Source: Erodium maritimum
Taxonomy: Eukaryota > Streptophyta > Magnoliopsida > Geraniales > Geraniaceae
Length of the DNA: 64,000 nucleotides
Assembly: GCA_963921825.1 (NCBI GenBank)
Contig: OY997596.1
Location: 59,222,754-59,286,753, forward strand
Direction: 5' to 3'
Shown here one piece after another: positions 1 to 64,000 of the stretch. The notes below the pieces were generated by a model. That model worked only from the letters and a program-made list of their open reading frames with translations. It was not told the origin of the DNA and did not search any database. Each line of letters opens with the position of its first letter. Position 1 is the stretch's first letter. The translations under genes and the position numbers were made by a program.

Positions 1-39
1 CGACGACGAACAACAAGCACTCTCGTCTCGCGCAATAAG

Positions 40-112
40 GAGTTGGTGGTCCAGTGGTAGGTTTGCGGGTACTACCACCTCACTGTACGTATGGTGGCAA
101 TGATTCAACCAA
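40..112 (+). repeat. tRNA-related SINE head (tentative)
   Basis: The stretch has an A-box-like TGGTCCAGTGG near 50 and a B-box-like GATTCAACC near 102, the spacing of a tRNA-derived SINE promoter. The element would start near the window edge, and no A-rich tail is obvious. It could equally be a chance match. Confidence 0.3.
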
Positions 113-353
113 ATACCAACACAATATTCTTTTACTATCTCTGACGCCAACACATACGCGTTTTTGAAACCCTATGCTCTCAATCAAGGGAGAACGACAC
201 ACGTTAAATCCTCAATTAATATACCGATTACGGTTAATATAAATACAAACTCTGTGTCTTGTCTGATTTTTCAATTCAGAAAAAAATCCAATTATGTACT
301 GATTAAATGTAGAACTGATTTTTACTCAAAAAGAAAAATGTAAAACGGATCAT

Positions 354-925
354 CACGTGAGCAGTACATTCACGGTTGAGATCACTTTCCCTCTCTCATT
401 CGTGGGGACCACCACAGATGATTAAACACCAAAGTAGACCCCAAACATAGTAAACAAAAAGTACACATCTACGTAACGTGTCTCTCGCGGGGTGCAACGA
501 ACAGCAGCTACACCCACGTGTCACACCATGATAGGTCCAGCAAACCAATAACCAAATCGCCAAGCACATCTCGTTCCACACGTGTCGAAATCGCCTCATC
601 TTCCTTAACATGTTTTTTAGCCAGACAACCGGAACCAAAGCAACGCACCGCACCTCGATTCCGCGCGTGGCTCCACTTTCCTCCGACACGTCACCTTCCA
701 AACAACGAAACAATAACGTGGCGTTACGTGCCGCGAACGATTTTCCCTGACGCGTGTGGCTGAGGAGGATAGAAACACGATTCTCGTATCCCACAAACGC
801 GCCACGTGGTGTCGTTCTTAGTGAAGGAGGCTATTAAATAAAATAAATTTAATAGGGAAATTAATAATTCTTGTCGAGAGGCCACATGCGTGTCAGAAGG
901 GAAAGGTCGTTGGAATATACGTGTC
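354..925 (+). promoter_or_regulatory. ABRE/G-box-rich promoter of the PP2CA gene
   Basis: At least eight ACGT-core elements of the ABRE/G-box type lie in under 600 bp: CACGTG at 354, ACGTAACGTG at 471-480, CCACGTGTCA at 514, ACACGTGTC at 577, GACACGTCA at 685, AACGTGGCG at 715, TACGTGCC at 725, the palindrome CCACGTGG at 802 and TACGTGTC at 918. In plants such clusters bind ABF/AREB bZIP factors. Their position upstream of an ABA co-receptor phosphatase fits the known negative feedback in which ABA induces clade-A PP2Cs. An AT-rich TATA-like stretch lies at 829-850, so the mapped transcription start could fall there or nearer the ATG. Confidence 0.75.
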
Positions 926-1323
926 GTAAAATGATTGGGTCGCGCACATCTGTCGAAAGCAAAAGGACACGCGTAGGTACCAGCGGGTGGCTACGATTAG
1001 ATGGACGGCTGAGATATTATCCCGTATTCGGTAGATCGACGTCACGCCAACTGGACTTGTCGGATCGTCTTCTACCTCGTGCCTGCCCCGAATCGGGGAC
1101 GGGCAGGCTGCCCGACCCGGTGGGGCCAGGTACGATTAGTGGGGCCTACAAGGCGTTTTTAAAGCAGCTCTCGGAGATGAGCCAGAGATCGATTCCTCTG
1201 TTTCTGTTTCCATTTCTCTGAAGCTCTGTTTTGCTCTGTTTTGAATCGTGATCGTTGATTAGATCATAATCGGGTTAAATTTTTAAGCTTTAATCGATTT
1301 TGGAAGAGGAATTGGGATTTGTA

Positions 1324-2751
1324 ATGGCTGGGATTTGCTGTGGCGTTGTGGGTGAGAGTGAGACCGGAGCTCCGGTTGAGTCCAGCTCGAGAACCTCCCG
1401 GCGCCGGAGAATGGAGATCCGGCAGCTGAAGTTTGTGGCGGATATGCCGGCGATGGCGCCGGTTGAGGAGAGCCGGAAGCGGCAGAGGGTTGAGGTTTTA
1501 TCCCGCCGGTGCGAAAACGCCGTTGAGAACTCCGATCAGAAGAAACCGGTAGAGGAAACGAAACCGTCTGCGGCGGAATTGACGGCGGCGGAGGAGGAAG
1601 TGACGGCGTTTGACCGGCCGAAGTTCGGGTTGACCTCCGTCTGCGGCCGGAGGAGGGACATGGAAGACGCGGTTTCGATTCACCCATCGTTTTGCAGTGA
1701 AATCAAAACCCATTTCTTCGGAGTCTTCGACGGCCATGGATGCTCTCATGTAATTACTCGAACACGAACCTTAAAAGAGATGAAATTTAAAACAAAAAAC
1801 AGAAAAAGCTTATATTTTTTTAGTACCCAATTCATGTTTTCGTGCTAATTTTGTGCTAATTCTGATTCTGATTCTTCAGGTGGCGATGAGATGTAGAGAC
1901 AGGCTTCACGAGATCGTGAAGGGAGAGGTGGATTCCGGCGGCGGCGAAGCTGCCGTGGAATGGAAGGACACGTTGGAGCGAAGCTTCGAGAAGATGGATA
2001 AGGAGGTGAAGGAGTTCAGCAGCGACGTGTCCACGACCCCGAGCTGCCGGTGCGAGCTCCGGACGCCGCAGTGCGACGCCGTCGGCTCCACCGCCGTCGT
2101 CGCCATCGTGACGCCGGACAAGATCATCGTCTCCAACTGCGGCGACTCCCGCGCCGTGCTGTCCCGGAACGGCGTCGCGGTCCCACTCTCCTCCGATCAC
2201 AAGGTGGGGAATCTAAATTCAATTTTTAAAATTCGATCTTTTTGTGATTTTCGTACGATTTGGGGTTTTTTTTGCTGATTTTAATTTTCCGTTCATCGGC
2301 GCAGCCTGACCGGCCGGACGAGTTGATGCGGATCGAGAACGCCGGAGGGCGCGTGATATACTGGGACGGAGCGCGTGTGCTCGGTGTTCTGGCGATGTCT
2401 AGAGCCATCGGAGACAATTACCTGAAACCGTACGTGATATCGGAGCCGGAGGTCATGGTCATCGACAGGTCGCCGGAGGACGAGTGCCTGATCTTAGGGA
2501 GCGACGGTTTGTGGGACGTGGTGTCCAACGACACCGCGTGTGGGGTGGCGCGTATGTGCCTGAAGGCCCAGAAGCCGGCGTCGCCGCCTTCTTCGCCGGG
2601 GAGCGGCGGTTTGGTCGCCGGCGGCGACCTGGAGAGCTCCGACAAGACGTGTTCCGATGCGTCGATCCTGCTGACGAAGCTGGCGCTGGCGAGGCATAGT
2701 ACGGACAACGTGAGTGTCGTGGTGGTTGATTTAAGGAGAGACGATGTGTAG
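1324..2751 (+). CDS. PP2CA: Clade-A protein phosphatase 2C, PP2CA/AHG3 type
   Basis: Exons are 1324-1749, 1880-2203 and 2305-2751, with GT-AG introns in phase 0, giving 398 residues. The protein is a Ser/Thr phosphatase that inhibits SnRK2 kinases and is itself inhibited by ABA-bound PYR/PYL receptors. The N-terminus [11 protein letters not shown] is that of Arabidopsis PP2CA/AHG3. Visible motifs are [17 protein letters not shown], the metal site FDGHG (Asp136), [26 protein letters not shown] and [10 protein letters not shown]. The Trp that contacts the ABA receptor gate is present in VIYWDGARV (about residue 270), so this is a canonical co-receptor, unlike AHG1, which lacks it. The start was chosen because it matches the family N-terminus and because the in-frame upstream Met at 1300 is not conserved. 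The upstream region is rich in ABREs. Confidence 0.95.
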
Positions 2752-2890
2752 TTTGGTTGAGGTTGTTCTCCGAGGTTGTCGGAACTGTGATCTCGTGAGT
2801 TCAGTTCTGTCCGTAAGATGTATAGTTTGTTAAGGTTGTTCTCCGAGGTTGTCGGAACTGTGATCTCATGAGTTAGGTTGTGTTCGTAAG
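2743..2890 (+). repeat. Tandem duplication of about 74 bp across the PP2CA stop codon
   Basis: A unit beginning GATGTGTAG at 2743, which contains the last codon and the stop, is followed by a near-copy beginning GATGTATAG at 2817. Both continue into the shared text GTTGTTCTCCGAGGTTGTCG and GAACTGTGATCTC. The second copy therefore lies in the 3' UTR and carries a relic of the coding end. The copies differ at only a few positions. Confidence 0.85.
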
Positions 2891-3212
2891 AACACACAGG
2901 GACTAGGTTTTTTTTTTCTTCATTAAATTATAATTAAGGTTTAGTTTATACTAATTTTCTGCAGAAATATGGAGCTAGAATTCAGATTTCTGAGTACAAA
3001 TTCGATCTGTAATTGTTCATTGGAAATTGTGTAATCATGAGAGTCAATGAAGTCTAGTATATAATCATTTTGTGAATCATCACAATGTTGTAAGTTACTA
3101 TTTAGAGTTGACTCATACTTTTAAATTTTAATTGACAATATTGAATCCTAATTTAACTTGAGGATAACTGTAAAAATAAGTATGGTTTTTCACAACTATA
3201 GAGTAAAAATTG

Positions 3213-3727
3213 AAGAAAAAAAAAATCTCTCTCTCAAACCTAGCCTCCGCCTGCAAGTCTCCCCTCCTCCTTCCTTTGTCTGCCGACGACACCATGGTCA
3301 CTGATCTAGGACGTCGCCGGTAGTGACCGTTATTCTATCTACTTCTCTCCTCTCCCTTCCCTCCCGCTTTGAGTCCGGCCGATCCACAAATCCTTGGCGT
3401 CGAACAAGTCATGGTCCTGGTGAGAACTGCTCGGTCTGAGTTCTCCACCAGTGCTTGCTGTGAACTGGATTTCGGGAGGTTCGTCGACGGCGTTCCTCCT
3501 CTTAGGAGTCCGATCGTGCCGATCTGTCGTCGCTGCTCTCCCCTCCGCCTTCCTTGGACATCCCTCTATTGAGGGAGTGCTGCTCGTGAGTTGCTCTCTG
3601 TAGGAGTCGGGTGCTCGGGTCTGATGGCAGATCTCGGTTCGCCTGTTGTTTTTCCAGTTATAACCGTCTTGGTCGGAAAGCTGGGAAACAACAGATCGTG
3701 GCGACGTTTTTTTCCATTACCAAAAAA
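3213..3727 (+). mobile_element. Short LINE-like retroposon, internally deleted
   Basis: A C/T-rich, GC-rich island in AT-rich surroundings starts with a CTCTCTCTC-type leader and ends ATTACCAAAAAAA. An imperfect flanking repeat AGTAAAAATTG (3202-3212) / AGTATAAAAAATTG (3728-3741) could be the target-site duplication. A short ORF at 3369-3572 has no recognised domain. The layout of pyrimidine-rich 5' end, no reverse transcriptase and A-tail matches other short retroposons in this window. Confidence 0.5.
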
Positions 3728-3741
3728 AGTATAAAAAATTG

Positions 3742-4794
3742 CGTTAAATATAGAAACTCACCTTAACATATTAGTCACAAAACAATAAGCTATCAATGTT
3801 TAAAAATGTTAAATGAATGACATTATGTTTTGGTCACATGTCATTTATATGTCTTATGAATCGGTTATATATCATTTACATAGTTTTATGAAGTCTGTTA
3901 CATGTCTTATAAATTGGTCACATATTATTTACATATCTCGAATATTAACCGATACTTATACCATTCATAATCAATATATAAGATAGATTTTTACATGTAA
4001 CTCATTCTTATAAAATAAATACCGTATGTCTTTATTTTCTTTATGTAATTATTCATCCATTATAATTCTAATCTCATTATATTTACGACCTTAAAGAGAT
4101 TGATCATGTACTAGCTATGCGATTATTCTACGACTTGAATTCTGCTGATGAAATCATTGGCTCGCTAATTAGTAATCTAAAACATATCTATTAATTTATC
4201 AATGCAATCTGACATAAATCTGGATCATCAAGTTATTGACTCTTTAATAAATCGTCGTGCTATTACGAATTCAAACACTAGATCATTTAAGCCGACATAC
4301 TTTAGCGTGTGATAAAATCACTAATTTGACCGAATCTCTACTAAAAGAACTCATTATATTTGTACCCGTAATTATAAAATTAAGTACCCTCTTTGACCCC
4401 TAACACAAGACCTCTATCCGGAGAGAGTATGCTTCAAGCTTCCCATACACTTTTGGTGGGTCGAACCTTGAGATATTTGAAACAAAAGTAAAAAAGACAT
4501 CAACATCTCCGTCGGCATCGCATCCACTGGCGTCAAGTGTCAACTCACAGATGCCATGTTTAGAGAGAGAGCGATGAACTATTGTGTTGAGCTCTCTATC
4601 AATGGCCGATGGTGAAGACAGTGATGGGTGGGGAAGATATTTGGGTTCCACCATCAGATTCGAACCAGTCTTTAGGCTTAAGCATGTATAATGCAAGGGT
4701 TCGGGTTAGGGGCTCGGATGTCAAATCAGTAAAATAGTGCTTCTTAACTCCTTAAATTAAGTGTGTTTAACAGTGGTGAAAACAAATAGGAGCT
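3742..4794. other. AT-rich intergenic region
   Basis: No gene is recognised. Positions 3829-3945 hold a degenerate tandem array of about 32 bp units of the type GGTCACATGTCATTTATATG. A 98-codon open frame on the minus strand (4400-4696) has no recognised domain and may be chance or a gene relic. Confidence 0.5.
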
Positions 4795-5050
4795 CGAGTT
4801 GAAGCTGTGACTGGACCAATCATATTTAGTTTAAATCTGATTTTATGTATTAAAAAAAACGAAGACCACGTATCGTGGTGTGAGTGGCTGACACGCGACC
4901 CGCGAACCAGAATAACGGATAACGGGCCGTGACCACAACCCGCTATTTAGTGGTTCGTGGCCGCAAAAATCGTGCTTCATAACGCGTGACCCGCGACTAC
5001 GAATCGCTAATAGTGGGTAGCGGTTTATGGTTCGCATCATGATTCGTTGT
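4795..5050 (+). repeat. Dispersed repeat, copy 1 (opposite to 26760-26990)
   Basis: This stretch matches the reverse complement of 26760-26990 in blocks: GGACCAATC..TTTAAATCTG, a poly-A run, GACCACGT, a GTGACTGG-like segment, ACAACCCGCTATTTAG and GCGACC. It contains several short inverted words (GCGACCCGCGA, TAGTGGTTCGTGG). It is probably a non-autonomous DNA element; terminal repeats and target duplication were not resolved. Confidence 0.5.
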
Positions 5051-5339
5051 ATTTGCTCTCACACAGAACAGTAGGAGACACGTACGTGATTCAAGACATC
5101 AACATCTCCGTCTAGATTTGTTCTGGATTTGATGCTGACGGCTCCCAATCGTTTTATTACAACGAAACCTTATTTTCTTCATACAAAACCTACGTGTGCT
5201 TGGTTGGTTGCAGGATGAGAAATCATTAGTGTTTACGTTTGTATATATTTTCAAATCACGTGCACATTGTGATGATTGTAAGCATATCAACAATCAAGTA
5301 GATGATACAAAATACTAAGGGATAATCGTAAAAACATCC

Positions 5340-5760
5340 GATGAATCATGCGAGGTGATTAAAAATACCAAGAAATAATCGTAAAAACATTCAATGAATA
5401 ATGCATATTTCGTAAATATGACGGGTACCTTTTTTTTTTCAAATGACATCTACTACTTTTTGTATGTGATCCACTAATCCAAGGTTATTTGTTTAGAAAT
5501 AAATAAATAAACATGTAATAGTGTATATATAAGGGCTTCAAATGGTAACATAAGTATATATGACGGATACAAATTACAAAACACCTATAATATAAAAGAG
5601 AAAGCTGTCATTTTCAAAATAATTGAAGTCCCCTTATTAGCACATGACTGAAATTTGTCACAGATAGACAAAAAATTGTCGAAGATGTCATTTGCAAAAC
5701 AAATAAAACGCAGTTCACCAACAGTATTTGCAAAATCATCCCAAATTTGAACTACTCCCA
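5340..5760. mobile_element. MITE, same family as the one in P5CS intron 2
   Basis: The arms contain CAAATGACATCTACTACTTT at the left and the inverse GAAGATGTCATTTGCAAAAC plus AGTATTTGCAAAATCATCCC at the right, so the segment can fold back. The same arm sequences recur at 51655-51968. It carries no coding capacity. The rest of the gap up to 6408 shows nothing recognisable. Confidence 0.6.
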
Positions 5761-6408
5761 AATTCTAATACTTAAATTCATATAAACTCACTGTCGGAAG
5801 ATATGACAAAAAATATTATGTTCTATGAATATTTTCATAATTTTTTTTTCCATTCTACTTGCCTAATTGAGATGATCAAATTTTGAAAAGAAAAAATAAA
5901 TAGTTTACCAGCAAATTATCTATAATACAGATGATACTTTTTGCCATCCTCCGTCCATTAAACATGATTTGATCTGAATTTTACATACATGATGCTAAAT
6001 GATCGAACTTCGCATACGAGAATGAAGAACAAGAAAGAAATGGTTCCAGCAAAAAGACAACGGCTAATTTTAACAAATTAACAAAAACTGGTGCAACACA
6101 GCCCTTATTGTGTGTATCATTTTAAACACTTCCTCTAATATATACTGAAAATCTTCAATATAAAATCAAGTCTAAGCCTTTGCAACATACGATACAATGA
6201 AGATGAGTTTTTATCGGCAATCTATCAATGAATCAAAGTAAAAAAAGTAAATACCTGCTTGTATTTTACAATAGTTGTGAAGAGCTGCAACTTAAAGACT
6301 CTTCCTTCACGAACCAAATCTCTTCTCATCGGTTCTCTATATGCCATAGCACTTCTCTATGGCATAAGAATATCACAATTTAGGTGTTTAACTGTTAATC
6401 CCAATGTT

Positions 6409-9400
6409 TCAAGCTCTCAAGAGACGCTTTTCACAGGTCAAGATCCTGTAACTTGCATGTGGGCCCTCGGAAGTGTCTCGTACATATGATTGCCAACCCA
6501 TGGCGTTAGCGGTCTCTACAAGTTCATCCATGATGGCAAGAGAGTCACGGATGTATACGTGCCCACCGGGTCTCAGTATTCGGTCCATTTCAAGCATAAT
6601 TGTAGAAATATTGCATCTAGTACAAAGAAATAAAACAAGAAAGAAAGATACACATTATCTATACTGCAATTCAAAATATTACAAGGAAAAAAACATTTTT
6701 TAGTAGTTATGAAGTCTTCCTTACATCTACTAAACCGTTTTCCAAAAGGTTGTTGGTAGTTATCAAGTATTTTTCGAGATTAGGGTCAAGGGAATTTTTG
6801 TTATTTGCTAGCTAAAAAGAGCTACATGTATTTTTTGCAAGTTTAGGTAGCTGGATGTAAAAGATGTGTAATAAGCAATAGTTATCTGCAATTAACCCAT
6901 ACAAAAGCTCTATTCCATTAGAAACACTGGAAAGTGATGCATACCTTTTTTTCTCAACCGAAAAGAGGTTAGCTGCATGTAAAAAGTCGTAGGTTCTTGG
7001 GTATGTATCAAACGCCTCACACCTGATAAACAAGCACTATCAGCCTTTGACTTGCCTAAGTCAATGCAACACCATGTATAATTATAATTATAATTATCAA
7101 AATTTAAAATTCACATGTGAACTAAACAGTTACATCTAGATGACTGACAAGAAAAGGGTTTGAATGGTACCAGTCGTGCATAACTCCTATGAGGCCACGG
7201 TCATATATGACAGGCAGTGTGTTTGGCCCGCTAACAGGAACTACATTCATAACCCAAGAATCTAGTTGTTGATCAATTAAGGCTGCTGCAAATCTACAAA
7301 AAAATGAACATTGTTTAATATGCCATAAAAATAAGAATTCGAGAGAAATATTAAAATATAAGAGGTAAAAATGAGATTAGAACGATACCCTCCAAAGCCA
7401 GCTTTCATGTCCATTACATTTCTTAATCTCATCTGCTTCCAGTGTAAGGCACGTACATAGCTTGCTATTATTTCGATCCAGTATTTTGATTCTGCCTTGA
7501 AGAGCTCTTTTCTAGAAATGTAAGCATCGAGTTGAATGCTCTGGAGCCTATCAGGTGGTGTTTGCAGACGTGCGGGCCACGTGGTAACATTCGATCCATA
7601 TCCATTCTCAGGAAGTCTACTGATACATGCCTTCAGCTCCACATACCTAAAATAATAATAGTAACACTGTTTACATTCTAAAACAAGCTAGTAGCTAACT
7701 ACAAATTCATGTAAAGTTCTGACAAAAGTTGTATGATGTATCACTACATGTAAATTGATCCCGTTAAAAAGATATCATAGGCAATAATGTAAAACGTTTG
7801 GATGTCTGATGTTGATCTATTTATACATATAACACCCTAACATAAATGTGCATTGCAATGGGGAAAGCCTTGCTACAGGGTTTTGAAATTAAATTCTCGG
7901 CGCGTAGGCAGTCTGAATATGTCAGCCTTGGAAAAAAACTGTACCAATAATAAGGATATGTAGTAGAAATGTAATGCAATGGCATTCTTATCAATATATA
8001 CAGAACCTAAAGGATAAATTCTTCAATGTCAAGTGTCATGCTGTAGACATACCAAACGTTGTCGGGATTATCATCTGGATCACACATAGGAGGTTTGGTT
8101 CCTGCCTCGCGGTTCAGATAACAACTATTGTTGAAGGGTTTCTGCCATACAGCAATATAACCCTCTTTCTTGACAAGCTCCCAGCAAAGTCGAGTAGTAA
8201 GGTTTACCATCTCTGGAAATAGCAAAAATAACACAAAATTATGAACAAACTGCTATGTAGTTCTGCTATTAAAAAAAAAGATATAGACGTGTGTTCCATC
8301 ACATACAGTAACCAAATATTAGACTTTTCCACTGATTTCACCTAAAGTTGGTCATGTAACATTTATTTTATGCAACTAATGAGTAATGACTAAAACTTTG
8401 TCAAGGAGAAAATATAAGGTGTTATTCAAAGTGAATAAGTTATGATATAATGCAACAATGAGCACCTGATAGGGTGAGCCTATCCTCTCAAAGTTAACAA
8501 TAGAAAATAATACTAGAACAAACATTGCTCATCTGTAAGAATTATATCATAACTTATTCACTTTGAATAATACCATAATATCAAAGTTGAAAAAGAGTTA
8601 AACTTCAGTGGGAACTTCTTTCAATTTTACCTTCCCATTGTTCCATGAGGGCGTCTTCGTGCTTATAAACAGGTTGTGCTGCCCAAGCGAAGTATCCTCC
8701 AGCTCGAAGCATTCTATTGACCTCAAGCAACAAGATCCCATCTGCATTATAATAACGAAAACGCAACCAGGAAAAACAAAATGATGTCACTTAATATTCA
8801 TAATAAGGCAATTGACATTGCGGGAACAAACTATATTAACATCCAGAAGCTAGAGAACAACTACAAGTAGTTCTTTACAAATATATATAACAAAGAAGAG
8901 CTGAACATGGAAAATATGGCAGGAAATGTGTGACAGTCAAAAGCCAATGGTAATTACCTTCTAGAAAGCATATGACACAGCTTCGACAAACAGATAGTTT
9001 TTGACTTGAAAAGGAAATTATTTTCATTTTTAGATGTGAGGAGGATTCTCTAGCATAGAACAAACATATAAACATACATTTTATTACTACAATGGATGAG
9101 AATCATCCATAACAAATAGCCCCTCCATTCCAACATTAATAACCTTTTTCCCTAATTTGGATGTTCCAAAACAATTGTTCACTTTTCTACTGAGAAAGTG
9201 AATAATGCAGGAATTACCACTAATATCCTTAAATGAGTTAGTTACTACATATGAATGTCTTAGCAAGTGGGAGCACATTAGGACATGATGAGGAAGTGGA
9301 CCACTGACTCCATTAATCCTTAATTTTTGTCAAAAGTCCAAGGAGGCTTATTTTGGATATGAGGAACTGATAATAAAAAGGCTTACCATCACGAGTCCAG

Positions 9401-10859
9401 TTGATTCTGCATCTTGAACAATGTATCAAATCAAAAGCTTGACTTGGGTACAATAAACGATGTGTTGCAAATGCTGCAGCCATTGCAGGTACACCACGCT
9501 CGAGAGCAAATTGGATCTGGTTCTCATGAACATCTTTGGGGGCTATGGACATGGTTGTGACATTTCGCGAGAGTAAATACGCACCAAAACTTGCCACACC
9601 GCATCCAACATCCAAAGCAACTCGAGTGTGTTCACCAAATTTAATGTCGGGGATCATCTAAACATAAACATGACAAAACAATGAGGTTCACAGAGAAAAG
9701 ATACATAACCAATTTGCTTCACTTAAAACCCACTTCAAGACTTAAGACGTTAGCACGTACTAACCTGAGATATCTGATCCAAGTACTCGCCTGCCCCATG
9801 TATAAACTGTGTACCACCTCCAGGAAACTTGAACTTGTCCTTCTCCCTCGAAATCCAGTTCTGCCCCCCTTTATCATCAACTAGACGTGTATGGGGAACA
9901 TTGCTGAACCATACCTACAACACCGTAATATTTATACTCCTAATTCAGACATTTTTTGTAAGAACTAGCTAGAACAATCATGTCGACTCATCAGATTGGG
10001 ATACATGGCAATAATCATTCAATAACTTAACGAGAAACAGGGTCATCGGATCAAAAGTTAGAATTTTCACTGTTAATTATAGGTATAGACACTACATCTA
10101 TTTACTTGCAGCGGAATTACCCAAAAAATCAAGTCAATCATACATAAGATGATAAGAATCATAATCCTCTCTTCTGCAAGCAAAAATATAGCAATGTTGT
10201 GAATATAGCAATACCTCGTCCCTACTTCTGGGCCAAGGGATCGGAGTTTTGTACTCCTTTGGCGGTGGAATCAAGCAATTAAGCTCCTCCCCCTTCTCCG
10301 GGCAATGCCGCTCGAACTTCTCCCCCTTCTCAGTCGAGTTCAGCTTCCGAATCGCCTCCACGTTATCCAAACACGGTATATACTCCCTCATACTCTCCGG
10401 ACAAAGCTCAAACTTCTTCACCTTCACCCTCTCAGAACCGCCGCCCCCAGCCTCCGTCTCCACCGTGCTCCCATTCCCCCAATTCTCCACCACGCTGGGA
10501 TCGAACTCCCCGACCTCGAAATCGTCCACCATCGTCCCGTTCTCGTCCACGATCCCGAACTTCTTCGCAGCCGGAGGCTGCGGCGGCGGCGGCGGGACCA
10601 AAGCCGGGGCTAGGGTTTTATCGGGGACAGATTGGGCCTCGTTCTGGGAAATCATGGCGGTGACATTGAAGGACTTGTTGAGGTTCGGCGACAGCGTCAC
10701 CGTCGAAGCTTGTCCGGCGCTGTTGAAGAATATGAGCTGCCCGTAGCCGTCCGACCAGTGCTTCCCGAGGAAGAAGAAGGCGACGGCGACGCAGAGGAGC
10801 GTCGCGATTTTGATCGCCGCCGTCGATTTGAAGAAATCGAGACCGTTGGACGGCTTCAT
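6409..10859 (-). CDS. PMT11: Golgi S-adenosylmethionine-dependent methyltransferase, PMT11 type
   Basis: Nine exons in transcript order: 10859-10215, 9914-9765, 9657-9387, 8741-8631, 8212-8053, 7646-7389, 7293-7171, 7022-6945 and 6616-6409. All introns are GT-AG, all phases fit, and the product is 667 residues. The family (DUF248/Methyltransf_29) comprises type II Golgi proteins linked to pectin methylation and cell adhesion. Visible features are a single N-terminal membrane anchor (about residues 18-33, [15 protein letters not shown]), a proline-rich stem, [14 protein letters not shown], the SAM-binding loop [44 protein letters not shown], the second half [17 protein letters not shown], and the C-terminus [19 protein letters not shown]. 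The sequence agrees along its whole length with Arabidopsis PMT11 as I remember it; PMT12 is an alternative name. No defect is seen. A MITE lies in intron 4. Confidence 0.95.
8418..8574. mobile_element. Palindromic MITE in PMT11 intron 4
   Basis: Terminal inverted repeats of roughly 47 bp (GGTGTTATTCAAAGTGAATA at the left, TATTCACTTTGAATAATACC at the right) enclose about 60 bp. The ends are followed by ATAA on both sides (8414-8417, 8575-8578), a possible short target duplication. It is non-coding, and the near-perfect arms suggest a recent insertion. Confidence 0.75.
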
Positions 10860-11109
10860 TGATTCGGATCTCGAGCTCAGATCTCAGATCTTCTCAATTT
10901 TTTCCCAAACATTCGACTGTAATGCAGAGCGTGGAGTGAGAGTGAAGGTTTTGTTTATTCCGGAGATTGGAGCTTGCAGATCCTGGATCAGTAGAGCTGG
11001 CAGAGAACACCGACGGTGACGGATATAGAGTCACGCGCGGGTGAGATAGTCTCGTTGAAATCTTCACAGCGTTCGTGCGGGTGAGGGTTAGTTTAGCATC
11101 GACGGCCAC

Positions 11110-12050
11110 GTGACGCTTGACGGCACGTTATATATTGACGGCAATAATTCTGTTTCCTCTAGTGGCATCTCCGGTCATCCGGTGGCATTCGATTCGCTGA
11201 CGGAGACATGTCGACGGAAACGAAACGCCGACGGTTTTTTGGTGGAAAGATGGTGGTTCGCTAGCGCAAACGCGAGTTGGTGAGGATAATGCCAACAGTA
11301 TGCGCTGGCGGTAAGAGTTGTTGGCAGTCAGCGGACAGTGTTGACTGCCTCGATTTTGTCATCGACCGTTGTCAGCCTCTCTGGTGCCGTAATGTGGTTG
11401 CCCCATACGCCTATTTACTATCTCTCTACAATGAATCGACTGAGATAGTGCACCCGGTCATTCTCATCTGTTGGATCAAGACACTAACACCCCCGCTCAG
11501 AGTAGTCGGGGAGAGTGGAATTAGCAGATGCTTATGTCGGCTACAATTGGTGAAAACTCAGCACACCAACCCCCGACCGCTGGATCGGGACTCTAATACC
11601 CTCGAGGTGTGTGTGGGGACACACACCTCACCCTGTCAAGGTCGGTGTAAACCCGATATTCCGGTTCCCTCGTTTTCTGGTGTTTTCTCTAGATGTTTGT
11701 TATCCCTTCAAAACCCCAGATCAATCATCTCATGCAATTTTAGGCCGGATCGGGTAATGATCCATATGAGTTGCAGTTGAGTAGATATCCGTGTAAAGAC
11801 TATCCACCAATAGATTGTTCTTGGATTAATCGGGTCTTTGGTTAGATTTCTACTTCTAACTCATACAGTTGATGTTGCAAGACTTCTCTTACAGCTTTTG
11901 TTTTAAAGCCCACCTTGACTGTAGAATGCTCTTGGCCATTCTTTCCCTTACCTGAACCAAGCCCAAAAGTATCCAAATTAACGTGTGAAATAGATGTCAT
12001 TCATGTGTGAAATATTTTAAATATTACTAATTCGACCATATTAACTCGTT
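11110..12050. other. Intergenic region between PMT11 and a LINE
   Basis: No gene is recognised. A 167-codon open frame at 11277-11780 has no domain signal. An 11-bp perfect hairpin (GAGGTGTGTGT, loop GGGG) lies at 11605-11630. The PMT11 promoter should lie in 10860-11110, where no clear TATA box was found. Confidence 0.4.
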
Positions 12051-12052
12051 AA

Positions 12053-14340
12053 TTTTTTTTTTGAAATGGATAACCGAAGACTTTCATTAATATCAATAGG
12101 GAATCAAACAGGATGAGGCGTGACCATCTCGTGTTTCAGATGTATGTCCGAGTCGACCGTAGCAAGCCCGTCGCTCATGGACCCGTAATAATAGCCCACT
12201 TGAAATCGTGGGCACAAACTCAAGATAACTCCTTACTACCGTTTCATCATAACGAGGCATAAAGTAAAAAGTTCTAAAACCAGCAAGAAATAAAATGTTC
12301 CAATGATAAAACAGATAATAAAGACATAGATAAATAAATGTTGCTGAATGTGCAGGCTGCCCGGGACCTCCCAGCACTGGCTGTCCCGGGTCTGTAGGTA
12401 TAGTCTGAGGCCGACTCCACCCACCCCTGCCGGGACGGTTCATTCCTCCATCGGAGGCAGCTGTGCCTCCGCCTTTTCTTCTTTCCCCTCCTTCTGGTTG
12501 ATCGGCCACAAGATCTGATGTTGGGAGGTCGGGTCACCCAGCGGCTTCTTCGACTCCGGTGGAAGCGCATACAACGATCATCTTCTAGTCTTCAGGGTGG
12601 TCATCTTGCCTTTGCCTCGGCTGGGCCCTCCTTTCCCTAGTCCTTCATGGGGATCTTTTTGCTGCCCTAGTGGATCTTTCTCCTTCCCTTCCCCGGTTAC
12701 TGTGATAGCTCCGGGGTCAGCTCGGTCCATAGTGTCAGCAGCAGGTTGGTCGTTAGCCAGATTGTCAGACTTCGTGAACCCCGGTGGCGGTGTAGAGGCT
12801 CTATGCCCACCCTCCTACAGTACATTGGTTACCCCTCCTGGGTATCATTAGCCAAATGGTCAGACTTCGGGATGTCTGCGCCGGATGGATCTTCGCCCAT
12901 AGTGATTTCCCTGGATCGAATCAATAGGTTCAGTGACAGGTCACTCAGGAGATAAGTGATAGTCGGATGTGTCGTCGTAGGGGGTGTATTCAAAATCGTT
13001 CTCAGCAGCCGGTCCACATCCAGCTGACTGGGGGCCAAGATAGACTGGTCATACCGAATCTCTTCCCGACCAATTCCCGGCAACTGAGTCGGGCAACCCG
13101 AGATCCTATGGGTCAGCATTCCACACATGCGGCAAAAGTCCACTACCCTCTCATATTGCAGTTCAATCACAACATGTGTAGTGGTACCTGGGAATCTGAG
13201 ACGGAGCCTGCGCCGTAGAGGTCGATGCAGCTCCATCCGAATCCTTAGCCATAAAAACGTATCCTCCCGTCGAGTCGACGGGATCGGGGCCGAAGTGACC
13301 TGGGTGCCTATGCTGCCTGCAATGAGACCGCGGATATAGTCATTCCAGGCTCCCCCCGGGATATTGAGCGCCCGGACCCTGAGCTCCACATGGTTGAAAT
13401 TAAACTCGGTGGCCCGGTCAAATTGCCTAAGCGGTTCCAGTAGTAGGGGAAAACCCTTGAAGCTCCAGGGACCCCAGTGACGGACATTTTCCATCGTCTC
13501 GGCGGACGGGAAGTGGTAGCATGTGACCTTCGGAGACATTAACTCCACTTGAATCCCAGTCACTTTCCATTTTCGTAGCATCACCGCGCAGTCGATGTTC
13601 TGGTTGTAGGGTCGGTCCCTTACGACCTTGGCTGCGAGGGAGAACTGGTACGTGCCCTTGGTGAACAGTGGAACCCCCACCTCCGAGACCACCACTTCGT
13701 CATCCTCGTCCTCCCAATCCGGGGTCGGGGATATAGGGTCGATTGGATCTTAGATGGAGAACCCGTCAAGCCTCTCCCGCTCGAAGAGCCAGATCTCGGG
13801 ACCGGTATTCGCTCCGACGGCGGGAGGTATCGAGACACCACCGTCGAGGAGAGGGGCCGAGGGAGGGATGGCAGATCCCGGTGGGCCTCCCTCGCCGTTG
13901 GTGGGTACCCGGCGTGAATCGGGGCCGTCGTCAGTGGCGATGGAAGCATGGCTACGGCCTGGGGCTCACCCGGTTTGTCTTTCAGATCCAGGAGGCTCGA
14001 CGGCCGCTGGGGATCCGGCACTGGGAGGGCTGGATCTGGCTCAGGCAACGGCCTGAGAGCGTCGCCGTGGTGGGGGCCTCGTTGGTCGGAGATCGCAGGG
14101 TGGTGAGCGTCATCTGCATGAGGTTAAATCTAGTCGGAGGACGTCATTTCCGGCTTGGGATGACGAGGGATGGATAGCTCCGGCGTCGTAGAGGTGGAAG
14201 TGACAGTGGGTGACGGAGGGGGCGAAGATGGCGCTGGAAACACGAGCAGATGCGGCGGGGAGCCACAGAGAAGAGGGGAAGAGAGATGGTGGTCGGCGAG
14301 AGAGGTAACGCCTCCAAACTCCTTTGTATTTTATTACCAA
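12053..14340 (-). mobile_element. L1-type LINE with ORF1 but no ORF2
   Basis: On the minus strand the element runs from a C/T-rich 5' leader (about 14340) through ORF1 (13695-12829) into a 3' UTR. It ends TTAATGAAAGTCTTCGG..CATTTC followed by an A-run (T-run at 12053-12062 on the plus strand). This 3' end is typical of plant L1 elements. Only about 770 bp separate the end of ORF1 from the tail, so the reverse transcriptase ORF is absent. The 5' end is approximate and no target duplication was resolved. Confidence 0.8.
12829..13695 (-). CDS. LINE ORF1 protein: DUF4283 domain plus CCHC zinc knuckle
   Basis: The 288-codon frame encodes a nucleic-acid-binding LINE ORF1 product. The N-terminal half carries the DUF4283 pattern (YQFSLAAKVVRDRPYN, then WSFKGFPLLLEPL and the stretch around ALNIPGGAWNDY). 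The C-terminal part has the zinc knuckle FCRMCGMLTHRISGC (CX2CX4HX4C). An in-frame stop lies about 55 bp upstream of the first start-like codon, so the N-terminus is lost or shifted, and the element is probably not functional. Confidence 0.75.
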   Translation of the reverse strand: MVVSEVGVPLFTKGTYQFSLAAKVVRDRPYNQNIDCAVMLRKWKVTGIQVELMSPKVTCYHFPSAETMENVRHWGPWSFKGFPLLLEPLRQFDRATEFNFNHVELRVRALNIPGGAWNDYIRGLIAGSIGTQVTSAPIPSTRREDTFLWLRIRMELHRPLRRRLRLRFPGTTTHVVIELQYERVVDFCRMCGMLTHRISGCPTQLPGIGREEIRYDQSILAPSQLDVDRLLRTILNTPPTTTHPTITYLLSDLSLNLLIRSREITMGEDPSGADIPKSDHLANDTQEG

Positions 14341-14399
14341 ATCCTCATAGATGGCCATGGAAGAGAGCTGCTCGAGAATGTGAATGTTTGTCTAGCAAA

Positions 14400-14886
14400 A
14401 GGTTAGTGTTTGTCTCTGATTCTCGATGACACATTGACACATTAATTAATATCTATTAAGGGAGCTTATCTTAATAGATAAAATCCAATTACCCTAAATT
14501 CAATTCTTCTCTTACTTTCTACTCTTGGTTTCGGAATTGGAACACAATGCTATGGTTTTGAAGAGATTTTGGAAACCATATTACCGAGCAACGATCCAGC
14601 TATCAATGCCCGTTGTTGATGCCCGCCTTCCCGTCGTCGGTGGCCAGGTTCTCTCTGCTCTTCCCTTTCGAATTTAGATGTATTCCGTATTGTTTTAATC
14701 TATAGGATTTGCATCTTATGTTGGATTGTTTTCACATGTCAAACATTTGGCTCCTCTTGTCTGAATCATTCAATAACAATGAGCAACCCACCCGGCTCAT
14801 TCAATAACAATAAGCAACCCATCCGACATGATTTCATTTAATTCTTGTTTGCTTGTATGCTAGTTATTCTCCTGAATCTTGTCTTG
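14400..14886. other. Intergenic gap
   Basis: AT-rich sequence between the LINE and the first WAKL copy; nothing recognised. A short direct repeat (CAATAACAATGAGCAACCCA / CAATAACAATAAGCAACCCA) lies near 14770-14822. Confidence 0.4.
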
Positions 14887-17230
14887 ATGACGGTTGAACC
14901 TACTCGGCTCCTCTTTACGGCAGTGTTTCTATTATGCAACATTTGTGCACATTCATTCAGTCGTTGCCCCGATTGCGGCACCACCATCGTTTCATACCCG
15001 GTGAGCACTGCGCCATCTTACGGCCACCAAGATTATAAGATCAGTTGCGATGCGAGTACACTAAACTTCAATTCCATCGATACCACATACCAAATCAAAT
15101 CGATCAATCCTGAGAGACAAACGCTTGTGATCCAACCACCAAAACTCGTGTCGAATACGTGCGTCACACCTGATCTTCCATACGTTGGGCTCTAGCTTAA
15201 CCATGACCAGCATAGGATTTAGAGTGTTATATGGTATGTCATGGCATAAAATTATATAAAATCGTAAAGTTTTCAATTACCTTCGATTTGATATCTTACG
15301 GATCTAAACCGAAGTTCATATCAGAAAGTTATGGTCATTTTAAGATTTGCATTGCACATAATTTGCACGTAGTTTGCATGTGAATGTAGTTTCTATTTAT
15401 TTGTTTACCGCATTTAGCAATGGTCGATGGCATACCTTAAATTGTATTTCTAGATACGCCTCTGACCATAACCTACCCTTCAACGTCTCGTTCAGCAACA
15501 CTATCCCGCTCCTCAATTGCATCAAAAGACTACTCGTTTCCCTGCTCAACTGCATCGACACGAGCTTGTGCCACGTGTACGCCAACGCCACCGTGTTCGC
15601 CTCCGCGTGCAGGAACTTGTATGTTTGTTGCACCTTCCGTGTCAGTGGATCCGGCCAAGCCGGTGAAACAGTGGCCAAAGCTGGGTCTCGAGGTCTTGTG
15701 GGCGCTACCACCAAAGTCGGTGTGTCGGTCCCAAGAGGACTGCGATGAGAACTCCACCTGCAGGCCTAACCCAAACCTCACTGGGGCTCGCAGATGCTTG
15801 TGCAATATAGGCGTGGTGTGGGATCCACTCGAAGTCATATGTGCCAAAGGTGAGATCTTTTTTCCCTTTGTTACCTTCGTTGGAATTAAGTGTCTATGTA
15901 GGGTTGAGGGATCACAACCATGGTAGCTGACACTGAACCACTGCAAGGATTAATCTAATAACAAATATTATATGTTTCTCTTTCGAAATACAAACAAAAC
16001 GACACGGAAAAACAAATAAAACGAGAATGATCATGCATGTGCTATTGGTTGGTGCAGGCTTGACTTTCGCCCTCACTACAACACTGGTCACGACGGCAAT
16101 CGTTAGTACTCTACTCTACAATCGCCACTATCGGGTCAAATCCAAACAAGACAGCCTGACCAGAGAACGAGATGCCATACTTAACGTTGACGGAGCAACA
16201 AAATCGGTCAAACTCTTCACCAACAAGGCGTCACGAAAGCCATCAACAAATTTTCCAAGGACCGTCTCCTCGTCATCGGTGCCTTCGATGAGGTCTACAA
16301 AGGCGTCCTCGGAGATGGCACCGTCGTCGATGTCAAGAGCGCGAAGCTCGAAACGCCAAGAGCACCGAACAAATCCTCAACGAGGTTTGAATCCTCTAGC
16401 CGGTCAACCATAAGAGCCTCATCCGCCTCCTCGGCTGCTACTCGAGCTTGAGCAACCCGTCTTAGTCTACGAGTTCATTGAGTGTGACACCCTCTCCGAG
16501 CATCTTCGAGGTCTGTAAATTTATATCAATATATGTTGGGTTTTCACAACTAAATGCTCAACTTATTTTTTCTCATTTTTCTAACATGGTTCAATGTAAT
16601 ATTTCAACCAAGTTCGAAGAAGTGACACCTGGACTGAGCCCGTCGTCTTCGCATCACTCGCGATATCGCGACAGCCTGTCCTACCTCCACTCCTCGGCGG
16701 AGACTCCGATATACCATCAGGACGTGAAGTCAAGCAACATTATCCTCGATGCCAATATCAACGCCAAGGTCTTAGATTTCAGGTTGTCTCGATTGGCCCG
16801 AACCTATCTGAACCACATCACGACGTGTGCTTAGGGCATAATGGGGTACCTCGATCCAAAGTACTACAAGAGTTACTATTTGACCGACAAGAGCGACACT
16901 TACAGCTTCGGGGTCGTGTTGTTGGAGCTCCTGACGTCGCAGAAAGTCATTGATTTCAACCGAGACGACGATGATGTGAACTTGAGCGAGTACGAGAAGA
17001 GGCTGGTGGAGGAAGGTAAACTGACGGAGGATAGATCCCATGTTGATTCAAAGGATGAGTTTATCGAAAATCGAGACTATGAAGACTCTAGGATATTTGG
17101 TTGTCGGGTGTCTCAATGAGCGGGGACATAATCGACCTTCCATGAAAGAGGTAGCCAAGAAGATCGACGATATTCTGAGTATTGTTATAGCCGAGGTTGC
17201 CCAAAAAAATCGATCAATCCCGAGAGCCAG
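14887..17230 (+). pseudogene. WAKL20-like receptor kinase pseudogene, copy A
   Basis: Pieces of a wall-associated kinase-like receptor lie in order. They are a hydrophobic start and GUB_WAK_bind domain (14887-15195: RCPDCGTTIVSYPVSTAP, GHQDYKISCDAS), a roughly 255 bp insert, the rest of the ectodomain (15451-15850: LPFNVSFSNT, ACRNLYVCCTFRV, VCRSQEDCDENSTC), a membrane segment (16027-16110, VLLVGAGLTFALTTTLVTTA), a decayed kinase N-lobe and a C-lobe (16615-17230: [44 protein letters not shown]). Defects include a stop after VGL, frameshifts between ectodomain parts and in the N-lobe, DFG changed to DFR, and a stop before GIMGYLDP. The kinase HRD motif reads HQD. Confidence 0.85.
15196..15450 (+). 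repeat. About 255 bp insert in the WAKL ectodomain, copy A
   Basis: Intact family members read VGL-QLNESLPFNV without interruption; here AT-rich sequence (GGATTTAGAGTGTTATATGG, TTCGATTTGATATCTTACGG) separates the two halves. The same insert sits at the same point in copies B (17450-17715) and, as its right part, C (19305-19460). It is bounded by similar words (GACCAG / GACCATAA). Class is unknown. Confidence 0.7.
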
Positions 17231-19300
17231 GTGATGTTGATCCAGCCGCCCAACCTCATCTTCAAAACCTGTGTCTTATCCGATTTTCGTTTCGTTAGGC
17301 TCCACATCAACGAGAGCCTGCCTTTCAACGTCACATCCAACACAACTATCATACTCCTCAACTACACAAAAAGACTCCTCGGCCCCCACTTAACTCCACT
17401 TCCATTATCTTCTACCACGTGTACATCTGATCTTCCATACGTTGGGCTCTAGCTTAACTATAACCAGGGCGTATTTAGAGTGTTATATGGTATGTCATGG
17501 AATAAAGTTATGTAAAATCGTAGATTTTTCAATTATCTTCGATTTGATATCTTACGGGCCTAAACCGGAGTTCATATGCGAAAATTGTGGTCATTTTAAG
17601 ATTTGCATTGCATATAGTTTGCACGTGGTTTGCATGTTAATGTAGTTTCCATTTATTTATTTACCGCATTTAACAATGGTCGATGAAATACCCTAAATTA
17701 TATTTCTAGATCCGCCTCTGACTATAACCTAAAATTCAACGTCTCGTTCAGCAACACTATCCTGCTCCTCGATTGCATCAAAAGACTAATCGGTTCCCCG
17801 CTCAACTGCATCGACACGAGCTTGTGCCACTTGTACGCCAACGCCACCGTATTCGCCTCCGCATACAGGGACTTGCCTATTTGTTGCACCTTTCGTGTCA
17901 GTTCTACAACGACGTATTCGATCTGAATCCGAGAACCAGGATATAGGCCCTACACCTGTTGCGTTAAATTAGATCCAGCCAAGCCGGTGAAACAGTGGCC
18001 GAAGACGGGTCTCGAGGTCTTGTGGGCGCTAACACCAAAGCCGGTGTGTCGGTCCCAAACGGACTGCGATGGGAACTCTACCTGCAGGCCTAACCCAAAC
18101 TTCAGTGGGGCTCGTAGATGCTTGTGCAATGTAGGCCTGGTGTGGGATCTACTCGAAGTCATATGTGCCAAAGGTGATATCTTTTTTCCTTCTATTACGT
18201 TCGTTGGACTTACGTGTCTCTCATTAACTTGATTTTTTACTCGTATCTATGCAGTGTTGACGAGTCACAACCATGATGGCTGTCACGGAACCACTGGAAG
18301 GATTGCTCTCATAACATGTTTTATATGTTTCTCTTTAGAAATACAAACAAAACGACATGGAAAAACAAATAATACGAGAATGATCATGCATGTGTTATTG
18401 GTTGGTGCAGGGTTGACTTCCGCCCTCACTACTACATAGGTCACGACGACAATCGTCAATACTCTACTCTATAACTGCCACCGTCAGGTCAAATCCAAAC
18501 AAGACCGCCTGATCAGGGAACGAGAAACCATACTTAACGTTGACGGAGTAACAAAATCGGTCAAACTCTTCACTGGCAAGGCGTCACGAAAGCCACCAAC
18601 AACTTTTCCTAGGACTGCCTCCTCGTCATCGGCGCCTTCGATGAGGTCTAAAAACTCGTCCTCAAAGATGGCACCGTCGTCGCTGTCAAGTGTGTGAAGC
18701 TCAGAAATGCCAAGAGCACCGACCAAATCCTCAACGAGGTTTGAATCCCCTGTCAGGTCAACCACAAGAGCCTCCTCCGCCTCCTCAGGTGCTAATCGAG
18801 CTTGAGCAACCCGTCTTAGTCTACGAGTTCATCGAGCGTGACACCCTCTCCGAGCATCTTCGAGGTTTGTAAATTTATATCAATATCATGTCGGGTGTTC
18901 ACAAATAAATGCTCAACTTATTTATTCTCATTTTGCTAACGTGGTTTAATGTAATATTTCAACCAGGTTCGAAGAAGTGACACCTGGACTGGAGTCGTTG
19001 TCTCCGCATCACTCGCGACATCGCGACGGCCTGTCCTACCTCCACTTCTCGGCAGAGACTCCGATATACCATCAAGACGTAAAGTCAAGCAACATTATCC
19101 TCGATGCCAATATCGACGCCAAGGTCTTAGATTTCGGGTTGTCTCGATTAGCCCGAACTAATCTGAACCACATCACGACGTGTGCTCATGGCACAATGGG
19201 GTACCTTGATCCAGAGTACTACAAGAGCTACTATTTGACCTACAAGAGCAACGTCTACAGCTTCGGGGTCGTGTTGTTGGAGCTCCTGACGTCGTAGAAA
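17195..19300 (+). pseudogene. WAKL20-like receptor kinase pseudogene, copy B
   Basis: Copy B begins without a signal peptide. The kinase C-terminus of copy A (AEVAQ) runs directly into mid-GUB domain sequence (SINPESQ-like, VMLIQPPNLIFKTC at 17230). After about 220 bp it carries the shared insert (17450-17715), then the ectodomain remainder (17720-18180: VCRSQTDCDGNSTC), the membrane segment (about 18380-18480), a frameshifted N-lobe and a kinase C-lobe (18977-19297: [51 protein letters not shown]), where a stop ends it. The C-lobe is better preserved than in copy A. Confidence 0.85.
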
Positions 19301-20262
19301 GTCATTGAGTTCATATGAGAAAGTTATGGTCATTTCAAGATTTGCATTGCACATAATTTGCACGGGGTTTGCATGTAGTTTGCATGTGAATGTAGTTTCC
19401 ATTTATTTTTTTACCACATTTAGCAATGGACGATGGCATTCCCTAAATTATATTTCTAGATCTGCCTCTGACCATAAACTACCCTTCAACGTCTCGTTCA
19501 GTAACACTATCCCGCTCCTTAATTGCATCAAAAGACTACTCGGTTCTCCGCTCAAATGCACCGACACGAGGATGTGCCACGTGTACACCAACACCATCGT
19601 GTTCACCTCCGCGTGCTGGGACTTGCCTGTTTGCTGCACCTTCCATGTCAGTCCTACGACAACGTATTCGATCTGAATCCGAGAACCAAGATATAGGCCC
19701 TACACCTATTTCGTGAAATTGGATGCGGCCAAGCCGGTGAAACAATGGCCGAAGTTGGGTCTCGAGGTCTTGTGGGCGCTACCACCAAATTTGGTGTGCC
19801 GGTCCCAAGCGGACTACGATTTCGGTTTTTCCTAATTGGCCCTAACCGATCTGAACAACATCACGACGTGTGCTCAGGGCATAATGGGGTACCTTGATCC
19901 AGAGTACTACAAGAGATACTATTTGACCGACAAGAGCGACGTCTACATCTTCAGGGTCGTGTTGTTAGAGCTCCTGACGTCGCAGAAAGTCATTGATTTC
20001 AACCGAGACGACGATGATGTGAACTTGAGCGAGTACGTGAAGAGGCTGGTGGAGGAAGGTAAGTTGATGGAGGCGTTAGATCCCATGTTGATGCAAAATG
20101 AGTTTATCTAAGATCGATACTATGAAGACTCTGGGAGATTTGGTTGTCGGGTGTCTCAAGGAGCGTGGACAGAATCGACCTTCCATGAAAGAGGTAGCCA
20201 AAAAGATGGACGATATTCTGAGTACTGTTACAGCCGAGGTTGCCCAATCAAATCGATCGATC
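19301..20262 (+). pseudogene. WAKL20-like pseudogene, copy C (internally deleted)
   Basis: After the C-lobe of copy B the text jumps into the right part of the shared insert (19305-19460). It continues with the ectodomain (to 19676) and a stub of the following segment (19730-19810). Then, without membrane segment or N-lobe, it moves straight into the kinase C-lobe (19836-20111: [34 protein letters not shown]). The C-terminal kinase tail follows with a stop after MLMQNEFI. Confidence 0.8.
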
Positions 20263-20640
20263 TCGAGAGCCAGGTGATGTTGATCCAGCCGCGCAACCTC
20301 ATCTCCAAAACCTATATCTCATCCGATTTCCATTTCGTTAGACTCCACCTCAACGAGAGCTTTCCCTTCAACGTCACATCCAATACAATTATCATGCTCC
20401 TTAACTGCGCGGAAAGACTCCTCGGCTCCTCACTTAACTGCACATCCATCATCTCGTGTCACGCGTACATCGGCGCTACCGCATCGACTTCCGCGTGCAG
20501 TGATTCACCCATTTGTTGTATGTTTCGGGTCGATCCCACGACGTCGTATCGAATCTAAATCTGGGGACTACAATGGATATATAGGCTTCGTGAACCTGAA
20601 CTCGGGCTCCCCGATGAGCAAGTGGCCAGATCCGAAGCTC
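20250..20640 (+). pseudogene. WAKL20-like ectodomain fragment, copy D
   Basis: It starts with the same kinase-tail to GUB fusion seen at about 17205 (IDLESQVMLIQPRNL) and continues through LHLNESFPFNVTSN, LLNCAERLLGSSLNC and SICCMF-type cysteines to GFVNLNSGSPMSKWPDPK. There is a stop after TTSYRI. No kinase follows; sequence after about 20700 is unrelated and AT-rich. Confidence 0.75.
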
Positions 20641-20699
20641 AAAAATCCAGTGAGAAATCCCGCTGAAGTAATGGCAACTGATTCCATTACAAAAAAAGT

Positions 20700-21340
20700 C
20701 GATTGCAAAAACAACTTAAAATTCAAAGTAACGGGCTTTAATACTTGGATTATATTTCACATGATTTTTCATTATCAAAATAAGCCAAATCTTCTATCTT
20801 TGATGGTATACAATTTTTATTTTTGAATCGTGATCGTCATATTAAATTAATCGAAAACAAAACCTCGACTCAAAGCGGGATAACCATAGAGTAATAAAAC
20901 ATTTAAATGAACTAAAGAATCTGAATATCGGGAGACTAAAAACAATAACAAAAGGATTAAAAAATGTTCATATACCGAAATGCTCCAAATGGATGTCTGG
21001 AGAGGGGTACTGTTGTAATGGCCGAAGACATCGGTACAACTACTCCAAACGGTGAACTAGGACATAACGGGCTCATTTCCAAAAAGTTGTCGCCAAAGGG
21101 GACTTAAAATACTCATACGGGAATCCAACATGCGTCGTTCTCCCTTGATTGATAATATAATGTTTCAAGAACATGAGAGTCCTGATTTTCAAGATAGTAG
21201 AAGAGTATTGTACCGGTACTTTAACGTCGCGAACGTGTAAAGTCTAATCAACTGTCACTTATTTATATCCGGGTAAAAAACAGATCGAACAAATAAGGGG
21301 TGGAGTGGAGCATACGGTTTTGTAGCACCCTAATCATTAT
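20700..21340. other. Intergenic gap
   Basis: No gene recognised. The stretch 21110-21240 resembles, in reverse orientation, 125-205 at the left edge of the window (shared word TCAATCAAGGGAGAACGAC), so it is probably part of a dispersed repeat of unknown class. Confidence 0.4.
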
Positions 21341-21572
21341 GACAATGCATCATATTGGGCTTTGGATTCGAGTAATGGGCCAGTGAATTGGGCTTAACTA
21401 TTATGTATACTAGAACTTTCTTGTTAGTTGTTGTAGGCTGAGTGAGGCCCAGTCCTTACAGGAATTAACAGACATAGTGGACTTGATATTGGCCTTTTCT
21501 TTGTGATTAATTTCAGTGTGAATTATAGAATAAGACTGCAGATTAGGTGTCAATACTCGTACTAGTCATTTA
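21340..21572 (+). repeat. Direct repeat, left copy, flanking the lone WAKL ectodomain ORF
   Basis: About 230 bp here (from ATATTGGGCTTTGGA through GTTGTTGTAGGCTGAGTGAG to ACTGCAGATTAGGTGTCAAT) recur in the same orientation at 23280-23513 with around 90 percent identity by eye. The unit may be downstream sequence of an ancestral tandem WAKL gene. Confidence 0.85.
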
Positions 21573-21654
21573 TCCACCTCCATGTAAACTGGCGTGTCAG
21601 CGGGTCGTTGCAGAATCCTGTAACGACGCGTCGCCGTGTTATGAGCTATTTTAG

Positions 21655-21803
21655 AGGAGAAAGAAGCCTATTTTGCTCCAAAAACACCTCATATCATGAC
21701 TCCTTGACACTGACCATTGGAGAAGCCATGTCAGGGAGTCAAAAAAACACCTCCTACCATGACTCCTTGACACTATTCATGTTAAATCATTAGAGATGCT
21801 CTA
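21655..21803. mobile_element. MITE-like element
   Basis: The stretch contains a tandem near-duplication (CACCTCATATCATGACTCCT / CACCTCCTACCATGACTCCT) and the words CATTGGAGAAGC and CATTAGAGATGCTCT. The latter are typical ends of plant MITEs (GAGCATCTCCAATGG-like). Boundaries are approximate. Confidence 0.45.
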
Positions 21804-22099
21804 AGTAACTAAAAATCCGTGTAGATAGTTTTAAGGAACCACCCGTAACAGAAATTAAAAGGTTAATTCAAAAACATTATCTTGAAATCAATACATACTA
21901 ACAATAGGAATAAAATCATTTAAATAAATGAAAATAATTTGGTTTTAATTCGTTTTTGCTTGTCAATAAATTATGTCATAGTTTACGATACCAAAACAAA
22001 GGAAATATTAAGATGCTATGAATAAAGACAATTGTCTCTCTCTTATATCTACACGTCCCGATTCAAGCATCACCCAATCACTCTTATCTTCTCTTAGTC

Positions 22100-22711
22100 A
22101 TGCCGATGATCCACCTTAATTTCCTCCTCTTCACGGCGGCGCTGCTATTATGCGCCGTGTGCTCACAGTCCGCCACACCTTGTCCCAACTGCGGCAACAC
22201 CCCCGTCCCGTACCCGCTGAGCACCGGGCCCACCTGCGGCCACCAGGACTACAAGATCAGCTGCGACGCGGGTACACTAAACTTCCACTCCCTCAACACA
22301 ACCTACCCAATCAAATCGATCAATCCCGAGAGCCAGGTGATGCTGATCCAGCCGCCCAGCTTCGTCCCCAACACCTGCGTCTCATCCGATTTCCGCTTTG
22401 TTGGTCTCCAGCTCAACGAGAGCCTCCCATTCAATGTCACGTCCAGCACAACTATCATGCTCCTCAACTGCACCGAAAGACTCCTCGACTCGCCCCTCAA
22501 CTGCACCGAAATCAGCTCGTGCCACGCGTACATCGACGCCGACGCGTCGGCTTCCGCGTGCAGGGACTCGCCGGTTTGTTGTACGTTTCGGGTCGGTCCC
22601 ACGGCGTCGCATCGGATCCGGATCCGGGAAAGGGGGTGTAGTGCCTACACCGGTTTTGTGAACCTGAACCCGGGATCGCCGGTTAGGATAATACCAGACC
22701 CGAATGTGTAG
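22100..22711 (+). CDS. WAKL20-like ectodomain protein without kinase
   Basis: An open frame of 203 codons starts with a signal peptide (MPMIHLNFLLFTAALLLCA). It continues through the cysteine-rich GUB_WAK_bind domain: PCPNCGNTPVPYPLSTGP, GHQDYKISCDAG, LNESLPFNVTSSTTIMLLNC, SSCHAYIDADA, SPVCCTFRVG. It matches the first half of WAKL20-like receptors well and has no defect up to the stop at 22709-22711. The WAK-associated C-terminal domain, membrane segment and kinase are missing, and sequence after the stop is not related. It could be a secreted remnant, a truncated pseudogene, or the first exon of a gene whose rest is lost. It is the best preserved member of the array. Confidence 0.7.
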   Translation: MPMIHLNFLLFTAALLLCAVCSQSATPCPNCGNTPVPYPLSTGPTCGHQDYKISCDAGTLNFHSLNTTYPIKSINPESQVMLIQPPSFVPNTCVSSDFRFVGLQLNESLPFNVTSSTTIMLLNCTERLLDSPLNCTEISSCHAYIDADASASACRDSPVCCTFRVGPTASHRIRIRERGCSAYTGFVNLNPGSPVRIIPDPNV

Positions 22712-23279
22712 AGATCGGATAGGGTATTGACCGACTGACCGAATATGAGTAGGGTACATGTATTGAGTATGAAAATCGGATAGAGTACGGGTATCACAAA
22801 ACCCGACTCATACTTTACCCATTGCCATACCTACACTCATCAAACCAGGAGTTGAACAAAAAAAGTAATAGAATGGCGAAAAACAACATCAAGTCAAAAC
22901 AAAAGCAAAACCACCTCGATCCTTTTCAAACACATGAGATCGACCAAACTAACGAACAATATGTTAAGAGACCGCCTTGAACAACCTCAATCAAGCTAGT
23001 AAAAGGTATTACATCAACACACTAAGGACACATATATAATAAGTATACGAGGGGTTGAGTTTGATCACCATGATATGTTTACCATAATTTAAAATAAGAA
23101 ACTATTTAAACAGTATTAACATCCTAATGATGTCATCATTCATTGATTCAAGTCTTATATCTACTTGGATATACAATCTGATTATAGTGTTGAGAGTTTG
23201 TAAAATGTGATTCACTATCCATTTCTTCATATGCGAATAAATAACGGTTTAAATAGACAGTTTTGTAACACCCCTATAA
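22712..23279. other. Intergenic gap after the lone WAKL ORF
   Basis: AT-rich sequence; nothing recognised apart from a short run of GGATAGGGTA/GGATAGAGTA-like words at 22714-22790. Confidence 0.4.
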
Positions 23280-23513
23280 GATGGAAGACTACTTAAAATG
23301 ACATCGTATCATATTGGGCTTTGGAATCAAAGAATGGGCCAGTGAATTGGGCTCAACTATTATCCATACTAAAACTTTCTTGTTAGTTGTTGTAGGCTGA
23401 GTGAGGCCCAATCCTTACAGGAATCAGCAGACATAGTGGACTTGACATTGAACCTTTCTTTGTGATTAATTCAGTGTGAATTTTAGAATAAGACTGCAGA
23501 TTAGGTGTCAATA
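23280..23513 (+). repeat. Direct repeat, right copy
   Basis: Partner of 21340-21572. The 1.9 kb spacing means the lone WAKL ORF sits exactly between the two copies. Confidence 0.85.
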
Positions 23514-25780
23514 TCAGTTAGATCTTTCTCCAACAAGACACGTGTGGAAACTCGTACTCGACATTTTCCCTATTTTTGGTGCAATTTTGCCAATCCCACC
23601 TACATGTAAACTCAATCTCATCCTAAAGATATCACATTGGTGGGTCGTGAACGTTTTTAGTATCTTCACCGTCTCATGTAAAAATGCTGGTCTCGATATC
23701 AGCGTACCAAAGTCTATTTTGGTCGCACGTCTATAAACATTGTTAAATCTTAGATTTTAACATGATATTAAAATCTAAACGGTCTTTCATGTAATATTTT
23801 TTCTTATTATTATAAACATCAGATTTTTTTTTTTGAGCGCCAGTTGTTTCTGGCCAACCTGTCCACTGCTTCGTCGGCTTAACATGTTACATGGCCCATA
23901 GGAATAGCAAATGTGAGTATTAAGGCATGTCCTTTTGGGATTTGTGTGCATGTGCTGAGTCTCGGCCATTTTTCTCATAATTGGAAAGAGAAGTTTACGT
24001 TAACTTCTTAATTGAATCGTGAATTTGACAGGTGAGCACGGTCGGTTTCAATTACTAAAAAGAACGGTCTTTCGGATTGATTAGGAAACACATCGGGTCG
24101 GAAAATTAATCGGTATTGATTAGTGTAATAACATTGGATTTCAGATATTTCGAAGAAAATTTGTGATTGGAAGAAACAATTCGATAATATGTAGATGAAC
24201 TAAACCTGATAATCGATATGCATACACATTCATTTTCTCATCTTTTTTTTTGTTGCACCATCGATTATATCTTTGGCTTCTACAACACTTTGTCCACCGC
24301 ATCCCGTCCACCATGTCCCGTCCTCAACGTCACGTTCTGGTGCTCCGACGACACCGTTTTTTTATAACAAATCTGGGTTCTCGTCGTCCGAAACTATTGT
24401 ATCTCGTTCCTCAGTGTTCAGATTTACGTCCGTCTCTGGTTTTTCACCGTGTTATTCCAGATCTCTCATTTTAATTAAGACCAAGGACCAACACAACTTA
24501 ATGACAAAAAAACTTTTTTTTTTGAAATGTCAGTATTAAGAGAAACCCTGATATTTCGGACATATGATTATTTGATTTTAAATTTAACTAGTTCAAGGAA
24601 CCATATCTATGACTTGGTATGTTGTCAAAGGGGAATCAAAAATGTCAACGCATTTCATACTGTTAGGTTCATTGCAACTTGAAATTGATAAATATTTTTA
24701 TCATTTGCGTTTAATTGTAGATCTTGGATGCTTCGACAGCAGTCAGGACTCACCAAGTCCGACCTCCGAGAGATCTAAAGGTGGTCTTCTTTTGACCATC
24801 TATCAATAAAAACCTTTGTTTATTTAATTCGTAAGTATAAACCCACGTGTTCTTTAATGTTGAGTAATTAAAAAACGATTAAGCTCGTAATTGACCGGGA
24901 AGCTATTTAATGCTATTGCACGTGGTAATCGAGCTCATAAGTTCGGTCGCTTCGCTCCCAAATACAACATTTAGGCACTACTTGAACATGACTTTCAGTT
25001 TTGTTTTCCAACCCCCATCGTTCCTTCATGTCTATGCGGCGCTGCAATACCGTTTATAACGGTTATGTTGTTAAAAGAACTACGAAAAATTATGTTTTAT
25101 GTCTGTTCTTCTTTAGTGGTCAGGGAATGGTAATCATGACGCACTCGTTTGTAGTTGATTTCGAATTTCAATAAAATTATACCTTTCGTTAAAAAAACAG
25201 TTTGAGGAAAAAAAGAGAATATTCATACACTAATTATTTTTGTCTTAATTTTAAGAAAGCCAAAATTTAATTAGTGTTCCATTTTTGGCTATTTCCTTGA
25301 TTTTATGGATCATAAGTATAAATTAGAGGTATATTTCAGTCCACTTAATTAGCGGGTACATTTATCGTCATGGTGTGAACATTTGTACGAGTCAAATATT
25401 CAAACATCAATCATTTTTTTTCTCTGACTAATGATCACACATTATAACCAAAATTTGTTTGATCAAACAATCAAATGCTTAGTGGGAACCAGAAGTTGAT
25501 GTCAAAACGAAACGAAATATGTCTAGTTCGGTAAAGTCCAACTTCAAAACAGTTCTAGTCCGACATTTGAACGAGTCTAACTCAACATTAGACATGTGCT
25601 AATGCATTATCCGACATTATAAAAACATATTCAAATACGTTATTTAATTATTCTGACATGTTCGCCGCCTCTCTCTGCTAGAGTACAACCTCACTGACTT
25701 AGCCACCTAAGGTCATTGCAGCCATGACTATTGCCATGACTCCTCTTCTCTTCCTCGCATTCTATGAACGTGTTTTCGAC
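23514..25780. other. AT-rich intergenic region
   Basis: No gene recognised. A T-run followed by GAGCGCCAG at 23826-23846 could be the reverse-oriented A-tail of a LINE piece of about 160 bp. A C-rich island at 24245-24480 resembles the 5' leaders of the short retroposons elsewhere in the window but has no clear tail. The rest is featureless. Confidence 0.35.
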
Positions 25781-25789
25781 AATTACTCC

Positions 25790-26055
25790 CATGTGCCTTT
25801 TCCTGAGGATTTTGTTAGGGGTTTCCTCTCCCGACTATGTTCGGCACCAACTCTGCAACTCCGATGATTTTGTTGACGCCGCCACCGTCGCCGCCGTATC
25901 TGAAGCCACTGTCGTCGTTGGTCTCCCGACTCTGTTCGACATCATTTCTGCAACCCCGATGGTTTTTGTTGATGCCGCCACCACCGCGTCCGTCTCCCTA
26001 TCCGACGCCGTTGTCGTCGCCGTCTCTGAAGCCGTCGTCATCGTTGCCTCCTAAA
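25790..26055 (+). other. Unrecognised ORF-like block with an internal duplication
   Basis: A GC-rich island holds a frame in which about 93 bp are duplicated: CTCCCGACTATGTTCGGCAC at 25830 and CTCCCGACTCTGTTCGACAT at 25922. Both are followed by GATGATTTTGTTGACGCCGCC-like text. The predicted peptide is Val/Ala-rich (VDAATVAAVSEATVVV) and matches nothing I know. It may be a decayed gene or retroposon leader. The following 26160-26755 is empty. Confidence 0.35.
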
Positions 26056-26759
26056 CTGCTTCCTCCCTCCCCCACCACTGACGACCACATGTTCTACCTT
26101 GAGCAGTGTTCGTCAACCTTTCTTAGTTTTTATTTGGGTACTACTTTATGACTTAATTAGCTTTAGTTACGCTTTATTAGAACGTTCTAGATGTTTAATT
26201 TGTGTAGGAGTTAGTTTTTTTGACTAGTCAAGACTCTCAAACATATATTAACTTTATTTGAAAGTAACCAAAGTTTCTGTTTTACTCAACAAAAAAAAAT
26301 TCTGCTTACATGTGTCTTCCATTCCGCGTTCAGACTAACGTAATCATGATCTACGATTTTTAATTTTTAGTTCAGGAGTGATTTCCAGTAAACATTTTTG
26401 TATATATTTATTATTTAATAATAAAGGATCAAATAAAGAGGAATTATCCACTTCACAAGGCAAGCCCTTCCACCTATTATGGCCACGCGCAGAGAGGCGC
26501 GTGAGTCTCACTCCGAGTGTCGGTTACACTATGTTTGGTAGTAATTCAATTTCTATAAACTCATTATTTAAGGTTACAAAATATAAATGATAATACCAAA
26601 TTCAATTCTACATATATTTAATTCTAAATCAAGGTTAAAAGTCAATTTAAAATGAACCTGCCAACTCAGCTCGAATTGATTGGCCAATAGCATCACTTTC
26701 CTTTCTAATCATCCAATAAGCACTAAGAACATGTATAGCGCTACGACTCAGGTCAAGAA

Positions 26760-26990
26760 TTGCGATTTACAACCTGCTAGTTGGTGGTTCGTAGTTCATA
26801 GGTCGCTCGTTTGTTGTAGACCGTAAATTTTACGGTCACATACCGCTAAATAACGGGTTGTTATCGCGGCCTGCGACCTATTATTTCGGTTTTTGGGTCG
26901 TGGGTTGCTGGTCGTGCGCCAACCAGTCACTCTGCAGCACGTGGTCATCCCGCTTTTTTTTAAATACATAAACCAGATTTAAATATATAG
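26760..26990 (-). repeat. Dispersed repeat, copy 2
   Basis: Reverse-oriented relative of 4795-5050, sharing the poly-T/poly-A run followed by ATACATAAACCAGATTTAAA, the CCACGTG..GAC word and CGTTATTTAGCGGT. About 60-70 percent similar by eye, so old. Confidence 0.5.
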
Positions 26991-27468
26991 GATTCGTCCA
27001 AAATTATTATTATCAAATTTATTTAATTTTTTTATAACATTACTGTTTTAATATTTTTTTAATAAATTTAGTAAAATAACCTATCAATATTCACTCATAA
27101 TCCAAGCCTCTACCAGGTTCTCATTACTGTGGAATATACTTAAATTCAGAAGGGGTGAACCATTATTTTGCACAATCAACCCTTAAGAGCAAGAACAACG
27201 GAACGGCCCCGTTCCCCGCGCCGCTCCGTTCGCTGGCCGGGCGCGCTGGCCGTTCCGCTGTAATCGGCGAAAATCACGGCCCCGCTCCCCCTCCACGTGC
27301 TCCCGCTCCCGCTGCACACGCCCCCGCTCCCCACTCGCTGGCCGGGCGCGTTGGACGCGCCTGCGCGCCGTCTCTCTCGCTGGCAGCGTGTGGGGCTGCC
27401 ACGTGTCCCGACCGTTGCACCTCAAACGGCTAGTTTTTTTTTAATTCAAAAATCAACAAATAAAACCC

Positions 27469-27476
27469 TATAAATA
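27469..27476 (+). promoter_or_regulatory. TATA box of the Harbinger ORF1 gene
   Basis: TATAAATA lies 105-112 bp upstream of the ATG at 27581, in the context CCCTATAAATACCCC. It is followed by a C/T-rich leader, a textbook plant core promoter. Confidence 0.75.
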
Positions 27477-27580
27477 CCCCTTTCCTCTCATATTTTTCAC
27501 ACCACTTCCTACTTCAACTATCCAACTTCACTCTCTCCTTCCCAAATTCTCCTCTCTCGTTTCAATTATTCTCGCGAAAA

Positions 27581-28968
27581 ATGTCGGGCGACGCTGGGTC
27601 TCGTGCACACTCATTTGGTGACGAACGAGAATTCACCGAGGACGAACTGGCACGAGGTTTCGGAGACATTCTGACGGGCCCTCGCTCCAACTCCCCAAGC
27701 TCGAACCCGGGGTCGAGTTCAGGTTAGTGCAAACTTATTTTATTGTATTAATGCATTTTATTCATTTTTTTGATTAATTATTTGCACTTATTTTATTATT
27801 TTATTTTTGAGCACTTAATTTAATGTATAATTTTTTTTGTATTAAATTTTTGAGCACTTAATTTAATGTATAAATATTTTTGTTAGGGCAAACCCGTCCC
27901 CCACAATACCAAATGGCGCCAGGGTTCCAAGTGCCATCACAATGGAGCATGCCCCCACAAGGGTTCCAAGTGCCATCACAATGGAGCATGTCCCCACCAG
28001 AATCACAATCACAATGGGGCATGAGACCCCAATTCTACAACTACGAGGGTCATCCACTACCCGACGTAGAAACCCCCCAACCATCCTCTTCCCAACGACG
28101 AGGCCGAGCCCCTGCCCCTGCCCGAGCCCGAGCCCGAGCCCCTGCCCGAGCCCAACCCCGAGCCCAACCCGAAGAACCAGAGGCAGATGGCCGGACATTC
28201 AGCAAGGAGGAGGACAACCACCTCATAACTTGCTGGTTGAGCACAACAAGAGACGCCGTCAAGGGCAACTCGCAAACCGGCAACACATTCTGGTGCTCAG
28301 TGCAGAGGAAATACAACTCCCAGAACCGTTACCCACCTCGCCGTTGGGAAGCCCTCAAGAAACGTTGGCTCAGAGGTTCCGGCCAGACAAGGAGGATGCT
28401 CGGCTATTTGAAGAGGTTCAGGACCGAGAAGCCGAGCGGCGCAAACGACGATGAGCACTTGAGACGTGCGAAGCAAATGTGGGAGGATGATGGGAAAGTG
28501 TTTAAAGAGCACCCGCTAAAGTTCGACCTTGATCATTGGGTTTGGAGGCTCGATGGCAATGAGAAGTTCAGTGCCGAGGAGGGCACAATGAGAACTGTCC
28601 GCCGTCAAGTACGCCAACAACGACAGCGGTTGGATGAGGCTGGGGCTTACAGCTCAACCCCACCTACAAGCACAGGGGAGGAGGGCACACCTCTCAGTGG
28701 TGAGTCCCAACCACCAGAATGGGGAGGAAGCGAGAACTACGAGGGGACTCAAGTCCCTCTCAGCGACACACCCCCATCCCCTGAGGCCGACCCAAGTCTC
28801 CCTCCCCGACCGCAAGGGAAGAAGGCAGCGAAGGCCGCAAAGAAGGGGACCGTCCTCACGGCCCAAATGTCTGCCTTCGTCGAGCTGGAACGTTCACGGG
28901 TGGATGCTGAACGTTCACTTCGCGAACAACATGTAGAAAGGCATCGCCTGATACAATCATTAACCTAA
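27581..28968 (+). CDS. PIF/Harbinger ORF1, Myb/SANT-like DNA-binding protein
   Basis: Exons 27581-27722 and 27887-28968 (GT-AG intron, phases fit) encode 407 residues. In order they hold an acidic start (DEREFTEDELARGFGDIL), a tandem duplication GFQVPSQWSM x2, an Ala-Pro-Arg tract (about residues 110-130), and a trihelix/Myb-like domain (FSKEEDNHLITCWLSTTRD, FWCSVQRKYNSQ, RRWEALKKRW). After that come a domain like the NAM-associated C-terminus and a Lys-rich stretch before a helical end. Such proteins, often annotated glutathione S-transferase T3-like, bind the transposon ends together with the transposase. The frame stops at TAA 28966 but stays open for 65 further codons to TGA at 29166 with helical, coiled-coil-like content (FFKSELRQLISTLKAQIEEL). 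The TAA is probably a C-to-T change from CAA. Confidence 0.75.
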
Positions 28969-29356
28969 CAGTGGGAATCAAACCTCGCCACCTACAAGGA
29001 GGTTCTGGGGGCGGATACATCTTCCTACGACGAAGAGGCTATGGCAGACCATAAGTTTTTCAAGTCCGAACTGCGACAACTCATATCCACCCTTAAAGCC
29101 CAAATTGAAGAACTTCGACGACAACCCCCACCATCGGATGTCGGCCCAACAGACGATGATTCTTGAACTTGTATTTTGTTTTGGGTTGTATTAAAAGGGG
29201 TTGAATAAAATTAGAAGTTCATTTATATTCGTGTTGAATTTATTTATTAATTATTGATTGTCCTTAATTATTTATTTCCAAAATTGTTTAAATTATAAAC
29301 AATTTAAACGGTTTCTGATAACGAATTAAATAAAACAGGAAAATAACAAATAATAA

Positions 29357-29510
29357 TCCAGTCAGCACTGTTCTGCACTCCCAGGACCTCAAGGTCTTTT
29401 CTGTTGCAAAACACCCATTTTTCTGCACTCCCACTCCCTGACTTTTGTCCAGTCAGCACAAGGTGTGCACTCCCACTCCCTGACCAAGGCCTTTTCTGTT
29501 GTTCATGTTC
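29357..29510 (+). repeat. Subterminal direct repeats of the Harbinger element
   Basis: Two related blocks, 29357-29410 and 29451-29510, share CCAGTCAGCAC, TGCACTCCCA and CTTTTCTGTTG. Subterminal repeats are common binding sites for Harbinger ORF1/transposase proteins. Confidence 0.6.
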
Positions 29511-29581
29511 TAACCTTTGCCGCAAGCGGACGTGAACCAGTTACCGGTATTATTTAATTCCCAGTTTCGCGTCCGCCAAAT

Positions 29582-29613
29582 GCCACGTCAGTCATGTGGC
29601 GGTACTATAAATA
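29582..29613 (+). promoter_or_regulatory. VTC1 core promoter: CCACGTCA motif and TATA box
   Basis: TATAAATA at 29606-29613 follows CCACGTCA at 29583-29590. Only 92 bp separate the TATA box from the Harbinger target duplication, so everything further upstream is transposon sequence. Confidence 0.75.
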
Positions 29614-29801
29614 CAGCTCTCCGACGAACCGTTGAGACTCGGAAGAGAAAATAAAGAGAAATCAAGAGATACGCGAAGCTACATAAGCTCACCGGATCGA
29701 TTCGGTTCCTGATCCTGATCCTGCAAGTTCTGACTCGCCTGGATTGGGATTCTAAGCTCCATTACTCGGATCGCTTCTGGTTCTCATCGGTGAGCTACAA
29801 G

Positions 29802-32283
<2,482 letters not shown>

Positions 32284-33622
32284 AAGATAAGGTATTTGTT
32301 GTGTTCAGATAAGTAGTGTACTTTAATTTAATTTGTTCATTTCTCTACACAAAGTGTAAAAGTTCAGTCAAGTTTGATGTGTATCCAGGATTCATTTCTT
32401 GTTATGCAAGTCATGACATGATGTTGTTGGGTGTGAAATGTGTAGCTTTACAGCTATGTAAAAGAAGAAATAAATTATGAATTTTATTTTTGCTTATTTT
32501 GTGTTTAATTTAATATTTGCAAGATGAGCTTCTTTTTCAGACCTTTCTTTTTGCACATTAAAGCCAATGGTTGGTGTGATATGCATATCCATTCCACTAA
32601 TTCTTCAGCATATTATTAATAGCCTTTTGATCCCAAAAGCATTTTGATTCTGCATAAAGAAGTGATTTAAAAGCACCTGACACCTACCAATGACCTTTTT
32701 TTTGAAATACCTACCAAAGACTTGGACATGATCAGGTACTCAATCAAACACTGATTATGCTCTTAATCAAGCATCATAACTTGGTAGCTGGTACTATATA
32801 ATGAATAGAATATCACTACAAAATGAATAAGAGGTTTATAAAAAATTAACTGTAAATAAGTATTGAGGAGTGCTATGCGAATTTTACGATAATTATTTCT
32901 GACGTTGTGTTTCATAACACTGACTCGAAATGTTTAGTTTTTATTCGTATAGATACTAAAATATACTTGGCTCAATTAATTTTGAATCTCAACATGTGTA
33001 GTTTGATTATTTTTTAATTAAAATAACCATTATCATAGTCCGTTAGTATTTATATAACACTTATAATAATATTATCAATAAATACTATAACTGTCACGAT
33101 TTTTTTTAATTTTTTGAGGCAAAAAATATATTAGCAATATTTATTATTATATTGTTTAATTATGAACAATACAAATAGAAATAAAAAAAGTGACATTAGT
33201 AATTATTATGTAATATATGTTTATTAATAATTTAAAAAAATACAAAAACCCATTAATCACCGACTATTCCCCGACTAACGTCTAGAAGCCTTGTCATTTA
33301 ACAAATGTCTAACATTTTTACCTTGTTATTAATAAGGGTTAAATGTAAAAGCTTACTCCAAAGTATCGGTTATGAATAGTAAACTATCCAAATATCAAAT
33401 CAAGTAGGTTAAGTTTCGGTCACATGTTGTTTATATGTTTTTATGAATTGAAAATTATCAAAATTTGGTCTAATTTTTTTTCTAATACGTGACCAGTGAT
33501 CTAATCAATACTTTAGGGTAGTTGTTCGTGACCAATACAATTGGGTATGTTTTTACATTTAACCATACTAATACTAATAAATAAAGAAATGAGAAGTGTC
33601 CACGTAAGCATTTGGTCACAGT
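32284..33622. other. Intergenic region VTC1-RPL5
   Basis: The VTC1 3' UTR extends to about 32480 (AATAAATTATG near 32469 is a likely polyadenylation signal). The rest is AT-rich and empty. An AACCCTAA telo-box-like word at 33623-33630, just before the RPL5 start, is reminiscent of ribosomal-protein promoters. Confidence 0.45.
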
Positions 33623-33688
33623 AACCCTAAAGCCTTCATTTTTCCAATCGGTCGTCTTCCCCAACTATACAGAGTAGAACCAGAGGAA

Positions 33689-36238
33689 ATGGCTTTCTCT
33701 GCAATCCTCCGCAAATCGGAATCGTACCTAGTTCCTTTCGCAACCCGAGTCGTCGGAGTTGAGCGAAATCAACACCGTGCGCTCTTCACTGCTCTCAATC
33801 ACCCGACAAACATCTCCAACACCTCTGGATCCAGCCGGAGCTTCTCGGCTTCCGGCGAGCCTTCTGAGGCCGGTGGCGGCGATGGGGAGAGTCGGAATGC
33901 TGGTCGGGTGAGTTTTATGGCCTTCGATTAGGTCGCTTTTCTGGGTTTATGTTTGTTTCCTGAAATCATGAATGTAGGTCTTTGTTTCTGTTTGTTTCCT
34001 GAGATTGTGAATGTGAGTTTCCGAGAAAATGATTCGTTGGGTTGATGGTCTTCTATTTGTTTTGCTTCATGTGAATCGTATCAGTTTCAGCTCCAAGTTC
34101 ATTTTTGGCCTTCAATCCAGTTGTGATGCCTAGTTCAGATCGAATCAACCATCAGTAAAGAAAGAACTTAGTTATCTATAAACCTAAGAACATACAGATT
34201 CATCAAACTGGGATTTTTATTGTTCATACCATGTTAAAACTGGGTTGATTGCTAAAAACTACATTATGCATTGCCCACTTGCGAAAAACTACATTATGTA
34301 TTGTCCACATTTTAAAACTACACTATCTTTTGACCACGGTCATTTACTTACACAATTTAGAATATTCCGTTAAAATTAGGGACGTGGACAATACATAAAT
34401 GTAGTTTTTCGCTCGTGGATAATACATAATGTAGTTTAAAGCGTGGACAATACGTAATTTAGTTTTTCGTCGCAAGTGGACAATACATAATGTAGTTCTT
34501 AGCAATTAACTCGTTAAAATTTTCCATTTTTTCTGTTCCCATGAAAACCAAATTTCTCTGAAACTACAACTTGTGTTCTGGGAATAATTACAACCCGAGT
34601 TTGCAATAATGTTGGTAAGTTTTTATGCTGAGTGTTGTAGTAGAGTTTTGGCTTGACTTTTATGATCATCCTATGTTTATAGAAACACTATCTATTCTAT
34701 AGTTATAGACCTAAATTTCCTTGCCAAAATTATCAGTCAGTACAAAAGTTTTAGGTTACACGTTAAGGATTAGGAGTTAGGCTTCACTTCACCCTCATGT
34801 CCTCTTGTGCTCCATTGGCTAAGTTACTCATAGGGTAGTAACTAGGGAAAATTGAAAAAAAAAAAGTACCCCGAGGTATTCCTTTTTGCAAGTTGTAGCT
34901 CTCTTGTTTGATAATTGCAAAAAAATAACTTTAACATGCCTTTTTGTTGCACTTCGTGTAAATTTGCTTATAAACGACGATTTTCCCATTTAAAAAATAA
35001 TAAGTAAAAATCCAAAATTTTCATTTCTCCTAGTTTTCTTCCGCTGTGTACGTCCAAAGAGGAAGAAAAGTAAAAGAGGTGAAAATTTTGGATTTTTTTT
35101 GCTTTTACTTATTATTTTTTAAGTTTAAAATTTCAAAGGTAAAATCCTCGTTTTGTAACAAATTTACACAAAATGTAATGAAAAGCGTAAAGGCAAGTTC
35201 AGGGCACTTTTTTGTAAAAAGCAAATAGGGCTACAATTTGCAAAAGGTGGATACCTCGGGTTCAGGGTACTTTTTTGCAGTTATTCCTACTAACTAACTT
35301 GTAGGAGAACATTGCTGGTAATCCATTGATAATTGCCTTATTGAAGGGTAAGTTTGGACCTTGCATGTTAAGAAAAAAGGACACATATTTTGGAACGAAT
35401 GGAGTAATAAGATACAAATGAGATGAATTGTGTTTATATCAACCATCAAATTCTGTAGGCACATGTATCTTTCTCTCCCTAAAATTGATTTACCTCTACT
35501 TATTAATCATAATCGACCAAATACATGTTCAATAGAGGGATAATCTCACTCAGCTACTTTTAAGTATGCACCTTTCTCAACTAACTACCTGAACTTTAAA
35601 AAGTTTTTGACAACTTTTGGGTGTGAAATGTTGAAAATACCCTCATTACAAAATCTCGTCTCTATTTTTGGTAGGTTGGAGGAATTCCAGATAGCATATA
35701 TTTTCACTATGAAGATGTATTACGTCAAGATCTTCTACTCAAATTGAACCGCTCCAACATTACTCAAATCCCCCGAGTGAAAGAAATAAGAGTAATGCCA
35801 AAGGTAACTGATGAAGCTACGACCAAGACCGGAAGATTAGCTATGGAGATTTCATGCAGTCAGAAGTTCACTCCATCAGAAAGCGGTTCTGGGAAATCTC
35901 AACCCAATACCTTTGTTGGATCTAAAGACAGAGGATATGTTCCTGATGTTATCAGACCGACCACACTACGAGGTCAGGCCATGACCAACTTTTTGCTCAG
36001 GTTGTTGACGGTAATGTCCATGTCTGATTGTAAAGTCAAGATAAGGGACAACATGGTTCATTTCTGGATGGACAAGGAGTTCTGTGAGTTTTCACCTGAA
36101 CTCGAGGATCATCTGGAGATTTTCGAACATGTTCGAGGAGGGTTCAATGTTAGTATTGTTACTACCGCTGAGACAAAGGAAGAGACTAAACTGTTGTGGA
36201 GTGGTCTTCTGCAGAAGGATGAGGGAGAAAGTTTATGA
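33689..36238 (+). CDS. RPL5: Nuclear-encoded mitochondrial ribosomal protein L5 with a presequence derived from MAM33
   Basis: Exons 33689-33907 and 35675-36238 (1.77 kb phase-0 intron) give 260 residues. Exon 2 encodes the whole plant mitochondrial uL5 protein: [72 protein letters not shown] and the end [14 protein letters not shown]. This gene is normally in the mitochondrial genome. Exon 1 (73 codons) is a basic, Ser/Arg-rich targeting peptide; 30 of its first 42 residues equal those of the MAM33 gene at 38377, including [10 protein letters not shown] and FTALNH. Exon 2 begins VGGIPDS, matching VEDIPDG at the start of MAM33 exon 2, before RPL5 sequence begins. The frame is intact with no stop, consistent with a functional transferred gene. 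Two MITEs lie in the intron. Confidence 0.93.
34242..34510. mobile_element. Foldback MITE 1 in RPL5 intron 1
   Basis: The left arm, GTTGATTGCTAAAAACTACA at 34236 onward, is the inverse of the right arm ending TGTAGTTCTTAGCAATTAAC at 34509. The word GGACAATACATAATGTAG is repeated several times in both orientations. It is non-coding and about 270 bp long. Confidence 0.75.
34850..35287. mobile_element. Foldback MITE 2 in RPL5 intron 1
   Basis: Left arm AAAGTACCCCGAGGTATTCC and right arm GGATACCTCGGGTTCAGGGT plus TACTTTTTTGCAG are inverted copies. Inner segments (AATAATAAGTAAAAATCC / GCTTTTACTTATTATTTTTT) also pair. It is about 440 bp long, with ends approximate. Confidence 0.7.
35540..35650 (-). 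repeat. MITE arm related to 46105-46393
   Basis: The reverse complement shares AGTTGTCAAAAAC, GGTAGTTAGTTGAGAA and GTAGCTGAGT with the element in P5CS intron 19. Only one arm is present, in RPL5 intron 1 about 25 bp before exon 2. Confidence 0.55.
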
Positions 36239-36875
36239 GATGTTAGGGTAGTGAAATGCAAAGGAGTTGATTTTTTTTTTTTATTCTCCAGAGGGATTGG
36301 CCTGTGATTCGTGATGTTCATCATGAATGTGACAAGTTTATAGAAGAGAAGAACTGCTTTGGCATATGAGTCACATTTTCATTTCACTTCCCTGTGTTTT
36401 GAGGGTTCATTTGCATGGTAATGAACTATTTTTCTTTGATTTTTTTTGTCAAGTTAGTATTATGTCTTGGTTTAACAGTGAGATCATTTATCATAAGCTT
36501 TTGGGCTATTCATAGATTGGAGGCTGTGACTCTTATTTCTCTGGCATCTCAATGGTAGTGAAATTGTGAAGATTAATGTTTGATTAGATAAAAGTTAGTA
36601 ATTATGGTATGCTTTTACCATGTCATATTTGTCAGGAATAATTGTAAAAACTTATTTTGAGTATTCATATTTTTATAATTGTAAAAAAGTACTACCAAAT
36701 TGTTTCTTATTGTACTTTCTATAAATTTGTTTTAGAACGATGGAAATTTAAATCTAAAAAAAATAACAATTTAAGAATGAAAAATCTAAATTTTTGGTTC
36801 TTTTAAATTTCTTAGGATATTAACATTTGGATGCACACTTTACTTTACAAAAAATATAATAAACATTCTTTATTA
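36239..36875. other. RPL5 3' flank
   Basis: Sequence after the RPL5 stop; the 3' UTR probably ends within the first 350 bp. I found no leftover of MAM33 exon 2 or 3 here, so the duplicated part of MAM33 seems to stop at the fusion point. Confidence 0.45.
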
Positions 36876-36890
36876 ACTTATTATGCGTGG

Positions 36891-38172
36891 AAAATCGGTT
36901 TTTAGTCTCAGAGGTTTTAGGGTTTCCCCCTCTTTCTTTCTCCCGCAACCACCATTCTGAATTTATTTCCAATCTTCCTCCCCACCATGGCTGTTTCCTC
37001 CAACTCCTTATCATCAGCCTCTCGAAGTCGTACGTCCAACCTCCTCACAACTGTGGTAAAACCGACCACGGTCAACGTCTCGCTGCCCCCCGGAAGCACT
37101 AATCTTAGTTGTTTCCAGGTGGGGGAATCGGAGACACCGGCGCCACCTTCGACAAAGGGAGCCTCCGTCCTCCTCACCCTCCGAAGGAGCCCACTACAAG
37201 AAAAAGCAGTAATCCTCTTACGTCGCTTTTCACCGAACCGTTGGGAGTCAGATCAGATCCATGAACCACAACCACATGCATGGTCGTTGCTCCGTTCCCA
37301 GACCACGATTCCGATCGTCCCAGTGCACATGGATGTACTGCCTGCTCATACTCCTCCGACGAGGAACGCCCTAGATGCTATCTCAGACCACTTGGGAGGG
37401 GTGTTTCCAGAGAACGACGAGGATGAAGATGAAATCATAGTGGTTCCGCGTGACGCGGTTCCGACCATGTCTAATGGTCGATACCGGCTCTCTCTCGTGG
37501 CTCGATTGGTCACCGAAGTTCGTTATATCCAAAAGATTCTGATCGAGATGATGCTCAAGCACTAACAGGTTAATGATATGAGGGTGGATGTCCTCTCAAA
37601 GAAGACCAAAGCAAGGGCCAAGACAAGCTACGTGTACGCTCGAACATCCCACGCAAAGCTCAAGAGGGCACTGGGGGCAACGAGTCAGCTATCAGACCGT
37701 TTCCAGCTCAGGGACGAGGAATAGACTGAAGATGACTCAGAATTGGTGAGGGCTGCCAAGCAGCCCCACCAAGCTCCATGAGGCTGTTTGAACCCTGAGA
37801 GTTAGATGTCTGGTGGTCTACCCCTCGTGACCCAGGACCGAAAGTGACAACATTCGTTTGGGAACATAGGATTCCACATAAGAGGATTCAATTTACTTTT
37901 TATACTTTTATTCTCTTAGTTGTTTTCAGTACGGTTGTGGACCATGGTTTATTATGTTTACTTTCGGTTATTTTAATTTTCTTGATCGGGTAGATCGTAG
38001 GGATAATAATCGTTGTCTAGGATGCAAACTAGGCTATTTCTACGGGTTCAAAAGCGTCGGATACCTACGAAAGACTCGGACTTATTCTACTCTCAAGACT
38101 TTTTAGTCATACTTATAAAGCTTCACATGTATTGGTAATGCAGTTCATCGTTCGCCTTTTCAAAAAAAAAAA
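36891..38172 (+). mobile_element. Internally deleted L1-type LINE between RPL5 and MAM33
   Basis: Target-site duplication ACTTATTATGCGTGG (36876-36890) / ACTTATTATGTGTG (38173-38186) encloses 1.28 kb. The copy starts with a leader, has a Met at 36987 opening a 192-codon frame, and ends CATCGTTCGCCTTTTC plus 12 A. The frame ends with GRYRLSLVARLVTEVRYIQK, a match to the start of the DUF4283 region of LINE ORF1 at 12829-13695. After that the sequence soon passes into 3' UTR. The rest of ORF1 and all of ORF2 are missing. The readable duplication suggests moderate age. Confidence 0.8.
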
Positions 38173-38313
38173 ACTTATTATGTGTGTGGTCATGATTGGT
38201 GCAGTTCCAATGAGAATGCTGACATGTCAGTTGATGATTGGACGAGCTGATGTGTCCAATTATGATTGGATATGCTCATCAGCCAGCAAGGTGAAAATCA
38301 TAAACCCAACTCC

Positions 38314-38341
38314 TATAAAGTATAAACCCCTTAAACCCTAA
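38314..38341 (+). promoter_or_regulatory. MAM33 core promoter: TATA box and telo-box
   Basis: TATAAAG at 38314-38320 and AAACCCTAA at 38333-38341. The telo-box is typical of plant genes for translation and mitochondrial biogenesis. A related AACCCTAA occurs upstream of RPL5 (33623), probably co-duplicated. Confidence 0.6.
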
Positions 38342-38376
38342 TTCCTATTTCGCTTTCCCCAACTCGAAGAGCAAAG

Positions 38377-40141
38377 ATGGCTTTCTCTGCAATCCTTCGC
38401 AAATCGGCTTCAACCCTAGTTCCTCTTGCGACCCGAATCGCCCGAGTCCAACGAACTCACCACCGAGCGATCTTCACAGCCCTAAATCACCACACCAACG
38501 TCCCACAGAAGCCGTCTCTGAACCCTTTTGTACCGGTCCGCAGCTACTCTCTGGTCAAGAGTGACGAGTCTCTTCTAGGGGTGCTTGAGTCGGAGATCGA
38601 GTATGCTGAGAAGTCCGACGATCACGACCGGGTGAGTTGGTTCTTCGTTCTCGATTCTGGGTGATTTTCTGCTAAGAACATGGTGTTTTTTTTTTGATTT
38701 TCATGTCTAATGTCAAGCTTTCGGGTGCAGTAAAATTATGGGTATTTTCTTTGTTCATGATTTGGGTTGTGAATGATCCGAAAAAAATATAAACTTTGCA
38801 CTTACAATCCAATTTTAGCTTATTGTTGGTTTGCTGAGAAAAAAGCTGCTTAATTGCTGGACATTTTGTAATACCTTAGATAGAGCATAGAGTTATAAAT
38901 TTATAATGCTTAGATTGTTTGCTTTCTGATGTGTGACGTTGAAGGGTTTTATTTCAGCAAACTAATGATTATGATTGCAGTTTATTGAGTTTAATTTGAT
39001 TTAGCTATGCTAATTGCTCATATTAGTTTAAATGGAACTGTAGAAGAGAGGTGGAGCTTGCCTTTGCTGTTTGAAAGTTTGAAGTTGTGTATGCTTTTTT
39101 GTTCCTAATCTATTTAATGAATTCTTTAATTACTCCCAACGCTTTGATGGGAGATATTGGTTCACTGTGAGTTTATTGAAAATCTTATCCACTGATTTAC
39201 AGTATTTGTATCGGATAGGACTCTGCCAAAGTACTATCTATTTAACATGATCAATTATTATGGGTAGGTTGAAGATATTCCAGATGGGTTCCCTTTTAAA
39301 ATTCAAGATAATCCCACTATTCAAACCATAACATTGACAAGAGAGTATCAAGGTCAAACCATTGAAGTTGAAGTTCAAATGCCCGAACTCGTCTCTGGTG
39401 AAAATTGCGAAGACAATGTTGCTGAGGATGATGATGAGAAGGCCCGCCAATTTGGCACTCCCCTGGTTGTAACCGTGTCCAAGCCAGGAAATCCTTCCTT
39501 GGTGTTTACCTGTACCGCCTTTGCCGATGAGATCGCTATAGACACTGTAACTGTGCAGAATCATGAAAACAGTGAGGATCAGTTAGCCTATGAAGGCCCT
39601 TACTTCGCGTAAGCTCCTCTTCTTTTTTCTTCATGATCTACATATCACTATGTTACGGTCCACATGTGAGTCTTAATAGTATCCACAGTGGAAATCGCCT
39701 CAGTCGGGGCCAAGGAGAGAGGATTGGGGGTGAAAGGGTGAATTGGCCAGGCTATAGTCACTTCCTAGGCGATTCGCCCCCACTATAGGTGATGTAGCCT
39801 CTAAGTGATATACACTTGGGGTTCACAACCTTATAGGCTAGTCTTTTGTATCAAGTGGTGGCGGGCTAATCCATCTCACATTTTTCCGATGTGGGACTCA
39901 GACTCCCATGTGGACCCTAATAAATTAACTTGTGTATCAAGCTAGAACAATTCTGATTCCTCCACTTTGTTTCCTTCTCAGGGATTTGGCTGAGGACCTG
40001 CAGAAAGCTTTCCACAAGTATCTAGAGGTAAGAGGAATCAAGCCCAGCACAACCAACTTCTTGCAGGAGTACATGATCAACAAAGAGAGCAAAGAGTACT
40101 TGTTGTGGTTGAAGAGAGTCAAGAGATTCATTCAAGCATAA
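38377..40141 (+). CDS. Mitochondrial MAM33/p32 family acidic matrix protein
   Basis: Exons 38377-38631, 39268-39608 and 39982-40141 give 251 residues. The family (MAM33, PF02330; human p32/gC1qBP) forms acidic doughnut-shaped trimers in the mitochondrial matrix and supports mitochondrial translation and assembly. The protein has a basic N-terminal presequence (about 1-55, ending near RSYSLVKSD), the acidic segment VEVQMPELVSGENCEDNVAE, the core TPLVVTVSKPGNPSLVFTCT and the C-terminal helix LAEDLQKAFHKYLEVRGIKP..YLLWLKRVKRFI. No defect is seen. Its exon 1, splice site and first exon-2 codons are duplicated in the upstream RPL5 gene. A MITE occupies most of intron 2. Confidence 0.9.
39656..39927. 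mobile_element. MITE in MAM33 intron 2
   Basis: Inverted ends GGTCCACATGTGAGTCTTAA and GACTCAGACTCCCATGTGGA (about 20 bp, imperfect) enclose about 270 bp of non-coding sequence. Confidence 0.55.
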
Positions 40142-41063
40142 ACTTTCTAGCAAAAACATTTTGGCACAGCTTTTTGTTATTGATATGAAGTCAATTTGGA
40201 ACAGTAGTTGGTGTTTTGTCTTGTATGTTATTTGGCAGTTGAGATTTGAACATTAGCTGGTTCGAGGGTAAATGTCAAAAAAGTGTCGTGAACTTTCGAC
40301 TTTGGGTAAATCGATGTTGTGATCTTTTAATCGGTGCAAGTCATGTCGTGAAGTTTAACGTCAATGTACTGTTACTAACGACGTTAAAAATGAACGACAA
40401 GTCAAAACACCCCTTTATACTTGCAAAAAAAAAACATTTGCATCCCTTTTTGTGAAATACCTAATACTTTTGTTTATATTATATGTAAAGTTAATTATTA
40501 GATTTTATTTTTTTGAGCAAGGTTATTAAAGACTACATTTAAAATAAAATAAAATTCACATCTATTTATATATTTTTAAATATAAAATATTTTCCTTTAT
40601 TGGTTTGTTAAATATAACTGAATGCAACTTTATAAAAAAAAAAAGTTCATGGACCTAATTTACAACTAAAAATGTTCATGGATTAGATCTGCACTAATAC
40701 CGTGACATCAATTGTAAGGGGGAGTGTCGATTTTCTGTCAATTTTCCAATTGACACAGTAAAAAAATAAGAGTTTTTCAGTTTTCTGGTTCGGATTGATC
40801 GTATTTTCGATTGCTTTACCTACACTTTTATGAGCAAAATAGAATTCTATTAATGATATAGAACTATAACAAAAAAGAAGATAAAAAATAAAACATGAGG
40901 GATATATAAATATGGACATTCTCATTTCTCTAGTCCTAAACAGTCTGTTGATTTAAAATCTCAATTTTAACTTTGCAAACGGGATTTGGATTCGCTGAAT
41001 TAGACCGTATAACCTCCCAAAGACCAGCTTCTGTCGCCCTTCCCTGAATATAGTTGAGGGCCT
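40142..41063. other. Intergenic region after MAM33
   Basis: AT-rich. The words GTCGTGAACTTTCGACTTTGGG (40283 onward) and AGTTCATGGACC..GTTCATGGATTAG (40643-40685) look like the two arms of another degenerate MITE. No gene seen. Confidence 0.35.
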
Positions 41064-41079
41064 GGTTAAAAACAATGTT

Positions 41080-41915
41080 TTTTTTATTAGCAATGCATAT
41101 ATAGAAACTCAATCTTTGAAATAAAGATTGAGCATGGAACAGAACCAGGATAGGAGCATTCCAAACGGAACCTCATGAAGACAACACCCCACAACCGGGG
41201 AAGAACACCACAAGAGAAGCAACAACTAAAACAACACAACTGCTACACCACCAAAAAGAAAAAAACCAGAAAGTTACAGGTCTCACTACCAGATTTAACA
41301 ACCATCAGGAGCTAGAAAAAAAAACAGGTATGAACACCTAGATTTAACCACCATTAAGCTCTTTTAAAGAAAGCTAGAAGAAGTCATCCAACACCATGGA
41401 GACCCCAACTCAAACCCAAGAGAAAACTCCAACCTCATGCTCAAAAGTAACACCTTCCCAACAGAGGACTGTGTACTTTCAGGTGCCAGCGGTTAGGACC
41501 ACGACCGGCGGAGCAAATCCGGAAGGACCGGACCCCATATTCTCAACAACTAAAACAATGGCTTCTGAGGGACAACTATCCTATGAACACGCCGGCGACC
41601 AACCCCAAACCGGCAAACTCGAACCATCACTTTGCCGGGAAGAGGAAACCATTGAAGAAGATGAAGAGAGGGGAGGAAAGCGAAAAAGACCCAAAATAAA
41701 AAGGGGAAAAGAAGGGAGTCAAACCGCGGGAGCCAAAAAAGCCCAAAGCAGCTGCGAGGAAGAGGCCAACTCTGTAGGGATAGCATCAGAAGCACCGCAA
41801 CGATCCTCTGTAAGGAAAGGAGTCTCACGACCGATACTAACAGACGAACCCACAACTGAGCAGCGAACCTTCACCGCCCCTACTCCGAAGGATACCCCAC
41901 CCCTACCACTACAAA
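41080..41915 (-). mobile_element. Short LINE-type retroposon, no coding capacity
   Basis: On the minus strand it ends GCATTGCTAATAAAAAAAA. Possible decayed target duplications GGTTAAAAACAATGTT (41064-41079) and GGTTAAAAATATTGTT (41916-41931) differ at three positions. Blocks such as GGAACCTCATGAA..ACACCCCA and CGCCGGCGACCAACCCC are shared with the element at 43871-45171, so both belong to one family. The long plus-strand frame here is antisense and not considered real. Confidence 0.6.
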
Positions 41916-42179
41916 GGTTAAAAATATTGTTATTGGACCTTAATCCAGTAAGAGACCACCTAGCGGTTCTTGACGAAAACTGGTGACATCTTTAGACTGT
42001 AGAAGGGAAATATCAAAAAACCCTTTAATGACCTGAAATCCTGTCATGGAGAAAGACGGAGTGTAGACGGGTTTACTTACTAACCCTCGGTTGCATAGTC
42101 TCCCTCATGGACGTATAAATCGACCCAGATCCGACAAGAGGTACTAAAAAAACCCAAGTCAAGTGGTCGAGTGACCTCG

Positions 42180-43745
42180 TCTGCCCCCAGCAAAATAATC
42201 ATATATTTTTCATTTTTGATCTACAATAAAACGATAAATCACAACTTAACTAAGTCGACTTCGGATTCGGAAACATTAGGGAATCTCTCCCTTTCAAATT
42301 CTCTCTTCCGCCCAAAACCATTTCCGCCACTCTCCTGATCGCCACAACCGTCCCTACCTCTACCGACCACCATGGATGCCCGCTCACCACGCTCGCCAAC
42401 CTCGATCATTGTATCCCGTCTACTGATCCGTCGCTCATCCACGACTTGGCCGATCAAACAGAGCTCGTGGATCACCCCACGAGAAGACCCCACTCCCCTC
42501 GATGTTGATCACTGACGCCTGCCACATGAAATAACGTATCTACACCCTGGAGATCTCCATGTTCGGCCAGCCTCTCTAATCCATCCATATCGCCGACGAA
42601 TAGAGACAGAGGAAGATGGGACCTTGTCTTCCAATGGATCGCCAATCAAACGGAATTGGAAACGGGGCCTATTAGGGCACACCCACTGGCATCGATCTCT
42701 TGCCACTCATATCGCAGGCCCTCCGGCATCGGACCCTACCCAAGGTGCTACCGACCACCCATGCATCCACTTGGACTTCGGGATGGGATATCCACCCTGC
42801 GATCACAACCCAAACTGGATCGTTGGCCCCGGACAGACACATCCTCCCAGTGGCAATTGCTTCACCAACACGAAAGGGTCTTCTTCAAGCCGATTGGTGT
42901 TGGGATGGGTGAACGGGATCTTGATCGGTGGATGACGATCATGTTGTTGCGGCTCCGGATGGTGTTAGACACCCGCCCCTACCTGGATCACATGGGAGAC
43001 GAGAAAAACCACTCTCACAAAAATCGGAGGCCTGGGGATCGTTGGTTTGAGTCTACACCTGATGATACACCTAGGGCATGGAAACAGGAACCCTGGGGGT
43101 ATCCATCCCAACCTAGGGTGGAGGAATCCGGCCTCCCTAACCAAAGGATGGAGGAGCCCCACTAGTACTTCTCCTCTTCAGGGACGGATGGATCTGATAC
43201 TCCCACCTAAGGCAGTCTGGACTCCACAGACACAGCCGACGAAGATGACCTCGGTGGGGTATGAGTGAGGCATAGTGAGTTTCCTCGCAGGTCTTCATGA
43301 GTAACCCAGGGCATCTCGGGGTGTCTATGAGGAGCCACACCCCGGCCTCTATGAGTTAGCTGCCTCCTAACTCCTAGCCTCCTCCTTTCCCTATCATATT
43401 CCTTGATCAACTGGTACGACATAGAAATATCGATCAAGTCGAAAAAGTACTATAGATTCATTGCACTCAACACAATCAGAATATGGAACCGCCCCCTAAC
43501 ATCTCTCTAGGTCTCACCGGGTACTTAGATATAGGATTAGTGTCTCGGCCGCCACCAAAATTGTATCTCATCCAATTTTGTTCATTTCCACTCATATACG
43601 ATTTTTAGTTTTTACGGCCTTTTCAATTAATATCGATAAAAAGTTTCAACTTGTGTGCTAAAAAAAACTAAGTTGACTTCGAACCCTTGATCTCGATTAA
43701 GTGAAAGAGCCCACTTGAGCAATAGGCCAACCCTGGTGGCAAAAA
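42180..43745 (-). mobile_element. tRNA-derived SINE split by a LINE
   Basis: The minus-strand head at 43745-43666 has an A-box-like GGTTGGCCTATTGC and a B box GGGTTCGAAGTC; the 3' part with the TTTATTGTAGATCAAAAATG tail lies at 42247-42180. They are separated exactly by the LINE at 42264-43665 with its 16-bp target duplication. The head resembles the SINE at 47040 (TTGGCCTA, AAGTGGGCTCT), so they are one family. Confidence 0.7.
42264..43665 (+). mobile_element. Internally deleted LINE inserted in a SINE
   Basis: Target duplication AACTAAGTCGACTTCG (42248-42263) / AACTAAGTTGACTTCG (43666-43681). The copy starts with a pyrimidine-rich leader, contains only broken short frames, and ends in a 3' UTR with a short A-run. 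The last 400 bp (43270-43660) are homologous to 53020-53390: shared CTCGGGGTGTCTATGAGGAG-like start, CAACACAATCAGAAT..ACCCCCTA and ATTATGTATGAT-type end. No ORF2 is present. Confidence 0.75.
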
Positions 43746-43870
43746 TGTAAATGTTTAAATTTTTCCATGTCATGATTCATGATCGCATTTCATAAGTTTG
43801 TTATAAAAACTTAGTGTATACTTTAAATTATTCATATGTTTATCGTTATTTTGTGACTAATTGTCACTTT

Positions 43871-45171
43871 TTTTTATCAGCAAAGACATAATATAAATCA
43901 TGCTCTTTGAGCAGGTGTGAAGTACAAAGAGTGAGCGTTCCTCTCTAATTGGAACCTCATGAACACAGCCCCATGCTGGGGAATGAAATCCCACACAAGG
44001 GAGATGAAAGAAACCCACACAAGGGTATGAAAACCCACACTGGGGTGTTGAAATGAACCCACACAGGAGTAAAGTGATGAACCCACGCAGGGGTAAGATG
44101 AAGAAGCTAACAGGTAGCAAAACAAGTGAGGGCCTAAAAGCCTAAATCTCAAACGTGAAGAACTAACACAAAAACAGGTCTAAAACCAAAAAATTTCCTT
44201 GAAGCGCAAAGGGAAAGGATCACCAAACAACCAGAGATCCCTTCCAAAAACAACAAAGGGTAACAGAAAAGAGCAAGAATCCTGAGCACCCTTTCACTCA
44301 GAAGAACCCTTTCACTCACTAAACCTTACCTACAATCGAGAGGCTTCACTGAGACGTTAGCCATGAACCTCGCCGGTGGCCAACCCCTACCGACGAGCTC
44401 GACCCACCATCAGTGGTCGAGTATGAAGGAAGCCAAACGAAAGGAAGGGGGAAGTGAGGAAGAAAGAGGAACTACCAAAATAAAAGGGGAGGCCGAGATA
44501 CTCACCAGCAAAGCCTTCACGGTCCGAGCTCCACCGGACCGGCCAAGAGTTCCGTCTGTCCCTCGCCGACCAACACCAGCCGAGGGCCCAAGGAAAAACC
44601 AAGGTAGAAGACTGACTTTTCAGTCGAACTCGAGCCAGTCCAACAGCGCCGTCGAAGAGGAGAAACCTTGCAAGAGCTGAGACGATCTTCACCAGCAAAT
44701 CAGAGGAACTGAGCGGTCGATACTGCAACAATCCTACCGGCGCCGGAATGGAAAGCCCTCCCACGAGCAGATCTGAGCCGCAGTCCTCTGACCCAAACCC
44801 CTCACGAAACCAGAAGCAAGAACCATCAGATCCGCGTGAATCTTGACCCAAAAGTCGAAGAAACTGCTCCCACTATAGATCTGGGGCCTGACTACCGAGG
44901 AGGGAGAAGGCAAAGACCGGATCTGAAGATCCCGTCCGAGGAGGAAGAGATCGAAGGGTAAAAGGGGGAAAGGAAGGGTAGAAGGGGTAGTGGTCGGCTG
45001 AGGGACGGAGGGGGAAACAAGGGTCACCGCCGGCAACTTCCTGAGGAAGAGGTCACCGGCGGTGGAAAGAGGGACAGCCGCGGTATGGCCTGAGGCGAAG
45101 AAGACGAAGGGTTTCTAGAGAGAGGGAGGAGCCTCTCTCTCTAGAAACGTTTCTTATTCTCGATTTAATTC
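43871..45171 (-). mobile_element. Internally deleted LINE
   Basis: Perfect 15-bp target duplication ACTAATTGTCACTTT at 43856-43870 and 45172-45186. The minus strand reads from a CTCTCTCTAGAAACC leader (45165) to a 3' end with the repeated motif CCTGCGTGGGTTCAT / CCCTTGTGTGGGTTTC and the tail TTTGCTGATAAAAAAAA. Only short frames occur, with no reverse transcriptase. The perfect duplication suggests a young copy. Confidence 0.8.
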
Positions 45172-45186
45172 ACTAATTGTCACTTT

Positions 45187-45921
45187 GTACCTCATTTAAG
45201 TTAGCGCTAATAACGTGGATAAATTGACCTTAATATATATTCGGATGCCTCTACCTATTATCTTGAACTTTTAGGTTAGAATGAGCTTTGACAACTTATA
45301 GCGAAAATTAAAATCTCTTTTAAATGACAAAAAAAAAACACAAGGTATCGACGCGCTATTCTCCCACAAGAGCCCCAATAATTTGATGGGTAGTAGTCTT
45401 TTTCATCAGACTTTAAAATCTGTTATAGACCGTGCAACTAAAAGGTAGCAATAACAACCTGTGAACAAATTAAACGTCTCGTATTTCTGTCATCATCCCT
45501 ATCAAATTTGTTAAAATGATCTAAACAATGTGACTTTCATTTCTTTTTTCCTGAATGTAGTACATCATCCTAATGAAAAAAGATATTACAGATCATAAAA
45601 AATGAGCCTAAGAATGAGAGCATCTACTCGACCGATCTAAGCAAAGCTTCTCAGACCGAGCAACGACACAATAAACTCCTCAGACAACAAGAGTGTTGGG
45701 ACATTGTGTGGACATGAATGTTGACAATCTCTTTTGCTCATTTTGCAGTCTGAGACAATAATAATAATTGTAGTAGTAACAATACCAAAGTGTTAAGACA
45801 CAGATACATAAACAGAGAATACCGACACAATTTATTTTCCTTCACTCTATATCTCGTGGCATATTTGGGGGATGTGCCAGGAAAGCAAGGGAGGATTGTC
45901 AGCGGATTCGAAGGCAAAAAG
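45187..45921. other. Intergenic region downstream of P5CS
   Basis: AT-rich; contains the P5CS 3' UTR at its right end. Nothing else recognised. Confidence 0.4.
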
Positions 45922-47476
45922 TTAAGAGTCAATAGGGAGGGTCTTGTGGGTATATATGATCTCTTTATCACCATCCACCACTTGTCCGCTTCCTCTCAAG
46001 ATCCTGCAAATGAGCAAGATGTTAGATTTGAAGATTAAAAAATGGTTCCTCGTAATTTACTTGATGATAAGCAGCGTGCTAATCTATGTGAGCAAATCAT
46101 ACAAATGGATAATGTCACTCTACGTATGCATCATTTGCAAATAACTATACTTAAGATAATGTCACTCGACTCTTTAAGTCTCAATTTACCCAAATTTTGG
46201 GTGTCAAATGAGGCAAATACACTTATGTTTTCATGCAGTTATTTCCATCATTTTACACCCGAAATTAGAGATGTAATTGGGGTAAAATCGGACTGGAAAA
46301 AACTTAAGAGTTGTCAAAAACGTTTAGAACTTAGGGGTAGTTAGTTGAGAATGATGCACAGTTGGGATAGCTGAGTAACATTTTCCCTAATATCAATGCA
46401 TGTGAAGAGTATTAGAGGATTACACACCATCGAGTTGTTAACAATCCTTCAACTCCTACTGGACCCCGAGCGTGGATCCTACTTGTACTTATTCCAACCT
46501 ATACAGTTATTGGATAAATCAACCAAATTAGATAAGAGCAGAAACATAGTCTATGTTGAAAATAAATGAAGTGGAGATTTTAGTATTTTACCTCTGCACC
46601 GAGTCCAAATCGAGCCCCATCACAAAATCTTGGGCTTGCATTGTGAAAAACAGCAGCGCTGTAATGTAAACGAGTTAAACCACAGTCCCATTGCCATTTG
46701 TATTGCCGTAACATTTTGGAGACCATATGCAAAAACATGTAGCTAACAAAAAGCATAAATATGATCAAATAGCATTTCTTCAAGTGTGTTATATCCTAGC
46801 TCAATTACCATTTTATCAGAAGTAATCATCACAGAAGATGGTTCACAATTACACATATAAATAAAGCAAGCCATCAGCACGTTAACAATTGACCATGTCC
46901 AATCCCAGTGGGCTGTTAGGGAGCAAGTGCGGGGTTGAGGGAGTAGATTAGGGGTTAACCTCAGATAGATTAGGATTTCTTGCTTTATTGTTGATCCAAA
47001 AAAAAAATTGTTATGTTTAACAAGACAGACAACAGACCAATTGGGGTTGGCCTAGTGGTTAAGTGGGCTCTCTCACCTCCTTGAGGTGAGATTTCCGAGT
47101 CCTAATGGACCACATTGGGTGGGATTAGGTTAAAGGACTAACCTCCGGTTAACATGGGTTAGGTTATGTTAGAGTTAAGTTAATTTCCAGTTACAAGCAT
47201 TTCCTATCCTAGTTTCCAGTTACAAGTATGTTAGGGATGCGCTCGTTGTATTGAACAACAAGAACTATCAATAAAACGTTGAAATTGACAGGTTAGGTTA
47301 GATTTCCTGCTTTATTGCAAATAAAAAAAATGTCAGCTCATGAGATGCACTTTCAGCGAATTACATGAATCGGTGCAATGTTACCTGTCAACTTGACGTA
47401 GAAAGACTTCGGCAACTTCATGATCTTCCGTTACGATGCAATCAGTATGAGCACTGCCAAAGAAGAGAGAATAATA

Positions 47477-47514
<38 letters not shown>

Positions 47515-50500
47515 TACTAATTGTTATTTTAGAAGGGGAGAGACATCCAGTAATAATATTGTTTTAGTATGGAACTTTTGTGCACCTTCCATGTTGATGT
47601 ATATGATCAATGGCTGCATGTACATCATCAACAATTTCGACAGTGCAAGCCAATGAACTGTACTCATGATGAAACGAAGGCGCCTGTGGAATTTTCAGCA
47701 AGGAGCTTGCTTGTGGGCCACCATATACTGTAACACCTGGAAACAATGCACATGAAAATACTTATCTATCAACAATATTTAATGAATTAATCATTTGGAG
47801 GAATGTCCCTTGATAGGGGTTAATAGCACCAATATAACTTTGCAAGTAAGTTGAGGAACTTGAGAAAAAGGCAATACATTACCTTCAGTGCGAAGAATAT
47901 CAACAAGCTGATTGAGAACTCCATTTTGCACTAAATCTTTGTGTACAAGCAATGTTTCCTAAGAGCATGAATGAGAGATGTTAATACTTTATGGTATTAT
48001 CAGATTATATGAAAGAGAAAGTACGAAACAATTACCATTGCATTACAGGCAGCTGGATAATCTACTTTTGCATCCAATACAATGTGCTTTGCCGTGTTAA
48101 TATTTGCAGACTTATCAACAAAAACATGGCAGATTCCATCTATGTTAATACAAATACATCATTAGACAAGAAAATAAATATGGTAAAGGAATTCAGGCAA
48201 ACAATGAGCACATCCTCTTACCAGCATGACCTAAAACCGGTATCTTAGTTGATTCCTTGATTTGAGTAACTAGTTTGTTGCTGCCTCTCGGGATCACGAG
48301 ATCGATCACATCATCAAGCTGGATGATAAATGTGAGTACAAAATCAGTTACCTTTCAAAACATATACCGATAAGTTGTAATTTTGAAATTAACCAACCTT
48401 AAGCAGATCAGGGATCTCATCTCTTGAAGTCACAAGTCCTATAAGTTTCCCACCAACACTATCTGGGATGGCTTCAGTGATGACCTTAAAATATAGGGAA
48501 TGATGATTGTAAATAAGATATAATCACATCATAATTTATTTTATTTTAATAAACTAGAAACCTTATGCAAAATTGCATTTGATCGTCTAGCTTCTTTTCC
48601 TCCTTTTAATAGAAGGCCGTTCCCACTTCGGATTGCTAATGAAGCTATCTGTTAAAAATACAAGAAACGAAACAAAAAAGTCTATTATAATCGATGAAGA
48701 TAACTAGCATAGTAAGAGACAAGCACAAGAACAGCCATTTATTTTACCTGTACTAGTGCTTCAGGCCGAGACTCAAAAACTATCAAGAGAACCCCCAAGG
48801 GGGATGATGTTTTGTCTAAGAGGAGCCCTTCAGCAAGCTGAACAACAATCATCATCAGAAACATCAAAGAAAGGTAGTCATGTTTAGTAATCATGACATA
48901 CATTCCAATGGCAACAATCATCTTAATTTGTAAGATGAGAAGTACAAAAAAAGCAACAAATGAAATTCTATCCATGAAATAAAATTATGTTCACATGTAT
49001 CTGAAGAATGTACAAGTACAAAAGTGACACGAAAAACTAAATAAACAAGGAATAAACATCTGTAGACTGTAGGAAAAAGAAGAGATCAGCCAAGTATTAA
49101 TTCTAAATAGGGTTTTAAAATATCGTGTTCTTTGTATCTAGGTGTTTTGTAATATTGTAAACTTGAAAATGCGCTTACAATCAAAATTCATTACCTCAGT
49201 TCTCTTTAACACGCGCCCAATTGGATCTTCCATGTTTGCCAGTTTACGCATGGAGCTAGCAAGACTTGAAATCTGTAAAGAAAAATAAACCTCAGTAAGA
49301 GTAAGCCAGACATGAAGCAAATGCTACAAATTGCAAACAATAACTTTGGATGATCAATTGAACTAAGAATTTTTTAGTAATTCAGCACTATCTTGCCTTC
49401 TTAGGCTTCAATGCCAATCGAGCTAGCAAGGGTTTTTCATATCCGGCCAGTTCTGCATAAGCCAGATCGGCTTCATTTTCAGCAATGATCTGTTTCACAT
49501 TTGCTTCTAGGGCATCGGCAATGTCAAGCAAAATTTTCTTCCTGTCTTCCGAAGACAAGGCCTGCATAACAATATATTATCATATTAGTTATTAAAAAGC
49601 TATGCTGCTAAACAAGAACAAACTTAAGAAGGTAAATATGGCTCCAATTTGCAAAAGAAACAAATTTCATCACAATATAAGTAAATTATTATTGTTGTGA
49701 CCATGATGCAATGGGACGTGTAGCTACCTGAAGACGCCTGGAACTTTCCCTTGCTGCAACTGCCATCTCACGAGCACAAACTTCAGCAACGGGAGCCCAT
49801 AAATGTGCATCTTTATGAAAGATGGTACCGATTCCCTCACCTTGAAGGACTTTAATTATATTTCCACCAGCATACCCACTAGAAAGGAACAACAAGAAGG
49901 TTATTATGTTGACTGCGTAAACTGGCATCAGTTATGGCTGACAACCCGTATAGTTTGCATAGCTATCCTAATTCCATACAAAAAAGTCAACATGTTTCTC
50001 TCAAGTTCCATAGCTTCTCTGTGTCGATCCAACCACAGGAAACCAGCCTTGATAGCCATGTAGGATACCTGGTAATAACAACCGGGATGCCCGCATCTGC
50101 TGCACCAACAGCAGCTTTTACTTTCGCAGTCATACCTCCTCTACCCACCCTGGATTTATCACCAAAAGTGATTTCACCCTGATGCGTTTCTTTGATGTAT
50201 GTATGGATTAGCTTTGATTGTGGGTCGCTGGGAGGGCCACTGTAAAGACCATCCACATCGCTTAATAGAACAAGAAGGTCTGCTTTCAGCTCCAGAGCCA
50301 GGAGAGCTGCTAAGCTGTCATTATCCCAAAATATACCTGATGAATCCTGCAATGATTATCATTAATCAGATTTGTGAAAAAAAAAACTGAATACACATTG
50401 TATGGGAGATAACCACATGTGAGAAGGAACACACACACAAAATTACTGGAAAAAACATTAATGAACTATGGACATCCATAAGGACATAAAATTTCCCAAT

Positions 50501-52414
50501 TGAATATTGAGGGAAATGGATATCTACACAAGCATGTACCCCCAGTTAACAATATTAATTTAACAAAGGCAGTGTAACTAGCCCAGGATACATTCACTTC
50601 ATTCAGCAGAAGCACACTATACAACATATAAAACCAAGAGTTATTGTTTTGTTTTTTGCTAGACATTACATTCTTAATGATAGTTGGACAAAAGGGCTGC
50701 TTATGGGAGACACAAATTTCAGTTCTGCTCATACTGTATACTGCTTCTTGGCATGAGCTGAAGGTAAAGAAAAGCATGTGACTTTTTACTCTAAATAAAC
50801 ATACGAAAGATAAGTTGAAGCACTAAAAGTGAACAGAGAACATTTTCGCACCTCATATGGAGCTTTCCTGGTACTAACTGCATCATTTTCATTCAATACG
50901 GGGATAACCTTGAGATCCAATAAGGATTCTACTGTCTTGGTAAGTTGACTTCTGAATTCCTTGTCTCTAAAATCACTATCAGTTACAAGAAGTTGGGCTG
51001 ATGTCAAATCCAGCTGCATAGAAAAATCAAGTTTCATCGTAAATGGAAGAAAAAAAGGTGAACCCTTGTAATAGCAATAAGCCGACAACTAATCTAAATA
51101 CCTGGCTAAACAATGTATCATATAGAGCCATTAGACTATTTTGTCCAACAGCTGCACATGCTTTCCCAGCAAGCTCAACGGGTGGTTTCTGTAGATCAGC
51201 AAAGCTAAAATAGAGAAACAACCAAACAAGTTAACAACCAAGTATAAGGCACCCAATAAAACATATATACAAAACCATTGCAAACTGATTTTTATATATA
51301 AGCACCCATAAGCAAAGATTCAGTAACATAACTCGAAAATATGAATGACAGTACATAAGCAAGGACATTATTTAGATCAACACAGACTATAACTACAAAA
51401 TTGAACACAGTTCAAAACCCGTCATTTAAGAAAAAAAAACTAAAACAACAAAACAAGTACCTGCTGTTGACTAATTTGCGGTATCTAAGTCTTTGGCGAC
51501 CAAGACCAACAGCACCAGAGGACACCAAAATAACCTCATAACCTTGTACATTCAATTCCTTAATCTGTATTATTGCATACAATAAATCAAAATTCAACAC
51601 AGGAAATGCTGAAAATGGCACTGCATGAACAATTAACAAACTGGGGATGATTGCAAAAACTCGCAGTAAACTATGCGCGTTCTGGTGAACTATTTTTTTG
51701 GCAAATGACATCCCCAACTATTTTCCGCCTTTAAAACGTTAAAAGTCGGAAGTAATCATGCAAAAGTGCATAGATTAGGGTTACAAATTGCAAAACACAA
51801 TAATGTAAAGGGAAAATATGGCATTTCAAAAAACTGAAGTCCCGTGACCGTCACATGACTAATATCCGAAAATAGTAGGGGATGTCATTTGCCATAAGAA
51901 AAAAATTCACATATAGTATTTGCAAAACGAGCCTAGTTCATTGCAAGTTTTTGCAATTATCTCACCAAACTATCAACACCAACACCAAAAGCAACACAGT
52001 ACACAAACCTGCTCACAGAGCGCTCCCAATCTCCCTAGCGCCAATCTTCCATCACCTCGAGTCACCACAGCTGTCCCCACCTTCAACCATCAAAACACAC
52101 ACAAACTCAGCACAGACCACAAATTCATCACCATAATCATCATCAACAACAACATCAAAAATCTAAGTGAAATAGAACAGCTCTAGCTTCTCCATTTCCA
52201 ATCAACAGACTCACCCAAATGTGCATGCAAATGCTAAATCACGACAAGGACTAATTAAGGAGCATAAATGAACTCAACACACAAAGCATGAACGGCGCAT
52301 TAATGGCGGAAAATGGAAAGCATGAACTCAACACAGAGAGAAAAAAGTGAGGGCAAAAGGAACCTTGACGACGATACGCTTCACGTCCTTGAGAAAAGCT
52401 CGGGAACGATCCAT
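45922..52414 (-). CDS. P5CS: Delta-1-pyrroline-5-carboxylate synthase
   Basis: Twenty exons in transcript order: 52414-52364, 52080-52009, 51564-51461, 51204-51102, 51013-50852, 50346-50069, 49878-49728, 49561-49397, 49272-49195, 48837-48748, 48648-48562, 48484-48398, 48318-48222, 48139-48036, 47958-47883, 47736-47586, 47453-47385, 46658-46592, 46498-46428 and 46003-45922. All phases join to 714 residues. The enzyme makes the first two steps of proline synthesis from glutamate. The N-terminal glutamate-5-kinase part shows [54 protein letters not shown] and [16 protein letters not shown]. The C-terminal gamma-glutamyl-phosphate reductase part shows [29 protein letters not shown], the catalytic Cys in [12 protein letters not shown], and [19 protein letters not shown]-like [15 protein letters not shown]. 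Intron 8 has a GC donor. Introns 2, 17 and 19 contain transposons. No coding defect. Confidence 0.95.
46105..46393 (+). mobile_element. MITE in P5CS intron 19
   Basis: Left GGATAATGTCACTCTACGTA and the inverse of the right end (GGGAAAATGTTACTCAGCTA) are similar, as are TGCATCATTTGCAAATAAC and TGCATCATTCTCAACTAAC. About 290 bp; one arm recurs at 35540-35650. Confidence 0.55.
46890..47012 (+). repeat. SINE 3' fragment in P5CS intron 17
   Basis: The sequence GGGGTTAACCTCAGATAGAT..TTTCTTGCTTTATTGTTGAT plus an A-run matches the 3' half of the adjacent SINE family. The head is missing (5' truncated). Confidence 0.5.
47040..47330 (+). mobile_element. tRNA-derived SINE in P5CS intron 17
   Basis: The A box GGTTGGCCTAGTGG (47045) and B-box-like GATTTCCGAGTCC (47089) are about 35 bp apart. 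A body of roughly 200 bp follows, ending TTTCCTGCTTTATTGCAAAT plus A-run. Orientation is opposite to P5CS. Confidence 0.7.
47479..47511. repeat. (AT)16 microsatellite in P5CS intron 16
   Basis: Uninterrupted AT dinucleotides between exons 17 and 16 of P5CS; likely length-polymorphic. Confidence 0.9.
51655..51968. mobile_element. MITE in P5CS intron 2
   Basis: Inverted arms: GATTGCAAAAACTCGCAGTA at the left and TTGCAAGTTTTTGCAATTAT at the right, with GGCAAATGACATCCCCAACT pairing to AGGGGATGTCATTTGCCATA. About 310 bp; same family as 5340-5760. Confidence 0.7.
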
Positions 52415-53019
52415 GGCGGTGAGACTCGGTGCCGTCGAGTGGTGTCAACTCAGTGAGTCCGACGAGATATGAGGCAAATCGGGGAGGAAGGGCTACAGAT
52501 ATTTATAGGGTTTAGGATTAGATTCCGAAAAGCTCGAAATTAAAATTCAATTCAACAAGAGCCAAACACGAGGACAAACAAAATATTAAATTCAGAGACC
52601 TTAATTTATTTATTTATTGTAATTTTTTAATGCTCGCAATCAGATAACGCCACGTATCCGTGACGGAGGGTACTTTCGTAATTTTCAGTATCTGGTGGCA
52701 GAGAGCGGTGGTGGGTGGGTTTGAACTCCAAGAGGTATCGTAATTGATTTGAAGACATTTTTATAATGGGATGGAATAATTAATTAATAGTAAACGGCGC
52801 TAATTAATTAAATTAGAGTATTAACTGAATTTGTAGAGAGTGGATTGGACAGAGATCCGTGTCATGCGGAGAGGTTAAAATTTAAAACCCAGGTTGATTG
52901 GTTTTGGTGTGATATTCTGTTGATGAATATTATTTACATACAGAGGTGGCATTAGGCAGTGTTTATCATTTAAATTGTGTTTTTTAGTAAATTGCAGGTA
53001 CCTACAATGATTAAATTAA
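52415..53019. promoter_or_regulatory. P5CS upstream region
   Basis: Minus-strand promoter region of P5CS. TATTTATAGGG at 52499-52509 on the plus strand reads CCCTATAAATA in the gene's direction, a good TATA box about 90 bp upstream of the ATG. An ACGT core (GCCACGTATCC) lies at 52649-52659. The remainder to 53019 is AT-rich and empty. Confidence 0.6.
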
Positions 53020-53395
53020 CTAGAGTCATCTGGGGTGTTTCTAAGGAGATACACTCCGGTCGTTACAAAACATAACCCTTCTCGTTTTCGACCTCTTTCT
53101 TTTCTTGACATATTCTTTGAGCGATTGTTATAACAATACATATTTGGTTAAGTTGAGACTTGAGACGGGAAAAGTCTCATGAATCTACGGAACTCAACAC
53201 AATTGGAATAAGAAACCACCCCCTAGTTTCTCTCTGGTCTATATCGGGCTTTTAGTTATGGGACTAACGTTTCGGTTGTCACTGAAACTATATTTCATCC
53301 CCGTATGTTCTTTCCAATTATGTATGATCATTTTGACTCTATCTCATTGTATTAATATAATCACGCTCGGTTGCTGGAAAAAAGTATATTATGTT
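53020..53395 (+). mobile_element. LINE 3' end, 5' truncated
   Basis: Homologous to the 3' UTR of the LINE at 42264-43665 (shared CTGGGGTGTTTCTAAGGAGA-like start, ACATATTCTTTGA, CAACACAATTGGAATAAG, ACCACCCCCTAG, TTTCGGTTGTCACTGAAAC), ending TTGCTGGAAAAAAG. A typical truncated insertion. Confidence 0.65.
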
Positions 53396-54430
53396 TTTTA
53401 AGTGGAACTATCGTTCATATTGTTAAGTCATACGACGAAAGATAACATTAGAAAATAATAGATATGTTCGCGATGTTGACCCTATAACAGAAATGCTCGG
53501 TTATTCCAGGTGACTGTATCTATCCCTATGCTCATGAGGGAGCACAACTATTGTTTTTCCCAGCTCAACTCGATTCAACCTGTCAAGTAAATAGTTAACA
53601 TAGAGTTTCACCATATTGGAGGACCAACTCAACTAAAATGTCAACATTATAGTTGAATGCTCAATTATAGTTTCACATTCTAATTGATGGAAAATGTCAG
53701 TTCATTCCGATGGTGTAATCTAGCATGTGGTTATCATAGTAAAAGATATTACGTACATTGGGAACCACCGTAAGAGAACAACGAATAAGGTTTGGTCAAC
53801 CCTACATAAAAAAATCTACTTGTGCAAATGTGGACTGTGTAGTCTTTTATCGATCCAGCGTTCGTCGACCCGAGTCTAAAGCAAAAAGAAAATGTTGGAC
53901 TACAAACTTAATAAGAAATCTATACCGATACCCGATGAAGTTGGTGCCACCATTGAACTAGTAGACATGATGTATTCCACTAATTTATCGAACTAATTAC
54001 AAATTTATCATCATATATTTTTGGATCAAGTTTCAGCTCTTTCATTTATCAAATGTATAATGTAAACAAGACTTTTAATTGAAAGAGTTATTTTTTTATT
54101 GAACTATCAATTCATCATACAATCATCTACCATTTATTTAATTTTATTTATTTTGTGAAGTTGTTGACTATGAATTTCAATGATGAAATTCTATGCTAAC
54201 TCAGTTTCTTTCCAACGCATAACAATGATGTAAGTCAACGGGAAGCCTCTACACGAAAAGACAAAAGGTAACAAACCGATTATTATGGTTAAAATTTTAA
54301 CAATTTAAGCATATTCTATTCCCGGAGCATATACCAAGTTCAGTTATACAAATGGCAAGTTCAATGAGAACATAACACATAGGATTCCTATTTAATTCTC
54401 AAACTCCTACATTAGAGTATACACTTTATC
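53396..54430. other. Intergenic gap
   Basis: AT-rich; a short open frame at 53758-53961 has no recognised domain. Nothing else seen. Confidence 0.35.
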
Positions 54431-54432
54431 GT

Positions 54433-54798
54433 GTGTGTTTTTTTGTAAGTATACATGAGACTCCATTTGAGCTAGTAACTTCCCTCGGGCTAAACGCAAA
54501 AATAAGCGAGTCCGGTAAGGCCGGTCTAAGCTTATTCGCTCTCTCAAGGACGTTAGTCCCACTCGCTCCCTCCGGAAGAAATCTGAAGCTAAACGGGCCT
54601 GGGCTCTCTGCAAATCGTTGGGTTTCACCTCCTCTTACGGGGATGATGAGACTATCAAAATGTTCGAAGCCGTCGGCTAATATTTCGCAGTCTCTTCTTC
54701 TCCTTCCTTGTTTTTTTTTTCTTCTTCCATTTTTGTAATTCTCCTTTGGAGTCATTGCTTGAATATAATCGGTTTTTTTTCACGGATCAAAAAAAAAA
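54433..54798 (+). mobile_element. LINE piece: ORF1 C-terminus and 3' tail
   Basis: One frame reads RSLRKKSEAKRAWALCKSLG followed by an acidic end, the pattern closing plant LINE ORF1 proteins. It then passes through a C/T-rich 3' UTR to TCACGGATC plus an A-run at 54789-54798. No ORF2 lies between. Confidence 0.55.
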
Positions 54799-54802
54799 CT
54801 TA

Positions 54803-55529
54803 TACTTTATTTTTGGAAGCGGTATATTTCATTAATAGGTTAAATCGAATGCATGAGAAAATGACGAGTCTTTGAGGTTGAGATTGTAGTTTGGGACCCA
54901 TCAAAGGCATACCTTCAAGTGCTCTAGGTCACATAACCAACACTTATTTGATATCATAGGTAACAACAGAACATTAATAAGGTTGCCATAAATCTATTGA
55001 GCATATAAGTGAATACAATAGATTAGGTTTCTTGCTATTCTTGTTGGTGGATGGTCTTGCTTGGAGTATTTTGGGGTGCCCCATTATGTGGAGGGTGACT
55101 TAGGGTTGGTCAATATCGATACATGAAAGTTTTTCAGCTCATTGTCCTATATTGGTTCGAAGTTTTCATACCTCCCGACGAAGTTGTTGAGTTGACCTCG
55201 CCTGAACATCCGTGCTATCTGTCTTTTCTATCTATGGTGTCAGGACAAGGCTAATATGATAGTCATCGCTGGGATAGTGGGAGCCACATATATTTTTATT
55301 GAAGTCAGGTGTCAGTCGGACAGATCCCGCTTATAAGTCGCCATCCAAATCAACGTGGGACGTAGCTTCTCCTGGTTCTATCGATATTAGTATATTCATG
55401 TTATCGTCATCCTCATCTCCAACAAGGTAGATCATCCCCATATGTCCTTGAAGGACCACAAGTCCGTCAGTCACCAAGTCGCACAGAGACGACAAACCAA
55501 CGGACAAATGATCGAAAGACGAGATGGGA
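54803..55529. other. Intergenic gap, possible reverse LINE tail
   Basis: GGAAGCGGTATATTTCATTA at about 54818 resembles the reverse of plant LINE 3' ends (compare 12060-12100), so a decayed minus-strand LINE may occupy part of 54803-55440. No gene seen. Confidence 0.3.
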
Positions 55530-55655
55530 AAAAGAGAAAGAGAGAGAGAGAGAGAGAGAAGAAGAAGAAGAAGAAGAAGAAGAAGAAGAAGAAGAAGAAG
55601 AAGAAGAAGAAGAAGAAGAAGAAGAAGAAGAAGAAGAAGAAGAAGAAGAAGAAGA
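55530..55655 (+). repeat. (GA)n-(GAA)n microsatellite
   Basis: About 13 GA units are followed by about 32 perfect GAA units. Long pure purine runs on one strand can form triplex DNA and vary in length. Confidence 0.95.
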
Positions 55656-55906
55656 GTCTCGTAGAAGAGACGTAAACGTACTCATTCCATCGTTCGACCG
55701 CAACAACATGACAATTGCTTGAGAATACCCTGAAAACTTCTTGTCTTAGGAGAGAGAACAAAGAGCACATAGGTACTATTAGCCTCTCGCGCGAACATGC
55801 CTGTACAATACCCCCAATCAGAGCTAGGATAGCCTCCGAACTAGAAATGACCAACACTACGTTTATACAACCTGATTCAATCTCAAAATTAATTTGAAGG
55901 TAACAT

Positions 55907-55979
55907 GTCTAAGCCCGGGTTTAAACCGGGGACCTCTTGTGTGTAAGACTAGCGTGATAACCGATCACACCACCCAAAC
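55907..55979 (-). tRNA. tRNA-Val-like gene, probably a pseudogene
   Basis: The minus strand folds as a 73-nt cloverleaf. The acceptor GTTTGGG pairs with CTTAGAC (three G-U pairs), the D arm is GTGTGATCGGTTATCAC, the anticodon loop CTTACAC (anticodon TAC, Val), and the T arm CCCGGTTTAAACCCGGG. The anticodon stem has an A-A mismatch, and the T loop reads TTTAAAC instead of TTCGAAC, which weakens the B box. That pattern fits decay of a methylated CpG. It could be a relic tRNA or a tRNA-derived retroposon head. Confidence 0.55.
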
Positions 55980-56074
55980 AGATATGCTATGTTCCTTTGT
56001 TATATGTTTAAAACAAATTCATAAAAATGTCTTCAAGTTTCGAATTTAAGTGTTTATGACAAATCCTTGTTTTA

Positions 56075-56223
56075 ATGTTTCAAAAGAAAACAGAAAAAGG
56101 ATGTCTCTCTCTCTCAGTGACTTCGACGACTCGCCGGCTCCGAGCACCATCTCCGGTCGCTCGGGCTCTACCATCGCGTGGCAATTCCTTCTCCGGCCGT
56201 CCAAAGGTCTCCTCTTTGATACA
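56075..56223 (+). mobile_element. LINE ORF1, 5' part (interrupted by an LTR element)
   Basis: The frame opened at 56075 runs RPKVSSLIH up to the ATACA target duplication (56219-56223) and is in the same frame as the sequence resuming after 62612. It is the N-terminal, Ser/Arg/Pro-rich part of the RRM-type LINE ORF1. The exact LINE 5' end is not resolved. Confidence 0.65.
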
Positions 56224-57733
56224 TGATGTAGGCATAAAATGCATCGGTTTTTGGATGTTTTTAGCCCACATTATTGAGCTCTTTAGTCCCGGGGTTGTAC
56301 AATTTGGTGCACTTTTCTCTCGTTACTCGTACTTTGTCTCTCGTTGTGTTTTGTAGGTGCTTTGATCGAAAAAGGGCAAAAATAGAGGAAACCCCGGTTT
56401 TAGGAGTTTTGGAAGCTGGCTGATCTTGCGAAGGGCATAAATCCCTCATACGAACTCCGAATTGCTTCAAATAATATATCAAATCGAAGAGAATTCAAAG
56501 ATCTACAACTTTCGTCAAGGGACCGTCACTGTTCTGATACGGGAAGAGGCCCGTTCCGTGCCTCATTCCGGTCCGGTAATCGGCCCATTCCGGGTCTCAT
56601 TCCGGGCCGATTTCCAGCACGTTCCGGGCCACATTCCGGCCCGTTTTTGGGCCCATTCCGGGCCATGCTCCGGGCCACACGCGTCAGGCCTTCTCCCAGC
56701 TCCGTTTTTGGCATAAAAATAGGAAATTTCCTCATTCAAAAGTCAAATTTACCTATTCCAATTCCTATTTGGAGTAGGGAAAGAGGTCTTGAAGTCCTAT
56801 ATATAGAAGAGCAACCATAAGAAAAGGGAGAACTTGTATTGGGCATTATTTTAGAGAGATTGAGAGTTAGTGTTTGAGTTTTGGTGAGAGAGAAGTGCTT
56901 AGGAACAAGGATTGAAACAAAGCTATTGAAGTTTCATCATTTAATTGGTATTTTGTATCAACTTTTACCTTTCAATTATGTTTATCTCTTGTTCTTTTTC
57001 ATCTTTGTGTTCTTCCTTCTTCTCCATGAACTAAATTTCTATTGATCTAGGGCTAAGGGAAGCAATATGAGTAATTGATTCAATGGGTTTGTGGTTATTG
57101 TGTGCAATTTGTGTTTAGGATACTGTTTACATAATTTGGAATTAATGCTTCATCAAATTGATCACTTGATAGTTGATTAGGTTTTAGCACTCAATAATCG
57201 AAAGCTGAGAGTGTCTAAAAGGACTAAGGATTATGTAACTCGGGTTTAAATCTAGTCTCTAATAAAGTTAGGTTAACACGAGTGTAACAGCTATAGGTGT
57301 ATAAACCGAAAGTTAGAGGAGTTCATGAATCGTAATGTTGTATGTCTCACTACACCCAGATTAGAAATAACTAGGTGGTCATATTATACTAGGGGCCTAA
57401 TTCGATCGAAAGATGTTTAGGACCAGCTGAGAGAACTTCCGTTACCTTTAAACTTACCTTATTTGCACATGTAAACACAAACCCCTGCGAATTAATCGTC
57501 ATATTGTGACCCCGTTAAAGTCCTAGATCACATTTTCTCTGAATTTCACAAACACCTGATATTTTGTCTCTTACTTGATTCCAATTTATTTTAATTTAGA
57601 CCTCAAACTGTTATTTACATCTTTAAAACCAAAAACAAATCTTTTCAGAAACAGATTAACTAACGGATTTTAAATCGAGTGTCTGTTTTACTGCTCCCTT
57701 GGGTACGATAACCGGACTTGAACCGAAATACTA
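56224..57733 (+). repeat. LTR-derived left arm
   Basis: LTR copy in plus orientation, inverse of 61043-62607. It contains a GC-rich minisatellite (56548-56690) of CATTCCGGGCC-like units. Confidence 0.85.
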
Positions 57734-59953
57734 ACTTTTCTCGCCCCGAGAAAACTAAACTAATAAAGCAATTTAAAGATATGTCCCGGTTAAACCCCGA
57801 GGTTCACCTCGATAGGAGGAGTCCGGGCCTCCTTTATTCAAAACAATGAAAAGTAAAGATACACGTGCATTGCATAAACTTAAATCTAATGCATTCCTAA
57901 GACACACTACATGATGCATGCAAAAGGGCACAAAAGTAGGTGATTTGCCAAGAACGAATGCAATAATGATCAAAAGAGTTTTCTCAAAGTTGTCACATGC
58001 TACAAGTCCTTACACACATCAAAGAAACATATAGTCCGATGAATACAGTTTAAGCATGATGCTACTCACATTCAAGAATAACTTTTTCCATTTAAACTTG
58101 CATTTCCTCATTTACTCTAACCCATTGTTTTCTCTTTTCTCTATACACGGAGTTTAGAAGTTCATATGCTATCATGTTAGACCCATCTCCACTAATTGTA
58201 AGGAATCATAACTAATTAAGAATCAAAAAGGTCTTTAATTAAGCTTGTAATGTAAGGTTAGGCAAAAGGTAGGGAAGGAACATGAAAAGAAGCTCAAATA
58301 GATATCTCAAGACAAGAGTGCTTCATTCTCACACCATTATATATCACACATCCCAAACCCCATTTGTACACCATTCACCATTTGCCATCTCTAATACCTT
58401 TTTTTTTCTTTTATTGAATAGCTAAGTGTAGCACTAATTTGCTCATTCATTTTTTTTTTCTTAGCTATCACACTTATACCACCATTATTCAACCCATCTC
58501 GCATTACCCCACACTTGTCTTTTTCACTGGGGATATGAAATTGTTATTGTTCCCTCTTTTTCTGTTTTTTTTTTCTTTTTTGGGTAATGCTATAATAATT
58601 TCTCTCAATACCATCCAATGGCATATGAATACATTTTTTTTTCTCTTTCGCTTACTCAACATCCCAAATAATAATCCCTCTCAATGAAGCACCTAAGTCA
58701 AGAGATACGGGTGCAAACAATAACGAGGATATAAAAAGAAACGAAAGGCACATAGGATCATAATGTTTGGGTTAGAAACGAAAGGTTAAAGCTCAAATGA
58801 GGTGACTAAGAGATATAATTATGCAAAGGTAGACAATTTTGGCCCAAACGGTCCATAGATGGCCTAAAATCTTTTTCTCAAATAATCATGTTCCTTATTC
58901 TTATTTCGCCTCGAATGGGTCATACATGTAGTTCTAGACTCAAATTACCATGTATAGAAATCAAAGAAATTCCACACTAGTTCTAGCAAACACTCAGAAT
59001 GCAAGTGGAAGAGCTACTCCTAATGCATGTGCTTTCACTACTCATTTGATTCATCCAAGATCCATATATAATTTTGATTTATGCAGGGAAATAAGTATAT
59101 TCAACAGTCCAATCACTGAATCCTTAAGATCATACACTATAGACTCAACAAATCACCAGAAAATATTTTTTTGATTTTTTTCAAAATCTTCAATATTTTT
59201 GTATTTTTCAAAAATTTATAACACGAAATGATGCATGAGCACAAAAAGAAAAACAAAATGCAAGACATACCCCACCCCACACTTTAAAACTAAGCATTGT
59301 CCCCAATGCGACTCAATCCTACACATGCTCCTAGTCACATAACTAATAACCCCACACTTATAATCAACAAACACAATTCACGAAATCCTATATGCATGTT
59401 CTATCAGCATGGCAATTCGGGCGCTCAGCGCCCACCAGATAGCATAAAGGAAATACAATAGCGGTATACAATAAAAAATAGGAAGGGAAGAGATACTGCC
59501 CCTCGAAGAACCGTTATGCGAATTGCATTAATTGTGGGAATCCTCGTGCATAGATGGATGGAGAGCTATGTCGCCCAAGTGAGTTCACAAGAACTCGGCG
59601 CCAACAAATACAACTATAATTCTCACGCTTCCATCCTGTATCACCAACTTGCACAAATAGTCAGAAAATAAGAGCAAGATATAACATATACAAAACAAAG
59701 AGGGGTAGTGATATTGGGTTGCCTCCCAACAAGCGCATTTGTTTAACGTCGTTAGCTCGACATGTATGAGGCTTAATCAGGAGGCCTCCCAAAAATCTCA
59801 TACTTCCATTGTGTCCTTCTCTTTAAATGTGAGTAAAAAAATGGGAGAAGGAACACAATGTAGCACAAGATATTATTTCTCGAGTTTTGCAAAAGTTCCA
59901 AACTCAAGGCTAGTCTCATCAAGCTCGCCTTCACAGAATAATTATAATTTGGT
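57734..59953. other. Non-coding internal part of the LTR fossil
   Basis: AT-rich internal region between the left arm and the protease-like segment. It holds several T-runs (58400-58660) and the conserved Athila-type word near 59721-59740. No gene seen. Confidence 0.5.
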
Positions 59954-60613
59954 TCATCTTGGTGCAACTTGATAGGGATATGAATCCCATGAAAGCGGAA
60001 AATGCTCATGACAACAAGTGTCAAGAACATCTACCACAATAGAGTAATATAAGCTCACAAATGGGGAATGAGGACTAGCAAATATATAACAAAAATTATG
60101 CTTTATTTTAAAAACCCTATGCTCAATATTAAATTTGAAAATCAATGGGATGGGTTGAACATGTATAGTTGATTTGCTAGAATCCAAAAATGAATCTCCC
60201 ACTCCGAAGGGAATTTCGACATCATGCTCGATGTCTACCAAAATAAAATCCATGGGAGATTCAAGTATAACCCCTCTCTTGAGAACATCTTCCATAGTAC
60301 CCCTTGGATATCTAATAGATTTATCAGCCAACTCTATGGATATTATGGAAGGATTCGGTTCAATAAGAGTTTGTGAACTATTTTCTACAATTATACAATC
60401 ATTATTTACATCTAAAGAATTCAATGCATCAAAAATATATGGAGATGACATAGATAATATACAAGCGGGACTAGAATTTGATACCTCACATTCCGCACTT
60501 ACCTCTAAACTCATGATTGAATCATGAGTTTCTTGCTCTATTGTGTCACAGAAGTGTTCGGAATGATCATCCTCAATGTGAGTTGCTTGATCATGTAGAG
60601 CTCTCTCATTCAT
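59954..60613 (-). other. Protease-like segment of the LTR fossil
   Basis: Contains ELADKSIRYPRGTMEDVL followed by an MDFILVDIEHD-type stretch, the C-terminal half of Athila-type retropepsins. Part of a broken element. Confidence 0.65.
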
Positions 60614-60655
60614 AAATTGTATGAGAAGATTTATCTGATCTTCAAGCTTTTGAAA

Positions 60656-60964
60656 TCACTCGTCCATTTCTCTCTTTCTTTCTTCGTCTTCTTTATTCTT
60701 CTCCGCCAATTTATTCATGAGAGCAAGACACATTGCTTCAAGTGATGACTCCTCATCATAAGACAATTGTGGTTCAACTTGATAACCTTGATCAAAAGTG
60801 GAAGCGTCCTTCCAACATTGACTATAGTCTATTGCCTTCACAAAATACTCACAATCGTAGTAAGCATGACCATTAGATCCACACAAATCACAATACCCAT
60901 TATTATCAGACCAATTCTCCATAAAATTTATGTTGCAATGAATTAACTGAAAATATATATACAA
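60656..60964 (-). other. Gag zinc-knuckle segment of the LTR fossil
   Basis: Carries YCDLCGSNGHAYYDCEYF, a CX2CX4HX4C knuckle as in Athila-type gag, followed by an acidic, Lys/Glu-rich end. Part of a broken element. Confidence 0.65.
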
Positions 60965-61018
60965 AAAAAATGAAACAGTCTCAACACAAATTAAAAATAT
61001 AAGTGTTGCTTTAGTTGC

Positions 61019-61036
61019 TCCCCGGCAACGGCGCCA
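61019..61036 (-). other. Primer-binding site complementary to tRNA-Asp
   Basis: The minus strand reads TGGCGCCGTTGCCGGGGA, the complement of the 3' end of plant tRNA-Asp. It lies 6 nt from the LTR end at 61043. This fixes the element's internal orientation as minus. Confidence 0.85.
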
Positions 61037-61042
61037 TTAACT

Positions 61043-62607
61043 TGACACCCTGAGAATTAACTCACAAAAAGGGCGCGGCAAGCGCACCGGTCGTCAAGTA
61101 GTATTTCGGTTCAAGTCCGGTTATCGTACCCAAGGGAGCAGTAAAACAGACACTCGATTTAAAATCCGTTAGTTAATCTGTTTCTGAAAAGATTTGTTTT
61201 TGGTTTTAAAGATGTAAATAACAGTTTGAGGTCTAAAGTAAAATAAATTGGAATCAAGTAAGAGACAAAATATCAGGTGTTTGTGAAATTCAGAGAAAAG
61301 GTGATCTAGGACTTTAACGGGGTCACAATATGACGATTAATTCGCAGGGGTTTGTGTTTACATGTGCAAATAAGGTAAGTCTAAGGTAACGGAAGTTCTC
61401 TCAGCTGGTCCTAAACATCTTTCGATCGAATTAGGTCCCTAGTATAATCTGACCACCTAGTTATTTCTAATCTGGGTGTAGTGAGACATACAACATTACG
61501 ATTCATGAACTCCTCTAACTTTCGGTTTATACGCCTATAGCTGTTACACTCGTGTTAACCTAACTTTATTAGAGACTAGATTTAAACCCGAGTTACATAA
61601 TTCTTAGTCCTTTTAGACACTCTCAGCTTTCGATTATTGAGTGCTAAAACCTAATCAACTATCAAGTGATCAATTTGATGAAGCATTAATTCCAAATTAT
61701 GTAAACAGTATCCTAAACACAAATTGCACACAATAACCACAAACTTATTGGATCAATTACTCATATTGCTTCCCCTAGCCCTAGATCAATAGAAATTTAG
61801 TTCATGGAGAAGAAGGAAAAACACAAAGATGAAAAAGAACAAGAGATAAACATAACTGAAAGGTAAAGTTGATACAAAATACCAATTCAATGATGAAACT
61901 TCAATAGTTTTGTTTCAATCCTTGTTCCTAAGCACTTCTCTCTCACCAAAACTCAAACCCTAACTCTCAATCTCTCTAAAATAATGTCCAATACAAGTTC
62001 TCCCCTTCTTAATGGATGCTCTTCTATATATAGGACTTCAAGACCTCTTTCCCTACTCCAAATAGGAATTGGAATAGGTAAATTTTGCTTTTGAATGAGG
62101 AAATTTCCTATTTTTATGCCAAACACGGAGCTGGGAGAAGGCCTGACTCGTGTGGCCCGGGGCGTGGCCCGAAATGGGCCCAAAAACGGGCCGGAATGAG
62201 GCCCGGAACGTGCTGGAATCCGGTCCGGAATGAGACCTGTAATGGGCCAGAATCCGGCCCGGAACGTGGCCCGGAACGGACCCCTTCCCGTATCAGAACA
62301 GTGACGGCCCCTTGATGAAAGTTGTAGATCTTTGAATTCTCTTCGATTTGATATATTATTTGAAGCAATTCGGAGTTCGTATGAGGGAGTTATGCCCTTC
62401 GCAAGATCAGCCAGCTTCCACAACTCCTAAAACCGGGGTTTCCTCTATTTTTGCCCTTTTTTCGATCAAAGCACCTACAAAACACAACGAGAGACAAAGT
62501 ACGAGTAAAGAGAGAAGAGTGCACCAAATTGTACAACCCCGGGACTAAAGAGCTCAATAATGTGGGCTAAAAACATCCAAAAACCGATGCATTTTATGCC
62601 TACATCA
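61043..62607 (-). repeat. LTR, right arm
   Basis: LTR of about 1.56 kb on the minus strand, TGATG..TGTCA, next to the primer-binding site. The CATTCCGGGCC-type minisatellite lies at 62150-62285. Confidence 0.85.
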
Positions 62608-64000
62608 ATACATCGCTTCGAATCAGGTAATCCTCGCTTTGTCATTGTAGCTTCTGCCAAAGACGGAGTTCCCTCTTCTCCGGCGCCTTCGCGAGATCGT
62701 CCAGAGGACCCGTGCAAGCTCTTTGTCATAAACCTCCCACCAGCAGCCAAGGAGCCTTGGATTCGTCGGTTTTTCTCCGCTCATGGTAGCGTCTCCGGAA
62801 TATATCTCAGTCGCCGATCAGTTTCGTCCGGCCGTCCCTTTTGCTTCATTCACGGCGCCTCCCCAAGTGATTGTCAGCAAATGGATTCTGTTCTGAATGG
62901 GAAATGTGTTGTAGGACGTAGGATTTTGGTCGTCCCGGCTTGGCTTGATCCTTCTCGCAAGACTCGTTCGACTTGGCGACCCTCTGTTCCCGTAAAATCC
63001 GCTAATCCGGTAGGCACCTCTGTCAGTATTGGAACTGTGGCGACTGACTTATTGTCTGCAGCCACTTCTAGTGTTATAGGCATCGTTCACAACAACCTTT
63101 CCTCAGCTCAATTGGTGGAAGCTCTGACTTCGGCTGGTCTTTCGAATTATCAGGTTAAGAGTTTTGGGAAGAGAATGTTCATGATTTCTTCGGCAGATTC
63201 GGAGAAGGATTGGTCCCCCCTTCGTCCCTCGTTTGATATTGTGCGTTCTACAGGAGAGCTCCTTACTAAACCTGGGTTTTTTAAGTGGGTTTCGGTCTCT
63301 GGTCTCCCTATTCAAGGCTGGAGCCTAGATAATTTTGTGAAGATTGGCTCCGGTTTGGGCGATGTTTTACAGGTGGTTCGATATGAGTTTGAGGGGCTCT
63401 TCTACTTGATACACCGCAAGGATCATTTAGCTACGATGAATCATGTTTTTCAGCTTGGGGAAGATTCTCTGAATCTATGGGTCGAGTCAGTCCCATTCAG
63501 TGCAGTTCCTTGCCCGGTGGCATTTTCAGAGTCATCCTCCTCGCAGGATTCTGAGTCAGCTTCGGAGACGCTATCCACTCCAAATATTTCTCCCTCACGC
63601 GAGCCCACGCGTGCAGAGGATGTTCAAATTTCAAAACGCTTATCGGATGAGGATCGTTCCCCTTTATCAAATCAAGGGTTTTAAGATTACGAAGAGTCCT
63701 TCCTTGGTTCAGGCTCTCCAACGATCGTACCTGACTCATTTTGGCTATCAGTCGTTCCAATCGCGACCCACAATCCCTTGGAGCCCACTTCTTCTCAGTT
63801 GCGTGCAACGCAAGTTACTTCAGCTTCAGGAAAACGGAAAGGAAAGGCTACTGCTCATGCAAAACCCTTTCGCGTTTCAGGCCCGTCTAAGCTCTCGTCT
63901 CCTGTTCCGACCACCTGGGATCATGTCAAACGTATTGGCTACAAGGCTCTAACGTTTGGAGGTGATGCTCGGGATCAATTCGAAAATTTTGAAGCTGATT
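62608..64000 (+). mobile_element. LINE with RRM-type ORF1, continuing past the window
   Basis: The target LINE of the LTR insertion resumes here after the second ATACA copy. The ORF1 reading frame continues to the window edge; ORF2, if present, lies outside. Confidence 0.75.
62613..63684 (+). CDS. LINE ORF1 protein with RNA-recognition motif
   Basis: The frame carries an RRM (LFVINLPPAAKEPWIRRFFS, GRPFCFIHGA, GRRILVVPAW). About 170 residues later comes the segment FFKWVSVSGLPIQGWSLDNF..IGSGLGDVL, matching the W-x-G-L-P-x-x-W-S module of plant LINE ORF1 proteins, then a Ser-rich tail. An in-frame TAA at 63682-63684 interrupts it, but the same frame stays open beyond (SGKRKGKATAHAKPF, TTWDHVKRIGY) to the window end, so the stop looks like a single nonsense change. 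The N-terminal codons are at 56075-56223. RRM-bearing ORF1 is known in plant L1 lineages; a host SR-protein is unlikely given the downstream module. Confidence 0.75.

Follow-up and report, generated by a model that had tools for sequence, protein, structure and literature searches.

For an organelle gene newly arrived in the nucleus, the bottleneck is to gain a promoter and a signal for import, and in old cases little trace of this step is often left. Presequence capture by transferred genes is already known, and a nuclear transfer of rpl5 in Geraniaceae is said to have been reported by Park et al. in 2015, in New Phytol 208:570.

In grasses, rps14 lies inside an intron of sdh2 and is likewise a transferred mitochondrial ribosomal gene that borrows the presequence exon of a nuclear gene whose product is mitochondrial; there a single gene serves both products by alternative splicing (PMC1543663), whereas in Erodium donor and recipient stand as two adjacent genes that do not share an exon 1, and the join lies within an exon. 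Transferred sdh3 genes carry hsp22 or other heat shock presequences together with part of the host gene, as in Erodium rpl5, but donor and gene differ, and a donor adjoining its recipient is not described in the accessible parts of the sources (PMC4045975, PMC8317393). Grass rpl5 was transferred to the nucleus independently (PMC5664110, PMC7145533), and the grass presequences are unlike that of Erodium, the grass forms falling within the other listed RPL5 proteins, of which 0/115 match it at E < 1e-3. Within the family itself, five protein records named ribosomal protein L5 (P0001-P0005) represent the same fusion protein and share its junction; what Erodium adds is the genomic setting, together with the MAM33 donor, the exon-2 join and the adjacency. 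No report of a MAM33 donor or of donor-recipient adjacency was found in the open-licence literature searched.

The fusion gene and its neighbour

The window, that is, the whole stretch of 64,000 nucleotides of Erodium maritimum that was analysed, contains the following features, all on the forward (+) strand.

29513..32494, +, GDP-mannose pyrophosphorylase-like gene region, found ahead of rpl5 on either chromosome and used as synteny marker
33623..33688, +, rpl5 5' leader (nuclear gene), akin to that of MAM33
33689..33907, +, rpl5 exon 1 (73 codons), comprising the MAM33-derived presequence and the first part of the N-terminal extension of the mature protein
33689..33844, +, presequence predicted to be cleaved off (residues 1-52), with the -3R motif R-S-F at its end, followed by S
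33908..35674, +, rpl5 intron 1, phase-0, matching MAM33 intron 1 in position
35663..35695, +, acceptor of the MAM33 intron plus the seven codons that open MAM33 exon 2 (V-G-G-I-P-D-S against V-E-D-I-P-D-G)
35675..36238, +, rpl5 exon 2, preceded by the phase-0 GT-AG intron and ending with the stop
35696..36238, +, mitochondrion-derived RPL5 coding part, residue 81 to the end, and the stop
38325..38376, +, leader of MAM33, akin to that of rpl5
38377..38631, +, MAM33 exon 1, encoding the presequence; the rpl5 presequence stems from this family
39268..39608, +, MAM33 exon 2, of which rpl5 retains the first 21 bases
39982..40141, +, MAM33 exon 3, ending with the stop

The rpl5 product (33689-36238) is 260 aa long and has no internal stops. 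Its exon 2 matches the plant mitoribosome protein uL5m (PDB 6xyw_Ae, E 1.7e-66, residues 81-259), and the product of 35696..36238 agrees at 62% with the mitochondrial-type RPL5 P0016. A preliminary description of this DNA had exon 2 encoding the complete mitochondrial protein; its identity as RPL5 stands, with the amendment that the first three or so codons, the original ATG included, are replaced in the alignment. Modelling gave a weak structure for the fusion (mean pLDDT 51), and its three top PDB matches, with a query-based TM of 0.33-0.38, are plant mitoribosome chains. Both rpl5 copies of the genome lie on chromosome-size contigs (C9, 62.6 Mb; C1, 158.6 Mb) and have a GT-AG intron, placing them in the nucleus. 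The gene models also bear out the coordinates of an intact MAM33 (p32) gene 2.1 kb downstream of rpl5 (38377-40141; 251 aa; Pfam MAM33, PF02330, E 1.4e-48, profile 1-212 of 212), and Pfam NTP_transferase and GMPPB_C domains were found in the upstream flank at 31342-32280. In mitochondria, rps14 adjoins rpl5; here, a Pfam search of 36239-36880 in all three forward frames gave no sign of a co-transferred rps14.

Another chromosome (C1) carries a further intact rpl5-MAM33 pair that agrees in junction and gene order, and its block also has the GDP-mannose pyrophosphorylase-like flank (blastn, four pieces in the same order, 70-80% identity). In neither block do the two genes share an exon 1. Intron 1 measures 1767 bp in rpl5-A and 636 bp in MAM33-A of the window, and 1189 bp in rpl5-B and 966 bp in MAM33-B of the second pair; in the window, two inverted-repeat elements widen the rpl5 intron. 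Between the two rpl5 copies, exon 2 has a dN of 0.009 and a dS of 0.64 (dN/dS near 0.014, 187 codons), which shows purifying selection on the protein.

Homology between rpl5 and MAM33 across the junction

The likeness of exon 1 between rpl5 and MAM33 is far above chance. As first described, 30/42 residues are identical (71.4%) and the ATG regions are nearly so, with 30/31 of the first bases from the ATG in agreement in the alignment. At the DNA level the two exons match at E 3e-27 (blastn, 79% over 126 bp), with a score of 148 against a maximum of 34 at 1036 other places in the window. Codons 43-73 of rpl5 exon 1 are weakly like MAM33 (5/500 shuffles as good). A search of the 763-Mb genome with the complete fusion protein as query scored 10 candidates; its listed exon-1 matches (E up to 10) were confined to rpl5 and MAM33, two genes of each, and the neighbouring MAM33 was the best of those listed outside rpl5. 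That the similarity exceeds what unrelated presequences share accords with the 103/120 listed plant MAM33 proteins (of 408 found) that match the rpl5 presequence at E < 1e-3, as against none of the 115 other listed RPL5 proteins, many of which are of the mitochondrion type without a presequence, so that the DNA comparisons are the stronger control.

The homology continues on either side of exon 1. For the 100 bp upstream of the ATGs, 1, 0, 0 and 1 of 500 dinucleotide shuffles were as good in the rA/mA, rA/mB, rB/mA and rB/mB comparisons (r, rpl5; m, MAM33), and 5/500 for rA/mA with 60 bp only; upstream homology beyond 100 bp (101-500 bp) was not detected in the window pair (289/500). At the acceptor and exon-2 start, 26/34 bases are shared, the best among 3610 AG sites of the window (next 20), and 0/500 shuffles were as good in each of the four A/B comparisons. 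Between these stretches the intron ends are not clearly homologous: for the first 100 bases, 34, 335, 34 and 152 of 500 shuffles were as good in the four rpl5/MAM33 comparisons, and for the last 100 bases, compared in the window pair, 366/500. The MAM33 origin of the presequence is thus supported by DNA homology across leader, exon 1 and acceptor. The fusion layout had been described as an exon 1 from MAM33 followed by rpl5; the source of exon 1 holds, and the join has to be moved from the exon boundary into MAM33 exon 2, of which the acceptor and seven codons are kept.

Functionally, the fusion appears to carry an acquired targeting presequence, as judged from its homology to MAM33 presequences and from the -3R motif, and import is predicted. 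This motif, described in PMC4986872, lies at residue 52 in the fusion and, as R-S-Y before S, at residue 57 of the adjacent MAM33, and in its strict form it was found in only 41/120 listed plant MAM33 proteins (of 408 found). The mature N-terminus of the Arabidopsis MAM33-family protein AT2G39795 was mapped after a removed Y, according to the same source (PMC4986872), and MAM33-family presequences therefore work. The MAM33 domain is absent from fusion residues 1-98, which gave no Pfam match at E up to 1; what the two genes have in common is confined to leader, exon 1 and seven codons.

Relatives, mitochondrial copy and age of the transfer

The same fusion and junction are present in California macrophylla, Geranium maderense (two forms), Monsonia emarginata and Geranium incanum (P0001-P0005), 86-89% identical to the Erodium fusion over the whole length. 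A protein search with query residues 1-79 (22 candidates scored) returned only five matches at E up to 10, all known Geraniaceae RPL5; that no MAM33 protein came back shows the narrowness of its word filter. In the exon-1 peptide tree, seven rpl5 presequences form one clade (100/100) and MAM33-A and MAM33-B another (98/85), and, with midpoint rooting, these nine presequences stand apart from 30 sampled plant MAM33 (97/92). An earlier tree without the C1 copies, with 40 MAM33 sampled from the same 120 listed proteins, agrees (97/86). The two G. maderense forms group together (92/93), and the rpl5-B presequence groups with Monsonia (93/89). Geraniaceae MAM33 was not seen among the 120 listed of 408 plant MAM33 proteins, and the donor test therefore rests on the two MAM33 genes of the Erodium genome. 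The RPL5 body tree (30 rows, 24 of them from the 115 other RPL5 proteins) places the grass nuclear copies outside the Geraniaceae clade. The transfer is old, being common to four genera and later duplicated along with its donor.

Queried with a mitochondrial-type RPL5, the assembly yielded no more than the two nuclear copies (the next match had E 0.32); no third copy was found, the mitochondrial contigs C37-C39 included. These comprise 307.7 kb, and their completeness is judged from size agreement with the Erodium maritimum mitogenome in PMC12329965. The mitochondrial copy thus appears to be lost or broken, and the gene table of the Erodium stephanianum mitogenome is likewise without rpl5 (PMC12303824). 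The preliminary description's view of rpl5 as a transferred mitochondrial gene gains from both results, two nuclear copies and none found in the mitochondrial contigs. A PF00281 profile search of the genome gave 7 matches, none of them at the two rpl5 loci.

Editing columns were 11 edited, 1 unedited and 5 other in a first screen (n=17); with five ambiguous columns dropped (82, 133, 154, 204 and 245, the sole unedited column among them), 10/12 are edited, none unedited and 2 other, yet 23/115 other RPL5 rows are also without an unedited column. Geraniaceae mitochondria show little editing (PMC1343592).

A separate observation concerns the exon 1 dS between rpl5 and MAM33, which at 0.24-0.50 (about 30 synonymous sites) is below the dS between blocks of 0.64-0.65. 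This runs against the expectation that presequence capture should predate the block duplication; the small sample, constraint or gene conversion could be the cause.

Origin of the fusion and its meaning

Taken together, rpl5 is very probably a functional mitochondrion-to-nucleus transfer with a duplicated MAM33 front end, whose donor is still adjacent. In a common ancestor of the sampled Geraniaceae genera, a copied front end consisting of the leader, the presequence exon, intron 1 and seven exon-2 codons would have been joined in frame to rpl5 from about its fourth codon, the MAM33 leader presumably supplying transcription and the MAM33 splice sites, kept in place, serving splicing in Erodium maritimum. 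RPL5 would be made in the cytosol, imported via the MAM33-type presequence and cut after R-S-F, leaving about 28 extra, probably MAM33-derived N-terminal residues on the mature protein that would enter the ribosome. The mitochondrial rpl5 would then have been lost while the donor stayed adjacent, and a segmental or whole-genome duplication may later have copied donor and recipient together. The recipient had been proposed to be a partial tandem duplicate; no MAM33 remnant was detected past the seven codons, and the duplicate may or may not have been partial at first.

Three other readings have to be weighed against this one. That rpl5 is a non-functional, NUMT-like insertion beside MAM33, with a presequence alike by chance or convergence, is highly improbable given homology that spans leader, exon 1 and splice acceptor, two intact copies with the exon 2 dN/dS reported above, no rpl5 found elsewhere in the assembly and the same protein in three other genera. 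The presequence might instead stem from a MAM33 elsewhere, the present adjacency being secondary: so many listed MAM33 presequences are similar that a lost paralogue could be the donor, and the rpl5 presequence stem is long (0.47). Yet the tree puts the neighbouring MAM33 genes together with the rpl5 presequences, no listed genomic exon-1 match outside rpl5 is better than the neighbour, and the genes are linked in both duplicated blocks, so that this origin is quite unlikely.

Somewhat less unlikely, if still doubtful, is a stage at which rpl5 had entered a single MAM33 and was served by its exon 1 via alternative splicing, tandem duplication and loss later separating the functions. Exon 1, intron position and acceptor are common to both genes, and such a stage is known for sdh2-rps14 of grasses (PMC1543663). 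Against it, a join inside exon 2 means that the acceptor and 21 bases need duplication too, and neither profile searches of the two blocks nor shuffled alignment within the window turned up remnants of MAM33 exons 2-3 downstream of rpl5. If it did occur, the sdh2-rps14 mode and the 'dispersed donor' mode would be two stages of one pathway, donor and recipient would stand side by side with a shared leader, possibly co-regulated, and on the ribosome the mature RPL5 would keep a tail of some 28 residues derived from MAM33.

For the favoured capture of a duplicated front end, the Erodium locus leaves readable a probable donor, a join placed to within a few bases, the kinship of leader and splice site, and the entire arrangement in duplicate. 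The case suggests that a transferred gene can find its landing site where a gene with a mitochondrial product has been duplicated locally, and the pair offers a testable set-up for dating the capture, the mitochondrial loss and the later divergence of the presequence from a donor that is still present.

The rpl5 fusion gene and its MAM33 neighbour

The window gene at 33689-36238 comprises two exons (33689-33907 and 35675-36238), whose open frame encodes a protein of 260 amino acids. As the preliminary description had claimed, exon 2 encodes mitochondrial ribosomal RPL5, residues 81-259 matching plant mitoribosomal uL5m (6xyw_Ae, E 1.7e-66), and downstream, at 38377-40141, lies a complete MAM33 gene (Pfam E 1.4e-48). 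The likeness claimed for the two first exons also holds, with 30/42 residues identical and 79% DNA identity over 126 bp (E 3e-27). Aligned as DNA, the first exons score 148, as against at most 34 at 1036 other places of the window. It is highly probable that rpl5 moved from the mitochondrion to the nucleus and gained a MAM33-derived presequence whose donor is adjacent; confidence is slightly reduced because the Geraniaceae MAM33 sequences compared in the donor test were the two genes of this genome.

Other features of the window
1294-2751, PP2C phosphatase frame
10134-10883, Methyltransf_29 frame
12829-13749, DUF4283 and zinc knuckle frame
22022-22711, GUB_WAK-type frame
29513-32494, GMPP-like gene (NTP_transferase and GMPPB_C domains), syntenic counterpart on contig C1
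62509-63684, frame with RRM and a weak DUF4283 match

The PP2C, Methyltransf_29 and GUB_WAK-type frames are ordinary nuclear gene surroundings, and the frames at 12829-13749 and 62509-63684 are presumably retroelement debris. Between rpl5 and MAM33 lies a 214-codon open frame (36921-37565), for which no Pfam match was found and which is possibly a transposon remnant.

A second gene pair and the extent of the captured sequence

A search of the 763-Mb genome revealed a second rpl5-MAM33 pair on C1, the window pair lying on C9. Its members, rpl5-B (261 amino acids, exon 1 ending in NVDR and exon 2 starting with VGGIPDSVYFHYEDV) and MAM33-B (248 amino acids), are both intact and on the minus strand; further splice choices likewise kept the frames open, and those matching the window genes were taken. 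A GMPP-like gene precedes the pair in both blocks, in equal order and orientation, and this gene and its C1 copy mark a duplicated block. The rpl5-MAM33 spacing is 2.1 kb on C9 versus 33.6 kb on C1, where ~1.5-kb direct repeats, 96% identical and about 10 kb from each other, point to the possible insertion of a retrotransposon. At synonymous sites the two blocks diverge by 0.64 in rpl5 exon 2 and by 0.65 in MAM33, the latter for exon 2 alone. Synonymous divergence of exon 1 between rpl5 and MAM33 (0.24-0.50) is lower than these values, an anomaly, since it should be older than the block split.

The join had previously been placed at the exon boundary, whereas the alignment puts it inside MAM33 exon 2: rpl5 matches the acceptor of that exon and most of its first 21 coding bases (first seven codons V-G-G-I-P-D-S in rpl5, V-E-D-I-P-D-G in MAM33). 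Around the acceptor, 26/34 bases are equal in fixed register, the next best of 3610 AG sites of the window reaching 20, and in each of the four comparisons between two rpl5 and two MAM33 copies 0/500 shuffles matched the score of the junction stretch. Both rpl5 genes have AGC as their seventh codon where MAM33-B has GGC, so the MAM33-derived sequence probably extends to 35695, with RPL5 starting at 35696, an exact step that we infer. Relatedness is also seen in the leader 5' of the ATG (1, 0, 0 and 1 of 500 shuffles equally good); in alignments against shuffles, no clear relatedness was found farther upstream or in the outer 100 intron bases. Codons 43-73 of rpl5 exon 1 are weakly like MAM33 (5/500 shuffles). 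Two MITE-like inverted-repeat stretches (34244-34510 and 34911-35284) form part of the extra length of the rpl5 intron, and a 40-base piece of it (34908-34947) is repeated 3' of MAM33 (40414-40453, 82.5%).

Predicted targeting and organellar context

The presequence ends in R-S-F/S in rpl5 and R-S-Y/S in MAM33, the -3R motif of plant mitochondria, which in its strict form occurs in 41/120 MAM33 proteins and is therefore not a fixed feature of the family. In Arabidopsis, AT2G39795, a protein of the MAM33 family, is catalogued among the ICP55 substrates, its N-terminus following a removed Y (PMC4986872). Because of this parallel and the MAM33-type presequence with its -3R motif, the fusion is likely imported by mitochondria and cut after residue 51-52; mature RPL5 would keep ~28 extra residues and enter the ribosome.

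C39 (42,186 bp) carries an intact cox1, while C38 (56,140 bp) and C37 (209,417 bp) hold frames of the proton-antiporter (nad) type. Their sum, 307,743 bp, agrees with the 307.7-kb mitogenome described for Erodium maritimum, drawn as three components alongside a 118-kb plastome (PMC12329965), and the mitogenome is therefore probably complete within the assembly. C40 (118,135 bp), with two further such frames, is probably, from its size, the plastome. The preliminary description had proposed looking for rpl5 in the mitochondrial genome. Searches of the assembly, C37-C39 included, with the fusion and with mitochondrial-type RPL5 found only the two nuclear genes, the next match to the latter query having E 0.32. 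The gene table of the Erodium stephanianum mitogenome likewise lists no rpl5 (PMC12303824). Long proton-antiporter (nad/ndh-type) matches inside chromosomes C8, C5 and C1 (L031, L032 and L036), with stops in 2/3, are probably organelle DNA inserted in the nucleus. The rpl5 gene carries the edited state where editing columns can be judged, in a set cut from 17 to 12 with one unedited column among those dropped; 23/115 other RPL5 rows likewise carry no unedited residue, and Geraniaceae mitochondria are described as showing little editing (PMC1343592), so that the pattern fits RNA- and DNA-mediated transfer alike.

Age and novelty of the capture

The same fusion, which the preliminary description proposed to look for in related species, is present in five database proteins, 86-89% identical, from California macrophylla, Geranium maderense (two), Monsonia emarginata and Geranium incanum. 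An extra glycine in H-V-R/K-G-G-F is common to these proteins and the window gene, and is absent from the 11 other RPL5 proteins aligned with them. The RPL5 bodies of the Geraniaceae fusions form one clade (100/100), and a midpoint-rooted tree of exon-1 peptides unites the seven rpl5 presequences in a single clade beside this genome's two MAM33, a sample of 30 plant MAM33 falling outside. There was thus a single capture, older than the split of the sampled genera and of the two blocks. Between the window gene and its relatives the RPL5 body is nearly fixed (163-174 of 178 residues), and the presequences drift (44-53 of 66-73).

Transfer of rpl5 in Geraniaceae was reportedly described by Park et al. 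2015. That a transferred gene can capture its presequence from a gene encoding a mitochondrial protein is well established (PMC4045975, PMC8317393, PMC1543663). What appears to be new here is the MAM33 donor and its adjacency, neither of which is named in a report among the matches listed from the open-licence literature. The rpl5-MAM33 pair thereby offers an unusually legible case of a known process, presequence capture.
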